This document shows positions 1-64,000 of a stretch of 64,000 bases of DNA, piece by piece (position 1 is the first letter of the stretch; every line of letters starts with the position of its first letter). The notes under the pieces are model-generated. The model saw only the letters and a list, made by a program, of their open reading frames with translations. It was not told the DNA's origin and did not search any database. The position numbers were made by a program, and so were the translations under genes. The stretch comes from Flavobacterium sp. SCGC AAA160-P02 (lineage in GTDB: Bacteria > Bacteroidota > Bacteroidia > Flavobacteriales > Flavobacteriaceae), in NCBI GenBank assembly GCA_000383355.1, contig KB911124.1, forward strand, positions 62,001-126,000, written 5' to 3'.

Positions 1-68
1 TCACAACAAATATATTGCAAGCCTTTGGTTTATCAATATAATTTAATAGATTGGTTGAAAGTAAAAAA

Positions 69-1490
69 ATGAAAAAAACCTATGGCCAGAAAAAAGCTTT
101 AAGCATCAGCTTTTTGTTTGGATTAATTGTTTTTATGATTTCCTATGATTTTGGTATGTTTTGGGACAATGTTTTATTTGCCTCAAAAATGGGAAATCAA
201 ATTTACAACAATGGTTTTTTTAACTGGACAATGCCCAACGAATTTGACCCTGGACATCCACCATTTTTAGGAGTTGTTCTCGCTTTTTTTTGGAAAATTT
301 TTGGCCATAGCTTATGGGTGAGTCATTTGGCAATGCTGCCATTTATGATTGGAGCGATTTATCAATTACAACGGTTTATCGCTTATTTTGTTACGAATAA
401 AACAATGATGCTACTGGGTCTTTTACTTGTAGTAGCAGACTCTACCTTGTCTGCCTCTTTTGTATTGGTAAATCCGGAGACTATTATTATATTTTTCTTT
501 TTTCTTGCTGTAAACGGTATTTTGTATCAAGAAAAGAAATGGCAATTTATCGGGCTTTTTTTTCTAAGCATCATCACATTTAGAAGCATGATGCTCTTTG
601 CTGGTTTATTTCTATTTGAAGTCTTAAACAACTACTTTTTTAATAAAAAGAGTTTTCGAAAAATTCTCGATATTAAATTTCTTAGCTTTTATTTTTTAGC
701 TGCTCTTCCTGGTATTGTTTTTGTTTTGTGGAGACTAGCAACAAAAGGATGGTTACAAACGCATCCAGAATCTCCGTGGGCGGATTTATGGCACCTGCCA
801 AGCATCACTCAGTTTCTAAAAAACATTGCTGTTTTAATTCACCGATACCTAGATTTCGGGAGGGTCTTTATCTTTATTTTTCTGATCGTTGGGTTGTTTT
901 ATTTTCGAAAAAAAATAGTACTTAATAAGCATTTCAAACAACTTTTATTGTTGAGTATTTGCGCTGTATTTTTTGTTGTTATTGCTGTACTATTCTCAAC
1001 AAATGCATTTGGTCATCGTTACTTTATTGTTTCTTATATCTCTTTTATTCTACTAGCCTTTATAGTCTTAAAAGAGATAAAAAAGTATAAAAAACCATTA
1101 TATGTATTGCTCTTTATAGGCCTCATTACTGGCAACCTTTGGGTGTATCCAGAAAGAACATCGCAAGGGTGGGATGCTTCCTTAGCACATGTTCCTTATC
1201 ACTCCTTAAGAAAAGAAGCTATTAATTCTTTAGATACCATGAATATTGATATCTCTGAAGTTGCTAGCTTTTTCCCTAACTACAATAAAATAGATGAAAT
1301 AGATCTAAATGGAAATCAAAAATCATTTACAAAATTCACAAATAATAGCAACTATGTTTTCTATTCTAACGTCTACAATCTTTCTGATAAAGACTATGAA
1401 TTATTACACAACAACTATCTAGAAATTAAGCGTTTCAAAAGCCTTAACATTATTGTTTCAATTCTTAAAAAAAGAGCTGTAAGTAACTAA
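69..1490 (+). CDS. GT-C type membrane glycosyltransferase-like protein
   Basis: This is a 473-residue integral membrane protein with about ten hydrophobic segments and a short hydrophilic C-terminal part after roughly residue 360. The first loop carries an FWDN motif followed by a DPGHPPF motif. Acidic residues in the first extracytoplasmic loop are the hallmark of GT-C fold enzymes (dolichyl-phosphate-mannose or ArnT-like, GT39/GT83 families), which move a sugar from a lipid carrier. I therefore infer a lipid-linked sugar transferase of the inner membrane; the substrate cannot be read from sequence. An in-frame TTG lies 18 bases upstream, but the ATG at 69, beginning MKKTYGQKK, is the more natural start. 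The protein appears complete, and the gene before it lies outside the window. Confidence 0.55.
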   Translation: MKKTYGQKKALSISFLFGLIVFMISYDFGMFWDNVLFASKMGNQIYNNGFFNWTMPNEFDPGHPPFLGVVLAFFWKIFGHSLWVSHLAMLPFMIGAIYQLQRFIAYFVTNKTMMLLGLLLVVADSTLSASFVLVNPETIIIFFFFLAVNGILYQEKKWQFIGLFFLSIITFRSMMLFAGLFLFEVLNNYFFNKKSFRKILDIKFLSFYFLAALPGIVFVLWRLATKGWLQTHPESPWADLWHLPSITQFLKNIAVLIHRYLDFGRVFIFIFLIVGLFYFRKKIVLNKHFKQLLLLSICAVFFVVIAVLFSTNAFGHRYFIVSYISFILLAFIVLKEIKKYKKPLYVLLFIGLITGNLWVYPERTSQGWDASLAHVPYHSLRKEAINSLDTMNIDISEVASFFPNYNKIDEIDLNGNQKSFTKFTNNSNYVFYSNVYNLSDKDYELLHNNYLEIKRFKSLNIIVSILKKRAVSN

Positions 1491-1556
1491 AAAATAGTAA
1501 GAAAACGTTATCGGTTTTTAGCTCATAAAAGTAGATTTTCTTAGTCATATTTTCCT

Positions 1557-1564
1557 TATTTTTG
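1557..1564 (+). promoter_or_regulatory. Bacteroidota -7 promoter box for pdhB
   Basis: The sequence TATTTTTG matches the TAnnTTTG -7 consensus of the Bacteroidota primary sigma factor and lies 32 bases before the pdhB start. I see no convincing -33 TTG at the preferred spacing, so the assignment rests on the -7 box and its position. Confidence 0.5.
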
Positions 1565-1596
1565 CAATTCAATAAACAACTAAGAGAAAGCAATAC

Positions 1597-2574
1597 ATGA
1601 AAACAGTTCAGTTTAGAGAAGCTATTTGTGAGGCAATGAGTGAAGAAATGCGCACAGATGAAACTATCTATCTCATAGGAGAAGAAGTAGCAGAATATAA
1701 TGGTGCTTACAAGGCTAGTAAAGGAATGCTAGATGAATTTGGAGAAAAAAGAGTGATTGATGCTCCTATTGCCGAATTAGGTTTTGGAGGAATTGCGGTA
1801 GGTTCTGCCATGAATGGAAACAGACCTATTGTAGAGTATATGACTTTTAACTTTGCTTTGGTAGGTATAGATCAAATTATAAACAATGCTGCAAAAATCA
1901 GACAGATGTCTGGGGGTCAATTTAACTGCCCAATAGTTTTTAGAGGACCTACCGGTTCTGCAGGACAACTTGGTGCAACACACTCTCAAGCATTTGAAAA
2001 TTGGTTTGCCAACACACCAGGATTAAAAGTAATTATACCCTCTAACCCATATGATGCAAAAGGATTATTAAAAGCTGCAATACGTGATGATGACCCAGTT
2101 ATTTTTATGGAATCTGAACAAATGTATGGTGATAAGATGGAAATTCCTGAAGGAGATTATATCATACCTATAGGAGTTGCAGACATTAAAAGATCTGGAA
2201 CAGATGTTACTATTGTTTCTTTTGGTAAAATCATTAAAGAAGCCTACAAAGCTGCAGATGAATTAGCAAAGGATGGTATTTCAGTTGAAATTATAGATTT
2301 AAGAACAGTTCGCCCTTTAGATCACGATACAATTATAGAATCTGTAAAGAAAACAAATCGTTTGATCATTTTAGAAGAGTCCTGGCCTTTTGGAAGTGTT
2401 TCTACAGAAATAACGTATAGAATACAAGATGAAGCTTTTGATTATTTAGATGCTCCTATAAAAAGAATTACAACTGCAGATACTCCAGCACCGTATTCAC
2501 CAGTTTTACTAGAAGCCTGGATTCCAAACAGCAATGATGTAGTGAAAGCTGTAAAAGAAATTTTAAAAAAATAA
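1597..2574 (+). CDS. pdhB: Pyruvate dehydrogenase E1 component, beta subunit
   Basis: This 325-residue protein is a full-length E1-beta subunit of a 2-oxo acid dehydrogenase. With the alpha subunit (not in this window) it decarboxylates pyruvate using thiamine diphosphate and passes the acetyl group to E2 of the cytoplasmic complex. The N-terminal region has the transketolase pyrimidine-binding fold with the conserved IGEEVAEYNGAYK and DAPIAE segments, then FRGPTG and the THSQ motif. The C-terminal half is the transketolase C-domain with IDLRT and RP motifs. Pyruvate rather than branched-chain specificity is inferred from overall similarity to bacterial PdhB. The gene stands alone, as is common in flavobacteria, where pdhA and pdhC lie elsewhere. 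Confidence 0.92.
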   Translation: MKTVQFREAICEAMSEEMRTDETIYLIGEEVAEYNGAYKASKGMLDEFGEKRVIDAPIAELGFGGIAVGSAMNGNRPIVEYMTFNFALVGIDQIINNAAKIRQMSGGQFNCPIVFRGPTGSAGQLGATHSQAFENWFANTPGLKVIIPSNPYDAKGLLKAAIRDDDPVIFMESEQMYGDKMEIPEGDYIIPIGVADIKRSGTDVTIVSFGKIIKEAYKAADELAKDGISVEIIDLRTVRPLDHDTIIESVKKTNRLIILEESWPFGSVSTEITYRIQDEAFDYLDAPIKRITTADTPAPYSPVLLEAWIPNSNDVVKAVKEILKK

Positions 2575-2635
2575 AATTCAATTTTTAACCCTACACAAAC
2601 TTCATTGGCATACTAGTTGATGAAGTTTTTTTGTT

Positions 2636-5143
2636 ATGATAAAAAAACTCCTTCCCATTCTTATATTCTTTCTATTGTTAGGATATTCAAAAGCACAAAC
2701 AAAAGTAAGTGGTCGTATTTTTGATGAAGTAAATGAACCATTAGCCTATGCTACCGTTTTGTTTAAAGGTTCTATAGAAGGAACTACCTCAGACGAAAAT
2801 GGCAGATTTTATCTAGAGTCCTCTAAAAATTGGGCACAATTAGTTGTTTCTTTTATGGGCTACGAAACTTTAGAAATTGAGCTCTCAAAAAAAGTAAACT
2901 TCAATCTAAAATTTGTTTTAAAAGAAGAAGCCAATACCTTAAACGAAGTTGTTATTGCTGTAGGAAAACAACCTAAAAAAAATAATCCTGCCATTGCTAT
3001 TCTTGAGAAGATCTGGAAAAAAAGGAGACAAAATGGTCTTAAAAAGTATGACCAATACAGCTATAAAAAATATGAAAAAATAGAATTTGATCTTAACAAC
3101 ATAGATAGTACCTTTAAAAACAAAGGCCTATTTCGCGGAATGGAATTTGTGTTTAAAAACATAGATACTTCAGCAGTAACAGGAAAAACATACCTTCCTG
3201 TTTTTTTAAATGAGTCTGTTTCCGAAGTATTTGGAGATAATATTTTAAACAGAGAAAAAAAAACCATTAAAGGAAATAAAAATACAGGATTCAGCAACAA
3301 CCAAGCAATTATTAATTTTATAGATGACCTCTATAATGATTATGACATTTATGACAACTACATAAAGTTATTTTACAAAAGCTTTGTGAGCCCACTTTCT
3401 AAAACAGGAGTTAGCAACTACAACTATTTTTTATCAGACAGCGCTTTTATTAAAAATAAGTGGTGTTATAATATTATTTACTATCCAAGAAGAAAAAATG
3501 AACTTACATTTAAAGGAGATTTTTGGGTAAATGACAGTACGTTTGCCGTTGCAGAAATAAATATGAAAGCGTCTAAGAGCGCCAATATAAATTGGGTTAA
3601 AGACATTTATATAGAGCAAGAATTTGATATTTTAAATGACTCTATATTTTTATTAAAAAGAGATTATTTTTTATCAGATTTTGCCATAAATAAAAAAGAA
3701 AAATCAAAAGGATTGTATGGTAAACGAACCACCTTATACAATAATTATGTATTTGACAAAAAACAAAAATCTAATTTTTACGACCTACAAAAAAATATAA
3801 TAGATGAAAAAATATACAACCAGTCAGATGAGTTTTGGGATAAAAATCGCACAGAGAAATTAAACAAAGACGAATTGGGTATCTACACCATGTTAGATAC
3901 TCTAACTACTGTTAAAAAATTTAAAAACTTATCTAATATCGTAGCTACATTTTCATCTGGTTATTTTGAATTTGATGCTCTAAATTTTGATTATGGCCCA
4001 ATATTTTCAACCTTTGGATATAATGATGTTGAAGGAATTCGTTTAAGAACTGGTGGTAGAACTTATTTTAATTATAATGACCCTTGGAGGCTTGAAGCCT
4101 ATACAGCCTATGGTTTTAAAGATCAAAAATTTAAATATGGAATTCAAGGAAAAGCCATTCTAGAAAAGAAAAACAGACTCATTATCTCTGGTGGAAATAG
4201 ACGTGATGTAGAGCAAATTGGCGCTAGCTTAACTGCTTCTTCAGATGTTTTAGGAAGAAGTGACGGGTCTTCATCTATTATTGGAACTGGCCAAAACAAC
4301 AGACTTACCAATGTAAATTTAACTAAACTTAGTTTACAAGCAGAACCACTTAGAAATTTTGTTGTGAGTATTTCTGGAAGTTATAAAGTGTTAAGTTCTG
4401 CCTCAGAATTTTTTAGTTTAGACTACAAAGATGCAACTTCAACATCAGGTATTTCTTCTCAAGTACAACAGTTTGAAACTATTTTTACTGCCAATTATTT
4501 TCCTGGAAGAAAAGTAGCTGGTTCTGGTGTAGAAAGAAATACCAATTCAGATAAATTAAGAAATATATTTTTACAAGTTACTCGCGGTAATAAGAGTATT
4601 TTTAATAGTGATTTTGATTATACAAAAATTCAATTTTCGTATACCCAACCTTGGTTTATTGGTGGCTTAGGAAGACTAAAAACCTCCTTAGAAGCTGGAA
4701 AAACATTTGGAGAAGTACCGCTTAGTTTGCTTAGTGTTGTTCCAGGAAATCAGACCTATTTTGCCTTCTTTAATACATTTAATCAGTTAGATTTTTATGA
4801 ATTTGTAACAGATACCTACGCTACATTTCACTTAGAACATAATTTCAACGGTCGTTTACTAGCAAGAGTTCCGTTGCTGAGGAAATTAAACCTTAGAGCT
4901 ATTGTTGGTTTTAGAACTGCCTGGGGGCAATTATCTGATGAAAACTTATTTTTAAATACAACCAACAACGCTGCACAAATACCATTGGCAGCACCTACAG
5001 AAAAACCCTACTATGAATATAGTGTTGGTATTGGAAATATTTTAAAAATTCTTCGAGTAGACGTAAACTTTAGAGGTAATTATTTAGACAATCCTGGAGC
5101 TCGAAAGTTTGGTTTTACTTTTGCCACTGGGTTTAACTTTTAA
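2636..5143 (+). CDS. DUF5686-type outer-membrane protein with carboxypeptidase-regulatory-like domain
   Basis: The 835-residue product starts with a signal peptide (about residues 1-21, ending SKAQ). Next is a CarboxypepD_reg-like beta-sandwich (about residues 23-110, with VSGRIFDE and the F-MGYE pattern), followed by a long region rich in aromatic residues and alternating strands that ends in FATGFNF. A terminal aromatic residue and strand-rich C-half are typical of outer-membrane beta-barrels. The N-domain plus barrel arrangement matches the DUF5686/carboxypeptidase-like regulatory family common in flavobacteria. It is not a SusC protein: there is no plug-domain signature. It lies 61 bases after pdhB and may be co-transcribed. 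The cellular role is unknown; an outer-membrane location is inferred. Confidence 0.7.
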   Translation: MIKKLLPILIFFLLLGYSKAQTKVSGRIFDEVNEPLAYATVLFKGSIEGTTSDENGRFYLESSKNWAQLVVSFMGYETLEIELSKKVNFNLKFVLKEEANTLNEVVIAVGKQPKKNNPAIAILEKIWKKRRQNGLKKYDQYSYKKYEKIEFDLNNIDSTFKNKGLFRGMEFVFKNIDTSAVTGKTYLPVFLNESVSEVFGDNILNREKKTIKGNKNTGFSNNQAIINFIDDLYNDYDIYDNYIKLFYKSFVSPLSKTGVSNYNYFLSDSAFIKNKWCYNIIYYPRRKNELTFKGDFWVNDSTFAVAEINMKASKSANINWVKDIYIEQEFDILNDSIFLLKRDYFLSDFAINKKEKSKGLYGKRTTLYNNYVFDKKQKSNFYDLQKNIIDEKIYNQSDEFWDKNRTEKLNKDELGIYTMLDTLTTVKKFKNLSNIVATFSSGYFEFDALNFDYGPIFSTFGYNDVEGIRLRTGGRTYFNYNDPWRLEAYTAYGFKDQKFKYGIQGKAILEKKNRLIISGGNRRDVEQIGASLTASSDVLGRSDGSSSIIGTGQNNRLTNVNLTKLSLQAEPLRNFVVSISGSYKVLSSASEFFSLDYKDATSTSGISSQVQQFETIFTANYFPGRKVAGSGVERNTNSDKLRNIFLQVTRGNKSIFNSDFDYTKIQFSYTQPWFIGGLGRLKTSLEAGKTFGEVPLSLLSVVPGNQTYFAFFNTFNQLDFYEFVTDTYATFHLEHNFNGRLLARVPLLRKLNLRAIVGFRTAWGQLSDENLFLNTTNNAAQIPLAAPTEKPYYEYSVGIGNILKILRVDVNFRGNYLDNPGARKFGFTFATGFNF

Positions 5144-5200
5144 TTGTTTTTGTTGTGTTTTTGTATTGGTTTAAAAACTAGTAAATAGAAATATATCGCA

Positions 5201-5208
5201 TAGTTTTG
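5201..5208 (+). promoter_or_regulatory. -7 promoter box for the GH81 gene
   Basis: TAGTTTTG matches TAnnTTTG and lies 27 bases before the ATG of the GH81 gene, in the 92-base gap after the DUF5686 gene. This suggests that the glucanase has its own promoter. Confidence 0.45.
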
Positions 5209-5235
5209 TTTCAAAGACAAACAAGCTAAGGTATA

Positions 5236-8200
5236 ATGAAAACATATTTACAAATTCTCCCCACTATAGTTATTACACTGATGTGTAGTTTTCTATCTGA
5301 AAATATTAAATCACAGGTTATAAATGTTGGTAATGGAAGCTATACATCATCTTTTCCTGGAACTGATTCTGCAGGTAGAAATGAATATCCGTCAGGAACT
5401 CCTCAATTGAGTGGCAATGCCTTAAATAAGCCTGTTCCAACAAATGACTGGTGGTCTAAACTTGTGAAAGAAAATCATGCAGATAATTTATTCAATTATC
5501 CGATGACTCTAAAAACCACTAATGATGGCCTTATTGTTACTCATATTCCTTGGGGTGTTATAGGAGACTCATCGCCTATAAAAGTTGGACTATCTGGTCT
5601 AAACACAACAAAAACAACTGTATCAGATTATTCAGATTGGACAGTTACAATGAACTGGAATGATGGGTCTCATAATTTAGATGCTACCTCTGGTATTGGA
5701 ATGCCCTTCTTATACTTTTCAAAAGGATCATCTGATGTGGTTGAAATAACAATTAATTCTGGTACTGCAACAATATCAAATGAAATTCTTATCATCGAAA
5801 ATGCCTCAAATACAAAAGATTTTGTTTTTTATGCTCCTGCAGGAAGTACCTGGTCTCAAAATGGTGCTATTTTCACATCATCATTAAATGGAAAAAATTA
5901 TTGGTCTATGGCCATGTTACCTGAAAGTTCTTCAACGTTAACCACATTAGTTGATCAATACAAACAGTACGCCTATGTTTTTCCTGTAAATACTGTAACC
6001 TCATGGTCTTTTAATGAAAATAATTCAAAAGTTACTTCATTATTTTCTGTGACAACAGACGTTAAAGAAGGAGCAAATACCAATATGTTATTAGGCTTAT
6101 TACCTCATCAATGGAATAATTTAGCTTCTAATTCTGACTCCCCTAATGAATATACTTATACAACAGTAAGAGGAGATTTAAAAACACTAAAAGGCAATAG
6201 TTTCTCGGTAGAAAACACTTTTAAAGGAATTTTACCAACACTACCCTATCTCGCAAATTATAGTGAAGGTTTTAGCCCTTCTGAAATGGATGAAAAAATT
6301 GCACAAATTGAAAATGATGGACTAGCAACCTGGACAGACTCTTATAACGAAGGTCAAATGATGAACAGAATGATTCAAACCGCAAGAATTGCTGATCAAA
6401 CTGGTGATTTTGAAGCAAGAGACAAGATGGTCGCCACCATTAAAGAACGACTAGAAGATTGGTTAAAAGCTGAATCTGGAGAAGTTGCTTTTTTATTTTA
6501 CTACAATAATGATTGGTCTACCATGATAGGATACCCTGCTGGTCATGGGCAAGATAATAATATTAACGACCATCATTTTCATTGGGGGTATTTTATACAT
6601 GCTGCATCTTTTATGGAACAATTTGAACCTGGTTGGTCAGATGATTGGGGAGAGATGATTAATTTATTAATTCGTGATGCTGCCTCTTATGATAGAAATG
6701 ATCAGGACTTTCCTTTTTTAAGAAACTTTAGCCCCTATGCAGGGCATAGTTGGGCAAATGGATTTGCAACTTTCCCTCAAGGAAATGATCAAGAATCAAC
6801 TTCAGAAAGTATGCAGTTTGCATCTTCTTTAATTCATTGGGGAACTATTACAGAAAATGATACTATACGAGACTTAGGAATTTATATTTATACAACTGAA
6901 CAAACAGCAGTTGAGGAATATTGGTTTGACACTAATAATCAAAATTTTGCTGCGTCTACCGCTCCTTTTTCACAAGAATATAGTTTAGTTTCTAGAGTTT
7001 GGGGAAATTCTTTTGATAATGGAACTTTTTGGACTTCAGACATCGCTGCATCCTATGGTATAGAATTGTATCCTATCCATGGAGGATCTTTATATTTGGG
7101 TCATCATCAAGAATATGCTACATCTTTATGGAGTGAAATGTCATCCAATACTGGAATCTTAAATAATGAAGAAAATCCCAACTTATGGCATGATACTTAT
7201 TGGAAATATCTTTCATTAACTGATGCTCAAACTGCCATAGATTTATATAATTCAAATCCAAATCGCGCATTAAAATTTGGTATGTCAGACGCCCAAACAT
7301 ATCATTGGTTGCATTCTATGAATGCTCTAGGTACTATAGACGCATCTATTACAGCAGATTATCCTATATCTGCTGCGTTTACTAATAATGGTGAATACAC
7401 GTATGTTGCACATAATTATTCTGATGTTGAAATTACAGTAACATTTTCAGATAATTTCACTCTAAATGTACCTGCAAATCAAATGGCTACTAGTAGAGAT
7501 ATTAATGCAACAGGGGTTATTTCTTCTGATTTTAACCAAGCCTATCCTGGAGGAAATGTAAACCTATCTTTAGAGGTTACTGGTACAGGAATAACTAATG
7601 TAGAATTTTTTGATGGCGCTACATCAATAGGTCAAGATACTTCAGCTCCTTATGAAATAGAAGTAGCTGAACTAACACTAGGTGTTCATGGAATGTATGC
7701 GAAGGTGTTTATTAACAATGAATTCAATGTATCAAACATTGTAACTATTCAAGTCGGTGAACAAGTTCCTTATTTAGGAACACCCTTTGAAATTCCTGGA
7801 ACTATTGAAGCAGGATTTTATGACAAATTTGAAGGAGGAGTTGGTCAAAATATTTCCTATTTAGACATGTCTCAAATTAATGAAGGTAATTTTAGAACTA
7901 CAGAATATGTAGATGCCGCATCTGTTACCAATGAGGGATCTACAGTAGGCTGGAATAGTATTGGAGAATGGTTAGAGTATACAATTAATGTAGAAACAGC
8001 AGGGATCTATGATTTGAGTTTTCGATATGCTTCAGGAAATTCAAATGGAGGGGGCCCTTTTCATTTTGAAATTGATGGAAATACAATAAGCTCTTCCATT
8101 AGTATGCAAACAACAGGTGATTGGGATAGTTGGTCTACAAAAAATGTTACAAATATAGAATTAAGAGAAGGTGAACAGATTTTAAGATTGTTTATAGATG

Positions 8201-10020
8201 AAGGAGAATTTAATATTGGTGAAATGACATTTTCTTTTGCAAGTAATTTATCTTATTCTCCACCAATTGCCAATGCTGGAGATAATGTTACTGTTATTAT
8301 ACCAGAAACAACAGCTACATTAGATGGAACGTTAAGTAACGATCCAGAAGGTGAATCTATAACCTATAATTGGGAACAAGTATACGGTCCATCAATTATA
8401 AGTTTTTCAGATAATTTAACAGCTTCACCAGAAATTAGCAATTTAGTTGATGGGGTCTATAAATGTAAACTAACTGTAAGTGATGGTTCCTATACTGATA
8501 CAGATGAAGTTTTGGTAATTGTATCTCAAACAGGAAATTCAACTCCGTCTATATCTATAACATCTCCTAGTGAAGGCACCTCTTTTGAAGAGGGATCAGG
8601 TATCAATATCACTACTTCTGTTTCAGATTTAGATGGGTCAATAACTTTGGTAGAGTTTTATGATGACACACAAAAAATAGGTGAAGACACCTCTGAACCT
8701 TTTAGTTTCGTTTGGGAAAATGCAGCAATGGGTGAACACCAAATCTATGCAGTTGCAACAGATAATGCTTCTAGTCAGGGAACTTCTCAAGTAGTCACTA
8801 TAACTGTAAATGAAGTTCTATCCTGCTCAGAAATATCTAATGAAGCACAACAAGGATCTTTTTCTGTGGGCTATGAAGTATTGTTTGAGACGGTAGGTAC
8901 CAATGTTACCATCTCATTTACATTACTCGATACTGATAAAAATGGAGTTGTCGCTTATTTATGGCAAGAATCTCCTTTTCAGGAAACACAAATGGAACAA
9001 GTCTCTGGATTAACATTTTCAAAAACTATCAACGGACTTTCAGCTGGACAAACTATAAGTTACGCATGTAAATTTGCTTTTGCAGGTGGGCAAGCAGTAA
9101 CTAGATATTTTAGCTATGTAGTAGGCAATGATTGTTCAGGTTCTAATGATGATACAGAAGTACCGTCAAGTTTTACAGCAACTAGCGGAACAATAACTGC
9201 TAGAACTATTGAACTTTTATTAAACGGAAATGATAATTCTGGAACAATTATATATGAGGTTAGCTATGGTTCTCAAACCATCACAGTAACTGGAGTTTCA
9301 GGTATTGAAGAATCTCTAATAATTAATAATCTAAACCCAGAAACAGTATATGAGTTTAGTGTTGAAGCTTCTGATTTAACTGGAAATGAAGCGGATAACA
9401 ACCCAATTATTATTCAGGTAAGTACAACAGAAGATGAAAACACCCAATGTTCTGGTTCAGATTCTGAAGCTTCGGAAGGTGAATTCAGTACTGGCTACAA
9501 CTACAGCTTTGAAACTTCTGGAACAAATGTGATTTTCACTTTTGAGTTGTTAGATACTGATAGGACTGGAGTCATAGCATATTTAAGGAAAGAATCTCCG
9601 TTTACAGAAACTCCAATGACCAACGTATCTGGTTTGACATTTACAAAGACTATTGGTGGGTTTACAGATGGAGAAACCATCAGTTATGCCTGTAAATTTG
9701 CTTTTGCAGGCGGCTTAGCAGTCACTAAGTATTTTTCATATGTAGTTGGAAATAGCTGTAGCTCATTAAATACAGATAATTTTTCTTGGGGTCAAACAAT
9801 AAAGTTATTTCCTAATCCATCAAATAATATTTTTTCTATAAAATCGAATCAAGTTAATATTTCGAAAATTGAAATATATTCTATTCATGGAAAAAAACTA
9901 AAAGATTACAATATTAATCTAACAACATTTAATATTGAAGACCTATCTAGTGGTTTGTATCTGGTAAAGATATATTCCGAAGAAGGAATGTCAACTATTA
10001 AAAAATTAGCCAAAAAATAA
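5236..10020 (+). CDS. Secreted multimodular GH81 endo-beta-1,3-glucanase with T9SS sorting domain
   Basis: The 1594-residue product begins with a signal peptide (about residues 1-27). The GH81 catalytic module spans roughly residues 30-730: the PTNDWW motif is near the N-terminus, GHSWANG near residue 502, and QESTSES contains E520 and E524, the conserved acidic pair of the family. Next come an Ig-like module (about 755-840), a CBM6-like module (about 851-1003), a PKD/REJ-like module (about 1009-1097) and another Ig-like module (about 1102-1194). A module of about 105 residues occurs twice (about 1196-1301 and 1404-1511) around an FN3-like domain. The last 75 residues are a type A T9SS sorting domain. 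GH81 enzymes cut beta-1,3-glucans such as laminarin or callose, and the product should be extracellular or surface-bound. No SusC/SusD genes lie nearby. Confidence 0.88.
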   Translation: MKTYLQILPTIVITLMCSFLSENIKSQVINVGNGSYTSSFPGTDSAGRNEYPSGTPQLSGNALNKPVPTNDWWSKLVKENHADNLFNYPMTLKTTNDGLIVTHIPWGVIGDSSPIKVGLSGLNTTKTTVSDYSDWTVTMNWNDGSHNLDATSGIGMPFLYFSKGSSDVVEITINSGTATISNEILIIENASNTKDFVFYAPAGSTWSQNGAIFTSSLNGKNYWSMAMLPESSSTLTTLVDQYKQYAYVFPVNTVTSWSFNENNSKVTSLFSVTTDVKEGANTNMLLGLLPHQWNNLASNSDSPNEYTYTTVRGDLKTLKGNSFSVENTFKGILPTLPYLANYSEGFSPSEMDEKIAQIENDGLATWTDSYNEGQMMNRMIQTARIADQTGDFEARDKMVATIKERLEDWLKAESGEVAFLFYYNNDWSTMIGYPAGHGQDNNINDHHFHWGYFIHAASFMEQFEPGWSDDWGEMINLLIRDAASYDRNDQDFPFLRNFSPYAGHSWANGFATFPQGNDQESTSESMQFASSLIHWGTITENDTIRDLGIYIYTTEQTAVEEYWFDTNNQNFAASTAPFSQEYSLVSRVWGNSFDNGTFWTSDIAASYGIELYPIHGGSLYLGHHQEYATSLWSEMSSNTGILNNEENPNLWHDTYWKYLSLTDAQTAIDLYNSNPNRALKFGMSDAQTYHWLHSMNALGTIDASITADYPISAAFTNNGEYTYVAHNYSDVEITVTFSDNFTLNVPANQMATSRDINATGVISSDFNQAYPGGNVNLSLEVTGTGITNVEFFDGATSIGQDTSAPYEIEVAELTLGVHGMYAKVFINNEFNVSNIVTIQVGEQVPYLGTPFEIPGTIEAGFYDKFEGGVGQNISYLDMSQINEGNFRTTEYVDAASVTNEGSTVGWNSIGEWLEYTINVETAGIYDLSFRYASGNSNGGGPFHFEIDGNTISSSISMQTTGDWDSWSTKNVTNIELREGEQILRLFIDEGEFNIGEMTFSFASNLSYSPPIANAGDNVTVIIPETTATLDGTLSNDPEGESITYNWEQVYGPSIISFSDNLTASPEISNLVDGVYKCKLTVSDGSYTDTDEVLVIVSQTGNSTPSISITSPSEGTSFEEGSGINITTSVSDLDGSITLVEFYDDTQKIGEDTSEPFSFVWENAAMGEHQIYAVATDNASSQGTSQVVTITVNEVLSCSEISNEAQQGSFSVGYEVLFETVGTNVTISFTLLDTDKNGVVAYLWQESPFQETQMEQVSGLTFSKTINGLSAGQTISYACKFAFAGGQAVTRYFSYVVGNDCSGSNDDTEVPSSFTATSGTITARTIELLLNGNDNSGTIIYEVSYGSQTITVTGVSGIEESLIINNLNPETVYEFSVEASDLTGNEADNNPIIIQVSTTEDENTQCSGSDSEASEGEFSTGYNYSFETSGTNVIFTFELLDTDRTGVIAYLRKESPFTETPMTNVSGLTFTKTIGGFTDGETISYACKFAFAGGLAVTKYFSYVVGNSCSSLNTDNFSWGQTIKLFPNPSNNIFSIKSNQVNISKIEIYSIHGKKLKDYNINLTTFNIEDLSSGLYLVKIYSEEGMSTIKKLAKK

Positions 10021-10056
10021 TCAACTCCATGTGTAGATTTGCTTTTAACCTTTCTA

Positions 10057-10064
10057 TACATTTG
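10057..10064 (+). promoter_or_regulatory. -7 promoter box for ppa
   Basis: TACATTTG fits the TAnnTTTG consensus and lies 17 bases before the ppa start codon. A TTG triplet occurs 15 bases further upstream, slightly closer than the usual spacing. Confidence 0.5.
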
Positions 10065-10081
10065 CAAAAAATTTAAAAAAG

Positions 10082-10594
10082 ATGAAAACATTTGATGTGC
10101 TAATTGAAATTCCTAAAGGGAGTAGAAATAAATATGAATACGATTTTGAGTTAAAAAAAATTCGTTTTGACAGGATGCTATTTTCTTCTATGATGTATCC
10201 AGCAGATTATGGTTTTGTACCCGAAACATTAGCCTTAGATGGTGATCCTTTAGATGTATTGGTCTTAGGGCACGAACCTACATTTCCAATGTGTGTAATG
10301 GAAGTAAGACCTATAGGAGTTTTTCATATGACAGATGAGAAAGGACCCGATGAAAAGATTATTTGTGTGCCTATTTCAGACCCTATCTGGAGTAATAAAA
10401 TGGACTTAAACGATCTAAATCCTCACAGGTTAAAAGAAATTGAACACTTTTTTCAAGTATACAAAGATTTAGAGAAGAAAAAAGTAGATGTTGGTGGATG
10501 GGGAGATGCTAAAGAAGCCACAGAAATTTATAAAAAATGTGTGCAGCGTTATCAAGAAAGCGAGCACAAGACAACTGGAAATTTCACCATATAA
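10082..10594 (+). CDS. ppa: Soluble inorganic pyrophosphatase, family I
   Basis: This 170-residue cytoplasmic enzyme hydrolyses pyrophosphate to two phosphates, which pulls biosynthetic reactions forward. The family I signature DGDPLDVLVL is near residue 55, with metal-binding aspartates in place, and the substrate-binding region EIPKGSRNKYEYD is at the N-terminus. The length is normal for bacterial family I enzymes. It is followed by a strong intrinsic terminator and then by the membrane pyrophosphatase gene, so two unrelated pyrophosphatases are encoded next to each other under separate promoters. Confidence 0.95.
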   Translation: MKTFDVLIEIPKGSRNKYEYDFELKKIRFDRMLFSSMMYPADYGFVPETLALDGDPLDVLVLGHEPTFPMCVMEVRPIGVFHMTDEKGPDEKIICVPISDPIWSNKMDLNDLNPHRLKEIEHFFQVYKDLEKKKVDVGGWGDAKEATEIYKKCVQRYQESEHKTTGNFTI

Positions 10595-10618
10595 ATTCAG
10601 ATTACAAACACTTAGTTT

Positions 10619-10650
10619 AAGCCCTTTGATATTCAATATAAAAGGGCTTT
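10619..10650 (+). terminator. Intrinsic terminator after ppa
   Basis: A perfect 9-bp stem (AAGCCCTTT with AAAGGGCTT) encloses a 14-base AT-rich loop and ends in a T-rich stretch, 24 bases after the ppa stop codon. Confidence 0.8.
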
Positions 10651-10670
10651 TGTATTCGACTCTATTTTAT

Positions 10671-10678
10671 TACTTTTG
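10671..10678 (+). promoter_or_regulatory. -7 promoter box for hppA
   Basis: TACTTTTG matches TAnnTTTG. It lies between the ppa terminator and hppA, 29 bases before the start codon, so hppA appears to be transcribed separately from ppa. Confidence 0.55.
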
Positions 10679-10707
10679 CCGAGCAAATTAATAAAACAAA
10701 AAAGAAT

Positions 10708-13176
10708 ATGGAATCAATGATGATTTATATGCCAATAGCTGCGGCTTTAATAGGTTTAGCATATATGTGGATAAAAAGATCTTGGGTATTAAAACAAGAT
10801 GCAGGAGATGGTAAAATGGCTGAAATTTCTAGCCACATTTATGAAGGTGCATTAGCCTTCCTAAAAGCAGAGTATAAACTACTAGCTATATTTGTTTTAG
10901 TTTCTAGTATTTTATTAGCAATAGTATCTCAAGTTGTAGAATCTACAAGTATATTAATTGTTGTTGCTTTTGTCTTTGGAGCTATTTTTTCTGCACTAGC
11001 AGGAAATATGGGTATGAAGATTGCAACAAAAACAAATGTTAGAACAACACAAGCTGCTAGAACAAGTTTACCACAAGCGTTAAAAGTTTCTTTCGGTGGT
11101 GGAACTGTTATGGGATTAGGTGTTGCTGGTTTAGCTGTACTTGGTTTAACAGTGTTTTTTATAGCCTTCTTTTGGATTTTTATGCCAAACGGTTGGACAA
11201 ACACAACAGACATGACCAAAATATTAGAAACCCTTGCAGGTTTTTCTTTAGGTGCAGAATCTATTGCTTTATTTGCACGTGTTGGTGGAGGTATCTACAC
11301 AAAAGCTGCCGATGTTGGTGCAGATTTAGTAGGTAAAGTAGAAGCTGGTATTCCAGAAGATGATCCAAGAAACCCTGCTACAATTGCAGATAATGTTGGA
11401 GATAATGTAGGTGATGTTGCAGGAATGGGAGCAGATTTATTTGGCTCTTACGTAGCAACAGTATTAGCAGCTATGGTTTTAGGTAACTATATTATAGATG
11501 TAAACAATATAGACATATTTGCAGGTTTTGGTAAAATAGGTCCTATACTATTACCAATGTCTATTGCTGGTATTGGAATACTTATTTCAATGCTTGGTAC
11601 TATGTTGGTAAGTATTAAAAGTAACGATGCTAAAGAGTCTCAAGTTATGGGAGCTCTTAATAAAGGAAACTGGTTTTCTATTTTATTAGTAGCAGTGTCT
11701 TGTTATTTCTTATGTACCTGGATGTTGCCAGAAACAATGAAAATGAATTTCTTTGAATCTAATGGTAATGTATTAAAAGATATTTCTGCATTGAGAGTCT
11801 TTTATGCAACATTAGTTGGTTTGGTTGTAGGAGCAGTTATTTCTTCAGTAACAGAATACTATACAGGTTTAGGTAAAAAACCAATTTTAAATATTGTACA
11901 AAAATCTGCTACAGGAGCAGGAACTAATATTATAGCAGGTTTAGCAACAGGTATGATCTCTACTTTTCCAACAGTAATTTTATTTGCTGCTGCAATCTGG
12001 TCATCGTATGCTTTTGCAGGATTTTATGGTGTTGCTATGGCAGCATCAGCAATGATGGCTACAACAGCTATGCAATTAGCTATTGATGCTTTTGGACCTA
12101 TTGCAGATAATGCAGGTGGAATTGCTGAAATGAGCGAACAAGACCCTATTGTTAGAGAACGTACAGATATTTTAGATTCAGTTGGTAATACAACTGCAGC
12201 AACAGGTAAAGGTTTTGCTATTGCATCTGCTGCATTAACTTCTTTAGCACTATTTGCCGCCTATGTAACGTTTACAGGAATAGATGGTATTAACATCTTT
12301 AAAGCACCTGTTTTAGCGATGTTGTTTGTTGGTGGTATGGTACCAGTAGTATTCTCTGCCTTGGCAATGAATGCTGTAGGTAAAGCAGCCATGGAAATGG
12401 TATATGAAGTGAGACGTCAGTTTAAAGAGATTCCAGGAATTATGGAAGGTACTGGGAAACCAGAATACGATAAATGTGTGGCTATTTCAACAGAAGCATC
12501 TTTAAAAGAAATGATGTTACCTGGTTTATTAACTATTGGTTTTCCTTTAGTGATTGCATTTGTACCAATGCTTTTTGGAATGGATAACTTAATGATTGCC
12601 GAAATGCTTGGTGGTTATATGGCTGGTGTTACTGTAAGTGGTGTGCTTTGGGCAATTTTCCAAAACAATGCTGGTGGTGCTTGGGATAATGCAAAAAAAT
12701 CTTTTGAAGCTGGAGTAATGATAAATGGTGAAATGACACATAAAGGTTCTGCTGCTCATGAAGCTGCAATTACCGGAGATACTGTTGGAGATCCATTTAA
12801 AGATACTTCTGGGCCGTCTATGAACATTCTTATTAAACTAACCTGTTTAATAGGATTGGTGATTGCTCCTATCTTAGGAGGGCATAGTGCAGAAGCAAAT
12901 CTTCATAAAGAAACTATAGAAGTTACAGCTAACATAACAGCAAACGAAGATTCTAATGCAGAAAGAAACGTAAATGTTAATATGACTATGAATGAGGACG
13001 GAACCGTAAAAGCTGTAGTTTCTTATTCAGTAACCGAAAATGGAATAACCATCAAAAAAGAAAAAGTTTTTGAAGGAACTGAAGAAGAAGTGGAAACTGC
13101 TACAGATGCATTTTTAAATGAAAATGTAACTATTGATACTCCAGAAACTCCGGAAACACCAGAATCATCTTTATAA
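10708..13176 (+). CDS. hppA: Membrane-bound ion-pumping pyrophosphatase
   Basis: The 822-residue protein is a polytopic (about 16 helices) pyrophosphate-driven Na+ and/or H+ pump of the inner membrane. The catalytic loops are intact: [21 protein letters not shown] with DNVGDNVGD near residues 205-240, [12 protein letters not shown] near 455, and [15 protein letters not shown] near 690. The [10 protein letters not shown] segment has alanine and glycine at the positions that mark K+-dependent enzymes in the literature, so I infer a K+-dependent pump; the ion cannot be assigned from this alone. Unusually, about 90 hydrophilic, acidic residues follow the last helix and end in a PETPE repeat. Confidence 0.95.
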
Positions 13177-13196
13177 GTCTACAAAACATATTTGTT

Positions 13197-13230
13197 AAAA
13201 AACACCTCTTTCGAGGTGTTTTTTATTTTT
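13197..13230 (+). terminator. Intrinsic terminator after hppA
   Basis: The stem AACACCTC/GAGGTGTT with a TTTC loop is followed by a T-rich run, about 20 bases after the hppA stop. Confidence 0.85.
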
Positions 13231-13263
13231 AAATCAATTTTTATACATGACAATAAAAATACA

Positions 13264-13285
13264 ATTATTAACATATGTTAATAAT
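13264..13285. promoter_or_regulatory. 22-bp perfect palindrome, possible operator
   Basis: A perfectly self-complementary 22-base sequence centred on ACATATGT lies about 75 bases before the hydrolase gene and is not followed by a T-run. Its symmetry and promoter-region position fit a binding site for a dimeric regulator. It is AT-rich, however, so chance is possible. Confidence 0.3.
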
Positions 13286-13360
13286 ACTTATTGTTTGCAA
13301 TCCTCATAACTATATTGTAAGCTATTATTTGGTAAATTAGAGGCACTAAAAAATCATCTA

Positions 13361-14206
13361 ATGACAGGTTACATGAAAAAAATAATGACTAGTTTTTTAC
13401 TATTTATGGCAGTACCACTTCTAATTATTTATCTACTTATAGGTATTGTATTCTACTTCAATCAAGAAAAGTTATTTTTTAAACCCATTAAGTTGGCTAA
13501 AAATTATACGTTTAAATTTAACCAAGATTTTGAAGAGATAAAGAGCGCCACTAAAGATGGTACAATTTTAAACAGCCTTCTATTTAAAATTAAGAATTCT
13601 AAGGGGGTTATTTTTTACTTACATGGCAATGGCAACTCACTAGAGAAATTTGGAAAGCTAGCCCCAATCTATACAAATCTTGGATACGATATCTTTATGA
13701 CCGATTACAGAGGTTATGGAAAAAGTGAAGGAGCACTGAGTGATGAACATCAACTTTTTGAAGACAATCAATTCTTATACAACGAATTAAAAAAATCATA
13801 TAAAGAAGAAGACATCATTATTATCGGCTACTCCTTAGGATCTTCATTGGCTGCTAAATTAGCTTCAGAAAACACTCCTAAATTACTAGTTCTTAAGGCT
13901 CCATTTTATAACTTTAAAGATGTAGCAAACCATACTACCAAACTCACAAAACTTTATCCGTTTCATTATTTGAGCAAGTATCATTTTAAAACCAATGAGT
14001 TTATTAAGCTATGTAAGATGCCACTTCTAATTTTTCATGGTACCGAAGATGAAGTTGTTTATTATGGCTCTTCTATAAAGTTGCAAAAATATTTTAAACC
14101 TACAGATAGATTGGTTAGTATTGAAGGAGAAAAGCACCGTACAATTATAGACAACCCACTCTATATAAAAGAGCTAGAGCGTTTTTTACTCAATAATGAA
14201 TTGTAG
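13361..14206 (+). CDS. Alpha/beta hydrolase with N-terminal membrane anchor
   Basis: The 281-residue product begins with a hydrophobic helix (about residues 8-30), likely a signal anchor. The alpha/beta hydrolase core follows, with the oxyanion-region HGNGNS motif near residue 88, nucleophile elbow GYSLGS near residue 158, the acid in HGTEDE near 232 and histidine in EKHRT near 258. The layout resembles the YfhR/BEM46-like serine hydrolases, whose substrates are mostly unknown. A second in-frame ATG at 13373 (MKKIMTS) is an equally good start. An AraC-family gene follows 47 bases later on the same strand. Confidence 0.75.
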   Translation: MTGYMKKIMTSFLLFMAVPLLIIYLLIGIVFYFNQEKLFFKPIKLAKNYTFKFNQDFEEIKSATKDGTILNSLLFKIKNSKGVIFYLHGNGNSLEKFGKLAPIYTNLGYDIFMTDYRGYGKSEGALSDEHQLFEDNQFLYNELKKSYKEEDIIIIGYSLGSSLAAKLASENTPKLLVLKAPFYNFKDVANHTTKLTKLYPFHYLSKYHFKTNEFIKLCKMPLLIFHGTEDEVVYYGSSIKLQKYFKPTDRLVSIEGEKHRTIIDNPLYIKELERFLLNNEL

Positions 14207-14253
14207 CATATTTAGATGCTAAACTAATGAAGTTATTAATTTAATTAGAACTA

Positions 14254-15093
14254 ATGAATACAATTACCCTACCAGATGAATTGGCTTTAAATTCTATACT
14301 TTCTATTGAAGTTTATGATTACGAGAGTACTCAAGAAATTTCAAAACAACAAATTTTACTAAATAAAAATACCTTTAGTTTTCTACAAGAAGGAACTAAG
14401 GAAGTTTTTTTTGACAATTCTTCTTACGCAATTAATAACAGTCAATTTCTATTGATGAAATCTGGCAATTGTTTAATGACAGAAAAACTATCTAATGTAG
14501 AGGAGTATTATAGAAGTGTTTTATTGTTTTTTTCTAATGAAGATGTCTTAAAATTTATTAGAAAATTTGAGTTAAATGCACCAGATTCAAAAAACTACTA
14601 TTCTACCTATTCATTTAACTACGATGTATTTATTAAACGGTTTGTAGAAAGTCTTTTAGATATTTCTAAACTTTCAAAAAAGATTCAGTCTCGTATTTTA
14701 GAAACTAAGTTTGAAGAAATAATGCTTTATTTAGTAGAATTTAAAGGAGTAGAATTTCTGTATTCGCTTATTAGTAATAGCAGTAATGAGCATCAGAAGT
14801 TTATTAAAACAATAGAAAGCAATCAATTAAACAAGTTAACTATTAAAGAGCTTTCATTTATATCTAACATGAGTGTGTCTACATTTAAAAGAGAATTTGA
14901 AAAACATTTTAGAAGCACACCTAGCAAGTGGTTTCAAGAAAAAAGATTAGAGCACGCTGCTTTTCTTCTAAAGAACAACTCAAAAAGACCTTCAGATATT
15001 TTTGAAGAAATAGGATATGAAACCCTCTCCAATTTTACTCAAGCATTTAAACTAAAATTTGGGCTTACTCCAAAGCAATACCAATCAAATTGA
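14254..15093 (+). CDS. AraC family transcriptional regulator
   Basis: This 279-residue protein has an unassigned N-terminal sensing region (about residues 1-175) and a C-terminal double helix-turn-helix AraC domain (about 185-279). The latter includes LTIKELSFISNMSVSTFKRE and the closing FTQAFKLKFGLTPKQYQ signature. It should be a cytoplasmic DNA-binding protein. It sits between an alpha/beta hydrolase and a PEBP-family gene on the same strand, and these are the simplest candidate targets. The N-terminal part resembles the ExsA-like sensor region of other Bacteroidota AraC proteins, but its ligand is unknown. Confidence 0.85.
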   Translation: MNTITLPDELALNSILSIEVYDYESTQEISKQQILLNKNTFSFLQEGTKEVFFDNSSYAINNSQFLLMKSGNCLMTEKLSNVEEYYRSVLLFFSNEDVLKFIRKFELNAPDSKNYYSTYSFNYDVFIKRFVESLLDISKLSKKIQSRILETKFEEIMLYLVEFKGVEFLYSLISNSSNEHQKFIKTIESNQLNKLTIKELSFISNMSVSTFKREFEKHFRSTPSKWFQEKRLEHAAFLLKNNSKRPSDIFEEIGYETLSNFTQAFKLKFGLTPKQYQSN

Positions 15094-15179
15094 ACTTTTA
15101 TCAATAGTTTTTGAACCAAATCAAACACAATAAGACACTAATAACTATCTATTTTTACAGTAAAATTAATAAATATATC

Positions 15180-15734
15180 ATGAAGAAAACTACCATTATT
15201 TTAGGCCTTATGCTAAGCATCTCTAGTGCCTTATTTGCTCAAAATACATTTACCTTATCTAGCTCTAGTCTAGGAGGACAAGCAACAGTTACTGAAGAAT
15301 TTAATGGCTTTGGTTGTACAGGTAAAAATGAATCTCCACAACTATCTTGGGAAAATGCTCCAGAAGGAACCAAAAGTTTTGCTATTACAATGTATGATCC
15401 AGATGCTCCTACTGGAAGCGGTTGGTGGCATTGGGTAGTTTTTGATATTCCGTCAACTACAACAACATTAGTTTCTAACGCTGGAGACATCAAATTAAAC
15501 CTAAGCCCAGAAGGAGCCATACAAAGTGTTACCAATTATGGAATGCAAGGGTATGGTGGCCCCTGCCCACCAGTTGGTCATGGTCTTCACCAGTATATTA
15601 TTACTGTTCATGCATTAAAAACCGATACTTTAGGTCTAGACAAAAATACCAATCCTGCAATTGTAGGCTACTATTTATGGAACAATACCTTAGCAAAAGC
15701 TAGTATTGTTACTTATTTTAAAAGAACAGAATAA
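15180..15734 (+). CDS. Exported PEBP family protein (YbhB/YbcL type)
   Basis: The 184-residue product has a clear signal peptide (MKKTTIILG to LFAQ), which is why I prefer the ATG at 15180 over an in-frame start at 15111. The mature part is a phosphatidylethanolamine-binding-protein fold, with DPDAPTGSGWWHWVVFDIP near residue 72 and YGGPCPPVGHGLHQY near 121, both forming the anion-binding pocket. Bacterial members are called Raf-kinase-inhibitor-like, but they have no known kinase partner; the ligand and role are unknown. A periplasmic or lipoprotein-free exported location is inferred. A strong terminator follows. Confidence 0.88.
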   Translation: MKKTTIILGLMLSISSALFAQNTFTLSSSSLGGQATVTEEFNGFGCTGKNESPQLSWENAPEGTKSFAITMYDPDAPTGSGWWHWVVFDIPSTTTTLVSNAGDIKLNLSPEGAIQSVTNYGMQGYGGPCPPVGHGLHQYIITVHALKTDTLGLDKNTNPAIVGYYLWNNTLAKASIVTYFKRTE

Positions 15735-15776
15735 CGGTCTATTAAAAAAAAAATCCCCAAAAATTTATAAGATTTT

Positions 15777-15809
15777 AAACACAGGTATTTAATACCTGTG
15801 TTTTTTTTT
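15777..15809 (+). terminator. Intrinsic terminator after the PEBP gene
   Basis: A perfect 13-bp stem (AAACACAGGTATT and its complement) with a one-base centre runs into nine T residues. Confidence 0.88.
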
Positions 15810-15937
15810 GTGTTTTAAATGAATGAATTTTTAACCAAGATAAATGATTGGCTAGAGTTGAAATAAAGCAATATAATTTTTGCTAAATTTGAAATAGCAT
15901 AGTATCTAAAATATAGCTAGCTCAAAAATTCAAAACC

Positions 15938-18900
15938 ATGAAAAAATTAAGCTTTTCTTTTCTATTATTCTTTCTAATAACAGCCACATTTGCTCAGTCA
16001 GTAAATTCTATATTTGAATCTGTCAAATATAGAAATATTGGTCCTTTTAGAGGTGGTAGATCTGTTGCTGCAACCGGGGTTGTTGGAGATCCTATGACCT
16101 ATTATATGGGAAATACAGGAGGAGGGCTTTGGAAAACAGAAGACGGAGGCCAACTTTGGAAAAACATTTCAGATGGGTATTTTAAAACTAGCTCTGTTGG
16201 CGCAGTGGCAGTTTCCGAAAGTGACTCAAACATTGTATATGTAGGAATGGGCGAGCATGCGCCTAGAGCGGTAATGACTTCTTATGGAGATGGCGTATAT
16301 AAATCTACAGATGCTGGTAAAACCTGGAAAAATATAGGGCTAAAAGCTACGCAACATATCTCAAGAATAGTCATACACCCTAAAAACCCAGACATTCTTT
16401 TTGTGGCAGCACAAGGTGCTTTGTACGGCCCCAATAAAGAAAGAGGGGTCTTTAAATCTGAAGATGGCGGTGCCAACTGGAGCAAGGTACTTTATGTAAA
16501 CAATCTAACAGGATGTGCAGAATTATCTATGGACTTTAACAATCCTTTGGTGATGTATGCAGCCATGTGGGAACATCAACGGTTGCCATGGAAAGTGGTA
16601 AGTGGAGGCACTGGAAGTGGTCTTTACAAAACTACCGATGGTGGTATATCTTGGAATAAAATTCACGAGGGCCTGCCTAAAGAGAAAGGTAAAATGGCTA
16701 TTGCGGTAAGTCGTTCAAATTCTGAAAAAGTATATGCCTTAATAGAAAGTGATTCTGACAAAGAATTAGGAGGTTTATTTGTATCTAATAATGCAGGAAA
16801 AAAGTGGTCTAAAATTTCTTCAGATCATAGCCTAATTCAAAGAGCATGGTACTATATTGAGTTATTTATAGACCCTACAGATGAAGAAAAGTTATACGTT
16901 TTAAATGCCAGTGCACAGCGGTCTATAGATGGAGGTAAAACCTGGTCTAGAATTACTGGTACGCACGGAGATTATCATGATCTTTGGATTAACCCTACCA
17001 ATCACAAAAACATGATTATTGCCAATGATGGTGGTGCTGCCGTGTCTTATAATTACGGAAAAACATGGTCTCCACAAAATAGAATGGCTACTGCACAGTT
17101 TTACAGAGTAAACACAGACAATTTGTTTCCTTACAATCTTTATGGTGGGCAACAAGATAATTCTTCTGTAAAAATTAGCAGTCTTGCACTGGGAAGCAGT
17201 GGTATAAATGAACAAAATTGGTCTGCTTCTGCAGGTGGAGAAAGTGCCTTTTTAGCATTTAATCCTGACGATCCTAGATATGTTTTGGGAGGAAGTTATT
17301 TAGGAACCATTGAAATTTTAGATACAAAAGCAAGAGCTAGTACCCAGATTATGGCTTCTCCTATACAATACTTGGGTAGAGACTCTAAAGACATGAAATA
17401 CAGGTACAACTGGAATGCTCCTATTATTTGGTCTCAGCACGAAACAAATACCTACTACCATGGCGCGCAGTTATTATTGCGAACCAGAGATAACGGAAAT
17501 AATTGGGAAGAAGTTTCACCAGACTTATCTAATAACGAAAAAGAGAAGCAAGGAAAAGGTGGCGGGCCTTATACAAATGAAGCAGTTGGTGCAGAGAATT
17601 ACGGAACCTTAGCCTATGTAGTAGAATCACCACATGAAAAAGGAGTTCTTTGGGCTTCTACAGACGATGGTGTTTTACAAATAACTAAAAATGGAGGAAC
17701 AACCTGGAGTATTGTAACTCCTAAAAACCTTCCAGAAACCTTAATTAACTCTATAGAAGTTTCTCCTCATGATAAGGCTACAGCTTATATTGCCACCACT
17801 AGATTTAAATTTAACGACTATACCCCTGCTCTTTACAAAACAACAAACTATGGTAAAACATGGACTAATATTAGCTCTGGCATTCCTACAGGAGCCTATA
17901 CAAGAGTTATCAGAGAAGATACGCAAAGAAAAGACTTGCTCTTTGCCGGTACAGAATTAGGAATGTATATCTCTTGGAATGGTGGAAAAGACTGGAAATC
18001 GTTTCAGTTAAATTTACCCATAACACCCATTACAGATTTAAAAATTAGCCATAACGATTTAACCATAGCAACCATGGGTAGATCTTTTTGGATTTTAGAT
18101 GATTTGGGCTTACTAAGACAGTTTGAAGGAACTAAAACCGCTTTTACACTACTTCAACCAGAAGATGCTATTATTGGTAATTGGAGCAGTCAGTTAAATA
18201 GTAATTCAGATAGCTTCTTAGGCACAGATGATTCTAGTGGTGTAAACCCTGCCAATGGTGTTGTGTTTTACTATTATATCTCTACTGCCTTAAAAGACAC
18301 AGAACTATCTTTAGAAATAAAAGATAGAGAGGGTTTAGTGGTTAGAACCATTAGTTCTAAAGCAGATGCTACATATTTAAGATACCCAGGGGGGCCTTCT
18401 CCAGAACCAATATTATCTACAAAAATAGGGCTTAACCGTTTTGTATGGGACATGAGATACCAAAGTTTACCAGGTATACCAACTGCTTATATAGAAGGGT
18501 CTTTTAGAGGTCATAAAGCAATGCCAGAGAGTTATACAGCTACCTTAAAACAAAAAAACAACTCTTCTAAGGTTACTTTTAGCATACTACCAAACCCCTT
18601 GTATGACATTACCAAGAAAGAGTATCTAGAAATACATGATTTTAAAACCAGTACCGAGGCCAATCTTAAAGACATGCACACACGGGTTCAAAAATTAAAA
18701 AAAGTACAACATCAAATAGCACAAATTTTAAAAGAGTTGCCTAAAGAAGAAAAATACAGCAGTCTAAAAACCAAAGGGAATGCTATTGTTAAACAACTTA
18801 TATCTTGGGATGAAGATATGGTACAGCGCAAGTCTAAAGCTTATGATGATGTAGAGAATTTTCCAAATAAATTTACTGCAGAATATATTTTTCTTATGAA

Positions 18901-19075
18901 CCAAAATGATAGCAGTTTACCCAAGCTAAACCAAGCATCTAAAAATAGACTTGTAGAACTTAACAACCAATGGAAAGCGCTCAGAAGCATTTCTGAAGAA
19001 CTACTAAATACAGTAATTCCTACCTACAATACCTTGTTATGGGAACATGGCATTGGGGCACTTAAAATAAAATAA
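15938..19075 (+). CDS. Secreted VPS10/sortilin-like beta-propeller protein
   Basis: The 1045-residue product has a signal peptide (about residues 1-19, ending TFAQ). At least ten Asp-box/BNR motifs follow between roughly residues 60 and 690, for example [36 protein letters not shown] and RSIDGGKTW. Such repeats build seven- to ten-bladed propellers. The family is annotated as VPS10-domain or sialidase-like 'glycosyl hydrolase', but I see no catalytic residues that would prove hydrolase activity. The C-terminal 300 residues include a FlgD/Ig-like region with NRFVWDMRY and a helical tail. No T9SS sorting domain is present, so a periplasmic or surface location is uncertain. Large homologues are common in Bacteroidota, and their function is unknown. 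Confidence 0.78.
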
Positions 19076-19104
19076 GTAATGAGTTTTTACAAAAGAATAT
19101 AATA

Positions 19105-19142
19105 AGCGGTTATAGACAATATATGTATTGTCTATAACCGCT
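19105..19142. terminator. 17-bp perfect hairpin downstream of the VPS10-like gene
   Basis: A 17-base arm (AGCGGTTATAGACAATA) and its exact complement are separated only by TATG, 29 bases after the stop codon. There is no U-run, so it is not a classic intrinsic terminator. It could act as a 3' end stabiliser or mark the border of the accessory region. Confidence 0.55.
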
Positions 19143-19294
19143 CTATTTATCAAACACAGGGTAAACTACCCAACAAGAACTGATTTATTTTCTAAAAAAT
19201 TATGCCATGTATTACTACTTTTAGCCTGCTTAAAAATATCTGACAGTAATACAAAAGCTACACAAAACCCTCAACTATATCCCACCACGTTAGT

Positions 19295-19418
19295 ACTAGG
19301 TATTTATACCTATTTTTCTAAAATAGATGAGTATGAGCATTGTTTTCTGCTCATTTTTCTTATTTTTAGCCTGCTATAAAAAACAGACATCCCTAAGTCT
19401 AAAAAACACTTGGAGTCT
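19295..19418 (+). repeat. Dispersed intergenic repeat, copy A
   Basis: This is the first copy of a repeat of about 125 bp that recurs at 21938, 23351 and 25701, with a remnant near 23833. It begins with the palindrome AGGTATTTATACCT. An ATGAG...CTCAT inverted pair follows, and the copy ends in an imperfect stem formed by CCCTAAGTCT and TTGGAGTCT. Compared with copy E, I count about six differences over roughly 105 bases. The gene-free stretch 19076-19513 otherwise holds only the hairpin at 19105; short reading frames across the repeat are not convincing genes. Confidence 0.8.
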
Positions 19419-19513
19419 CTTGATGGCAATAAAAAAAAAGGATGTATCATCAAAAAAACCAAATTATACTGCTTTTTATTCAATCTCAACTTTTTTGGTA
19501 ATAATTAAAATAG

Positions 19514-20089
19514 ATGACAGAACTTTTAGCATATTTTAATGGAAAAATTACTATTTCTGACAAGATTAAAGAGAAACTGAATGAAATTATTATAGAAAAA
19601 AAATTAGTGAAAGGAGAAAAGATTCTCTTGGATAATTCTATAAAAAAAGAACATATTTTTGTCACAAATGGCTGTTTGCGTTCTTTTTATAAAACAGAAG
19701 ACGGAAAAGAGCACACCATACAGTTCGCAATTAAAAACTGGTGGATAAGTGATTATATGACCCTTTACACGAACAATACATCGGTTGTTTCTATAGAAAG
19801 TGTTACCCAATCTAAAGTTTTAATAATAGAAAAAAAAAGTATAGAAAAATTACATAAAATGTATCCAGAATTTGAGACCTTACAGCGTAAAAATTTTGAA
19901 AAACGTATTGCAGCACTTCAATATAGAATTTTAAGCTTGCTAACTCTTTCTGCAGAAAAAAAATACAATCAATTCATAAAGGATTATGCAGAATTTGAGA
20001 AAATTATTCCAAATTATCAAATAGCTTCATATTTAGGCATAACTCCGCAGAGTTTAAGCAGGATAAGGAAAAAAAGAATTAAAAATTAA
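19514..20089 (+). CDS. Crp/Fnr family transcriptional regulator
   Basis: The 191-residue protein has an N-terminal cyclic-nucleotide-binding-type beta-roll (about residues 25-115, with GCLRSFY and the DYMTLY region) and a C-terminal helix-turn-helix (about 150-190, IASYLGITPQSLSRIR). It lacks the canonical cAMP-binding arginine/serine motif and has no Fnr cysteine cluster, as is usual for the many small Bacteroidota members, so its signal is unknown. It lies 67 bases before a nitroreductase gene on the same strand. Control of the nitroreductase and Hsp31-like genes is a reasonable inference. Confidence 0.85.
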   Translation: MTELLAYFNGKITISDKIKEKLNEIIIEKKLVKGEKILLDNSIKKEHIFVTNGCLRSFYKTEDGKEHTIQFAIKNWWISDYMTLYTNNTSVVSIESVTQSKVLIIEKKSIEKLHKMYPEFETLQRKNFEKRIAALQYRILSLLTLSAEKKYNQFIKDYAEFEKIIPNYQIASYLGITPQSLSRIRKKRIKN

Positions 20090-20129
20090 TTTATTAACAT
20101 AGGTTCATTTTAATCTTTTGGTTAAATCT

Positions 20130-20137
20130 TATTTTTG
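20130..20137 (+). promoter_or_regulatory. -7 promoter box for the nitroreductase gene
   Basis: TATTTTTG fits TAnnTTTG, 19 bases before the ATG at 20157. It supports that start and shows that a promoter separates this gene from the Crp/Fnr gene. Confidence 0.55.
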
Positions 20138-20156
20138 CAGCAAATTTTATATAATA

Positions 20157-20789
20157 ATGAGTTTTTTAGAGATTTTGAATAAACGTTATGCCACCAAAGC
20201 AATGAATGGTGAAGTAGTGCCGCAACAAAAAATAGATACTATTTTAGAAGCCATTAGACTAGCTCCATCATCTAGCGGATTACAACCCTTTGAGGTTTTT
20301 GTAATTACAGATAATGAAACAAAATCTAGCATCAAAGAAATTGCTTGGAACCAATCTCCAGTAACAGATTGTTCTCATTTATTGGTATTTGCAGCTTGGG
20401 ATCATTATACAGAAGATAGAATTAATCATATGTTTGATTTAACAAATGAAATTAGAGGATTTAAAAATGAAGGGTGGGAAAACTATCGTCAAATGCTATT
20501 ATCTTCATACCCACAAAAAAATTCAGAAGAAAATTTTGAACATGCAGCACGTCAAACATATATAGCATTTATGGCAGCTATAACACAAGCAGCTTATGAA
20601 GGCTTAGACAGCACACCTATGGAAGGTTTTAATGCAGGTTCATTAGATGAAATCTTAGGCCTACGTGAAAAAGGTTTGCGAAGTACCCTTTTATTACCAA
20701 TAGGTTATAAAAATGCAACAAAAGACTGGTTGGTAAACCTTGTAAAGGTTAGAAAACCTATGAAAGAATTAGTAACTTTTATTAAATAA
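20157..20789 (+). CDS. Nitroreductase family NAD(P)H-dependent oxidoreductase
   Basis: The 210-residue product is an FMN flavoprotein of the NfsB-like nitroreductase family. The N-terminal RYATKAMNG and the APSSSGLQPFEVFV segment bind the flavin phosphate and ring; GLRSTLLLPIGY lies near the C-terminus. Members reduce nitro compounds, quinones or other electrophiles with NAD(P)H. I chose the ATG at 20157 because a promoter box lies between it and the upstream in-frame start at 20118. The next gene starts 8 bases after the stop, so the two form an operon likely tied to electrophile or redox stress. Confidence 0.85.
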   Translation: MSFLEILNKRYATKAMNGEVVPQQKIDTILEAIRLAPSSSGLQPFEVFVITDNETKSSIKEIAWNQSPVTDCSHLLVFAAWDHYTEDRINHMFDLTNEIRGFKNEGWENYRQMLLSSYPQKNSEENFEHAARQTYIAFMAAITQAAYEGLDSTPMEGFNAGSLDEILGLREKGLRSTLLLPIGYKNATKDWLVNLVKVRKPMKELVTFIK

Positions 20790-20797
20790 AAACAAAA

Positions 20798-21709
20798 ATG
20801 ATGAAAAAAATATTGATTGGATTAGCAGGAATCATACTACTTGCTTTTATTGCATTCTATATTGCAACTAAACCTACAGAAACAAAAGAAGGAACTTATA
20901 TTCCTTCTCCATTTGCGTTAAAATTAGCGACCTCTCCAACTACAGATTTTGACAATACTATCTACAAAAACCCGTATACTGGAAATAAAAAAATATTAAT
21001 GGTTTCTACAGAAGAAAGAAACATGACAATGGCTAACGGAAAAAAATTCTCTACAGGAAATCATCCGGTTGAAATGCTTCTTCCTATTCTGCATTTAAAA
21101 AATGCAGGTTTTGATGTAGATGTTGTAACCCCTACCGGGAAACCTGTTGCCATAGAAATGTGGGCAATGCCAGAAGACGATGAAAACGTTAAAAAAATAT
21201 ATACTGAGTTTAAAAATAAATTAGAAAAACCAGGAAGTTTAGCTAATTTCGTTACAAATTCATTAAAAGATAGTACAGATTATGCCGCAATATTTTTCCC
21301 TGGTGGCCATGGTGCTATGCTTGGTTTACCAGAAAATAGAGATGTTAGTAAATTAATAAATTGGTCTTATAACAACGATTTGTTTATGCTTGCAATTTGT
21401 CATGGCCCAGCTGCATTATTAGCTGCAAGTATAGACGCAAACAACGAAGATTTTATTTACAAAGGATATAATATTGCCGCATTTCCAGACGCTGTAGATG
21501 CGCAAGGACCAATGATTGGGTATACCCCAGGAAAAATGCCTTGGATATACGGTGAGAAATTAAATAAATTAGGTGTTACTATTATTAATGAAGGAGCTGA
21601 TGATACGGTAAAAATAGACAGAAAATTAATTACAGGCGCTAGCCCATTAGCAGCCAATAATTTTGGGAAATTAGCCGCTACCGAACTGCTTAAAGAAATG
21701 AAAAAATAA
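20798..21709 (+). CDS. Membrane-anchored DJ-1/PfpI superfamily protein, Hsp31 (HchA)-like
   Basis: This 303-residue protein starts with a hydrophobic anchor (about residues 4-23). A glutamine-amidotransferase-like fold follows. The nucleophile elbow AICHGP places Cys201 next to His202, and FFPGGHGAM precedes it at about 167-174. The PWIYGEKLNKLG segment near the C-terminus resembles HchA/Hsp31 rather than YajL-type DJ-1. Hsp31 proteins are described as holdase chaperones and glyoxalase/deglycase-type enzymes. The N-terminal membrane segment is unusual, since HchA itself is cytosolic; it would place the enzyme at the membrane or in the periplasm. Co-transcription with the nitroreductase suggests a carbonyl/electrophile detoxification unit. 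Confidence 0.78.
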   Translation: MMKKILIGLAGIILLAFIAFYIATKPTETKEGTYIPSPFALKLATSPTTDFDNTIYKNPYTGNKKILMVSTEERNMTMANGKKFSTGNHPVEMLLPILHLKNAGFDVDVVTPTGKPVAIEMWAMPEDDENVKKIYTEFKNKLEKPGSLANFVTNSLKDSTDYAAIFFPGGHGAMLGLPENRDVSKLINWSYNNDLFMLAICHGPAALLAASIDANNEDFIYKGYNIAAFPDAVDAQGPMIGYTPGKMPWIYGEKLNKLGVTIINEGADDTVKIDRKLITGASPLAANNFGKLAATELLKEMKK

Positions 21710-21937
21710 GTGGTAGAGCAGGTAACATGTATTTAATAATATAATTTCAGAATAAAAAAACATTATTGTTACCTACTTGTATAGTTTATTGCTTTTTGTA
21801 GGCAAGCGAAAATATTTTCTATCTTGCCTACGCTAAGCTATACTGGTTTTGTTTTGTATTTGATAAATTGCGTGCTTAAAATTAGCAACAAGCCATACAT
21901 AAAAAAGTTGCCACCCAACCTTACCCTCTCACGTTAC

Positions 21938-22067
21938 ACTAGGTATTTATACCTATTTTTCTAAAATAGGTGAATATGAGCACTGTTTTCTACTCATTTT
22001 TCTTACATTTAGGCTGCTAAAAAGAATAAAGACCCCTAAGTCTACTATAAAAAAATTCTAGGAGTCT
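21938..22067 (+). repeat. Dispersed intergenic repeat, copy B
   Basis: About 130 bp, starting ACTAGGTATTTATACC, with the AATATGAGCACTGTTTTCTACTCAT segment split around its loop. It ends in GACCCCTAAG ... CTAGGAGTC, which can form an 8-bp stem with one mismatch. It is preceded by a C-rich segment (CCACCCAACC) also seen before copies C and E. The gene-free stretch 21710-22206 also holds a weak inverted repeat (AGGTAACA at 21720 with TGTTACCT at 21767) just after the upstream gene, and the second module at 22095. Confidence 0.85.
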
Positions 22068-22094
22068 CAAAAATTTAAGAAAATAACAAAAATT

Positions 22095-22156
22095 GTGTTA
22101 TCAGGAAATTTAAACCTGTTAACGCAAATAATGCTTCTTTTAGTAGGAAGTTGGCA
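22095..22156 (+). repeat. Second repeat module downstream of copy B
   Basis: The segment runs from GTGTTATC through ATAATGCTTCTT to GGAAGTTGGC. The same series (GTGTTATC, ATAATGCTTCTT, TAGG-AGT-GGC) recurs at 23994-24044 with the same spacing but a different middle, and its start also occurs at 23513 after copy C. It therefore appears to be a companion module of the intergenic repeat, lying immediately before the next gene. Confidence 0.55.
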
Positions 22157-22206
22157 AGCATAAAATAAAGCCCAACACATTTAAGATTAAAACAAAAAAA
22201 ATTAAT

Positions 22207-22749
22207 ATGAAAAAAATAATTTTATTTTTAGCAGTAGTATTATTTACTACGATTGCTAATGCCCAGGAATACAAAGAATATTATGACAATGGAAACCTTA
22301 AAGTTATTGGTAACTATGATGTTAATAAAAAACAAACAGGAGTATGGAAATACTACTATGAAAATGGGCAGTTAGGTCTTGTTGGTTATTATAAAAAAGG
22401 AAAAGAAACAGGAGAGCTGAAAAAATATTACGAAAACGGTCAGATAAAGGAGGTTGGAAATTATAAAGACGGTTATGATACAGGTGAATGGAAAAATTAT
22501 TTTAAAAATGGTCAATTATATTCAGTTGAGATGTACGAAAATGGAAAGAAACATGGAGAGTGCAGATACTATACAAAAAGTGGTCAATTAGAATTTATTT
22601 TTAACTATAAAGATGGGCGTAAACATGGTAAAATTAGAGAATTTCATTCAAATGGGCAGTTGTTATCAGTAGAATACTTTGAAGATGACTATGGTGTAAA
22701 CATGAATAGTTGGAAATATTATGACGAAAATGGAATTGAACAAAATTAA
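22207..22749 (+). CDS. Exported MORN-repeat protein, YwqK-like
   Basis: The 180-residue product has a signal peptide (about residues 1-21, ending ANAQ) and then six or seven repeats of about 23 residues with the pattern YYENGQLK-VGNYKDGK-TGEWKYY. These are the MORN-type units of the YwqK family. The family is labelled as an antitoxin in some annotations because of B. subtilis YwqK, but the export signal here argues against a cytoplasmic antitoxin. No toxin partner is visible. The gene sits alone between two copies of the intergenic repeat, like a cassette. Confidence 0.8.
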   Translation: MKKIILFLAVVLFTTIANAQEYKEYYDNGNLKVIGNYDVNKKQTGVWKYYYENGQLGLVGYYKKGKETGELKKYYENGQIKEVGNYKDGYDTGEWKNYFKNGQLYSVEMYENGKKHGECRYYTKSGQLEFIFNYKDGRKHGKIREFHSNGQLLSVEYFEDDYGVNMNSWKYYDENGIEQN

Positions 22750-22801
22750 CGTTTGCCAACAAACCATATACAAAACCGTTGTATAAATTATATAAAAACA
22801 C

Positions 22802-23254
22802 GTGAACAGATTAATAACCTTCGCATTAATTGTCTTAATTTTTTCCTGTCGACATGAGAGAGTTACTGATAATATTACTTTTAAAAATGAAACAAAAACA
22901 AATCTTAACTCAAAAAATGAGGTAAGTTCAAGACAAATAGAACTTAACCAAATTAAGCAACCAAATAAAACTGTATTTAGAAATTTAAAAATTGACACCA
23001 CAAAACTGTTTGGACTTTGGTCACAAGATCCTACGGCTATATTTGCTGATTTTAATTTAACTTCTACGTCTTTTAATATTGTAGAATATGAAGGAAAAGA
23101 AAAAGAACCTTATATTTTAGACAAAAACAAAATCACTGTATTTTATCAAGACAAGCCCCATATAGGAGTTATTACTCTGAATAAATTTGACACATTGAAA
23201 ATTAAATGGACTAGCACAGGATTAGAAACTATATATATCAAAATCAAAAGATAA
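22802..23254 (+). CDS. Small lipoprotein of unknown function
   Basis: The 150-residue product has a short hydrophobic leader ending in the lipobox IFSC (cysteine near residue 17), so it should be a lipoprotein. The rest is hydrophilic, and the C-terminal half resembles small beta-rich proteins (GLWSQDPTAIFADFN, then a KWTSTGLETIYIK strand region). I do not recognise a family. The start is GTG at 22802; no ATG upstream keeps the lipoprotein signal. It follows the MORN gene by 52 bases. That gap contains CCAACAAACCATATACAAAACCGTTG, a sequence style seen after several genes here. Confidence 0.5.
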   Translation: MNRLITFALIVLIFSCRHERVTDNITFKNETKTNLNSKNEVSSRQIELNQIKQPNKTVFRNLKIDTTKLFGLWSQDPTAIFADFNLTSTSFNIVEYEGKEKEPYILDKNKITVFYQDKPHIGVITLNKFDTLKIKWTSTGLETIYIKIKR

Positions 23255-23350
23255 AAAATAGTGATAAACTAAAAATTAGTACATTTTAAACTGCCACGTT
23301 TCATAAATATAATACTAGCAAACCCAAACCACCATACCCAACCAAGTTAC

Positions 23351-23481
23351 ACTAGGTATTTACACTTATTTTTATAAAATAGGTGAATATTAGCACTGTT
23401 TTCTACTCATTTTTCTTACATTTAGACTGCTATTAAGAACAGACCCTCTAAAGTCTTATCTAAAAAAAATTCTAGGAGTCT
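23351..23481 (+). repeat. Dispersed intergenic repeat, copy C
   Basis: About 131 bp, starting ACTAGGTATTTACAC and ending CTAGGAGTC. It has the same internal order as copy B but slightly more divergence in the first palindrome. It is preceded by the CCACCATACCCAACC segment. Together with the features at 23500, 23610, 23758 and 23833 it fills the 813-base stretch between the lipoprotein gene and the membrane protein gene. Confidence 0.8.
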
Positions 23482-23499
23482 TTTCACGTACTTATTATA

Positions 23500-23519
23500 A
23501 TAACACAAGCTTGTGTTAT
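23500..23519. repeat. 20-bp perfect palindrome after repeat copy C
   Basis: ATAACACAAGCTTGTGTTAT is perfectly self-complementary and lies where the GTGTTAT module starts after copy C. It may be the structured core of that module or a protein-binding site. Confidence 0.45.
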
Positions 23520-23609
23520 ATGGTATTATATGCCTGTTAGAAGGAACTTTATACCAAATAAAATGAGCTGTAAGTAATAGTAAAAACTGAATAAAACATA
23601 AATTAATAA

Positions 23610-23768
23610 ATGGCAAAATATTTAGATACTTCTCAAATCTCTAGCGAACTGATGCAGCTTTTAAAAGAAGCTAAAGAACGAATAATTTTAGTAACATATT
23701 CTCTTCAAGTAAACACTCAAATCCAAGAGAGACTAAAAACCCCCGCCCCCGCTCCCGCTAGTTTGTAA
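23610..23768 (+). pseudogene. Truncated phospholipase D-like protein gene (5' remnant)
   Basis: The reading frame begins MAKYLDTSQISSELMQLL and continues with KEAKERIILVTYSLQVNTQIQERL. This is the start of a PLD-like family protein in which the first helix and strand precede the HKD catalytic motif. After about 44 codons the frame runs into a proline/alanine stretch encoded by a GC-rich element and stops at codon 53, so neither catalytic HKD motif is present. The start of the gene is well preserved, which suggests recent truncation. It was probably an intact accessory gene preceded by repeat copy C. Confidence 0.6.
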
Positions 23769-23782
23769 CTAGTGGCATTGGT
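23740..23782. repeat. GC-rich palindromic element interrupting the PLD-like gene
   Basis: A run of CCCCCGCCCCCGCTCCCG leads into the hairpin CTAGTT-TGT-AACTAG (23758-23772) and then TGGCATTGG. The GC content is sharply higher than anything nearby. The structure is like the REP-type ends left by IS200/RAYT-family activity in Bacteroidota, which I recall only in outline. It falls exactly where the PLD-like homology ends, so it probably marks an insertion or deletion breakpoint. Confidence 0.5.
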
Positions 23783-23832
23783 TTTTTCTTACATATAGTC
23801 TTTTTACTTTTCTATAAAAAATATTTAAAAAA

Positions 23833-24044
23833 TGGGTATTTATACTCATTGATTTGCTGAGTAAAGTTTCTATTTTTAAGGAGAATTAGCGCATCCCTAA
23901 AAACAGGGAGCTGTAATTTTCACCATTTGTGGGGATTGCCTAGCGCTGGGATTTTTCTAATCTTTATAAAAATAAAAAAAGTTGTGTTATCTAGCTATAT
24001 GGAGCTGTAAACACTAATAATGCTTCTTATGATAGGGAGTAGGC
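23833..24044 (+). repeat. Degenerate intergenic repeat D with second module
   Basis: A diverged start (GGGTATTTATACTCATT) is followed by unrelated sequence with ATTAGCGC and a GTAATTTTCACCATTTGTG segment. That part loosely resembles a stretch at 25868-25922 upstream of the restriction operon. The piece from 23994 to 24044 (GTGTTATC, ATAATGCTTCTT, AGGC) matches the module after copy B. I treat this as a remnant repeat upstream of the membrane protein gene; identity is too low for precise borders. Confidence 0.4.
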
Positions 24045-24067
24045 TGTAAATTGAGGGCACACAAAAT

Positions 24068-24571
24068 ATGAAAGAAATAATTGACAAAATATCATCATAT
24101 AACTTATTCAATTACTTATTTCCAGGAATAATTTTTGTTATTATTCTTCGAGAAATAACAAATTATGATTTAGTACAAGAAGATAATATTTTAGGTGCCT
24201 TTTTATACTATTTTATTGGTCTAATCATAAGTAGATTTGGCTCATTAATTATTGGAAAAATTCTTCAAAGTAAAAAATTGAAATTTATAAAATTCGCAGA
24301 CTATTCAGAATTCATTTTTGCGAGTGATAAAGACAAGAAAATTGAATTATTCTCTGAAATTAATAATATGTATAGAACGTTAATTTCTCTTTTCTGTCTA
24401 CTATTATTTTCAATACTTTATCAAAAAATTTCCGATTCGCTAAATATATCCGAAAGCCTATCATATATTTTATTAATAATAAGTCTAATTGTTTTGTTTG
24501 TCTTTTCTTATAGAAAACAGACAAGTTTTATAACCAAAAGAGTTGCAACAAGAAATAAAGAAAATAAATGA
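24068..24571 (+). CDS. Four-helix membrane protein, partner of MBL-fold hydrolase
   Basis: The 167-residue product has four predicted membrane helices, at about residues 13-29, 42-64, 103-120 and 130-148. A charged cytosolic-type segment lies between helices two and three, and the tail is basic. I recognise no enzymatic motif. Its stop codon overlaps the start of the next gene by four bases (ATGA), so the two are translationally coupled. The small multi-helix protein next to a nuclease-type fold, inside an accessory region, recalls membrane effectors of abortive-infection systems. That is an inference from context only. Confidence 0.6.
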   Translation: MKEIIDKISSYNLFNYLFPGIIFVIILREITNYDLVQEDNILGAFLYYFIGLIISRFGSLIIGKILQSKKLKFIKFADYSEFIFASDKDKKIELFSEINNMYRTLISLFCLLLFSILYQKISDSLNISESLSYILLIISLIVLFVFSYRKQTSFITKRVATRNKENK

Positions 24572-25497
24572 AGCAAATAATTTTTAATGTTGGAGGTGCA
24601 CTTTCATCTTATATAGAATTTGATGATAAGAAATTACTAGTTGATATTGGAAAAAGTCAAGATTTTAACCCTATTTCTGATTTTTTAAATCCATTGTTTA
24701 TTAAAAGGAATAATAAAAAAAGCACATTTTCTTCAAATAAATTCAAATTAGATCAACTTGTTATAAGCCATCCTCACAATGACCACATTTCAAGCATAAA
24801 TGAATTTGATGAGTTTTTTCACGCAGACTTGTTGACTTGTCCGAATGACAATGATGGAATGCCTGATGGACATAAAATAAATTGGGAGTTATTTGAAGAA
24901 AGTAAAAATATAGATAAATTAAAAGAAATGCTAGTTGGAAGAACTCCTCCTTTAAGAACCACTAGCGACCAAAATGAATTCATATATTATATACCACCAG
25001 AAGAATGTGAAGATGATAAAACATTATCAAATGAAAGTTATTGTAATAACATATCAATCGTTGTATTCCTAATAGTAAACCAACATCGAGTATTTTTTCC
25101 TGCTGACATCCAAAAAGAAGGAATGAAATATTTATTAGATAATAATTTTAATTTAAGAAACAAGTTAAAAGGTGGAGTTGATGTTTTGGTTTCTCCTCAT
25201 CACGGATTACGTTCTTCATTTAGCACACAGATGTTCGGTGAAATGAAAAACGGTAAGACTAATTGTTTGAATGTGGTATCAGAAAAAGTAAATACTTCAG
25301 ACAATAGAGAAGTTGATACAAGATATAGTAAATATGAATATTGTGAAGGTAAAAACGACATTGGTGGAGAAGAAAATCATTATCAAGTTAAGACTTCCAG
25401 AGGGCATATTTTAATTGATTATACCCCAACAAATCAACCAACTTTTGAAATAATAACCGATAATGACGAATTAATTGAAAAGTTTAATCGAATATAA
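24568..25497 (+). CDS. MBL-fold metallohydrolase, ComEC C-terminal domain-like
   Basis: The 309-residue protein has the metallo-beta-lactamase fold. The metal motif HPHNDH gives H68, H70, D72 and H73; the bridging aspartate lies in FPADI (D180); and SPHHG with a following serine-rich stretch is at 209-213. This arrangement, with VVFLIVNQHRVFFPADI before the HHG motif, matches the hydrolase domain at the C-terminus of the competence protein ComEC. Here it stands alone, without membrane segments. Nuclease or phosphodiesterase activity is plausible but not shown. It overlaps the upstream membrane protein gene by four bases, so the two products probably work together. Confidence 0.78.
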   Translation: MKQIIFNVGGALSSYIEFDDKKLLVDIGKSQDFNPISDFLNPLFIKRNNKKSTFSSNKFKLDQLVISHPHNDHISSINEFDEFFHADLLTCPNDNDGMPDGHKINWELFEESKNIDKLKEMLVGRTPPLRTTSDQNEFIYYIPPEECEDDKTLSNESYCNNISIVVFLIVNQHRVFFPADIQKEGMKYLLDNNFNLRNKLKGGVDVLVSPHHGLRSSFSTQMFGEMKNGKTNCLNVVSEKVNTSDNREVDTRYSKYEYCEGKNDIGGEENHYQVKTSRGHILIDYTPTNQPTFEIITDNDELIEKFNRI

Positions 25498-25580
25498 AAA
25501 CTACCGCCAACACCGTACATAATTTATTACTTATTCAAGCCTACTTACCCCAACCCAACCACACACAAATACGTTAAAAA

Positions 25581-25604
25581 CTCGCTAACATAAATGCTAG
25601 CGAG
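25581..25604. terminator. Hairpin downstream of the MBL gene
   Basis: CTCGCTA and TAGCGAG form a perfect 7-bp stem around a 10-base loop. The T-run lies on the left side, so it would terminate transcription best from the right; it may serve as a 3' border in both directions. Confidence 0.35.
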
Positions 25605-25700
25605 AAAAACTGTAAAGAGTAAAAAAAAAATGCTATGAAATATGCAGAAAACTCTCTGCTTTGTTTTATGTAAAAATAACTTTTTTATGTGTTATTTCAA

Positions 25701-25805
25701 ATAGGTATTTATACCTATTTTTCTAAAATAGATGAGTATGAGCGCTGTTTTCTGCTCATTTTTCTTATTTTTAGACTGCTATTAAGAACAGACACCCCTA
25801 AGTCT
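25701..25805 (+). repeat. Dispersed intergenic repeat, copy E
   Basis: This copy starts ATAGGTATTTATACC and runs to CACCCCTAAGTCTA. It lacks the final CTAGGAGTC arm. It is the copy closest to copy A (about six differences). The gene-free stretch 25498-26169 also contains the hairpin at 25581, and an AT-rich segment (25868-25930) with GTAATTCACATTGTGTGGATTGG spread over 24 bases, resembling part of repeat D. I see no clear promoter box before the restriction operon. Confidence 0.8.
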
Positions 25806-26169
25806 AACACAAAAAAATTGTTACACTTTACTGGTTGCTTATTATAAAACCCCCGTCTGCAAGAAAATTAGCGAAAATTAGCCTACGAATACTGGTAATT
25901 CACATTGTGTGGATTGGTGTTTTGTGGGTTTACATTTAGTGTTTTACAAACACAAGTATAGCTTTTATGAAAAAATACAACATGAAATTAATCTAGGATA
26001 ACATAAAACATAAAGTCTGAAGACAGAAATAGTTAGCGGAAAACTAGACAAAAGGTATAATAGTCAATGGCTATCATTAAACAGAAATCAACCTAAATAG
26101 GAATTTTTACATAAAATAGTTGAAAATTTATATGTAGATATTAAGTCCCTAATCATATCAAATAAGTAA

Positions 26170-29100
26170 ATGAGCACTAGATTTTTCACAAATGACGGAG
26201 AGAATACACTTCTTAATAAATTCAAAGGTGTATTCGAACATAACAAAGACATAGAATATTTTGACGCTTTAGTAGGCTATTTTAGGGCCTCAGGCTATTT
26301 TAGAATTCGGGAGTATCTTAACGATGTACCCAAGATTAGAATACTTGTAGGGATTGATGTAGATAAAATTATTGCAAAGTATAATTCTAAAGGACTTTTA
26401 TTTCAAGGGGATGCAAATCAAACTTTGATTGAATTTCTTAACCAAGCCAAAGAAGATATTCAGACAGCAAAATACTCTAAAGAAGTTGAATCTGGTATTC
26501 TTCAATTCATTGAAGATATTTCTTCCAAAAAAATTGAAATCAAAGCGCATCCAAGCAGAAAACTACATGCTAAAATATATATATTCAAACCAGAAAAATG
26601 GAATGAACACAATCAAGGTAAGGTTATAACTGGGTCTTCAAATTTATCAGACTCTGGCCTTGGTGGTTACGAAGGCAGTAATTATGAGTTTAATGTAATT
26701 CTAGAATCTTACGATGATGTTGCATTTGCCTCAAAAGAGTTTGAAAAACTTTGGGAAGAAGGCATTTCAATTTTACCAATTGAAATTAAAAAGGTAAAAG
26801 AAGATACTTATCTCAATGATAATTTTACTCCTTTTGAAGTTTATATTAAGTTTCTGATTGAATATTTTGGAAAGAGTGTAGAATTCGACCCAAACTCAGT
26901 TACAGACTTGCCAAAGGGGTTTATGCGCTTATCCTACCAAATAGATGCTGTAAATCAAGGTTATGAATTACTAAAAAAGCACAACGGTTTTTTCTTAGCT
27001 GATGTGGTAGGGCTAGGAAAAACAGTAGTTGGAACTTTAATTGCCAAGAAGTTTTTCTACTCCAATGGATTTCCATCACATATTTCAACCATCCTGATTA
27101 TTGTTCCCCCAGCTTTAAAAGAGAATTGGGTAGATACTTTAGATAAGTTCGAAGTAAAGAATTATGATATTATCACTAATGGAAGTTTGCATAAAATAAA
27201 AGACCCTGAAAAATATGATTTAGTCATTATTGATGAAGCTCACAAATTCAGAAACGATACTGCTGAAGCGTATAACGAACTTCAAAAATTATGTAAAACT
27301 AAAACCAAGCAACTTTTACCTGATGTCACTAGAGCAGAAAAAAAAGTAATGCTTATTTCTGCTACACCACTAAACAACAGGCCTTCAGACATTGCGAATC
27401 AAATTTACTTATTTCAAGATGCTAAAGATTCTACACTAGAGGTATCTAATTTACAGCACTTTTTTAGAAAAAAAATAGACGCTTATAAGGCGCTCAAGGA
27501 TAACCCTAACATAGCAGAAGTACAACAATCAGTAAAACATATTTACAAAGAAATTAGAGACAAGGTTATTGCGCCTTTGACTATTAGAAGAACAAGAACA
27601 GATTTAAAGATTCACGACCAGTATAAATTAGATATAGCAGAACAGGGTATTATTTTCCCAGAAATTAAAAAGCCGAATAAACTTTTTTATAAACTGAGTG
27701 ATGCCGCTGATAAGCTTTATGACGAAACCATGTATTTGCTTTCTCATGATGTTGATGGTATCAAATATTTCAGATACCAAGCCATAAAATATTTACTACC
27801 AGATAAAAAACAGAAATACAAGAATGCAGATGTTGCCTCTCGAGCTTTGGCTAGTATGATGAAGGTTTTATTAGTGAAACGTATTGATAGCAGCTTCCAT
27901 GCATTTAAAGCATCTTTAAATAGGTTTTCTAAAGCTACTGCAGCTATGTTACAAATGTTCGATAACGGTGTAATTTATATTGCTCCAAACTTAAAGGTTA
28001 ACGAATATATTACTGAGGGTCGTGAGGACGAGTTGATTGAAAAGATTGCCGATGTAATTGATACAGATCCAACAATAACTGTTTGTGTTCCCGAAGATTT
28101 TGAACCTGTTTTTCTAACAGAGTTAAAACGAGATTTTGAAATTGTAGAATCCTTAAACAAAAGATGGGCTAAAGTGACAGAAGATCCAAAATTGGATGAG
28201 TTCAAAAAAAGGCTTGAAAAGGAATTACTAAATAAAGAGATTAATCCGCAGCAAAAGTTAGTAGTTTTTTCAGAATCAAAAGAAACAACATCATATATTA
28301 CAAATGCTTTAAAGAAGGACGGAAGAACAGATGTTCTAGAGGTGCATGCAGGTAATAGAGATAGGTTAAAAGAGACTATAAAGCTGAATTTTGATGCTAA
28401 CATTCCGCGGGAAGAATATCTTTCGGACTACAAAATAATTATCTGTACAGAGGTATTAGCCGAAGGTGTAAATCTGCATAGATCTAATGTAATCGTAAAC
28501 TACGATACGCCTTGGAATTCTACCAAACTAATGCAACGTATAGGTAGGGTAAACAGAATTGGTTCAGTGGCACCACACATTCATATTTTCAACTTCTATC
28601 CAACAGCGAAGGTAAATAGCGATATCGAATTAGAAAAGAAGGCGATTATGAAGCTACAAGCCTTCCATTCTGCTTTGGGTGAAGACAGTGAAATTTATTC
28701 ACCAGATGAAGAAATTCAATCCTTTGGGCTTTTTGAAAAAGATGTTGACGAAGAAAAAGATGAACGTTTAGCATATCTCATGGAACTGCGAAAGTTTAAA
28801 GAGGAAAACCCTGAAGAGTTTAGACGCATCAGAAACTTACCATTAAAGGCCAGAGTTGGTCGCAAAGACCGGACAAAAAAGAATAGTACCATTTGTTTTA
28901 TAAGAAACCACAGAAGAGATGCTTTTTATTGGGTAAAGGATAACGATGAGTTAGAAGAAATGGGGTTCATTGAAGTTGCGAAAGAGTTTAGAGCAGATCC
29001 ACCAGAACAGAGTATCGATTTACATGAAAAGCACCATAAACAAGTAGGAATAGCTATAAATGACTTTGATGAAAAATTAAAAGAGGAAATGTCTAAAGGA

Positions 29101-29457
29101 CAGGTGGTAGATACTACCCAAGGACCGAACGAAAAAAGAGCGCTTTCATATTTAGACGGATTTTTAAGCTTTCCATTTATTGATGTAACTGAAAAAGAAT
29201 TAATTAAAGCAGCTAAACAGGCTGTAAAAATTGCCAAATTTCAAAAGTTACAACGAGAAATAAATGCATTAAAGCGCAATGCGAAAAAGGATAAAATAAA
29301 ACCTGTGGATTTGTTAGATGCCCTTATTAGAATTATCAACAAATACCCAATAGATACGAACGAATCTAACGCTGCATCGCCAATAGTTACCGTGAAATCA
29401 TTTGAAAAAATGAAACCAGAAATTATCATATCAGAATCGTATTCACATAAAAATTAA
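26170..29457 (+). CDS. PLD-nuclease/SNF2 helicase fusion, restriction-like translocase
   Basis: The 1095-residue protein has an N-terminal phospholipase D-like domain with an HKD motif (H133, K135 in KLHAKIYIF, then GSSNLS at 155-160). A full SNF2-type superfamily 2 ATPase follows: Walker A DVVGLGKT (K284), DEAH box (355-358), SATPLNN (397-403), and motifs V-VI near residues 760-795 (EGVNLH and QRIGRVNRIGS). The PLD domain would be the nuclease and the SNF2 part a DNA translocase. The stop codon is one base before the methyltransferase gene, so they form one operon. The pairing suggests a DNA restriction function. DISARM splits the same domains differently; no drmB-like gene is present here. 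Confidence 0.85.
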   Translation: MSTRFFTNDGENTLLNKFKGVFEHNKDIEYFDALVGYFRASGYFRIREYLNDVPKIRILVGIDVDKIIAKYNSKGLLFQGDANQTLIEFLNQAKEDIQTAKYSKEVESGILQFIEDISSKKIEIKAHPSRKLHAKIYIFKPEKWNEHNQGKVITGSSNLSDSGLGGYEGSNYEFNVILESYDDVAFASKEFEKLWEEGISILPIEIKKVKEDTYLNDNFTPFEVYIKFLIEYFGKSVEFDPNSVTDLPKGFMRLSYQIDAVNQGYELLKKHNGFFLADVVGLGKTVVGTLIAKKFFYSNGFPSHISTILIIVPPALKENWVDTLDKFEVKNYDIITNGSLHKIKDPEKYDLVIIDEAHKFRNDTAEAYNELQKLCKTKTKQLLPDVTRAEKKVMLISATPLNNRPSDIANQIYLFQDAKDSTLEVSNLQHFFRKKIDAYKALKDNPNIAEVQQSVKHIYKEIRDKVIAPLTIRRTRTDLKIHDQYKLDIAEQGIIFPEIKKPNKLFYKLSDAADKLYDETMYLLSHDVDGIKYFRYQAIKYLLPDKKQKYKNADVASRALASMMKVLLVKRIDSSFHAFKASLNRFSKATAAMLQMFDNGVIYIAPNLKVNEYITEGREDELIEKIADVIDTDPTITVCVPEDFEPVFLTELKRDFEIVESLNKRWAKVTEDPKLDEFKKRLEKELLNKEINPQQKLVVFSESKETTSYITNALKKDGRTDVLEVHAGNRDRLKETIKLNFDANIPREEYLSDYKIIICTEVLAEGVNLHRSNVIVNYDTPWNSTKLMQRIGRVNRIGSVAPHIHIFNFYPTAKVNSDIELEKKAIMKLQAFHSALGEDSEIYSPDEEIQSFGLFEKDVDEEKDERLAYLMELRKFKEENPEEFRRIRNLPLKARVGRKDRTKKNSTICFIRNHRRDAFYWVKDNDELEEMGFIEVAKEFRADPPEQSIDLHEKHHKQVGIAINDFDEKLKEEMSKGQVVDTTQGPNEKRALSYLDGFLSFPFIDVTEKELIKAAKQAVKIAKFQKLQREINALKRNAKKDKIKPVDLLDALIRIINKYPIDTNESNAASPIVTVKSFEKMKPEIIISESYSHKN

Positions 29458-29458
29458 T

Positions 29459-32400
29459 ATGGATAAAAGAGACCTTCAAAGACTTCTAAATCAGCCTTAC
29501 AAACAGGAGAATTGGAAACAAATTGTACAATTTGTGTTTCCTAATGTATCCATTCTTTCAACACCCAAAGAATTCCCTATTAATAACGAGAAAATAAAAA
29601 AGTTTCGACAAATAGGAAGTATTCGATTAAATGATGGTAAAAACCTTGCTCTGTTTGAGCTACTACTAGCAGATACTGTTAATATACAGCGTAACCGAGT
29701 AGAGCTAAATAATGAGATATCAAAATACATAGACCAAGAGCAAATTCATGGAGTTTTATCTGTGTTCGAACAAGGTACCGATGATTATCGATTTACCTTT
29801 TCTGCTAGAAGTACTGAATTTGATGAAGAGGAAAGTGATTTTATACAGAAGAAAACAGATACAAAACGATATACCTATGTTTTAGGTAAAAATGAAAGCT
29901 GTAAAACACCTGCAGACCGTTTTTATAAATTAAGTGAGAATAAAGCTGACGTCGATATTAATGCTATTCAACACGCCTTCTCTGTGGAGCAATTGTCAAA
30001 AGAGTTTTTTGATAAATACAAGAAGCAGTTTGATAAATTTTGGAAATACATTGCATCCAAAGATGAATATAAAAACGTATTTCATGCCAACGACCAAGAA
30101 AAGCAGGAGGTTAAAATTAGAAACTTTACCAAAAAACTTCTTGGGCGTATTGTGTTTCTTCATTTTTTACAAAAAAAAGGCTGGATGGGTTGTCCAGAAC
30201 AGGAGTTATGGGGATCTGGTGATAAAAAATTCATGCAAAACCTTTTCAAGGATTTCACTCATAAAGAACAGTTTCATAGTAAATGTTTGGTAGAATTATT
30301 TTACAATACACTCAATGCTAAAAGAGACGAGCAACTATTTAGTTGCGAAGGACTGGAGGGTGCATTAAACAAATCAAAAGTACCTTACTTAAACGGAGGT
30401 TTGTTTGATTCTGATAAACTGGAATCTACAAAAATTGACTTTCCAGAAAGTTACTTTGAAGACTTGTTCGATTTCTTTGGGCAATACAATTTCACTATTG
30501 ATGAGAATGACCCTAACGACCACGAAGTAGGTATTGATCCAGAAATGTTAGGTCATATTTTTGAAAACTTGCTAGAAGATAATAAAGATAAAGGTGCATT
30601 TTATACCCCCAAGGTTATTGTACAGTACATGTGCCAAGAGAGCATTATTGAATATTTAGCTACTAAGTTGTCGGCGGAAACCTCTGGAAAAGTAAAACAA
30701 GCCATTGAAGATTTAATACGAAACCGATTGGCAGAAGAAATCTCCGATTTAGATTTGGTAGAACCAGTAGCACAGGCGCTCTATGATGTGAAAATCTGTG
30801 ACCCAGCTATTGGTTCTGGTGCTTTCCCAATGGGGATTTTAAATGTTATTTACCAAGTTATAGAAGCCTTATTTTATTTACAACCCGTTTCTGTTGCCAT
30901 AGTTTGGGATATCAGTGATACAGAATGGCAACCGCACTTAGTTAAGAAGAACATTATACAGCACAGTATTTATGGGGTTGATATTGAAAGTGGAGCCGTA
31001 GATGTTGCACGTTTACGTTTCTGGTTGGCATTAGTAGTAGATGAGGTAGAGCCCTTACCATTACCTAATTTAGACTATAAAATTATGCAGGGCAATAGCC
31101 TGTTAGAAAGTTTTGAAGGCATTGACTTAAGCCAAATAAGTGATGCAGCTGCCTACGAAGCTATTTATGAAAGTGAGCAAATAGACATGTTTAGTGGTGA
31201 AGCCAAAAAAAAGGTAACGATGTCTTTAAATTTTGAAGATGTTAAAAATCTAATGGATGATTATTTTAATGCCAATGACCCTGAAACAAAAAAAGATTTA
31301 CACAAACGGATTGATGACCAAGTTCTAAACCACATACACTTTACCTTATCTGAACATAAAAATGAAATTAAAAAGAAGGCCAATAAACTAGAAAAAAAAT
31401 TAAGCCTTGTTGAAGCAGCAGCCCGCACCTGGGAGCAAAAAGAAAAGATTAGAACGAGTAGTAAAGCAGCTAAAGAATTAATTAAGCTGAATACTGAGTT
31501 ATCAGAATATGATGAAAAGGAGCATAAACTAGCTCAATTATCACAATCTAATGAACGTCCATTCTTTTTATGGCATTTGTTTTTTCAAGAGGTTTTTGAT
31601 CAAGGAGGCTTTGATATTGTAATAGGAAACCCTCCATATGTAAAAGAATACACAAATAAAAATGCTTTTGATGGTTTACGAAATTCACAATATTATCAGG
31701 GCAAAATGGATCTTTGGTATTTCTTCGGGTGTTTCTGTCTAGACTTATTAAAAGAAAAAGGTGTTGAATGTTTTATAGCACAAAACAATTGGATTACAAG
31801 TTCTGGTGCTTCCAAATTTAGAACTAAAGTTTTAGAGGATACAGAAATAAAAATATTTACTGATTTTTGGAACTATAAAGTTTTTAATTCTGCGGGTATT
31901 CAAACTATGGTTTATTTACTTCAAAAAAGAATGCCAAAAATTAATTATTATTTAAAATATTCTGTTCTTAAAAATGATAGCTTAAAAAAGAGCCATTTAG
32001 TTAGCTTTCTTGATTTCAAAATAAAACAAAAATCATCAGAAAAATTTATATTGAATTTTAATACAGATTCATATCGAAATTCTCTAATAACTTTTAATAG
32101 TCCTATTATCGATAATGTATTAAATAAAATTGCAAATAATGCGGTAAGTTATTTGAAAAACGATGAGGTTGCACAAGGAATTGTATATCCTCAGGATAAA
32201 CTAAACAAGAAAAATTTAAAGAAACTAGGCTCCGATTTTAAATTAAATAATGGAATATTTCAGTTGTCAGAAAAAGAATTAAAAAAATTATGTTTAGAAA
32301 ATAATGAAAAAGAATTAATTAAACCATTTTTTTCCACCAAGCAATTATCTAAATTTTATGCGAATCCTAATAATAATGAATGGGTTATTTATACTAAATC

Positions 32401-32965
32401 AAATATAAAAACACAAATACATTTATATCCAATTATTAAAAAACATTTAGACAAATACAGTACAATAATTACCTCAGACAATAAACCTTATGGCCTTCAT
32501 AGGCCAAGAAATGAAGATTTTTTTCTTGGAAAAAAAATATTATCCCTTAGAAAAACAGAATTTCCTTGTTTTACATATACAGATTTTGACTGTTTCGTTT
32601 CTCAAACCTTTTTTTCTATTAAGACAAATAGGTTTGATTTAAAATATTTGACAGCTATATTAAATTCAAAATTGATTTCTTTTTGGCTTCGTTACAAAGG
32701 GAAAATGCAAGGCAATAATTATCAAGTTGATAAAGCCCCTTTATTAAGCATTCCTCTTTTACCATCAGTTAATGAGTCATTATTTATTGATTTGGTTGAC
32801 AAAATATTGGTACTGAAAGGAGAAGATACTTCTGTTTTTGAAAATCAAATAGACAATATAGTTTATAAATTATACAATTTAACTTATGAAGACGTTTTGG
32901 TTATTGAACCAGAATTTTCAGATCACATGAATAATTACGAATATGAAAAATTTAGGATTGAATAG
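29459..32965 (+). CDS. N6-adenine DNA methyltransferase, Eco57I/PglX-like, with target recognition domain
   Basis: The 1168-residue product has a long N-terminal region of unassigned function (about residues 1-380) and then an adenine methyltransferase core. AdoMet motif I CDPAIGSGAFPMG is near residue 447, and catalytic motif NPPY at about 724-727. A coiled-coil-rich linker separates them (about 600-700). The last 250 residues have the TaqI-like specificity-domain pattern, for example KPFFSTKQLSKF and KTEFPCF. That makes this a Type IIG/ISP-like modification and recognition subunit. The N-terminal region has an ALFELLLAD segment but no recognisable PD-(D/E)xK nuclease. It is transcribed directly after the PLD-SNF2 gene. 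Confidence 0.85.
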   Translation: MDKRDLQRLLNQPYKQENWKQIVQFVFPNVSILSTPKEFPINNEKIKKFRQIGSIRLNDGKNLALFELLLADTVNIQRNRVELNNEISKYIDQEQIHGVLSVFEQGTDDYRFTFSARSTEFDEEESDFIQKKTDTKRYTYVLGKNESCKTPADRFYKLSENKADVDINAIQHAFSVEQLSKEFFDKYKKQFDKFWKYIASKDEYKNVFHANDQEKQEVKIRNFTKKLLGRIVFLHFLQKKGWMGCPEQELWGSGDKKFMQNLFKDFTHKEQFHSKCLVELFYNTLNAKRDEQLFSCEGLEGALNKSKVPYLNGGLFDSDKLESTKIDFPESYFEDLFDFFGQYNFTIDENDPNDHEVGIDPEMLGHIFENLLEDNKDKGAFYTPKVIVQYMCQESIIEYLATKLSAETSGKVKQAIEDLIRNRLAEEISDLDLVEPVAQALYDVKICDPAIGSGAFPMGILNVIYQVIEALFYLQPVSVAIVWDISDTEWQPHLVKKNIIQHSIYGVDIESGAVDVARLRFWLALVVDEVEPLPLPNLDYKIMQGNSLLESFEGIDLSQISDAAAYEAIYESEQIDMFSGEAKKKVTMSLNFEDVKNLMDDYFNANDPETKKDLHKRIDDQVLNHIHFTLSEHKNEIKKKANKLEKKLSLVEAAARTWEQKEKIRTSSKAAKELIKLNTELSEYDEKEHKLAQLSQSNERPFFLWHLFFQEVFDQGGFDIVIGNPPYVKEYTNKNAFDGLRNSQYYQGKMDLWYFFGCFCLDLLKEKGVECFIAQNNWITSSGASKFRTKVLEDTEIKIFTDFWNYKVFNSAGIQTMVYLLQKRMPKINYYLKYSVLKNDSLKKSHLVSFLDFKIKQKSSEKFILNFNTDSYRNSLITFNSPIIDNVLNKIANNAVSYLKNDEVAQGIVYPQDKLNKKNLKKLGSDFKLNNGIFQLSEKELKKLCLENNEKELIKPFFSTKQLSKFYANPNNNEWVIYTKSNIKTQIHLYPIIKKHLDKYSTIITSDNKPYGLHRPRNEDFFLGKKILSLRKTEFPCFTYTDFDCFVSQTFFSIKTNRFDLKYLTAILNSKLISFWLRYKGKMQGNNYQVDKAPLLSIPLLPSVNESLFIDLVDKILVLKGEDTSVFENQIDNIVYKLYNLTYEDVLVIEPEFSDHMNNYEYEKFRIE

Positions 32966-32981
32966 AAATAGAAGAAATTAA

Positions 32982-33260
32982 ATGAAGTTTGACAAAATTA
33001 AAATAGAACAAATTAATCTTGCCATAAAAGATTTCAAGGAAAAAGGCTTTCCAGATGGTTTTAAGGCATCTGCCTATTTTGATGTTGAAATAGATGGTGA
33101 ATTGTATCCACCCAAGCCAATTATGGCCTATGCCAATCATCATGCTACTGGTGAGGAGACTACAAATAACTTTAGTGGTGGTTTAGACACGCCTTGTTTT
33201 AAAGCCTTTGAGCGGTTGGGTATACCTATTATTAAAAAAAAATACTATTCGATAAAGTAA
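32982..33260 (+). CDS. Small restriction-associated domain protein
   Basis: The 92-residue product contains the pattern DGELYPPKPIMAYANHHATG, followed by FSGGLDTPCFKAFERLGI. I recognise this as a small N-terminal domain that precedes HNH or other nuclease domains in McrA/McrB-like restriction proteins; here it is encoded alone. It starts 16 bases after the methyltransferase gene and is followed by a terminator, so it is the last gene of the restriction operon. It may be an accessory DNA-binding subunit or a leftover of a longer enzyme. The protein appears complete, with its own start and stop. Confidence 0.6.
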   Translation: MKFDKIKIEQINLAIKDFKEKGFPDGFKASAYFDVEIDGELYPPKPIMAYANHHATGEETTNNFSGGLDTPCFKAFERLGIPIIKKKYYSIK

Positions 33261-33296
33261 TAGGAGAATTCGTCACAATATTAGATTTTTAACCAT

Positions 33297-33322
33297 AAAA
33301 AAAAGCCCACAAAATGTGGGCT
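33297..33322 (-). terminator. Intrinsic terminator shared by the restriction operon and isochorismatase gene
   Basis: AGCCCACA-AAA-TGTGGGCT forms an 8-bp stem with eight T residues on the minus-strand side. It therefore terminates the minus-strand isochorismatase gene and may also work for the restriction operon coming from the left. Confidence 0.8.
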
Positions 33323-33349
33323 CAAAACAAAAAACTCGAATTAATAATC

Positions 33350-33988
33350 TTACTCATACCCTTTGCCTTCCAACACCAAATCTTGGGCACCTTTTACCAC
33401 CTCTAAAAAAGCAGTACTGGCCATGGGTTGGCTAAACATAGGAAAATCTTTTTCTATGGCATTGTTGTGTTCTTCTGTACTTAAGCCAGCGCAGCAGTCT
33501 GTTAGCGTTACCACATTATACCCACTTTCATAAGCAGTTCTCATGGTAGACTCTACACAGCAATTGGTTAAAAAACCTGCTATAGCAACATTTTTAATGC
33601 CCTTACTACGTAAAATAAAATCTAAATTGGTGCTGTGAAAACCACACAAGCCACGTTTACCTTCTACTACCACATCTTCTTTTTCTGGCGCAAGTGCTGG
33701 TATAATTTCTACACCCCAAGTATCTTTTAAAAAAGCCTTGTTGTCTACAATACCTTTTAAAATACCATAAGGGTTGCTGGTAAGTTCATTGTAATTTTCT
33801 GAAAAAGAAATAGCAATATGCACTATCTGTACACCTTCTTTTCTAGCCTCTTCTACCAATGCTACCGTATTAGATAACATATTGGTTTGTTTCATAACAC
33901 CTTTTACAGCATCATGAAAAATGCCTCCTTTAGAGGTAAAATCGTTTTGGTATTCTATTAATAGAATAGCGGTTTCTTTTTTGTTCAT
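33350..33988 (-). CDS. Isochorismatase family cysteine hydrolase
   Basis: The 212-residue cytoplasmic protein has the cysteine-hydrolase fold. The catalytic lysine is in VEGKRG, and the nucleophile cysteine in GFLTNCCVESTMR with the preceding cis-peptide. The first catalytic position, usually aspartate in (L/I)IDxQNDF, is glutamate here (LLIEYQNDF). Members hydrolyse amides or enol ethers, for example nicotinamide, N-carbamoyl compounds or biuret. The substrate cannot be named. It is divergent from an AraC gene and lies next to the pyroglutamate cluster, so an amidase role in the same catabolic setting is possible. Confidence 0.78.
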   Translation of the reverse strand: MNKKETAILLIEYQNDFTSKGGIFHDAVKGVMKQTNMLSNTVALVEEARKEGVQIVHIAISFSENYNELTSNPYGILKGIVDNKAFLKDTWGVEIIPALAPEKEDVVVEGKRGLCGFHSTNLDFILRSKGIKNVAIAGFLTNCCVESTMRTAYESGYNVVTLTDCCAGLSTEEHNNAIEKDFPMFSQPMASTAFLEVVKGAQDLVLEGKGYE

Positions 33989-34522
33989 GGGGTTCTTTTT
34001 TATGATTTGTATCTATAACTTACAGCATTATACAGCTGTAAATGAATACTTACAAAGTAGTAATTTTATAAAAAAAGAAATGTCACAATCTTGGCAATAA
34101 ATAGCACAATTTTTTCAAAAACTAGAAGTATGTAACGAGGTTTAGAAATAAAGCCTTAATATAGGGCACAAAAAAAAAGGATTGAATGGTTAAATTCTCT
34201 CCTTTTAGGGTATTTAAGGGGTAATATTTTTAGTTTTTTTTATAAAAAAATAGATAATTTTTAGTGTTGCTATCACTAAGCTGTTTATTCTATTTAGTAA
34301 AAATAGTAAACAAAATTTCAACTATTTTTTTTTTGTAAACATATTTAAAAATTTGCTTTCTCATAACAATATAAAACATAAAATTACATAAGCGTTTACA
34401 AGCCGCAATTTAGAACACTAAGCAATTTCACAATGTCACTATAGTTGCAATTAACAACTCTTAGTAGCACATTTGTGTCAATATTTTTGAAACTACCTAT
34501 AAATTGTGGTACATTTACTGTA
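33989..34522. promoter_or_regulatory. Divergent intergenic region between the isochorismatase and AraC genes
   Basis: This 534-base AT-rich stretch contains no gene. It must hold the promoters of both divergent genes. I see an inverted repeat TTAGTG-ttgctat-CACTAA at 34261-34279 as a candidate operator, and long A/T tracts on both sides. No exact TAnnTTTG box was found close to either start. Confidence 0.4.
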
Positions 34523-35446
34523 ATGCAAAAAATAACTCCTATACCCTTAATATCAGACAGTAAGGTCTCTGAACTCATAGAACAAAGACGCGGTTTTAGC
34601 CTAAACACCTGCGAACTCAATATTTATGAAACTAGAAAAGCAGTAGACAATTTTCCACTAAGTTTTAATGGCTTTACCATTACCTCTATGCTTAGAGGAA
34701 CAAAAAAAGTGCGTTTTAAAGACTTAATTTCTAGAGAATATGTGCCCGGAAATACCATTATTGCCCCGGCTAAAAAAGAATTAAAAATAGATTTTGTTGA
34801 ATCTTCTTTTAAGAACCCTACACAATGTACCGCGCTTACCTTAGACAATACCTTGGTAAAAACACAACTAAACGAGTTTAATGAATTGCTAAACAAAGGT
34901 AGTTTTAGTAAAAACTTAGATGTGTTAGATAGTGCTGTGTTTCTTTATAACAATGAAGAACTAGTAAGTATACAGCAAAAAATTACTGCCATTGCTGCTT
35001 CTAATGACCCTTTTAAAGAAATACACGTAAAAATACTTTTAAAAGAATTGGTGCTATGCGTCTTAAAGATGAAACATCTTAATATTCTAAATGCAGATGC
35101 TGCAGAAAACACCAACAACACTCCTTTTGCTGCCATTATTAATTTTATTCGTCAAAATATTTACAACACCATTAGTATTGAAGATTTATTACAGGTATCT
35201 TGTATGAGTAAATCTACTTTTTACAGAGCTTTTGTAGATCAGTTGGGTGTTTCTCCTTATCAGTTAATTATAAACGAGCGTTTAAAAATAGCTAAAAATT
35301 TATTGCTAGAAGAACGGCTATCTATTAAAGAAACTGCCTACGCTTCAGGGTTTTCTAGTCCTAATTATTTTATAAGATTGTTTAAAAAACACGAAGGTAT
35401 TACACCCAAACAATTTGTAAATAGCAAATTAAATACATTTTTATAG
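34523..35446 (+). CDS. AraC family transcriptional regulator of the pxp region
   Basis: The 307-residue protein has an N-terminal sensing domain resembling AraC-type cupin regions (about residues 1-190) and a C-terminal AraC DNA-binding domain (about 205-305). The latter has SIEDLLQVSCMSKSTFYRAF and the final GFSSPNYFIRLFKKHEGITPKQF signature. The start at 34523 (MQKITPIPL) is preferred over an upstream in-frame ATG whose 26 added residues look non-coding. It is convergent with pxpC (15 bases apart) and divergent from the isochorismatase gene. The likeliest targets are that gene and possibly the pxp operon. Confidence 0.85.
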   Translation: MQKITPIPLISDSKVSELIEQRRGFSLNTCELNIYETRKAVDNFPLSFNGFTITSMLRGTKKVRFKDLISREYVPGNTIIAPAKKELKIDFVESSFKNPTQCTALTLDNTLVKTQLNEFNELLNKGSFSKNLDVLDSAVFLYNNEELVSIQQKITAIAASNDPFKEIHVKILLKELVLCVLKMKHLNILNADAAENTNNTPFAAIINFIRQNIYNTISIEDLLQVSCMSKSTFYRAFVDQLGVSPYQLIINERLKIAKNLLLEERLSIKETAYASGFSSPNYFIRLFKKHEGITPKQFVNSKLNTFL

Positions 35447-35461
35447 TTGCCAAAAAAGCAG

Positions 35462-36304
35462 CTAGTCTTCCAATACAAACTGTATAATATCTCCTGCTAT
35501 CTTTTGGCTAATTCTTGCCATGGCAATTTCAGACAATTGTAAAATTCTAGGGTAGCCACCTGTTACTTGGCAGTCTTGCAGTAAAACAATGCATTTTCCA
35601 GAAGGGGTTAACTGTACTGTACCTGGCAAAACCGCAGCAGTAAGAATAGGAGATAGCTTGTTTTCTAGAGGTTCTTGCAAGCGGTACCCCACTCTATTAT
35701 TGTCTTCAGAAATAGTAAAAGATTTTGCTAATTGCACCTGTTGTTCTTTGGTAAGTTTTGCATACTCTGGCCCCTTAAAACAGGGCAAATACCTTGTTGT
35801 AAAATGAGTTTTAGACACCCTTACTTTAGAAAAGCTAGCGGTATGCTCTTCTTGTATGGGGAGTATGGCTAAAAGAGCTCCTTTTGAAAGTGTTTGAGCT
35901 GTAATACCAAAAGAAAAACTTCTACTACCCAACACTATTTCTGATTGTATGCCTCCTTGAACTGCCACATAAGTTCTTGCGCCATAGATTCGTTTGCCAA
36001 AAGACAATACCGTATCTGGGGCAACATAATACACCTGATGCACCGCAACTGCTTGCCCGTTTAATTTTGGCGAGAAGTTGGCCCCTGTTATACAGATATA
36101 GGTAGCTGTTTTAAATTTAAATATTCCTTGCCCAAAAGTAATTTCTAGTACAGCATCTTTCTCGTTATTTTTTAAAAGAATATTAGCCAGGGCTGCCGCA
36201 GATGAATCTACAGAACCCGCTTGCGGAATGCCTTGTTTTGCAACACCAAAACGCCCCTTGTCTTGCACAGAACAATACATTCCAGAATGTAGTACTTCTA
36301 TCAT
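35462..36304 (-). CDS. pxpC: 5-oxoprolinase subunit PxpC
   Basis: This 280-residue protein is the KipA-like subunit of the prokaryotic ATP-dependent 5-oxoprolinase (PxpABC), which opens 5-oxo-L-proline to glutamate. Typical segments are QDKGRFGVAKQGIPQAGSVD near the N-terminus, the strand-rich carboxyltransferase-like core, and CQVTGGYPRI near the C-terminus. Many annotations call it a biotin-dependent carboxyltransferase, but with pxpA and pxpB beside it the oxoprolinase assignment is secure. Its start overlaps the pxpB stop by four bases. It is the last gene of the operon. Confidence 0.92.
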   Translation of the reverse strand: MIEVLHSGMYCSVQDKGRFGVAKQGIPQAGSVDSSAAALANILLKNNEKDAVLEITFGQGIFKFKTATYICITGANFSPKLNGQAVAVHQVYYVAPDTVLSFGKRIYGARTYVAVQGGIQSEIVLGSRSFSFGITAQTLSKGALLAILPIQEEHTASFSKVRVSKTHFTTRYLPCFKGPEYAKLTKEQQVQLAKSFTISEDNNRVGYRLQEPLENKLSPILTAAVLPGTVQLTPSGKCIVLLQDCQVTGGYPRILQLSEIAMARISQKIAGDIIQFVLED

Positions 36305-37023
36305 AACAAACTACTTTTAAGTGTATAGGTTTTGTTGGCAACTTCTTTTTCTACCTCATAAAAAGTAGCCAGCGTTATGGGTATAAACTGTATGCGATCT
36401 CCTGGCTTGGCAAAGATTGGCGCTACATTGTTTGTATTAAAAAAATTAACTGGAGATTTTCCAATAATATTCCAACCGCCAGAACTATTTTGAGGATATA
36501 CGCCTGTTTGTGCTCCTCCAATACCAACAGAGCCCTTGGCTACTCTAATTCTTGGAGTGGCTATTCTTGGCGTATGTAAGGTAGCATGAAGCCCGCCCAA
36601 ATACAGAAAGCCTGGTAAAAAGCCAATAAAGTAAATGAGGTAGCTTACCCCTGTATGTAAGGCAATAATATCTTCTACAGTACAGTGCTTTTTAGCCGCC
36701 ATTTCTTCTAAATCTAGCCCAAAAGATGGGTGGTAACAAACAGGAATTTGCCAGAGTTGCTGTACTTCTTTTTTTTGTGAGCTTTGGGTAGTATAAAGCT
36801 CTTGAAGCTCTAGGGTAGTACTGGTGTAATTTGCAACAGATGCTGTATATTTTATAAGCAAAGAATGGTAGGCAACAACCGTATCTAACACGTTACTATT
36901 TTTTATAATTTTCTTCTCAAAAGCAACAATATCTCCAATAATCTCTTCTGCTATCTTAGCAGGCCATTCTATTAAAATAGCCGAGTTACCAAAAGGTTTG
37001 TATGTGAGATGAAATGCGCTCAA
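36301..37023 (-). CDS. pxpB: 5-oxoprolinase subunit PxpB
   Basis: The 240-residue KipI-like protein has the conserved cores IPVCYHPSFGLDLEEMAA, YLIYFIGFLPGFLYLGGL, and PRIRVAKGSVGIGGAQTGVYP. It pairs with PxpC to form the catalytic half of 5-oxoprolinase. In B. subtilis the homologue KipI also inhibits the KinA sensor kinase, but no such kinase is expected in this phylum. It lies nine bases after the P1-peptidase gene and overlaps pxpC, which supports one transcript. Confidence 0.92.
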   Translation of the reverse strand: MSAFHLTYKPFGNSAILIEWPAKIAEEIIGDIVAFEKKIIKNSNVLDTVVAYHSLLIKYTASVANYTSTTLELQELYTTQSSQKKEVQQLWQIPVCYHPSFGLDLEEMAAKKHCTVEDIIALHTGVSYLIYFIGFLPGFLYLGGLHATLHTPRIATPRIRVAKGSVGIGGAQTGVYPQNSSGGWNIIGKSPVNFFNTNNVAPIFAKPGDRIQFIPITLATFYEVEKEVANKTYTLKSSLL

Positions 37024-37031
37024 TAGTAGTT

Positions 37032-38210
37032 TTATTTTTTAATTCTGTTGTATTTTTTAAGTGTTTCTACCAGAACATCGTGTGGTATTGCATAGGAGGT
37101 ATTTCCATTAATTCCTTCCATAGTTTCTGCGGCTATCATAGCATTAATAATAGCTTCTTCTACTACCTGAACTGTAGCTTCAAAAACAGGCATCAGCAAA
37201 TCATTTGGCATAGAAGTTATAGACGCTATATCATCTCTATTAAAAGCACCTTCATTGGCCGTAGAAAAGGCTAAAAAAATGTCTCCAGAACCGTTACTTC
37301 CTCGTCCGCCCACAATACCAATTCCTAAAGGAATTCTTTGTGCTATTCTTTTTAATTGGTGTGGTAATAGGGGTACATCTGTTGCTACAATAACAATAAT
37401 AGACCCATCTCCTTCTTGGCGTCTAGATTTTGGAGGGCCATTAAACACGCTATTTAAAGTGTCTTTTAACTCAACACCTACAGGAACTCCTGCAATAGAT
37501 AAGTTTCTTTTGGCACCAAAATTAGATTGAACAATTGCACCAACGGTATAGCTGCTATCCTTAATTTTTAAAACCCTAGAAGAAGTTCCGGTACCTCCTT
37601 TAAAACCCAAACACATCATACCGGTTCCTCCACCAATATTTCCTTCGGAAATTTGTCCGCTAGAGGAGTTTTCTATGGCTTCTAAAACATGTTTTTCTTT
37701 TACATGAAAGCCGTAAATATCATTTAAAAAACCATCATAAGTTTCGGCCACTACAGGATAGGTATACCACCAGTCTTCTCCGCTATACCAGTCTGTATCT
37801 ACATACCATTTTAAAACAGCATCTCTAACTACACCAACACTGTTGGTATTTGTAATCATAATAGGAGTTTCTAAAAAACCAGATTCTGTAACCCAGGTGG
37901 TACCAGTCATTTCTCCATTACCGTTAAGGCTATACCAATTGGCATAGACCGGACTAAACTTTTTTGCTTTGCCTCTTGGAAAGATGGCAGTAACCCCTGT
38001 TCTTATGGGGCCATTACCCACGGTGTTTTCTCCTTTTCCAGTAATAATAGTACTATAGCCTACTTCTACTCCTTGTACATCTGTAATGGCATTAAATGCT
38101 CCTGGGGTGCCAACAAACGGTATGCCTAAATCTCTAGCTCTTGGTTTTTGACTGTAAACTTGATAGCAACTAAGCAATCCTATAAAAATAATGACTGTTT
38201 TTTTAATCAT
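37032..38210 (-). CDS. Exported P1 (DmpA/BapA-type) peptidase
   Basis: The 392-residue product has an N-terminal export signal; LLSC at 12-15 could also act as a lipobox. It belongs to peptidase family S58, self-processing N-terminal nucleophile aminopeptidases. The conserved blocks are GNIGGGTGMMCLGFKGGTGTS (about 190-210) and GDGSIIVIVATD. By comparison with DmpA, self-cleavage is expected between G269 and S270, making S270 the nucleophile. Such enzymes release N-terminal amino acids, D-amino acids or beta-amino acids from short peptides. Its place inside the 5-oxoprolinase operon suggests that it frees substrates for that pathway, for example from peptide-bound pyroglutamate. That is inference. 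Confidence 0.85.
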   Translation of the reverse strand: MIKKTVIIFIGLLSCYQVYSQKPRARDLGIPFVGTPGAFNAITDVQGVEVGYSTIITGKGENTVGNGPIRTGVTAIFPRGKAKKFSPVYANWYSLNGNGEMTGTTWVTESGFLETPIMITNTNSVGVVRDAVLKWYVDTDWYSGEDWWYTYPVVAETYDGFLNDIYGFHVKEKHVLEAIENSSSGQISEGNIGGGTGMMCLGFKGGTGTSSRVLKIKDSSYTVGAIVQSNFGAKRNLSIAGVPVGVELKDTLNSVFNGPPKSRRQEGDGSIIVIVATDVPLLPHQLKRIAQRIPLGIGIVGGRGSNGSGDIFLAFSTANEGAFNRDDIASITSMPNDLLMPVFEATVQVVEEAIINAMIAAETMEGINGNTSYAIPHDVLVETLKKYNRIKK

Positions 38211-38301
38211 ATCTATGGCTATTTAATTTAAATATACTTTTAAAACTTATTTGATCTTTCTACATCATATAAAAATGCTAAAAAATTAGCCCTATTACAA
38301 G

Positions 38302-39015
38302 CTAGCTAATTGCTAATTTTTGGTGTAAATATTCTAAAATTTCAATCACATTTTTGGTATCTCCATGCATACAAAAAGTGGCTGCTTTTAGTACCTTTTT
38401 ATGGCATTGAACTGTGGTTACCAACTGTTCTTCTACTAGTTGCTGAACCTGTTTTAGCACCTTGTGTTTGTCTGTAATAAGTGCAGAAGGTAATTCCCTA
38501 GACACCAACGTTAAATTATCATTATAGGCTCTATCTGCAAAGGCCTCATACACCACCTCTATACCCTTTTCTACTGCTACTTCTTCTATTTTAGACAGAT
38601 AAGGAACATAGAGTTTTACCCCCTTAAAAACTTGTTGAATGGCAGCAACAACTACCGCTGCTTTTTCACGATCTATGGCAATTAAATTATACAAAGCCCC
38701 ATGGGGCTTTACATGATGAATAACTGCGTTTTGTAACGCAGCTCTTTCTTTAAAAACAGTGAGCTGATCTTGTAAACTTTGTTGAAGAGCAGTGTTGGAA
38801 ATATCTAGTACTTTTCGTCCAAAATTTTCTCTGTCTGGAAATGATGGATGCGCTCCTATGCTTACCTTGTGTCTTATGGCTAGTTGAAGTACTTTGTCTA
38901 TAGTCTCTATAGAACCTGCATGTGCTCCGCAAGAAATATTGCAAGAAGAAATAAGCGGCATAATTAAATGCTCATTATCTAAACCCTCCCCTACATCACA
39001 ATTAAGATCTATCAT
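38302..39015 (-). CDS. pxpA: 5-oxoprolinase subunit PxpA (LamB/YcsF family)
   Basis: The 237-residue protein begins with the family hallmark MIDLNCDVGEG, followed by SCGAHAGS, GAHPSFPDRENFGR and HVKPHGALYN. These line the polysaccharide-deacetylase-like barrel of the subunit that phosphorylates or activates 5-oxoproline with PxpBC. Its start overlaps the stop of the transporter gene by one base. A 91-base gap with AT-rich sequence separates it from the next gene (the P1 peptidase), so an internal promoter is possible. Confidence 0.92.
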   Translation of the reverse strand: MIDLNCDVGEGLDNEHLIMPLISSCNISCGAHAGSIETIDKVLQLAIRHKVSIGAHPSFPDRENFGRKVLDISNTALQQSLQDQLTVFKERAALQNAVIHHVKPHGALYNLIAIDREKAAVVVAAIQQVFKGVKLYVPYLSKIEEVAVEKGIEVVYEAFADRAYNDNLTLVSRELPSALITDKHKVLKQVQQLVEEQLVTTVQCHKKVLKAATFCMHGDTKNVIEILEYLHQKLAIS

Positions 39016-40247
39016 TAAAATATATGTAATCCAAAAACCTTGTCTAAACCTCGTAAGCCCAAGAAAACGGTAATAATTAGAATAATAATTCCCAAACTAT
39101 TTTGAAGTTTAGAATTTACATACTTACCTAAAACTGCTTTTTTGTTTACCACCCAAAGCAACACTCCTGCTATAACTGGCAGTAAAATACCATTGGCTAC
39201 TTGTGCAAATTTAATAATCTCTATGGGTTTAATACCCAAAGAAGAAAATACAACACCCAATAATAAAATAAAAATCCAAACAGCTCTAAATTGTTTCGAT
39301 TTTAATCCAGATTTCCATCCAAAACATCCTCTAGCTACATAAGCAGCTGCTAAAGGTGCTGTAATTGCAGAAGTAATTCCTGCAGCAAACAACCCTATAC
39401 CTAAAAAGTAACTTGCAAAATCTCCGTAAAGAGGTGCCAAACTTTTTGCCAAATCTGAAGCATTAGAAATTTCTCCTAAACCAATAGAAGAGGCCGAAAT
39501 AATAATTGCCATAGAAACCAAACCTCCTAAAACAATAGAAATAATAGTATCTTTTCTAACGGCTTTTAAATCTTTTTGATCGCTCCACTTTTCTTTCACC
39601 AATGAGGCGTGTAAAAATAAATTATAGGGTACTACGGTAGTGCCTATTAAACCAATAATAGTTAATAAGCTTCCTTCTGGTACTGAAGGCACCAAAGCTC
39701 CTTTAAAAATGCTCATAATATCTGGCTTGGTTAAAAAAGCAGTGATTAAAAAAGACACACTCATAAGTAAGACCAGGCTAACCAACACTCTTTCTAAGAA
39801 TTTATAATTACCAATGTATAACAATGTAAAAGCAATAACTCCAACAACAAGACTTAAGATATTTATAGAATACAATCCTAGCTCTACTCTTATTTCTCCA
39901 ACAATAGTTTCTAGTCCTAAAATACCACCACTAATATTTCCAGCTTCATACGAGGCATTTCCAACAACTATTGCAGATAAAATGAGTAGCATTATTAATT
40001 TATTGGCAATTGGATGTTTTATTTCAGACTTAATTACCTCAGACAATCCTTTTTGAGAGATAATCCCTAAACGTGCAGCCATTTCTTGCAACACAACAGT
40101 TGCTAGAATAGACAACACCATGGCCCATAGTAAATGAAAACCATAATTAACTCCTGCCAAGGTACACAGAGTTACAGTTCCTGGCCCAATAAACGCAGCG
40201 GCTACAAGGGTTCCCGGACCTGTATTTTTAAACCAGTTTTTAGTCAT
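39015..40247 (-). CDS. NRAMP-superfamily transporter lacking canonical metal ligands
   Basis: This 410-residue protein has about 11 hydrophobic helices with the NRAMP layout. In true metal transporters helix 1 carries DPGN and helix 6 MPH, which bind the cation. Here the equivalent positions read GPGT (21-24) and VPY (206-208, in TTVVPYNLFLHA). A metal substrate is therefore unlikely. It overlaps both neighbours (pxpA by one base, DUF2891 by eight). In B. subtilis the NRAMP-like ycsG is also beside the pxpA homologue ycsF. I infer an uptake role for pyroglutamate or a related amino acid, not proven. Confidence 0.8.
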   Translation of the reverse strand: MTKNWFKNTGPGTLVAAAFIGPGTVTLCTLAGVNYGFHLLWAMVLSILATVVLQEMAARLGIISQKGLSEVIKSEIKHPIANKLIMLLILSAIVVGNASYEAGNISGGILGLETIVGEIRVELGLYSINILSLVVGVIAFTLLYIGNYKFLERVLVSLVLLMSVSFLITAFLTKPDIMSIFKGALVPSVPEGSLLTIIGLIGTTVVPYNLFLHASLVKEKWSDQKDLKAVRKDTIISIVLGGLVSMAIIISASSIGLGEISNASDLAKSLAPLYGDFASYFLGIGLFAAGITSAITAPLAAAYVARGCFGWKSGLKSKQFRAVWIFILLLGVVFSSLGIKPIEIIKFAQVANGILLPVIAGVLLWVVNKKAVLGKYVNSKLQNSLGIIILIITVFLGLRGLDKVFGLHIF

Positions 40248-41343
40248 CTGTTGCAGAATTTAATGCATAAATAGCAAAACTCCCTAACCAATGACCACCT
40301 TCATAAGTGCCTCCAATAACATTGGGTAATGAATAGTTGATGTGCTCGTAGGCAATCTTTTTTAAATGGTTGTAGGCTGGTAAATCTTTTATAATATCAA
40401 ACAAAGCCCATGCTCTAGAAAAATTTACACCATCTAAATGCACCAATTTTCCATCAGTTCTATCTGAAACCTCTCCAACGGCTAGTTGGTAGTTTGTATC
40501 TTTTAGCTGAGGTAGAAAATTACCAAACCAACTTATAAACGCTTCAGTTGGCAATACCCGCTTCATAATTGCTGCTTCTTGTAAACAAGGAGACAGAAAA
40601 TCATAACCACTGGGTTCCCAAGATATTGGACAATTTGTATCATTTAAATAAAACTTTTTTGCGCTGTATTCTATCATTTCCATCATAGATTTATTTCCTA
40701 CGGTTAAAGCATAATCCCAAGCAAAGGTTAAACCAAATGCAGTATTTGGATGCTCACCAGCTCTAACTGGGTAATTTAAATTAGGAATAAAATCTAGGTA
40801 CTTTTGCACCATTAGATCTGTAAGTGGTTGTAAATTTTTTTCTAATTCTCGCGCAGTTTTGTCATCCCACGTATGAAGCGTTTCCGCTAATTTTAATACC
40901 CAAGCCCAACCATAGGTTCTTTCATAACTTTTATTGTGCTTTCCCAAAAAATAATCAACCTCTTTTAGGATATTTTCTTCAGACATGTGCTCCAATAGTT
41001 TGTTTTTTATCTCAGAAGAATTTTTTAATGTTGGAAATTGTTTGAGTAAAGAGACCATACTCCAATGTCCGTGAACAGACGAATGCCAGTCAAAACAGCC
41101 ATAAAAGGCAGGATGAAGTTCTTTGGGTGTTTGTAAATCTTCTGGACCTCCAATAGTCTGTCCTAGTTTGTTTGGAAACTCTATGTCTATACAATTTACA
41201 GGTAAATCTAACAAGCGCTGTGCTTGCTCTAAATTTAGTGTTGGCAACTGAATAACATTTTTTATATTTTCTGTAGAAGTGTTTGCTGTCTTTGTACAGG
41301 CTACAAATAATAAGAGACAAAACACCATAAAATAATTCTTCAT
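40240..41343 (-). CDS. DUF2891 family lipoprotein
   Basis: The 367-residue product has a lipoprotein signal with the lipobox FVAC (cysteine near residue 16). The mature part is helical and carries DUF2891-type blocks such as HPAFYGCFDWHSSVHGHW, ERTYGWAWVLKLAETL and WEPSGYDFLSPCLQEA. The conserved His, Glu and aromatic residues suggest an alpha/alpha toroid fold like that of carbohydrate-active or epimerase enzymes, but no activity is known to me. It is the first gene of the pyroglutamate operon, overlapping the transporter gene by eight bases. Confidence 0.82.
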   Translation of the reverse strand: MKNYFMVFCLLLFVACTKTANTSTENIKNVIQLPTLNLEQAQRLLDLPVNCIDIEFPNKLGQTIGGPEDLQTPKELHPAFYGCFDWHSSVHGHWSMVSLLKQFPTLKNSSEIKNKLLEHMSEENILKEVDYFLGKHNKSYERTYGWAWVLKLAETLHTWDDKTARELEKNLQPLTDLMVQKYLDFIPNLNYPVRAGEHPNTAFGLTFAWDYALTVGNKSMMEMIEYSAKKFYLNDTNCPISWEPSGYDFLSPCLQEAAIMKRVLPTEAFISWFGNFLPQLKDTNYQLAVGEVSDRTDGKLVHLDGVNFSRAWALFDIIKDLPAYNHLKKIAYEHINYSLPNVIGGTYEGGHWLGSFAIYALNSATDD

Positions 41344-41390
41344 AATTAACTTCTTATTTATATTCTAAAAGTAGACAAAAGAATTCAAAA

Positions 41391-41416
41391 AAAAAGCATC
41401 CTTTTCGGATGCTTTT
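41391..41416 (-). terminator. Intrinsic terminator after pckA
   Basis: AAAGCATCC and GGATGCTTT form a 9-bp stem around TTTTC. The long T-run on the minus-strand side fits termination of pckA, whose stop is about 20 bases away. Confidence 0.85.
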
Positions 41417-41436
41417 ATAGTAGTTGTTATTGTTTC

Positions 41437-43053
41437 CTAAAAAGCATAGCGCTGTGGGCCACCTCTTCTTATTTCTTCGTTTGCAAATTCTTCAAATTGC
41501 TGAAAGTTTTCTCTAAAAGCATTGGATAGCTTAAAGGCTGTTTTGTAGTAGGCTTCATCATCATCCCAAGTAGTTCTAGGACTTAAAACAGCTGATGGAA
41601 CTCCTGGGCAACTTCTAGGTTGCGCCACTCCAAAGACAGAATGTATATGGTATTTTTCGTAGGTATAGTTGCCTAACTCTCCATTTAAAACAGCAGTTAT
41701 CATTGCCCTGGTATATTTTAATGCCATTCTTTTTCCAACGCCATATTGCCCGCCAGACCAACCGGTGTTTACCAACCAAACATTCACCCCAGATTCTTTC
41801 ATTTTATTACTAAGCATTTCTGCATAACGGGTTGGATGAAGCGGCATAAATGGCGCTCCAAAACATGCAGAAAAACTAGGTACTGGCTCTGTAACACCTG
41901 CTTCTGTGCCTGCTACTTTTGCTGTATATCCAGATATAAAATGGTAAGCTGCTTGGCTAGGAGTTAATTTAGAAATTGGAGGTAATACCCCAAAAGCATC
42001 GGCTGTTAGAAAAAAGATGTTTTTTGGGTTTTTACCAATAGAGGGTTGTTGAATATTTTCTATATGTTCTATAGGGTAACTAACTCGTGTATTTGGCGTA
42101 ATGGAAGTATCTGAAAAATCGATAACTCCCTGCTCATCCATGACAATATTTTCTAGAATTGCTCCCTTTTTAATGGCATGATAAATTTCTGGCTCTTTCT
42201 CTTTAGATAAATCTATGGCTTTGGCATAGCAACCACCTTCAAAATTAAAGACAGTGTTTTCGTTAGTCCATCCATGCTCATCATCACCAATTAATTTTCT
42301 GTTTGGATCTGCAGACAAAGTTGTTTTTCCTGTTCCAGACAAGCCAAAGAAAATAGCAGTATCTCCATCTTTACCAACATTTGCAGAACAATGCATTGGC
42401 AGTGTGTTTTTAAATACTGGAAGGATAAAGTTTAAGGCAGAAAAAATTCCTTTTTTAATCTCACCGGTATAACCTGTTCCACCAATTAAAGCAATTTTTT
42501 TGGTGAAATTTAAAATAGCAAAATTATGTTGTCTAGTGCCGTCTATGGCTGCATCGGCCATAAAGCCAGGGGCATTAATAACAGTCCATTCTGGAGAAAA
42601 ATGAAGCAATTCTTCTGCTGTTGGACGTAAAAACATATTGTAGGCAAACATATTGCTCCACGGATATTCGTTTATCACACGAATTGTTAATTTATAATTT
42701 GGGTCTGCACAGGCGTAACTATCTCTTACAAAAATTTCTTTTTCAGACAAATATGAAACTACCTTGGTATATAAAGAATCAAAATTCTCAGTGCTAAAAG
42801 GAATGTTAATATCTCCCCACCAAACTTCATCTTTGGTAACGCTATCTTTTACAATAAAACGATCCATGGGAGATCGTCCTGTAAATTCTCCAGTATTAAT
42901 GGCAATAGCTCCTAAAGAAGATTCTTTTCCTTGTTTTTTTTGAAGTGTTATTGAATGTAATTCATTAGAGGTGAGTTGATAATGGATTGTTGAACTTTTA
43001 ATTCCTAGACTATTTAACGAAATCGATTTCGTATTTGTATCTATCATATTCAA
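41437..43053 (-). CDS. pckA: Phosphoenolpyruvate carboxykinase (ATP)
   Basis: The 538-residue cytosolic enzyme converts oxaloacetate and ATP to phosphoenolpyruvate, the entry step of gluconeogenesis. The ATP-binding P-loop FFGLSGTGKTTLSADPN, the metal-binding GDDEHGW motif and the TGWSGGQYGVGKRM region are all intact. The length is standard. It has its own promoter box upstream and terminator downstream, so it is a single-gene unit. The start is the ATG at 43053; a second ATG two codons later cannot be excluded. Confidence 0.96.
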   Translation of the reverse strand: MNMIDTNTKSISLNSLGIKSSTIHYQLTSNELHSITLQKKQGKESSLGAIAINTGEFTGRSPMDRFIVKDSVTKDEVWWGDINIPFSTENFDSLYTKVVSYLSEKEIFVRDSYACADPNYKLTIRVINEYPWSNMFAYNMFLRPTAEELLHFSPEWTVINAPGFMADAAIDGTRQHNFAILNFTKKIALIGGTGYTGEIKKGIFSALNFILPVFKNTLPMHCSANVGKDGDTAIFFGLSGTGKTTLSADPNRKLIGDDEHGWTNENTVFNFEGGCYAKAIDLSKEKEPEIYHAIKKGAILENIVMDEQGVIDFSDTSITPNTRVSYPIEHIENIQQPSIGKNPKNIFFLTADAFGVLPPISKLTPSQAAYHFISGYTAKVAGTEAGVTEPVPSFSACFGAPFMPLHPTRYAEMLSNKMKESGVNVWLVNTGWSGGQYGVGKRMALKYTRAMITAVLNGELGNYTYEKYHIHSVFGVAQPRSCPGVPSAVLSPRTTWDDDEAYYKTAFKLSNAFRENFQQFEEFANEEIRRGGPQRYAF

Positions 43054-43078
43054 TAATTTTTAGTTGATATAACTTACG

Positions 43079-43086
43079 CAAAATTA
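43079..43086 (-). promoter_or_regulatory. -7 promoter box for pckA
   Basis: On the minus strand TAATTTTG matches TAnnTTTG 25 bases before the pckA start. A TTG lies about 15 bases further upstream. Confidence 0.5.
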
Positions 43087-43127
43087 AGAATATTTTTTAG
43101 ACAAGATAGACTCAGCTATTTTTTTAT

Positions 43128-43514
43128 TCACTTTTTTTTGTTGATTACTTTCTTGAGAAAAAAAAGCAGCATTAAGAACCACCCTACAATTAATAAGAGA
43201 CCTCCAAAAGGGGTGACAAACCAAATACTTTTTACAGAGATTCCAGCAATATAAATAGCATAAATAGATCCCGAAAAAAAGATAATTCCTGAGAAAAATA
43301 AATAGCTAATGGTATTTTTAAATTGGTCTGAAAACACTGCATAACTATTTACAAATAACAAAACAATGACATGATATAGTTGATATCGGATGCCCGTTTC
43401 TAAACTGGTCATTTCTTGAATGCTTAAAACTTCTCTCAAACTATGTGTTGTGAAAGCCCCTAGTATAATGGCTGTTAGTCCTAAGAAGCATGTAATGGCT
43501 AAATTTTTGTTCAT
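43128..43514 (-). CDS. DUF423 family small membrane protein
   Basis: The 128-residue protein has four predicted helices and the DUF423 pattern LGAFTTHSLRE near the N-terminus, then YQLYHVIVLL. Homologues (YgdD/YwdK) are inner-membrane proteins of unknown function. It lies 74 bases upstream of pckA on the same strand, and the pckA promoter lies between them. Confidence 0.85.
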   Translation of the reverse strand: MNKNLAITCFLGLTAIILGAFTTHSLREVLSIQEMTSLETGIRYQLYHVIVLLFVNSYAVFSDQFKNTISYLFFSGIIFFSGSIYAIYIAGISVKSIWFVTPFGGLLLIVGWFLMLLFFLKKVINKKK

Positions 43515-43607
43515 ATCTAATTGTGAAAAGAAGTTAATACCGTCTCTTTTTTTTTATTTTCGTTAAATAATCAAGAATAATCAATCAAAAATAAACATAA
43601 TTCTATA

Positions 43608-44978
43608 ATGAGAAACATTTTAGTTATTGGAGCTGGAAAATCTTGTTCTTACCTCACAGACTACCTTCAAAAAAAATCTACAGCAGAAAAATTACACATT
43701 ACTATTGCAGATATTTCTCTAGAAAATGCACAAAGTAGTGCTAGAAACCATGCAAACTCAACAGCATTACAGTTTGATGTCTTTAACGAAGTACAACGAA
43801 GAGACGAAATTGAAAAAGCTGATATTGTTGTTTCTATGCTACCAGCTAGGTTTCATGTTGAGGTAGCTAAAGATTGTCTTCATTTTAAAAAACACATGGT
43901 TACAGCTTCTTATATTTCTCCAGAGATGAAAGCACTAAATGATGAAGCAGTAAAAAAAGGACTGGTGTTTATGAATGAGATTGGTGTAGACCCAGGTATT
44001 GATCATATGAGTGCTATGGAAGTAATTGATAAAATTAGTAATCTTGGCGCAAAAATGATACTTTTTGAATCTTTTACAGGAGGCTTGGTTGCTCCAGAAA
44101 GTGATAATAACTTATGGAATTATAAGTTTACTTGGAATCCTAGAAACGTTGTCTTAGCAGGGCAAGGTGGTGCTGCCATGTTTATACAAGAAGGTACTTA
44201 CAAATACATTCCGTACCATAAACTATTTAGAAGAACAGAATTCTTAACCTTAAATGGCAACGGTAAATTTGAAGCCTATGCCAATAGAGATTCTCTAAAA
44301 TATAGAGGTATTTACGGCTTAGAAGATATTAGAACCATGTACCGAGGAACCATTAGAAAAGTAGGGTTTTCTAGAGCTTGGAATATTTTTATTCAATTAG
44401 GAATGACAGATGACAGTTATACTATTGAAGATTCTGAAAGCATGTCGTATAGAGATTTTGTGAATTTATTTCTAGCCTATTCTCCTAATGATTCTGTTGA
44501 ATTAAAATTACGTTCTTATTTAAAAATTGACCAAGATGATATTGTTTGGGATAAATTAATAGAGTTAGACATTTTTAGTGCAACTAAAAAAATAGGAGTA
44601 ATTAACGCTACACCTGCACAAATGCTTCAAAAAATATTATTAGATTCTTGGACACTGGAGGAAGACGAAAAAGATATGATTATAATGCATCATAAATTTG
44701 GGTATGAACTCAATGGCAAAAAGCATCAGACAGAAAGTAGCTTGGTTGTAAAAGGAGAAAACCAAACGTTTACAGCAATGGCTAAAACAGTAGGGCTACC
44801 CGTAGCTATTGCTACCTTAAAAATACTGAATAAAGAAATTACAACTCCGGGGGTTCAGTTACCAATTACCAAAGAAGTCTATGCTCCTATTTTAAAAGAA
44901 TTGGAAGAATATGGTATTAAATTTACAGAAAAACAAGTTCCTTATTTAGGATACAATCCAGAAAATGTTATTGGCTAA
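43608..44978 (+). CDS. Saccharopine dehydrogenase family protein
   Basis: The 456-residue protein has an N-terminal Rossmann fold (VIGAGKSCSYLTDYL) and a C-terminal saccharopine-dehydrogenase catalytic domain with NEIGVDPGIDHM and SFTGGLVAPE. Saccharopine dehydrogenases oxidise or form saccharopine in lysine metabolism. In Bacteroidota this protein is thought to take part in lysine breakdown through saccharopine. The partner lysine-ketoglutarate reductase is not adjacent. It is a single-gene unit divergent from the DUF423 gene. Confidence 0.85.
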   Translation: MRNILVIGAGKSCSYLTDYLQKKSTAEKLHITIADISLENAQSSARNHANSTALQFDVFNEVQRRDEIEKADIVVSMLPARFHVEVAKDCLHFKKHMVTASYISPEMKALNDEAVKKGLVFMNEIGVDPGIDHMSAMEVIDKISNLGAKMILFESFTGGLVAPESDNNLWNYKFTWNPRNVVLAGQGGAAMFIQEGTYKYIPYHKLFRRTEFLTLNGNGKFEAYANRDSLKYRGIYGLEDIRTMYRGTIRKVGFSRAWNIFIQLGMTDDSYTIEDSESMSYRDFVNLFLAYSPNDSVELKLRSYLKIDQDDIVWDKLIELDIFSATKKIGVINATPAQMLQKILLDSWTLEEDEKDMIIMHHKFGYELNGKKHQTESSLVVKGENQTFTAMAKTVGLPVAIATLKILNKEITTPGVQLPITKEVYAPILKELEEYGIKFTEKQVPYLGYNPENVIG

Positions 44979-45053
44979 AAAAACAATTCACTAAATGTTT
45001 TCATTAGCCCTAAATTTAATGGAGTAATACTCTTGTAAAAACCTATAAACCTG

Positions 45054-45776
45054 TTACATTTTCAAGTAAAAGTCTTTGGTTAGATTAATATATTCTTGGG
45101 TATATACATGACGACTAATTTCTATGGTTAAAGCCGTTTCTATAAGTTCTTTTTTATGAACAGAGAATTCTAGTAGACTTCGCTTAATTTCAGAATTATT
45201 AGTTCCTCTAACGCTACAAACTCGGTGTAAAAACAAGTTATTTTTTACTGCCAACTTTACAAAGGCTGCTGTTTCTTTAAAAGGAATGATTGTTGTAAAA
45301 ACACCCGTATCTGATAGTAATTTTGAAACGCCAACCAATAAATCTTCAAAAGGCAAGGCTGTGGTAAATCTTGCGGTATTTCTTGAACTGTCTTTAGTCT
45401 CAAATGCATCGGTATAAAAAGGCGGATTAGAAATAATAAGATCGTATTCTTCTGCTTCTTCATTCATTTCTTCTGAAAAATCTTGAAAAGAACTATGGTA
45501 GCAAAATAAGCGATCTGCCCAATCTGATTGTTCAAAGTTTTCTACAGTTTGCTCATAGGCAGCGGCGTTAATTTCTACGGCATCTATGGTTAAGGCATCT
45601 GTTCGCTGGGCAAGTTGTAAAGACAGTAAACCAGTACCAGATCCTATATCTAAAATAGTGTCTGGAAATGACTCTATAGAACACCATGCGCCCAAGAGCA
45701 CCCCATCTGTTCCAACTTTCATAGCTGTATTTTCTTGATGAATGGTAAATTCTTTAAACACAAATGGATGACTCAT
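45054..45776 (-). CDS. trmN6: tRNA1(Val) (adenine(37)-N6)-methyltransferase
   Basis: The 240-residue protein is a class I AdoMet methyltransferase. Motif I reads LDIGSGTGLLSL and the amino-methylase motif is SNPPFYTDAF. These match YfiC/TrmN6, which methylates adenine 37 of tRNA1(Val). The length is normal. It lies 2.3 kb from rpsP-rimM; in other flavobacteria, as I recall, it is often closer to that operon, so the GH16 gene and the tandem repeats may be an insertion here. Confidence 0.85.
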   Translation of the reverse strand: MSHPFVFKEFTIHQENTAMKVGTDGVLLGAWCSIESFPDTILDIGSGTGLLSLQLAQRTDALTIDAVEINAAAYEQTVENFEQSDWADRLFCYHSSFQDFSEEMNEEAEEYDLIISNPPFYTDAFETKDSSRNTARFTTALPFEDLLVGVSKLLSDTGVFTTIIPFKETAAFVKLAVKNNLFLHRVCSVRGTNNSEIKRSLLEFSVHKKELIETALTIEISRHVYTQEYINLTKDFYLKM

Positions 45777-45940
45777 AAAAACATAGGATATAGAATGTGT
45801 AAAATTAGGTCTTAATTACGACATAATTTTATTCTATTTATTAGTTTATAGGTTTTTGTATGGTTTTTATATGGGTATATATCTGCACTATTTTATATTG
45901 TTTTATAGTATTTAATTTATTTTTATAGAAAATTAAATTC

Positions 45941-47494
45941 ATGAAAAATCAGTACGTTATTTACTTCCTATTAGCGCTATCTACTTCTGTAAGCTTCTCG
46001 CAACAAACTCCTATAAATTTTGAGAATACATCTCATAGTTTTATTGGATTTGGAAATAGTAGCTATGCTTTTAACACAGACCCACAAGACACTACCAACA
46101 ATGTTGGTGAGTTTTATAATGATGGATCTTCTGCAAACCAAGGTTTTTATATTGATTTAAATAGGTCTATAGATTTAGATGAAGAGAAAAACCTAAGCTT
46201 GTCTTTCTATTCTTATGACACAAACTCACACAGCATCACCATAAAATTAGAAAATGGCGAGAATCCAGATGTTGAAGTAACACAAACAATTAGTGGTTCT
46301 TCCCAAAATAATTGGACAGCTCTGAGCTTTGATTTTTCAAATGCTACCTATACTTCAAACGGAACATCTATAGATGCAACTGGCACTTATAATAGGCTCA
46401 CTATTTTCATAGATCTTGGAGTAAATACCTCAGGAACCTATTTAATAGATACTATTAACGATGGCTCTGAAGTTACAGACCCTAATGAATTAGATATCAT
46501 CTATACAGATCTTGTATGGGCTGATGAATTTGATACAAATGGCGCAATAGATGCAGCAAAATGGCATCATCAAACTCAATTACCTCAGGGTGGAAGTTGG
46601 TATAATGGAGAAGTACAACATTATACAAACCGTATAGAAAACTCTTCTGTTAACAACGGTTTTTTAGATATTACTGCCATTAAAGAAAATTTTACAGATC
46701 AAGGGCAAACCAAACAATATACTTCAGCCAGATTAAATTCTAAGTTTGCATTTACCTTCGGTCGTGTAGATGTTAGAGCTAAACTACCTTTTGGAGATGG
46801 TACATGGCCTGCAATTTGGACTCTTGGGAAAAACATTAATGAAGATGGTGGGTATTGGGACAACCAGTATGGTACTGTTGGTTGGCCTGCTTGCGGCGAA
46901 CTAGATATTATGGAACATGGTCTTCACCCCACCAATCAGGTAAGTGTTGCAATACACACTCCTTCTAGCTATGGATCAACTGTAAACACTTCTATTCAAC
47001 CACTTGCTGATGTTGCCAATGACTTTCATGTATATTCTATGAATTGGTCTCCAGACCAAATTACTTTTTTAATTGATGGAGTTGGTTTCTATACCTATAA
47101 TCCGGCGGTTAAAAATGATGATACTTGGCCATTTTATCTAGAACAATACTTGTTGTTAAATATTGCCATGGGAGGAAATGGTGGTGCTATAGATTCAAAT
47201 TTTTCTCAAAGTAGTATGGTCATAGATTATGTAAGAGTATATCAAAACACAACGGCAAGTACTGAAGATGTTTTTGCAAATAAATTTTCTGTGTATCCAA
47301 ACCCAAGTTCTGACGTTTTAAATATTAGAACCAATGAACCCATTGATAAAGTAGAACTTTACAATACAATTGGGCAATTAATTGTTGCAAAAAAAACAAC
47401 TAATATTAATATTAGCTCAATAAACATAGGAGTTTATATTCTTAAAATCTATTCAGGAAACAGAATCGTTACTAAAAAAGTGATGATCGATTAA
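45941..47494 (+). CDS. Secreted GH16 beta-glucanase with T9SS sorting domain
   Basis: The 517-residue product has a signal peptide (about residues 1-20), then a beta-rich N-terminal module (about 22-165) that looks like a carbohydrate-binding jelly roll without a clear family. The GH16 catalytic domain spans about 180-430, with the signature CGELDIMEH giving E320 (nucleophile), D322 and E325 (acid/base). The last 75 residues are a type A T9SS sorting domain. GH16 enzymes of this type hydrolyse laminarin or mixed-linkage beta-glucans. Together with the GH81 enzyme it indicates beta-1,3-glucan use. A strong terminator follows. Confidence 0.88.
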   Translation: MKNQYVIYFLLALSTSVSFSQQTPINFENTSHSFIGFGNSSYAFNTDPQDTTNNVGEFYNDGSSANQGFYIDLNRSIDLDEEKNLSLSFYSYDTNSHSITIKLENGENPDVEVTQTISGSSQNNWTALSFDFSNATYTSNGTSIDATGTYNRLTIFIDLGVNTSGTYLIDTINDGSEVTDPNELDIIYTDLVWADEFDTNGAIDAAKWHHQTQLPQGGSWYNGEVQHYTNRIENSSVNNGFLDITAIKENFTDQGQTKQYTSARLNSKFAFTFGRVDVRAKLPFGDGTWPAIWTLGKNINEDGGYWDNQYGTVGWPACGELDIMEHGLHPTNQVSVAIHTPSSYGSTVNTSIQPLADVANDFHVYSMNWSPDQITFLIDGVGFYTYNPAVKNDDTWPFYLEQYLLLNIAMGGNGGAIDSNFSQSSMVIDYVRVYQNTTASTEDVFANKFSVYPNPSSDVLNIRTNEPIDKVELYNTIGQLIVAKKTTNINISSINIGVYILKIYSGNRIVTKKVMID

Positions 47495-47514
47495 TTCACT
47501 CACTCATTTTATAA

Positions 47515-47550
47515 AATAAAAAAACCACAACAATTGTTGTGGTTTTTTTA
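47515..47550. terminator. Palindromic terminator after the GH16 gene
   Basis: A 26-base perfect palindrome (13-bp arms, AAAACCACAACAA and complement) is flanked by A- and T-runs and could work in both directions. It resembles the terminator downstream of tRNA-Ser at 48011. Confidence 0.85.
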
Positions 47551-47563
47551 TTGCAAAGACGAA

Positions 47564-47984
47564 GGGAGTAACTTCGTTGATCCCAAATGGGTATCTTGAT
47601 CAAGCATGAAAACCCAAAAATAGCTGCGCTCTTTTATTTTTTGTTTCTCAAAACTTTCAAAACAATATCAGGGAGTAACTTCGTTGATCCCAAATGGGTA
47701 TCTTGAGCAAGCATGAAAACCCAAAAATAGCTGCGCTCTTTTATTTTTTGTTTCTCAAAACTTTCAAAACAATATCAGGGAGTAACTTCGTTGATCCCAG
47801 ATGGGTATCTTGAACAAGCATAAAAACCCAAAAATAGCTGCGCTCTTTTATTTTTTGTTTCTCAAAACTTTCAAAACAATATCAGGGAGTAACTTCGTTG
47901 ATCCCAAATGGGTATCTTGAGCAAGCATGAAAACCCAAAAATAGCTGCGCTCTTTTATTTTTTGTTTCTCAAAACTTTCAAAAG
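47564..47984. repeat. Four-unit tandem repeat of 107 bp beside tRNA-Ser
   Basis: Units begin with GGGAGTAACTTCGTTGATCC at 47564, 47671, 47778 and 47885, an exact 107-bp period. Differences are few (for example GATCAAGC, GAGCAAGC and GAACAAGC in successive units). The last unit passes into the tRNA-Ser terminator. On the minus strand short open frames cross the array, but they are repeat-driven and not credible genes. The stretch 47495-48044 is otherwise gene-free. Confidence 0.93.
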
Positions 47985-48010
47985 CAAGCTTTTGACGTGT
48001 TGAGAAACAA

Positions 48011-48040
48011 AAAAACCGCAACTTTCGTTGCGGGTTTTCT
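48011..48040 (-). terminator. Terminator of the rpsP-rimM-tRNA-Ser transcript
   Basis: CCGCAAC-TTTC-GTTGCGG forms a 7-bp stem flanked by A- and T-runs just after the 3' end of tRNA-Ser on the minus strand. Confidence 0.8.
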
Positions 48041-48044
48041 TTTG

Positions 48045-48132
48045 CAGAGAGGAAGGGATTCGAACCCTCGATACCCTTGAGAGGTATACACACTTTCCAG
48101 GCGTGCGCCTTCGACCACTCGGCCACCTCTCT
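48045..48132 (-). tRNA. tRNA-Ser (anticodon GGA)
   Basis: The 88-base gene folds as a class II tRNA. The acceptor stem AGAGAGG pairs with CCTCTCT. There are a GGCCGAGTGG D-region, the anticodon loop CCTGGAAAG with anticodon GGA, a long variable arm (TACCTCTCAAGGGTA) and the T-arm GGGTTCGAATCCC. The 3' CCA is not encoded, as usual in this phylum. The 5' end overlaps the last two bases of the rimM stop codon, so it must be processed from the rpsP-rimM transcript or have a promoter inside rimM. Confidence 0.95.
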
Positions 48133-48658
48133 AGTTCAAATACAAATCAATTAACCCTTCAGGGGTCTCTACATGTACTTGTTTGTTTTTTCTGTCTATC
48201 TTTTTAATAAAATCATCTATCATTGGTATAAAAATCTCTACATCACCTTTCTCTATCTCAAACATAGGTTGTGCAGCTTTGTCATTAATATACACCAACA
48301 CACCAACGTCTCCGTGAACTGCATCAATTATAGTAAAACCAATAATTTCATGAAAATAGAATTGATCACCTTGTAATTTGGGTAATAAATCTAATGGAAG
48401 ATAAATTCCGGCTTTCATAATAAAATCTGCCTCTTCCTCGGTATTTACCCCATCAAAATGAACACGTAACATGGTGCTTCTACTCAAAGAACTTTTTTTA
48501 ATGAAAAATGGAACCAGATTGCCTCCTAAGTCGACAAATACTGATTCCATATCTCTATACAGTGCTGGTTCGTCTGTATCTAATTTGATAACAACCTCAC
48601 CTTTAAAACTGTGTTTTTTAACGATTTTGCCTAAATAAAAACAATCTTCTTTACGCAT
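48131..48658 (-). CDS. rimM: Ribosome maturation factor RimM
   Basis: The 175-residue protein starts MRKEDCFYLGKIVKKHSFKGEVV, the RimM N-domain, and ends with the PRC-barrel domain (about residues 95-170, GFTIIDAVHGDVGVLVYI). RimM binds S19 and helps to mature the 30S head. It follows rpsP by 17 bases in the usual rpsP-rimM order. trmD does not follow; instead the stop codon runs into tRNA-Ser. Confidence 0.93.
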   Translation of the reverse strand: MRKEDCFYLGKIVKKHSFKGEVVIKLDTDEPALYRDMESVFVDLGGNLVPFFIKKSSLSRSTMLRVHFDGVNTEEEADFIMKAGIYLPLDLLPKLQGDQFYFHEIIGFTIIDAVHGDVGVLVYINDKAAQPMFEIEKGDVEIFIPMIDDFIKKIDRKNKQVHVETPEGLIDLYLN

Positions 48659-48675
48659 CTCGTTGAAAGTTTTGC

Positions 48676-49278
48676 TTATTCAGCAGAGTCTTCTTTTTTC
48701 TCTTCTGTAGCCTCAGGAGCCGCTTCTGCAACAACCTCTTCAGCAACTTCTGCTTTTGGAGCCGCTTCTGCAACAACCTCTTCAGCAACTTCTGCTTCTG
48801 GAGCCGCTTCTGCAACCTCTTCTACAGCTTCTTCAATAGCTGCAGCAACTCTAGCTTCATTAACAGCTTTTTCTGCTTCTAATGCTTTTGCTTTTACATC
48901 TAATTTAGCTTTTGCTACGGTTTCTTCTTTAGAAGCAACTTTTCCTGCTTTTAAATCTACCCAAGCTTGAAATTTCTCTTCAGCCTGCTCTTCAGTTAAA
49001 GCACCTTTTCTTACACCACCAACTAAATGATTTTTTAGCATGGCTCCTTTGTAAGATAAAATTGTTTTTGCAGTATCTGTTGGTTGCGCTCCGTCTTGCA
49101 ACCATTTTACAGCACCATCAATATCTAAATTAACAGTAGCTGGGTTGGTGTTAGGATTATAAGTTCCTAATTTTTCTAAGTAACGACCATCTCTTTTAGC
49201 TCTTGCATCTGCTGCAACGATCCAATAAAATGGCTTTCCTTTTTTACCGTGTCTTTGTAATCTAATTTTTACTGACAT
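48676..49278 (-). CDS. rpsP: 30S ribosomal protein S16 with long repetitive acidic tail
   Basis: The first 85 residues are a normal S16 (SVKIRLQRHGKKGKPFYWIV and YLEKLGTYNPNTNP). The product is 200 residues, about twice the size of E. coli S16. The extension is helical, alanine- and glutamate-rich, and ends in three copies of a 14-residue unit (VAEEVVAEAAPxAE) encoded by a 42-bp DNA repeat at about 48716-48835. Long S16 tails are usual in Bacteroidota, but the recent unit duplication is notable. The gene has a promoter box at 49346 and leads the rimM operon. Confidence 0.95.
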   Translation of the reverse strand: MSVKIRLQRHGKKGKPFYWIVAADARAKRDGRYLEKLGTYNPNTNPATVNLDIDGAVKWLQDGAQPTDTAKTILSYKGAMLKNHLVGGVRKGALTEEQAEEKFQAWVDLKAGKVASKEETVAKAKLDVKAKALEAEKAVNEARVAAAIEEAVEEVAEAAPEAEVAEEVVAEAAPKAEVAEEVVAEAAPEATEEKKEDSAE

Positions 49279-49345
49279 TCATTTAATTTTTAAAGGTTCT
49301 CGACCTTGATTATTAATAATATTATCATCTCGTGATAAGTGGGCG

Positions 49346-49353
49346 CAAATGTA
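49346..49353 (-). promoter_or_regulatory. -7 promoter box for rpsP
   Basis: On the minus strand TACATTTG fits TAnnTTTG, 67 bases before the rpsP start, with TTTG sequences upstream at near-consensus distance. The long leader could hold ribosomal-protein control. Confidence 0.55.
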
Positions 49354-49424
49354 CGAAGTTTTTTCAAATTTAAAACAAAAACAAATCCTTAAAGTTTTAA
49401 GTATTTTCCAAGTACTTTTGAAGT

Positions 49425-50273
49425 ATGGTTTTACTAAAAAACAATCTTATGAAAGGAACGCATGGTAAACCCATAGTTTCTGATTTGTATTATCATAAAA
49501 CAAACACAAGAAAACCGCTTGTTATTTTTTGTCATGGATATAAAGGATACAAAGATTGGGGTGCTTTTGATCTTATGTCTTCTAGCTTTTTAGAAGCAGG
49601 TATTGCTCTCTTAAAATTTAACTTTTCTCATAATGGGGGCACGCCAGAACAACCTATAGATTTTCCAGACTTAGAAGCCTTTGGAAACAATAATTATATG
49701 ATAGAGTTAGATGACTTAGAAAGCGTCATTAACTGGGTTAGTACTGCTGAAGAATTTAAAGATGAGATAGATATTAATAATATCATCTTAATTGGGCACT
49801 CTAGAGGTGGTGCTATTGCTATCTTAAAAGCTTCGGAAGATGCAAGAATTAAAAAACTCATTACCTGGGCTGCTGTCTGCGATCTTAATAGATCTATGTT
49901 TGAACAAGGAGCTGAATTAGAACAATGGAAAAAAGACGGCATCTATTATATTGTGAATGGGAGAACCAAACAAAAAATGCCTCATTATATACAATTTTAC
50001 CATAATTATAGTAAAAACAAAGAACGTTTAGATGTTAAGAAAGCAGTAAAACAACTAAGTATTCCGCAGCTCATATTTCATGGAGAGGGAGATCTTGCAG
50101 TTCCAGTAATACATGCAAAAAATTTACATCAATGGAATTCGGCTAGTGAATTAATATTACTCCCAAAAGCCAATCATGTTTTTGGAGCCTCACAACCCTG
50201 GCTTGAAGATAAATTACCTGAAGATTTTAGCATTGTTTTAAAGAAAACTATTGACTTTATTAATAAGTCTTAA
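49425..50273 (+). CDS. Alpha/beta hydrolase (dienelactone hydrolase/prolyl-oligopeptidase-like)
   Basis: The 282-residue cytoplasmic protein has CHGYKGYKDWG (oxyanion region, about residue 37), nucleophile elbow GHSRGGA (serine about 126), an aspartate in FHGEGDLAVP (about 224) and the catalytic histidine in KANHVFG (about 249). No signal peptide is present. It resembles YqiA/YuxL-like esterases of unknown substrate. An in-frame ATG at 49449 is an alternative start. It is divergent from rpsP and upstream of dnaE by 91 bases. Confidence 0.8.
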   Translation: MVLLKNNLMKGTHGKPIVSDLYYHKTNTRKPLVIFCHGYKGYKDWGAFDLMSSSFLEAGIALLKFNFSHNGGTPEQPIDFPDLEAFGNNNYMIELDDLESVINWVSTAEEFKDEIDINNIILIGHSRGGAIAILKASEDARIKKLITWAAVCDLNRSMFEQGAELEQWKKDGIYYIVNGRTKQKMPHYIQFYHNYSKNKERLDVKKAVKQLSIPQLIFHGEGDLAVPVIHAKNLHQWNSASELILLPKANHVFGASQPWLEDKLPEDFSIVLKKTIDFINKS

Positions 50274-50364
50274 TTGTTAATAAAACCGAATAACTCTTCG
50301 CGTATTTTCCCGGCTCTTTTTAGTACTTTTATACTACTAATTTCTATACAAGAAATCCGCAACT

Positions 50365-53300
50365 ATGTACTTAATTTTTGATACGGAAACCACTGGGTTG
50401 CCAAAGAGTTGGAACGCTCCTATGACCGATACAAACAACTGGCCAAGATGCGTTCAAATTGCATGGCAGTTGCATGACAATATGGGAAACATCATAGAAC
50501 ACCATGATTTTCTTCTTCAACCAGACGGTTTTAATATTCCGTATGATGCAGAACGTATTCACGGAATTTCTACAGAATTAGCTCAAGAACAAGGAATTTC
50601 ATTGCAAGAAGGACTACAACTATTTAATGAGGTTTTACAAAAAACAACTTTTATTGTAGGTCAGAATTTAAACTTCGACCTTAATATTATGGGCTGTGAA
50701 TTTCATAGATTGGGGGTTGCAAGTAACTTAACAACGCTTCCTATTTTAGACACCTGTACAGAACATACGGCACAATTGTGTCAAATACCTGGAGGTCGTG
50801 GCGGAAAATTTAAACTACCCACCTTAACAGAATTACACAAGCATTTATTTGGTGTAGGTTTTGGAGATGCTCACAATGCTACTGCAGATGTTGAAGCAAC
50901 CACAAGATGTTTCTTAGAATTAATTCGTTTGCGAGAATTCTCTAAAGAGAAATTAGATGTTGATGAATCATATTTTCAGAATTTTTCGGAAGCCAATCCA
51001 AAACCTATTGAGGTTATTGGTTTAAAACACATCAATCTTAAAAAAGAAAGTGAAAAAATTAGAAAGCGCCTTGCGTCTCTAAAAGAAACCAAAACAACCA
51101 CTACTACTTCAGCCGGATTGTCTGAATTAGAAAACGTTAAGTTTGCTCATTTACATAATCATACACAATTTTCTGTATTACAATCTACCATTCAAATTGG
51201 AAATATTGTAAAAGCAGCAGCCAAAGACAATATGTCTGCTATTGCTTTAACAGATACAGGAAACATGATGGCTTCTTTTCATTTTGTGAGCGCTATTTTA
51301 AAACATAATAAACAAGCTTTTGCCAAAAATGAGATCTCAGAAGAAAATGGCGAAGCTGCAGAAGAAACCATTCTAAAACCTATTTTAGGATGTGAGTTTA
51401 ATGTTTGTGAAGACCACTTAGATAAGAAAAGAAAAGACAATGGCTATCAAATTGTTTTGCTGGCTAAAACCAAAAAAGGGTATCACAACCTTGCAAAAAT
51501 GTCTTCCATTGCTTTTGTTAATGGATTCTATTATGTGCCAAGAATAGACCGTAAAGTTATTGAGCAATACAAAGAAGACATCATTGTATTAACAGGAAAC
51601 ACCTACGGTGAAGTACCTAGTAAAATATTAAATGTTGGAGAAAAACAGGCAGAAGATGCCCTAATTTGGTGGAAAGAACAGTTTGCCGATGATTTCTACA
51701 TTGAACTAATGCGACATAACCAAGAAGATGAGCGCATTGTAAATGAAACGCTCTTAAAGTTTGCCGAAAAACACGCTGTTAAAGTTGTTGCAACCAATAA
51801 CATATTTTACCTCAACAAAGAAGATGCCAATGCCCATGATATTTTACTCTGTGTAAAAGAAGGTGAAAAACAGGCAACTCCTAAAGGAAAAGGAAGAGGC
51901 TACAGATATGGCTTACCTAATGATGAATACTATTTCAAATCTACGGAAGAAATGAAATTATTGTTTGCAGATATTCCTAAAGCCATTAGTAATATTCAGG
52001 AAATTGTAGATAAAATAGAGGTATTTTCATTGGCTCGTGATGTATTATTGCCTGCTTTTGATATTCCAGATAAATTTCAAGCCAAAGAAGATGAAGATGA
52101 TGGTGGAAAAAGAGGTGAAAATGATTACCTAAAGCATCTTACTTTTATTGGAGCGAAAAAACGCTATGGAGAGATTACAGAAGCTATTAAAGAACGTTTA
52201 GATTTTGAATTAGGAGTTATTGAAAATACAGGATATCCAGGGTATTTCTTGATTGTAGAGGATTTTATAAGAGAGGCCAGAAAAATGGATGTTTCTGTTG
52301 GTCCTGGGCGTGGTTCTGCAGCTGGTTCTGTAGTGGCTTATTGCCTTTGGATTACCAATATTGACCCGATTAAATACGATTTACTTTTTGAGCGTTTTCT
52401 AAATCCAGAGCGTGTATCTATGCCAGATATTGATATAGATTTTGATGATGAAGGAAGAGGTAGAGTGATAGATTATGTAATTAATAAATATGGTGCCAAC
52501 CAGGTTGCTCAAATTATTACCTACGGAACAATGGCCGCTAAATCGTCTATTAGAGATACCGCTAGAGTACTAGATTTACCTTTATTTGAGGCAGATAGAA
52601 TTGCCAAATTAATACCAAATATTAAACTAAAAGATATTTTTGGAACAGACGATAAAAGCAAAGGGAAAATTGCTGCCTTACGTTCTGAAGAAAAAGACAT
52701 GGTTAATGAGTTAAGAGTCATGTCTGAAGGAAATGGGATAGAATCAGAAACCATTAACAAAGCAACTATTCTAGAAGGTTCTGTTAGAAACACAGGAACT
52801 CATGCATGTGGGGTAATTATTACACCCTCAGATATTACCAACTTTGTACCTGTTGCTTTAGCAAAGGACTCTGATATGTATGTAACTCAGTTTGACAATT
52901 CTGTAGTGGAAAGTGCAGGGTTATTAAAAATGGATTTCTTAGGATTAAAGACCCTAACTTTAATAAAAGATACTGTAAAAATTGTAAAAGCGCGCCATGG
53001 AGTTCTATTAGATCCTGAAACGTTTCCGTTAGATGATGTAAAAACATACGAATTATTTCAACGTGGAGAAACCATTGGAATTTTTCAATATGAATCGCCA
53101 GGAATGCAAAAACACATGCGCTCTTTAAAACCAACTGTTTTTGGAGATTTAATTGCCATGAATGCCTTGTATAGACCGGGTCCTATGGAATATATTCCTT
53201 CCTTTATTAATAGAAAGCACGGAAAGGAAGATATTGAGTATGACTTACCAGCTATGGAAGAATATTTAGCTGAAACCTATGGTATTACAGTATACCAAGA

Positions 53301-54747
53301 ACAGGTAATGTTGCTCTCTCAAAAACTTGCTAATTTCACCAAAGGTGAAGCTGATGTTCTTAGAAAAGCAATGGGGAAAAAACAGGCAGCAGTCTTAGCT
53401 AAAATGAAGCCTAAGTTTATAGAACAAGCAGGAGAAAAAGGTCATGAGGCAGAGAAACTAGAAAAAATATGGAAAGATTGGGAAGCTTTTGCATCGTATG
53501 CTTTTAATAAATCTCACTCTACCTGTTATGCGTGGATTGCCTACCAAACAGCCTATTTAAAAGCTCACTACCCTGCAGAATATATGGCTTCTGTATTGTC
53601 TAATAACATGAATGATATTAAGTCTGTTTCATTTTTTATGGAAGAATGTAAATCTATGGGCTTAGAAGTTTTAGGACCAGATGTAAACGAATCTTATCTA
53701 AAATTTTCTGTAAATAATCAAGGAGCTGTTCGTTTTGGAATGGGAGCTATTAAAGGTGTGGGTAGTTCTGCTGTAAAAGCAATTATTAAAGAGCGAAAAG
53801 AAAACGGACATTTTACATCAATTTTTGATGTAACCAAAAGAGTAGATTTACGTGCTGCCAATAAAAAAGCCTTTGATGGTTTAATTTTAGCTGGTGGTTT
53901 TGATTCTTTTTCTAGTACACACAGAGCTCAATATTTTGCTGAAGATGAAAAAGGACAAACTTTTATAGAGAAAGCTATTCGATATGGAAATAAATACCAA
54001 GAAAATTTAAACTCAGCTCAGGTATCGTTATTTGGTGAAGCTTCTGATGTTCAATTTCCAGAGCCAGAAATTCCTGAATGTGACGTTTGGGGAAATATGG
54101 AAGAGCTTGCCAAAGAAAAAGAAGTGGTAGGTATTTATATTTCTGCTCACCCTCTAGATGATTTTAAAAATGAACTAAAGTTTTGCAATGCAAGTGTTGC
54201 TCACTTTAAAGGAGATTTACAAAAATATGTGGGCGCTAATTTAGTTTTTGCAGGGATTATTACAGAAGTTCAGCACCGAGTATCAAAAGCCGGAAAAGGA
54301 TGGGCATCTTTCTTTATTGAAGATTACTTAGACAGTTTTGAGTTTCGGATTTTTGGAGAAGATTACTTAAAGTTTAAGCACTTTTTTGTTCCTAATTCTT
54401 TCTTATTTGTAAGAACTACCATTCAAAAAGGATGGGTAAATAAAGAGGGTGTAGAAGGTGATGCAAGATTAAAATTTACAGAGTTTAAATTGCTACATGA
54501 TGTCATGGATGATTTATGCAAAAAGGTAACCATAAAAATACCTATTGAAGAGGTGCATGAAAAATCTATACAAAATTTTGACACCTTATTTAAAGCACAT
54601 GAAGGAAAGCAATCATTACGGTTTGTGATCTATGATGTGGCAGAAGAAATAGAATTAGATGTTCCTAGCAGAAATACCAAAATAAAAATTAGTGGTGAGC
54701 TCTTAAAAATACTTGAAGACCAACATGTTAATTTTAAATTAAATTAG
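50365..54747 (+). CDS. dnaE: DNA polymerase III alpha subunit with N-terminal proofreading exonuclease
   Basis: The 1460-residue product is the replicative polymerase. Residues 1-190 are a DEDDh exonuclease (FDTETTG, NLNFDLN and HNATADVEAT motifs), a fusion typical of Bacteroidota. It supplies proofreading that E. coli encodes separately as DnaQ. The PHP domain follows (AHLHNHTQFSVL from about 263), then the C-family palm (GPGRGSAAGSVVAYCLW near 650 and PDIDIDFDDEGRGRVIDYV near 690). A helix-hairpin-helix region and an OB-fold near the C-terminus complete it. The 3' end overlaps the convergent gldA gene by four bases. Confidence 0.96.
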   Translation: MYLIFDTETTGLPKSWNAPMTDTNNWPRCVQIAWQLHDNMGNIIEHHDFLLQPDGFNIPYDAERIHGISTELAQEQGISLQEGLQLFNEVLQKTTFIVGQNLNFDLNIMGCEFHRLGVASNLTTLPILDTCTEHTAQLCQIPGGRGGKFKLPTLTELHKHLFGVGFGDAHNATADVEATTRCFLELIRLREFSKEKLDVDESYFQNFSEANPKPIEVIGLKHINLKKESEKIRKRLASLKETKTTTTTSAGLSELENVKFAHLHNHTQFSVLQSTIQIGNIVKAAAKDNMSAIALTDTGNMMASFHFVSAILKHNKQAFAKNEISEENGEAAEETILKPILGCEFNVCEDHLDKKRKDNGYQIVLLAKTKKGYHNLAKMSSIAFVNGFYYVPRIDRKVIEQYKEDIIVLTGNTYGEVPSKILNVGEKQAEDALIWWKEQFADDFYIELMRHNQEDERIVNETLLKFAEKHAVKVVATNNIFYLNKEDANAHDILLCVKEGEKQATPKGKGRGYRYGLPNDEYYFKSTEEMKLLFADIPKAISNIQEIVDKIEVFSLARDVLLPAFDIPDKFQAKEDEDDGGKRGENDYLKHLTFIGAKKRYGEITEAIKERLDFELGVIENTGYPGYFLIVEDFIREARKMDVSVGPGRGSAAGSVVAYCLWITNIDPIKYDLLFERFLNPERVSMPDIDIDFDDEGRGRVIDYVINKYGANQVAQIITYGTMAAKSSIRDTARVLDLPLFEADRIAKLIPNIKLKDIFGTDDKSKGKIAALRSEEKDMVNELRVMSEGNGIESETINKATILEGSVRNTGTHACGVIITPSDITNFVPVALAKDSDMYVTQFDNSVVESAGLLKMDFLGLKTLTLIKDTVKIVKARHGVLLDPETFPLDDVKTYELFQRGETIGIFQYESPGMQKHMRSLKPTVFGDLIAMNALYRPGPMEYIPSFINRKHGKEDIEYDLPAMEEYLAETYGITVYQEQVMLLSQKLANFTKGEADVLRKAMGKKQAAVLAKMKPKFIEQAGEKGHEAEKLEKIWKDWEAFASYAFNKSHSTCYAWIAYQTAYLKAHYPAEYMASVLSNNMNDIKSVSFFMEECKSMGLEVLGPDVNESYLKFSVNNQGAVRFGMGAIKGVGSSAVKAIIKERKENGHFTSIFDVTKRVDLRAANKKAFDGLILAGGFDSFSSTHRAQYFAEDEKGQTFIEKAIRYGNKYQENLNSAQVSLFGEASDVQFPEPEIPECDVWGNMEELAKEKEVVGIYISAHPLDDFKNELKFCNASVAHFKGDLQKYVGANLVFAGIITEVQHRVSKAGKGWASFFIEDYLDSFEFRIFGEDYLKFKHFFVPNSFLFVRTTIQKGWVNKEGVEGDARLKFTEFKLLHDVMDDLCKKVTIKIPIEEVHEKSIQNFDTLFKAHEGKQSLRFVIYDVAEEIELDVPSRNTKIKISGELLKILEDQHVNFKLN

Positions 54748-55637
54748 GCAGTTAGCTCGGTAAAAAGAGTTTCTAAACGTTGGTTTTTTGAACTTAATTC
54801 TAAGATTTTTAAACCATTTTCTTGTGCAAAATCAAAAATAACAGGCCTCATATCTTCTAAAGAATCAAAACTTAGATACCAGGTATTGTCAAAATTATTT
54901 TTATAAGTTTTTAAATTTGGAAGCTTTTGAATAAACTGTTCCTCGAGCTTATAATCAAACGTAACTTCTATAATTTGTTCATTGCTTTGTTTTAGATCTT
55001 TCATAGATGCATCTAGAAGCAATTCTCCTTTTTTAATAATAATGACTCTATCGCAAACAGCCTCTACTTCTTGCATAATATGAGTAGAAAATAAAATTGT
55101 TTTCTCTTTTCCTAAGTCTTTAATTAAAGTTCTTATTTCTTGGAGTTGGTTCGGGTCTAATCCTGTGGTTGGTTCATCTAAGACTAACACATCTGGATTG
55201 TGTAAAATAGCTGCTGCAATACCAACCCGTTGTTGGTATCCTTTTGAAAGCTGGCCTATTTTCTTATGAACTTCTGGCGTAAGCCCCACGGTTTTAATAA
55301 CTGTAGCAATCGTTTCTTTTGAAACCTTAAAAATAGCTGCTTGAAACTGTAAATATTCCTTTACGTACATCTCTTGGTACAAGGGGTTTTGTTCTGGAAG
55401 ATATCCTATGGTAGCCTTTGCCTCTATTGGGTTTGTTAACACATTAATTCCAGACACAAAAACAGTTCCTTTACTTGGTGAAATATAGCCTGTTAAAATC
55501 TTCATCATGGTAGATTTTCCAGCACCATTTGGCCCTAAAAACCCAATAATTTCTCCTTTTTTAGCTGAGAAACTTATTTCTTTTAACGCTAATTGAGTTC
55601 CGTAAGATTTTGAAACAGCTTGTACTTCTATAGACAT
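54744..55637 (-). CDS. gldA: Gliding-motility ABC transporter ATPase GldA
   Basis: The 297-residue ABC ATPase has Walker A GPNGAGKST, the signature LSKGYQQRVG, Walker B VLVLDEPTTGLDP and the H-loop FSTHIMQ. Length and sequence fit GldA, which with GldF and GldG forms an ABC transporter required for gliding in Flavobacterium. Other ABC-2 type exporters have similar ATPases, so the name is a strong likelihood, not proof. gldFG is not in the window. The stop overlaps that of dnaE; a promoter box lies just upstream. Confidence 0.85.
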   Translation of the reverse strand: MSIEVQAVSKSYGTQLALKEISFSAKKGEIIGFLGPNGAGKSTMMKILTGYISPSKGTVFVSGINVLTNPIEAKATIGYLPEQNPLYQEMYVKEYLQFQAAIFKVSKETIATVIKTVGLTPEVHKKIGQLSKGYQQRVGIAAAILHNPDVLVLDEPTTGLDPNQLQEIRTLIKDLGKEKTILFSTHIMQEVEAVCDRVIIIKKGELLLDASMKDLKQSNEQIIEVTFDYKLEEQFIQKLPNLKTYKNNFDNTWYLSFDSLEDMRPVIFDFAQENGLKILELSSKNQRLETLFTELTA

Positions 55638-55641
55638 ATAA

Positions 55642-55649
55642 CAAAAGTA
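55642..55649 (-). promoter_or_regulatory. -7 promoter box for gldA
   Basis: TACTTTTG on the minus strand fits TAnnTTTG. It lies only four bases before the ATG, implying a very short or absent leader if it is used. Confidence 0.4.
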
Positions 55650-55692
55650 ATTTATTTAATGTTATAACATCGTCTATTTAATGTTAGTTCAA

Positions 55693-55719
55693 TAAAAAAG
55701 CTGTCTTTTCAGACAGCTT
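55693..55719 (-). terminator. Intrinsic terminator after the metalloprotease gene
   Basis: AAGCTGTC and GACAGCTT form an 8-bp stem with a T-run on the minus-strand side, 36 bases after the metalloprotease stop. Confidence 0.85.
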
Positions 55720-55754
55720 CTTTTATTTTTATAAGCATACAGAATTCTGAAATC

Positions 55755-58700
55755 TTATTCTATCACTAATTTTCTTGTAGTTTGTTTGCTTCCGTTTTTA
55801 ATTTTTAATAGATACAATCCTTTGGCAGTATTTTTAAATGAAATACTTTCAGAAAATCTTGCTGCAACATTATAAAACTGCATCTCTCTTACCAATCTAC
55901 CAGTAAGATCAAATAATTGAAGTTTTACCGTTGCTGTTGATGCTGTTTCAAATTGTAAGTTGAAATTTCCATTAGACGGGTTTGGGTATAAATTAAAACC
56001 TTCAAAAGAAACGTCTTTAATAGAAGCTGTTGCATCTAAAACCTCTACAGTATAATCTTCAACCTCAGCATCTTGATCAGTCATACAAGAAGTTGGGTCT
56101 GAACTGTACCTTGTAGAAACTCTCATGGTTGTAGAACCTAACAGAGCATCTGATGGTATTGTGATAGCCAATGGACTTAATGTAGTTACTCCATTAACTT
56201 GATTGTTAGCAGTTCCCAAATCATATTCTTCATTGGCATCATCAAAATCACAATCTTGATTCCAATCTATCCAGACCAAAGTATGAACTGTATAGTCTCC
56301 ATCAGTATTAACTTGAACTGTTAAATCATGAATTTCATCTGCTTTTACACCTGTACTAATATCTGTATAATCACTATAGGGTCCTGGCTTACCAGAAGAA
56401 TTATCAATAGTATTAAAAACCACTCTTGTTGTACTTGTTTCGAAAGAAGTATTTCCAGTAGATACACACACAGAACAATTTTGTGTTGTAAAAGAACTTA
56501 TTGATGAAAAATTTCCATCTCCACAACTATTTTTAGCTTTTACTCTCCAGTAATAAGTAGTCGATTGATCTAAAGAGGCTTCAGTATAAGAATTTGTTAT
56601 TACATTTTCATTTACTAAAATTGAACTAAACCCAGAGTCAGTAGCAATTTCTATATCATAAGAACTTGCATTTGAAATTTCTTCCCATCTAAAAGTAGGT
56701 GATAAAGCTACTCCAGTACCACTATTACTTGGCGATGTTAAATTCAAAGTTTCAAAAGTTGCATTTAAAATATTTAAAGTTGCATTTATATTTCTTATGA
56801 TAGAATTTGAAGTAGCAATTATTTCTATCGTATATGAATCTACAGCTACTCCATTTAAGTTACTAATAGTCATGGTTACAGTACCATCAGAATTTATAGT
56901 TGTTGGGCTAAAATTAACAGTTGAACCTACTGGTTCACCGGTAGTTGAAAAACTAACATTTTCAGAAAAACCATTTATAAAATCTAATGCAATAGCATAG
57001 GAAGCTGAAGTAGCTCCAGTAGAACATACATCTACAGCACCTGTTGTATTGGTTGCAATAAAGGTTGGATCAGAAGAGCTAATTGTAAAGTTTGTAGAAT
57101 TTACGTTATAAAAAATATTATCTACAGCCACAATCATAATTCTAGCTGAACTAGTTGTGTTGTTAGGAACTACAAAAGCTTCTGACCCATCATTTGGGGT
57201 GTTTGCAGCTAGTGTAATTGGAAAAGTAACACCTCCATCTGTTGACAACAAAATAGTTACATTTTGAGTATTAACTGGCGCTTGATCTGTAGCACCCACC
57301 ACCCAATTAAGTGTTTGATTAGATCCTACAAGCCACTCTACATTTGTAGATGGTCCGTCAACAGTAAATGGAGTAATGTCTAGTGTTGTTACCTTCATAT
57401 CATCTCTTGCACTGTTTCCACCTCCTGTAGCATTATCTCTGACCACTAATGAAAAATTCATCTCTCTAGCAACCGATGGAACAACTTCCCAAGTACTAGA
57501 GGTACTTCCTGCTATTACAGTTGGTAATGCAGGCATATATCTGTTGGGTGAACTTATTGATGAATTAGATCTAAAAGCAGGACCAGAAGTACTTGTTGAG
57601 GCTGGTGGCATAGAAGCTACTTCTGTATCTGTTTGCTCCCAGTTATAACTTAATACATTATTTGAATTTACATCTGAAGCGTTCCCTCGTAATACAAACG
57701 GAGTTGATTTTGGGATTGAATAATCTTCGCTTTCAACTATAACGGGTGCACTATTACCCGTGGAGATAGTTACCGCACAACTAGCACTAGTCTGAATTTT
57801 ATTCCACATTTCAGTAATACTTACAGAATGAAAGTGATCATCACTGTTGTTTTGTACATTGGGAGCACAAATTCCTGCATAACCCATAATTGTAGAGGCA
57901 CTACCTGGCTCTACTGCAGTTGAATTATTTCTATTACAGGGATTATTTTGAGTATGATTTGCTCCAAACTGATGCCCCATTTCATGGGATACATAATCAA
58001 TATCATAAGGATCACCCATTGGAGTTCCAATGCCGGTGACTCCTCTTGCTTTATTTCCTGAAACACATACCACACCCAAACCTGCAAGTCCAGAACCTCC
58101 AGTACTAAAAATATGACCAATATCATAATTAGCAGTACCAATTGTAGTATCACAGATATTTTGAACTTGACCAATCATAGTACCAGCACTTCCATCAGTA
58201 ATTCCATCTGTGGCGGCATCTAAAAAAATAACCTGATCGTTATTATCTACAATTTCCATTCTTACTCCTAAATCTCTTTCGTAAACTCCATTGATTCTTG
58301 TCATGGAAGTATTCATGGCTGATAGCACAGCTGCTTTTTTATCTGCATCTGATGCGTCGCTAGCAATACCTTGGTCATTTAAATGAAATTGCGCATATTC
58401 ACCTGAACAGACTAGAGCCAAACGAAAGATTCTTAAAAGCCCATCATCTGCATTTCTTTGAGAACTAACAACCATTTCTTTAGCATCTAATTGCTCATCT
58501 ACTTCACAGCTAAAATCATGATCTCTTTGTGGCAGACTTGACCTGCTGTAAGATATGTAAGAATTGTAGTTTTTAGTGTATGGATCTATATAGAAAGAAG
58601 GTTTATCTGTGTAAAAGATAACCCCATGAAAACCGTCTGTTCCAAAACTAAATCTTGCAGTTGCAGAAGGATCATCTATTCCTTGTGCGACATACGATTT

Positions 58701-59012
58701 AATTATAGGGAATTTAAGTGCTAAGCCTTTTGATAAAGAAGAGGCTTCCTTGAAGGAAAATCGTTTGACACCATCTAAAGTAGGGAGTTCAATAATAGTT
58801 GATTCATTTATCTTAGCTACTAAGATTTCATTTTTAAATTTTTGAAAATCTAATTCATACACTTTAAAATTAGTTGGAATAGATTTTCTGAATTTTAATG
58901 TTTCTTTAGAAAAATTACTTTTTTTAATATCTACAAATTTCCAGTTCTTTGATTGAGAAAAACTTAAAGTTGTTACTAAACATAAAATAATACGTAGAAT
59001 CATTTTTCTCAT
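55755..59012 (-). CDS. Secreted reprolysin-like zinc metalloprotease with T9SS sorting domain
   Basis: The 1085-residue product has a signal peptide (about residues 1-20) and a propeptide-like region to about 190. The metalloprotease domain has the zinc motif HEMGHQFGANH (H343, E344, H347, H353) and Met-turn IMGYAG, as in M12B/reprolysin-like enzymes. FN3-like modules follow (one with the YYWRVKAKN pattern near 815), then a GEVED domain (about 850-990, containing WIDWNQDCDFDD and EVEDYTVEV). The last 75 residues are a type A T9SS sorting domain. It should be an extracellular protease. It is monocistronic, with a terminator downstream, and divergent from lipB. Confidence 0.9.
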   Translation of the reverse strand: MRKMILRIILCLVTTLSFSQSKNWKFVDIKKSNFSKETLKFRKSIPTNFKVYELDFQKFKNEILVAKINESTIIELPTLDGVKRFSFKEASSLSKGLALKFPIIKSYVAQGIDDPSATARFSFGTDGFHGVIFYTDKPSFYIDPYTKNYNSYISYSRSSLPQRDHDFSCEVDEQLDAKEMVVSSQRNADDGLLRIFRLALVCSGEYAQFHLNDQGIASDASDADKKAAVLSAMNTSMTRINGVYERDLGVRMEIVDNNDQVIFLDAATDGITDGSAGTMIGQVQNICDTTIGTANYDIGHIFSTGGSGLAGLGVVCVSGNKARGVTGIGTPMGDPYDIDYVSHEMGHQFGANHTQNNPCNRNNSTAVEPGSASTIMGYAGICAPNVQNNSDDHFHSVSITEMWNKIQTSASCAVTISTGNSAPVIVESEDYSIPKSTPFVLRGNASDVNSNNVLSYNWEQTDTEVASMPPASTSTSGPAFRSNSSISSPNRYMPALPTVIAGSTSSTWEVVPSVAREMNFSLVVRDNATGGGNSARDDMKVTTLDITPFTVDGPSTNVEWLVGSNQTLNWVVGATDQAPVNTQNVTILLSTDGGVTFPITLAANTPNDGSEAFVVPNNTTSSARIMIVAVDNIFYNVNSTNFTISSSDPTFIATNTTGAVDVCSTGATSASYAIALDFINGFSENVSFSTTGEPVGSTVNFSPTTINSDGTVTMTISNLNGVAVDSYTIEIIATSNSIIRNINATLNILNATFETLNLTSPSNSGTGVALSPTFRWEEISNASSYDIEIATDSGFSSILVNENVITNSYTEASLDQSTTYYWRVKAKNSCGDGNFSSISSFTTQNCSVCVSTGNTSFETSTTRVVFNTIDNSSGKPGPYSDYTDISTGVKADEIHDLTVQVNTDGDYTVHTLVWIDWNQDCDFDDANEEYDLGTANNQVNGVTTLSPLAITIPSDALLGSTTMRVSTRYSSDPTSCMTDQDAEVEDYTVEVLDATASIKDVSFEGFNLYPNPSNGNFNLQFETASTATVKLQLFDLTGRLVREMQFYNVAARFSESISFKNTAKGLYLLKIKNGSKQTTRKLVIE

Positions 59013-59090
59013 AATTAATTGGATTTTGTATTATAATTAAAATTATAGTGAATGGCGCTAAAGGTAATTAAATATTTATCTTTACAACGA

Positions 59091-59804
59091 ATGAAAACAA
59101 ACAAAAAAGTACAGTTAAAAGACGTAGGTTTTAAAGACTATAAAGACATCTGGGAATACCAAACTTCTTTGTTAGATAGCATCATTGCTGTAAAAAGACA
59201 AAACAGAAAAGAAAACACGAATAACCCTACTAAAAATTATTTTCTTTTAGTGGAGCACCCACATGTATATACCTTGGGTAAAAGTGGAGATCTTAGCAAT
59301 CTTTTAATAAATGAACAGCAATTAAAAGAGAAAGAGGCCACTTATTATAAAATAAACAGAGGTGGAGATATTACCTATCATGGTCCTGGTCAAATAGTAG
59401 GCTATCCTATTTTAGATCTTGAGAATTTTTTTACAGATATTCATAAATATTTACGTCTTTTAGAAGAAGTAATTATTAAAACACTGGCTGAATACGGTAT
59501 TAAAGGAGAAAGAAGTAAAGGAGAAACAGGCGTTTGGATAGATGCAGGAACTCCATTTGCTAGAAAAATTTGTGCCATGGGAATTAGAAGTAGCCGCTGG
59601 GTTACCATGCATGGCTTTGCCTTAAATGTAAGTACCAATCTTGGCTATTTTGATCATATTATACCCTGTGGTATTAGAGGAAAAGCAGTCACTTCTTTAG
59701 AGGTTGAGCTAGGTAAAAAAATTGAATTGAATGAAGTAAAAAAGAAAATACTTGTTCATTTTAAAGCTCTTTTTGAGGTTGAAGCATTTGAATCAGATAT
59801 CTAA
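59091..59804 (+). CDS. lipB: Octanoyl-[acyl-carrier-protein]:protein octanoyltransferase
   Basis: LipB moves octanoate from acyl carrier protein to lipoyl domains, the first step of lipoate synthesis, and so serves the pyruvate dehydrogenase complex to which pdhB belongs. The 237-residue form has the family motifs [19 protein letters not shown] and the catalytic lysine (ARKICAMG) and cysteine (IIPCGI). I prefer the ATG at 59091 over one 39 bases upstream because the extra residues (MALKVIKYLSLQR) do not look like LipB and a promoter-like TATCTTTA lies just before 59091. The 3' end overlaps the convergent rnhB by 12 bases. Confidence 0.92.
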
Positions 59805-60440
59805 CTTTAATTGAGTTGGTAGCAGTTTAAATGTTTTTCTATGATACTTTGTAATTCCAAATTCCTGAATTGCTCTTCTGTGTTCTTGTGTTGGGTATCC
59901 TTTGTTTTTTCTCCAATTATATTCTGGAAATTCTGTATGTATTTTTTCCATAAAATCATCTCTATATGTTTTTGCTAATACAGACGCTGCAGCAATACTC
60001 ATAAATTTGGCATCTCCCTTTACAATGGTTTTGTAAGGAATATCTTTATAGGGTTTAAATCTGTTACCATCTACAATAATATATTCAGGAATTATAGACA
60101 TGGCCGAAATAGAACGTTGCATGCCTGTTATTGATGCTTGTAAAACATTTAATTGATCTACTTCTGTATGATTTATAAAAGACACCCCAAATGCCAAGGC
60201 TTCTTTTTCTATAATAGGTCTTAAGATGTTCCTATTGGCCTTAGAAAGCTGCTTAGAGTCATTTAATAATTCGTGGTAAAAGTCAGGTGGTAATATAACA
60301 GCAGCAGCAACAACAGGGCCAGAAAGACATCCTCTGCCTGCTTCATCTGTTCCTGCCTCTAATTGATGTCCGCTGTAATTATTTTTTAACATGCTGCAAA
60401 TTAACATTTTTTGAAGATAATTATTTGAATTCTTTTCCAT
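59793..60440 (-). CDS. rnhB: Ribonuclease HII
   Basis: The 215-residue enzyme removes ribonucleotides from DNA and RNA primers. The catalytic DEAGRG motif is at about 30-35, followed by [14 protein letters not shown] and the [12 protein letters not shown] region with the last metal-binding aspartate. Family members usually have only about ten residues before DEAGRG, so an internal ATG at 60392 ([10 protein letters not shown]) is a serious alternative start that would give about 199 residues. The gene is convergent with lipB and divergent from the porin gene. Confidence 0.92.
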
Positions 60441-60474
60441 TTAAAAGTTTACTTTTGTTTTAGAATATTTTTTA

Positions 60475-62460
60475 ATGAAAAGAATTATTTTTTTCCTTTT
60501 TTCTGCCTGGCTTTTAACCACTAATGTAATTGTCTTTGGTCAAACCCTAAAGCCCATAAGAAAAATAGATAAATCAAAAATTAAGAATGAGAGACGTAAT
60601 TTCTCGTTAAACGATTCTATTTCCTCAGGTTCTAACAGGACTAAAAAAATTAATTTAAGTGCTAAAACAACGTACACAGATTACAAGGTTTTTTCGTTTC
60701 TAAAAGAAACTACCTACATAGACACCACTCTAAACATAAAAAAACACTACAAATTTAATTTTTTGCGAAAAGACAACTTTGGCTTGCTCCCTTTTCATAA
60801 TATTGGCCAGACTTTTAACAGATTAACTTATGATTTTGATAAACTAAACCCTGTTCCCAATATTGGTTTTACTGCAAAGCAATTTTCTTTTAATACAATT
60901 GACAATATTAATTACTTTGAAGTTCCTACGCCAACTTCAGAAATTATGTTTCTAACTACACTAGAACAAGGTAGATTTTTAGATTCTTTTTTTACATTAA
61001 ATTTCTCCAAAAGGCTTAACGTTTCTATTGCATATACAGGTCTAAGATCTTTAGGAAAATATAGAGCTGCTTTGGTAAGCCAGGGTAATTTTAGAACAAC
61101 ATTTCATTACGAAACTAAAAAAGGGCAGTACAAAATTAGAGGTCATATAGCAACCCAAGACATCTTGCATGAAGAAAGTGGCGGGCTTACACCTGAAGCT
61201 TTACGTGCTTTTATAGATGATGATCCTAATTTTTCAGACAGAGCAAGGCTAGATGTAAATTTAGAGGATACAGAAAACTTCTTAGAAGCTTCTAGGGTCT
61301 ATTTAGAACAAGAGTATCAACTGCTTACTTCTAAAGATTCTGCCAATCAAAAAGACTTCACCAACTTAAAAATTGGTCATGTATTAGAAAGTAGTCGTGA
61401 AGCATATGAATTTAGACAAGGCTCACCTACCAGCTTTATAGGAACTACTAATTTTTCTGGAACTATTAGAGATGGAGTTAAAAACGCATTCTTCAAAAAT
61501 CAATTTTTTTTAGAATTTAATTCTAAATATGTCTTAGGAACTTTTAGAGTAAAGTCTAGCATCATGAACTATTCTTATGGCTATGACAAAATAATAAATC
61601 AAACAAGCGGCATCACCAAAAGAAAACTCAAAGGGAGTGCTGCTTCTTTTGGAGCAGACTGGAAAGCAAAAATTAATAAATTTCAACTAGATGCAACGGG
61701 TGAAATAACACCTGGTTCTGCAAGATTAGCAGGCACAAACCTTCAAGGCAACCTGTCTTATAAAAAAGATAGTTTGTTTGACCTAAAGGCAAGTATTTTA
61801 TTAAACTCTACATCTCCAAACTTTAATTATTTACTTCATCAGAGCTCTTATGATGGGTACAATTGGGAAAATAATTTTGACAATATAAGAACTCAAAACT
61901 TAGGTTTTCAGATAAGTTCTAAATGGCTGAACGCGGCTGTAAATTTAACTAATATTGAAAATTACACCTATTTTGGAGAAGATAACAAACCACAACAATA
62001 CTCAGAAAATGTTACTTATTTAAAAGTAAAGGCATCTAGAGAATTTAGCTACAAAAAATTTGCCTTAGACAATACCATCATGTACCAAAATGTGAGTGGA
62101 GGCTCTGCTGTTTTTAGAGTACCAGAACTCATCACTAGAAATACCTTGTACTATTCAGATTATTGGTTTAAAGGAAAGCCTATGCAGGTTCAAATTGGAG
62201 CTACTTTTAACTATTTTACAGCCTACAAGGCAAACGCATACAATCCTTTATTAGCAGAGTTTACACTTCAAAATTCTGAAGAAATTGGGTTTCCTTCTGT
62301 AGATATCTTTTTTAACGCACAAATAAGAAGAACTCGGCTTTATTTTAGAATAGACAACGCGCTATCAGATCTTGGAAACAAAAACTATTTCTCTGCACCA
62401 AATTACCCATACAGAGACTTTACGATTCGTTTTGGACTTGTCTGGAATTGGTTTATCTAA
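60475..62460 (+). CDS. Putative outer-membrane porin
   Basis: The 661-residue product has a signal peptide (about residues 1-22), then a strand-rich body with alternating aromatic residues ending in RFGLVWNWFI, as expected for an outer-membrane beta-barrel with a C-terminal aromatic residue. The features fit the 'putative porin' family of Bacteroidota, whose substrate is unknown. No plug domain or TonB box is visible, so it is not a TonB-dependent receptor. It ends five bases from the convergent nhaC gene. Confidence 0.72.
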   Translation: MKRIIFFLFSAWLLTTNVIVFGQTLKPIRKIDKSKIKNERRNFSLNDSISSGSNRTKKINLSAKTTYTDYKVFSFLKETTYIDTTLNIKKHYKFNFLRKDNFGLLPFHNIGQTFNRLTYDFDKLNPVPNIGFTAKQFSFNTIDNINYFEVPTPTSEIMFLTTLEQGRFLDSFFTLNFSKRLNVSIAYTGLRSLGKYRAALVSQGNFRTTFHYETKKGQYKIRGHIATQDILHEESGGLTPEALRAFIDDDPNFSDRARLDVNLEDTENFLEASRVYLEQEYQLLTSKDSANQKDFTNLKIGHVLESSREAYEFRQGSPTSFIGTTNFSGTIRDGVKNAFFKNQFFLEFNSKYVLGTFRVKSSIMNYSYGYDKIINQTSGITKRKLKGSAASFGADWKAKINKFQLDATGEITPGSARLAGTNLQGNLSYKKDSLFDLKASILLNSTSPNFNYLLHQSSYDGYNWENNFDNIRTQNLGFQISSKWLNAAVNLTNIENYTYFGEDNKPQQYSENVTYLKVKASREFSYKKFALDNTIMYQNVSGGSAVFRVPELITRNTLYYSDYWFKGKPMQVQIGATFNYFTAYKANAYNPLLAEFTLQNSEEIGFPSVDIFFNAQIRRTRLYFRIDNALSDLGNKNYFSAPNYPYRDFTIRFGLVWNWFI

Positions 62461-62465
62461 AGTTC

Positions 62466-63950
62466 TTATTTGCTAGCTAACTGTCTTATTTTTATCCTAA
62501 ACGCAGCAAATAATAAGGTTGTAAATGGAGATAGCCAGTTAAAAATTGCATAGACAAAGTACTCTCCAACACTTACACCTAAAACACCTGAATGATAAGC
62601 TCCACAGGTATTCCATGGAATTAATACAGAAGTAACGGTTCCAGAATCTTCTAAGGTTCTGCTTAAGTTTTCGGGAGCCAAGCCTTTTTCTTTAAAAGCT
62701 TTTGAATACATTTTACCCGGTACAACTATGGCTAAGTATTGATCTGATGCTGTAAAATTTAATCCAATACATGTAAATACTGTACTGGCAAACAACCCAA
62801 AAACAGAATCAAAAAGCTGTAGCATAAAACTACTAATCTTGGCTAAGGCGCCAATTGCATCCATAATTCCTCCAAAAACCATAGCACATAAAATAAGCCA
62901 GATGGTTCCCATCATTTTTGCCATACCTCCAGAGGTAAATAAATCTGCTAAAATTTCATTGTCTGTTGCAATAGCAGTATCAACGGTTATAGCGGTCATT
63001 AGACCTTTATAGGCTGAATTAAAAGTTAACTCAGTTGCACCAGCAATATTCATAATAATTTGTGGCTGAAAAAATAATGCAAAAATTGCTGCTAGAAGAG
63101 TTCCAGCAAGTAAGGCTATTAAAGGTGGTGTTTTTTTTATGATAAGAATAATTACTGTAACAGGTACTAAAAATAACCAAGGGCTTATATTAAAAGCCTT
63201 ATCTATATCTCCTAGCATTACAGAAGTATCTGCATCACCATTAACATTTAGTGTGAGCCCTATAATTATAAAAATAATTAAAGTAACTATAAACGTAGGA
63301 ACTGTGGTATATGCCATATATTTTATGTGAGTAAACAAATCTGTTCCTGCCATGGCTGGCGCTAAGTTTGTTGTATCAGACATTGGAGACATTTTATCTC
63401 CAAAATAAGCACCAGATAGAACTGCTCCTGCAGTCATCCCTAGAGAAATATCTAAAGCTCCTGCAATTCCTATTAATGCAATTCCTACGGTGGCTGAAGT
63501 GGTCCAAGAGCTTCCTGTAGCAACAGAAATAACCGCGCAAATAATTAAACATGCGGGTAAAAATATTGTGGGGTTTAAAATTTGTAAACCATAATAAATC
63601 ATGGTAGGAATAATACCACTAACCAACCATGTACCAGCTAGAGCTCCAACCATCAATAAAATAAATAGTGCACTTGATGTTGATTTTACATTCTCAGCAA
63701 CCTCATCCATCATTCTTGAAAAGGAAACCTTATTTCTAAAACCTACGATTGCGGCAACAGCTCCTCCCATTAATAATATAAATTGATTTGTTCCACTTAA
63801 TGAGTCATCACCAAAAATAAAAACATTGTAGGCCAACATCCCTACTAAAATGATGATAGGAATAATTGCTTCTAAAATAGAAAGCTCACTATTCTCCATT
63901 ATTTTTTGATCTTGTATTTTTATCTCAGAAAGGTTTTCTTGGTCTTGCAT
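62466..63950 (-). CDS. nhaC: Na+/H+ antiporter, NhaC family
   Basis: The 494-residue inner-membrane protein has about 12 helices with NhaC-type motifs, among them SVATGSSWTTSATVGIALIG, GDKMSPMSDTTNLAPAM and the late PGKMY and IPWNTCGAYHSGVLGV segments. NhaC antiporters export sodium in exchange for protons, and some relatives exchange malate and lactate, so the exact substrate is not certain. A short charged N-terminus precedes the first helix. The gene is convergent with the porin gene, and its upstream region is cut off by the window edge. Confidence 0.88.
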   Translation of the reverse strand: MQDQENLSEIKIQDQKIMENSELSILEAIIPIIILVGMLAYNVFIFGDDSLSGTNQFILLMGGAVAAIVGFRNKVSFSRMMDEVAENVKSTSSALFILLMVGALAGTWLVSGIIPTMIYYGLQILNPTIFLPACLIICAVISVATGSSWTTSATVGIALIGIAGALDISLGMTAGAVLSGAYFGDKMSPMSDTTNLAPAMAGTDLFTHIKYMAYTTVPTFIVTLIIFIIIGLTLNVNGDADTSVMLGDIDKAFNISPWLFLVPVTVIILIIKKTPPLIALLAGTLLAAIFALFFQPQIIMNIAGATELTFNSAYKGLMTAITVDTAIATDNEILADLFTSGGMAKMMGTIWLILCAMVFGGIMDAIGALAKISSFMLQLFDSVFGLFASTVFTCIGLNFTASDQYLAIVVPGKMYSKAFKEKGLAPENLSRTLEDSGTVTSVLIPWNTCGAYHSGVLGVSVGEYFVYAIFNWLSPFTTLLFAAFRIKIRQLASK

Positions 63951-64000
63951 CGTCTCAATTTTTGTTTTGTAATGTTACGATTTTAGAAGAAGCTATGCAA

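What the first reader, a model, noticed from the sequence alone, without database searches (positions are those of the whole stretch)
26170..33260. Three-gene restriction-like operon: PLD-SNF2 translocase, adenine methyltransferase with specificity domain, and a stand-alone McrA-type head domain
Seen: an intact HKD motif, all SNF2 motifs, AdoMet motif I and NPPY, a TaqI-like C-terminal region, a 92-residue YPPK/FSGG domain protein, and spacings of 1 and 16 bases. Known: Type ISP enzymes (for example LlaBIII) fuse Mrr nuclease, SNF2 translocase, methyltransferase and specificity domain in one chain. Inference: this operon is a split version in which the nuclease has been replaced by a PLD domain, with an extra small subunit. 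It may be related to published SNF2-PLD restriction-like systems, but I cannot verify that here.
Basis: partly seen in the sequence, partly recalled or inferred. Interest (0 to 1): 0.75.

Follow-up and report, generated by a model that had tools for sequence, protein, structure and literature searches.

The report
DNA-cutting defence operon with swappable parts
A bacterium carries a two-gene DNA-marking and DNA-cutting defence unit that recurs across its phylum, followed by a tiny third gene that is not a standard part of it but a stand-alone copy of a poorly understood domain from another class of DNA-cutting enzymes.

Summary
In detail: three same-strand genes at 26170-33260, 1 and 16 bases apart. 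Gene 1 is a PLD nuclease fused to an SNF2 motor, gene 2 an Eco57I/TaqI-type adenine methyltransferase with a specificity domain, gene 3 a 92-residue protein. Genes 1+2 are a conserved pair (32 of 40 relatives). Gene 3 is not part of that core: none of the relatives read has it there (four of the 32 end before the slot). SMC-like ATPases, KAP NTPases and others fill the slot instead. Six relatives carry an inverted spare specificity domain beside a serine recombinase; flipping it in silico keeps the methyltransferase full length in 6 of 6. This suggests that one exchangeable domain steers both methylation and cutting, as in Type I/ISP systems. Hma/BREX-related membership fails (no DUF499 in 20 of 20 genomes). 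Verdict: a split, Type ISP-like ATP-dependent restriction system with a variable accessory slot, here holding a lone head domain whose role, if any, is unknown.

The parts
26170..29457 (+). Gene 1: N-terminal PLD nuclease domain fused to SNF2-type SF2 motor (1095 aa); C-terminal region after about residue 880 unassigned
   Evidence: PADLOC family C3a139 'HKD+Snf2' over residues 35-945, E 1e-35; phrog_26785 (no function given) over 2-988, E 4e-127
26566..26694 (+). PLD active-site residues H133, K135, GSSN155-158, E173, N175 (HxK...GSSN...E.N)
   Evidence: invariant in 39 of 39 aligned proteins; D of HxKx4D absent
26998..27024 (+). Walker A of the SNF2 motor (residues 277-285, ADVVGLGKT)
29459..32965 (+). 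Gene 2: Eco57I-type N6-adenine methyltransferase with N-terminal domain and C-terminal TaqI-like specificity domain (1168 aa)
   Evidence: MTase core matches CamA, M.BseCI, BrxX, LlaGI/LlaBIII (model of low confidence)
30797..30826 (+). AdoMet motif I (residues 447-456)
31628..31639 (+). Catalytic NPPY (residues 724-727)
   Evidence: 30 of 30
31949..32758 (+). Specificity (TRD) region, about residues 831-1100, fast-diverging and exchanged between relatives
32982..33260 (+). Gene 3: stand-alone ScoMcrA-type head domain (92 aa)

Best explanation
Genes 1 and 2 are a two-subunit, ATP-dependent restriction-modification system that works like a split Type ISP enzyme. The methyltransferase subunit reads a sequence through its single specificity domain and protects it by N6-adenine methylation; on unmethylated sites it loads the PLD-SNF2 subunit, which moves along DNA and cuts with its PLD domain. 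With one PLD domain per chain, a double-strand cut should need two subunits, in one complex or after two complexes meet (inferred from CglI and, recalled, other PLD nucleases). The position after the methyltransferase, and the one between the two genes, are variable accessory slots. In this genome the accessory is a 92-residue head domain that elsewhere mostly caps McrB-type proteins; I think it most likely a small sensor or docking module added to the core, not an essential subunit. Shown by sequence: the pairing, the intact motifs, the variable slots, TRD exchange and invertible TRDs in relatives, and the head fold. Inferred: restriction activity, shared specificity, translocation, and any role of the head.
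For: Pairing: MTase downstream of gene 1 in 32 of 40 relatives (in L037 only a broken piece); of the other eight, contigs of L060, L067 and L069 end at or within 0.6 kb of gene 1 and L057 ends inside an MTase start. Gene 1 lies upstream of the MTase in 6 of 8 MTase-bearing viral contigs, once with a gene between. Motifs invariant. One specificity domain: TRD identity to the window is 12-29% in 26 of 29 relatives but 48-53% in three, of which L061 has only 22% in the N-terminal domain, so TRDs are swapped. Six relatives have an inverted TRD piece and an adjacent serine recombinase (L039, L040, L047, L150; L166, L169); inversion at the longest exact repeat (20-261 bases) gives full-length MTases of 1082-1169 aa in 6 of 6, against truncation (600 and 662 aa) at chance repeats of 14 and 12 bases in the window and L046, and no repeat in L041 and L161. 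If cutting had its own specificity, each flip would expose the host's own sites. Variable slots: SMC-like ATPase (L032, L038, L041, L042, L045, L054, L140), KAP NTPase (L033, L034), YhcG nuclease between the genes (L032, L037, L043); SMC-like ATPase also in L161, L164, L165.
Against: No activity, methylation or phage data. The curated NCBIfam models are not met (DrmD 156 of 610 bits, anti-phage PLD protein 135 of 1100). The gene order is not universal: in a Thermus plasmid (L142) the MTase lies upstream of gene 1, and the MTase of viral contig L148 has no gene 1 nearby. A first inversion in L047, at the outer ends of its imperfect repeat, gave a truncated 784 aa. The window's own TRD is not invertible. 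The pair could act without conventional cleavage. The head has no conserved link with the pair: genome-level co-occurrence outside the window's genome is 3 of 394 against 1.3 expected (P 0.13; 4 of 395, P 0.045 with it) and, in the family, none besides the window's own.
Confidence: 0.62

Rival explanations
1. The small gene is a remnant: the 5' piece of a lost head-McrB gene that a deletion left behind the operon, without function.
For: In most relatives the head is the N-terminus of a longer protein: 22 of the 24 genomes found in the family have one in an open frame of 591 aa or more, the others being the window and G417, with G594 at 270 aa (21 such, plus these three). In G262 and G100, relatives of the same operon and of one family, a head-McrB gene lies about 14 and 9 kb downstream on the same strand. 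One apparent stand-alone head, L088/L098 (158 aa), proved to be a broken form of the 782-aa gene seen in L097.
Against: The ORF is complete, ends at the domain boundary with two stop codons in a row, aligns over its whole length with other heads, sits 16 bases behind the MTase, and no McrB-like stretch follows it. Another short head (96 aa, L133) lies before a separate McrB-like gene, though a frameshift there is possible.
Confidence: 0.3
2. The pair is a BREX/DISARM-like exclusion system (methyltransferase plus SNF2 helicase) in which no sequence-specific double-strand cut is made.
For: Gene 1's best PADLOC model is DrmD (E 7e-38) and gene 2 scores with PglX and DrmMI models; the MTase core matches BrxX.
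Against: DrmD and PglX scores are far below NCBIfam cut-offs; PLD residues are invariant in 39 of 39; no other BREX or DISARM gene appeared among the 17 window proteins scanned with Pfam, but the rest of the window and genome were not searched for them.
Confidence: 0.2
3. Gene 2 alone is a Type IIG restriction enzyme with its own N-terminal nuclease, and gene 1 is an accessory motor.
For: PADLOC's best match for gene 2 is a Type IIG model (E 4e-77) with its best stretch at residues 44-370.
Against: The candidate D-ExK positions are not conserved (D59 in 17, E67 in 10, K69 in 6 of 30; L69 in the window). That these are the catalytic positions is my inference, and the MTase model is too poor to settle it.
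Confidence: 0.1

Closest known systems
Type ISP restriction enzymes (LlaGI, LlaBIII)
   Same: SF2 motor, N6-MTase and one TRD; the MTase core aligns with 5ffj (Z 17.7) and 4xqk (Z 17.5). That one TRD serves both activities is recalled for Type ISP and inferred here
   Different: Two separate chains here, and a PLD nuclease in place of the Mrr-type nuclease (Mrr recalled)
Hma / DUF499-centred BREX-related Type 2 systems (PMC12839542: sections 28 and 30 and passages read)
   Same: HKD-SNF2 fusion plus N6-MTase, proposed there to act like an RM system
   Different: No DUF499 ATPase in this genome or 19 relatives; the HmaA model's best stretch is residues 650-837 only
CglI / NgoAVII (PMC5737866: abstract and outline; PMC4267653: search listing)
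   Same: ATP-dependent restriction with nuclease, helicase-like ATPase and MTase; two CglI complexes are thought to be needed for a double-strand break. That its nuclease is PLD-type is recalled
   Different: There nuclease and ATPase are separate proteins; here PLD and SNF2 are one chain
ScoMcrA head domain (PDB 5zmm; PMC6224610: passages read)
   Same: Same fold, VIA Z 9.3 over 73 residues; weak profile match to residues 3-93
   Different: In ScoMcrA it is one of four domains, small, flexible and of unknown function; here it is a protein on its own
CxC ABC-ATPase systems / PbeABCD (PMC10853773: passages read)
   Same: HKD fused to an SF2 helicase beside an ABC ATPase and, in some, methylases
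   Different: Those are centred on an ABC ATPase and DndE; the window has no ABC ATPase next to the pair
PADLOC family C3a139 'HKD+Snf2'
   Same: Covers gene 1 residues 35-945, E 1e-35, so this kind of protein has been collected before
   Different: I could not learn which system it belongs to or whether it includes a methyltransferase

Membership tests
Type ISP restriction enzyme | Nuclease, motor, MTase and TRD in one chain | tested here: not met
   Two separate genes
Type ISP restriction enzyme | N-terminal Mrr-type nuclease | tested here: not met
   PLDc_2 instead; no Mrr match in Pfam at E 1
Type ISP restriction enzyme | SF2 motor plus N6-MTase with TaqI-like TRD | tested here: met
Hma / BREX-related Type 2 | DUF499 AAA+ ATPase | tested here: not met
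   PF04465 absent from 20 of 20 genomes that carry gene 1; the control search finds it in Thermotoga maritima. The window's assembly is 89% complete
Hma / BREX-related Type 2 | HKD nuclease fused to SNF2 helicase | tested here: met
   (without the D of HKD)
Hma / BREX-related Type 2 | Stand-alone DUF3780 gene | not tested
   Not searched genome-wide; no such hit among the 17 window proteins scanned with Pfam
DISARM class 1 | DrmD equivalog score | tested here: not met
   156 bits against a cut-off of 610
DISARM class 1 | drmA, drmB, drmC | not tested
   Not searched genome-wide
Type IIG restriction enzyme (gene 2) | Active N-terminal PD-(D/E)xK nuclease | tested here: inconclusive
   Candidate motif not conserved; N-terminal fold not searched on its own
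ScoMcrA head domain | Sequence and fold of 5zmm residues 3-93 | tested here: met
   Best profile hit though weak, E 0.026; Foldseek ranks 1-3, E 0.02-0.5; VIA Z 9.3, next entry 2.3
Type IV (McrA/McrBC) restriction enzyme | Nuclease or McrB GTPase domain in gene 3 | tested here: not met
   92 aa, head only; no McrB-like stretch follows it

The most novel reading that the evidence does not exclude
The lone head domain is a transferable licence or sensor subunit: taken from modification-dependent (Type IV) enzymes, it stands where close relatives of this operon carry an SMC-like ATPase, and gives a methylation-protected restriction system the power to respond to a DNA modification or phage signal. 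That would be a first function for the ScoMcrA head domain and a bridge between Type I/ISP-like and Type IV restriction.
Probability: 0.15. Interest if true: 0.75.

Novelty: new variant of a known kind. Interest (0 to 1): 0.5.

Why it matters
Gene 1 has matches at E 1e-40 or better in 44 of 395 sampled genomes of the phylum, yet it misses the curated cut-offs of the named systems tested. Relatives with an invertible specificity domain make the central question testable: if flipping the domain changes methylation and restriction together, one domain steers both. The head domain, called of unknown function in PMC6224610 (passages) and without a shared Pfam family among 12 members, could be studied here as a 92-residue protein.

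Tried and rejected
Hma / BREX-related Type 2 and DISARM were tested and rejected as names. A remnant reading of gene 3 was tested by looking for McrB-like sequence behind it (none) but is not excluded. The 158-aa head of L088/L098 was first taken as a second stand-alone case and dropped when L097 showed a fused 782-aa gene. Looking for the integration site with the right-flank gene gave only weak partial matches in 4 of 6 genomes. A single-protein search of viral contigs found no relative of gene 3. The MTase model is poor (mean pLDDT 54), so only its MTase core matches are used; that no nuclease is listed for its N-terminus means nothing. PMC12942858 (passages) proved unrelated. The tree (quick method) was made before the closer relatives L161-L163 were known. 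Of 45 gene 1 matches outside the window's genome, five were not fetched (G321, G128, G337, G228 and the fragment G333:C380). The gene 1 alignment drops two of the 40 loci (L058 and L064, too short) and the MTase alignment holds 29 of them. Family names of many ORFs were not tested: Pfam was run on 40 proteins of relatives (ten per call, less those on head proteins), the rest judged by length or similarity.
Full report
What is there. The window lies in a genome of 2.54 Mb in 80 contigs, 89% complete. It belongs to the same family as G068, whose contig has the same length (355,078) and match place as one of Flavobacterium sinopsychrotolerans, so it is most likely a member of the Flavobacteriaceae outside the genus of G068. 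Three same-strand genes stand at 26170-29457, 29459-32965 and 32982-33260, with 1 and 16 bases between them. Flanking genes include a nitroreductase, a DJ-1/PfpI protein, an isochorismatase-like protein and an AraC regulator. By eye, a terminator-like inverted repeat at 33305-33321 follows; the run of A before it suits the convergent gene.

Gene 1. PLDc_2, SNF2-related and Helicase_C domains are found. In 39 aligned proteins, the window's included, H133, K135, G155-N158, E173 and N175 and core helicase residues are invariant. The Asp that would complete HxKx4D is missing: K140 here, R in 19 of 39. 'Intact HKD' is therefore too strong, but the site is under strong constraint.

Gene 2. Eco57I MTase and TaqI_C domains; motif I and NPPY are conserved in 30 of 30 aligned proteins. 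The AlphaFold model is weak (mean pLDDT 54); its MTase core matches CamA, M.BseCI, BrxX and the Type ISP enzymes LlaGI and LlaBIII. The stretch where a Type IIG nuclease motif might lie does not keep a D-ExK pattern.

Gene 3. Nothing reaches a cut-off in Pfam or NCBIfam, and PADLOC and PHROGs list nothing. Of the 12 head domains scanned against Pfam, four families each match one member, the best at E 0.0005, and none is shared. Homologues occur in 13 of 395 genomes of the phylum, the window's own included and the two weakest doubtful, and in 24 of 397 of the family. Most are N-terminal parts of long proteins. Pfam was run on three of nine long ones from the phylum search: all have AAA domains, one also EVE and one also MrcB_N; a shorter one has HNH. 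A profile of 12 head domains finds ScoMcrA residues 3-93 as best solved structure, at the weak E of 0.026. The model (mean pLDDT 81) has ScoMcrA at Foldseek ranks 1-3, E 0.02-0.5, and VIA Z 9.3, the next entry 2.3. PMC6224610 (passages) calls this domain small, flexibly attached and of unknown function. The closest relative found (52% identity) is a 270-aa protein behind a Type I restriction operon and a protein with a weak PLD match (L134).

Is the trio a unit? Gene 1 has matches in 44 of 395 genomes of the phylum at E 1e-40 or better, the window's included. I fetched 40 of the 45 matches outside the window's genome. The MTase follows in 32 of 40, by a profile that includes many of those same proteins; a search with the window's MTase alone gives the same picture. 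In L037 the MTase is only a broken piece. Of the other eight, the contigs of L060, L067 and L069 end at or within 0.6 kb of gene 1, L057 ends inside an MTase start, L064 is a fragment, L062 and L070 have unidentified proteins of 1098 and 1198 aa in place, and L066 has none. In viral contigs 6 of 8 MTase loci carry gene 1 upstream, in one case with a gene between; L148 has none and L152 is cut. On plasmids, L141, L143 and, with a weak MTase score, L144 have the pair; in L142 (Thermus) the order is reversed. Gene 3 is not among the genes listed after gene 1 in any of the 40 loci or of eight further ones; in four of the 32 with an MTase the contig ends before the next gene (L035, L036, L044, L058), and L163 has only 0.6 kb left.

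Variable slots. After the MTase stand SMC-like ATPases (L032, L038, L041, L042, L045, L054, L140; by similarity also L161, L164, L165), KAP NTPases (L033, L034), a DUF3800 protein (L053) or others; between the genes stand YhcG/DUF1016 nucleases (L032, L037, L043) or a Schlafen/AlbA_2 protein (L140). On the gene 1 tree two of the window's three nearest rows, L032 and L140, have SMC-like ATPases in the third place; the third, L146, was not tested there. L161, 59% identical in gene 1, has one too. So the window's lineage has a different occupant of a changing slot.

Specificity domain. Against the window's MTase, 26 of 29 relatives have 12-29% identity in residues 831-1100, but L038, L046 and L061 have 48-53%; L061 has only 22% in the N-terminal domain and 39% in the core. 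This is the pattern of specificity-domain exchange. Six relatives (L039, L040, L047, L150, L166, L169) carry an oppositely oriented piece of this domain (only 138 and 158 aa in L039 and L040) and an adjacent serine recombinase. Inverting the segment at the longest exact repeat, 20-261 bases, gives full-length MTases of 1082-1169 aa in all six. As controls, the window and L046 give truncated products at chance repeats of 14 and 12 bases, and L041 and L161 have no repeat. An earlier try in L047 at the outer ends of its imperfect repeat gave only 784 aa; L143, which has inverted pieces but no recombinase found in range, gave 1054 aa from 1112. L062 has such a cassette on another MTase nearby. The window itself is not invertible. 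Switching methylation specificity would expose host DNA if the nuclease had its own recognition, so the cutter most likely takes its specificity from gene 2. This step is inference.

Head and pair together. Outside the window's genome both occur in 3 of 394 genomes against 1.3 expected (P 0.13); with it, 4 of 395 (P 0.045), but the window was chosen for having both. In two of them, G262 and G100 of one family, a head-McrB gene lies about 14 and 9 kb downstream on the same strand. In the window's family the 24 head genomes and 9 gene 1 genomes share only the window's own. There is thus no statistical support for a functional link, and a remnant cannot be excluded.

Known systems. PMC12839542 (sections 28 and 30 and passages) describes HKD-SNF2 plus N6-MTase plus DUF499 systems (Hma); DUF499 is absent from 20 of 20 genomes here. 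PMC10853773 (passages) describes HKD-SF2 fusions in ABC-ATPase systems. PMC2292703 (passages) noted HKD domains on a few type III-like helicases. PADLOC already holds a family labelled HKD+Snf2 that covers most of gene 1, so the protein kind is not new. CglI (PMC5737866, abstract and outline) is a biochemical precedent for ATP-dependent restriction in which two complexes must communicate. I conclude: a split, Type ISP-like system, not a member of Type ISP as defined, with a variable accessory slot.

Noticed in passing
window 24068-25497: Small membrane-protein-like gene and MBL-fold gene overlapping by 4 bases; they match the PADLOC candidate families PDC-M48A (E 1e-65) and PDC-M48B (E 2e-12), so the operon sits beside another candidate defence system.
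   Followed up: no
L039, L040, L047, L150, L166, L169: Inverted spare pieces of the specificity domain with a serine recombinase behind the MTase; predicted switchable restriction specificity.
   Followed up: yes
L134 8827-18244: Type I operon (HsdM, OLD-like ATPase, HsdS, HsdR) followed by a protein with a weak PLD match and a 270-aa head-domain protein, the closest relative found of gene 3.
   Followed up: partly
L088 4555-11690: Flavobacterium locus with an 870-aa protein carrying an adenosine-deaminase-like region, a PLD protein, a short (broken) head gene, EVE-McrB and McrC in a row.
   Followed up: no
L161 4726-5004, L162 14258-14536, L163 1999-2277: A 92-aa gene, helix-turn-helix-like by eye, overlaps the start of gene 1 by 4 bases in the closest relatives; the window has no ORF of 60 aa or more in that place.
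   Followed up: no
window 47515-47552 and 47958-48014: Palindromes just beside the tRNA-Ser gene at 48044-48132.
   Followed up: no
Head domains in L085-L087, L089-L095: A conserved N-terminal domain with an invariant PPK in the 12 aligned members recurs in long AAA-type and HNH proteins, with no shared Pfam family.
   Followed up: partly
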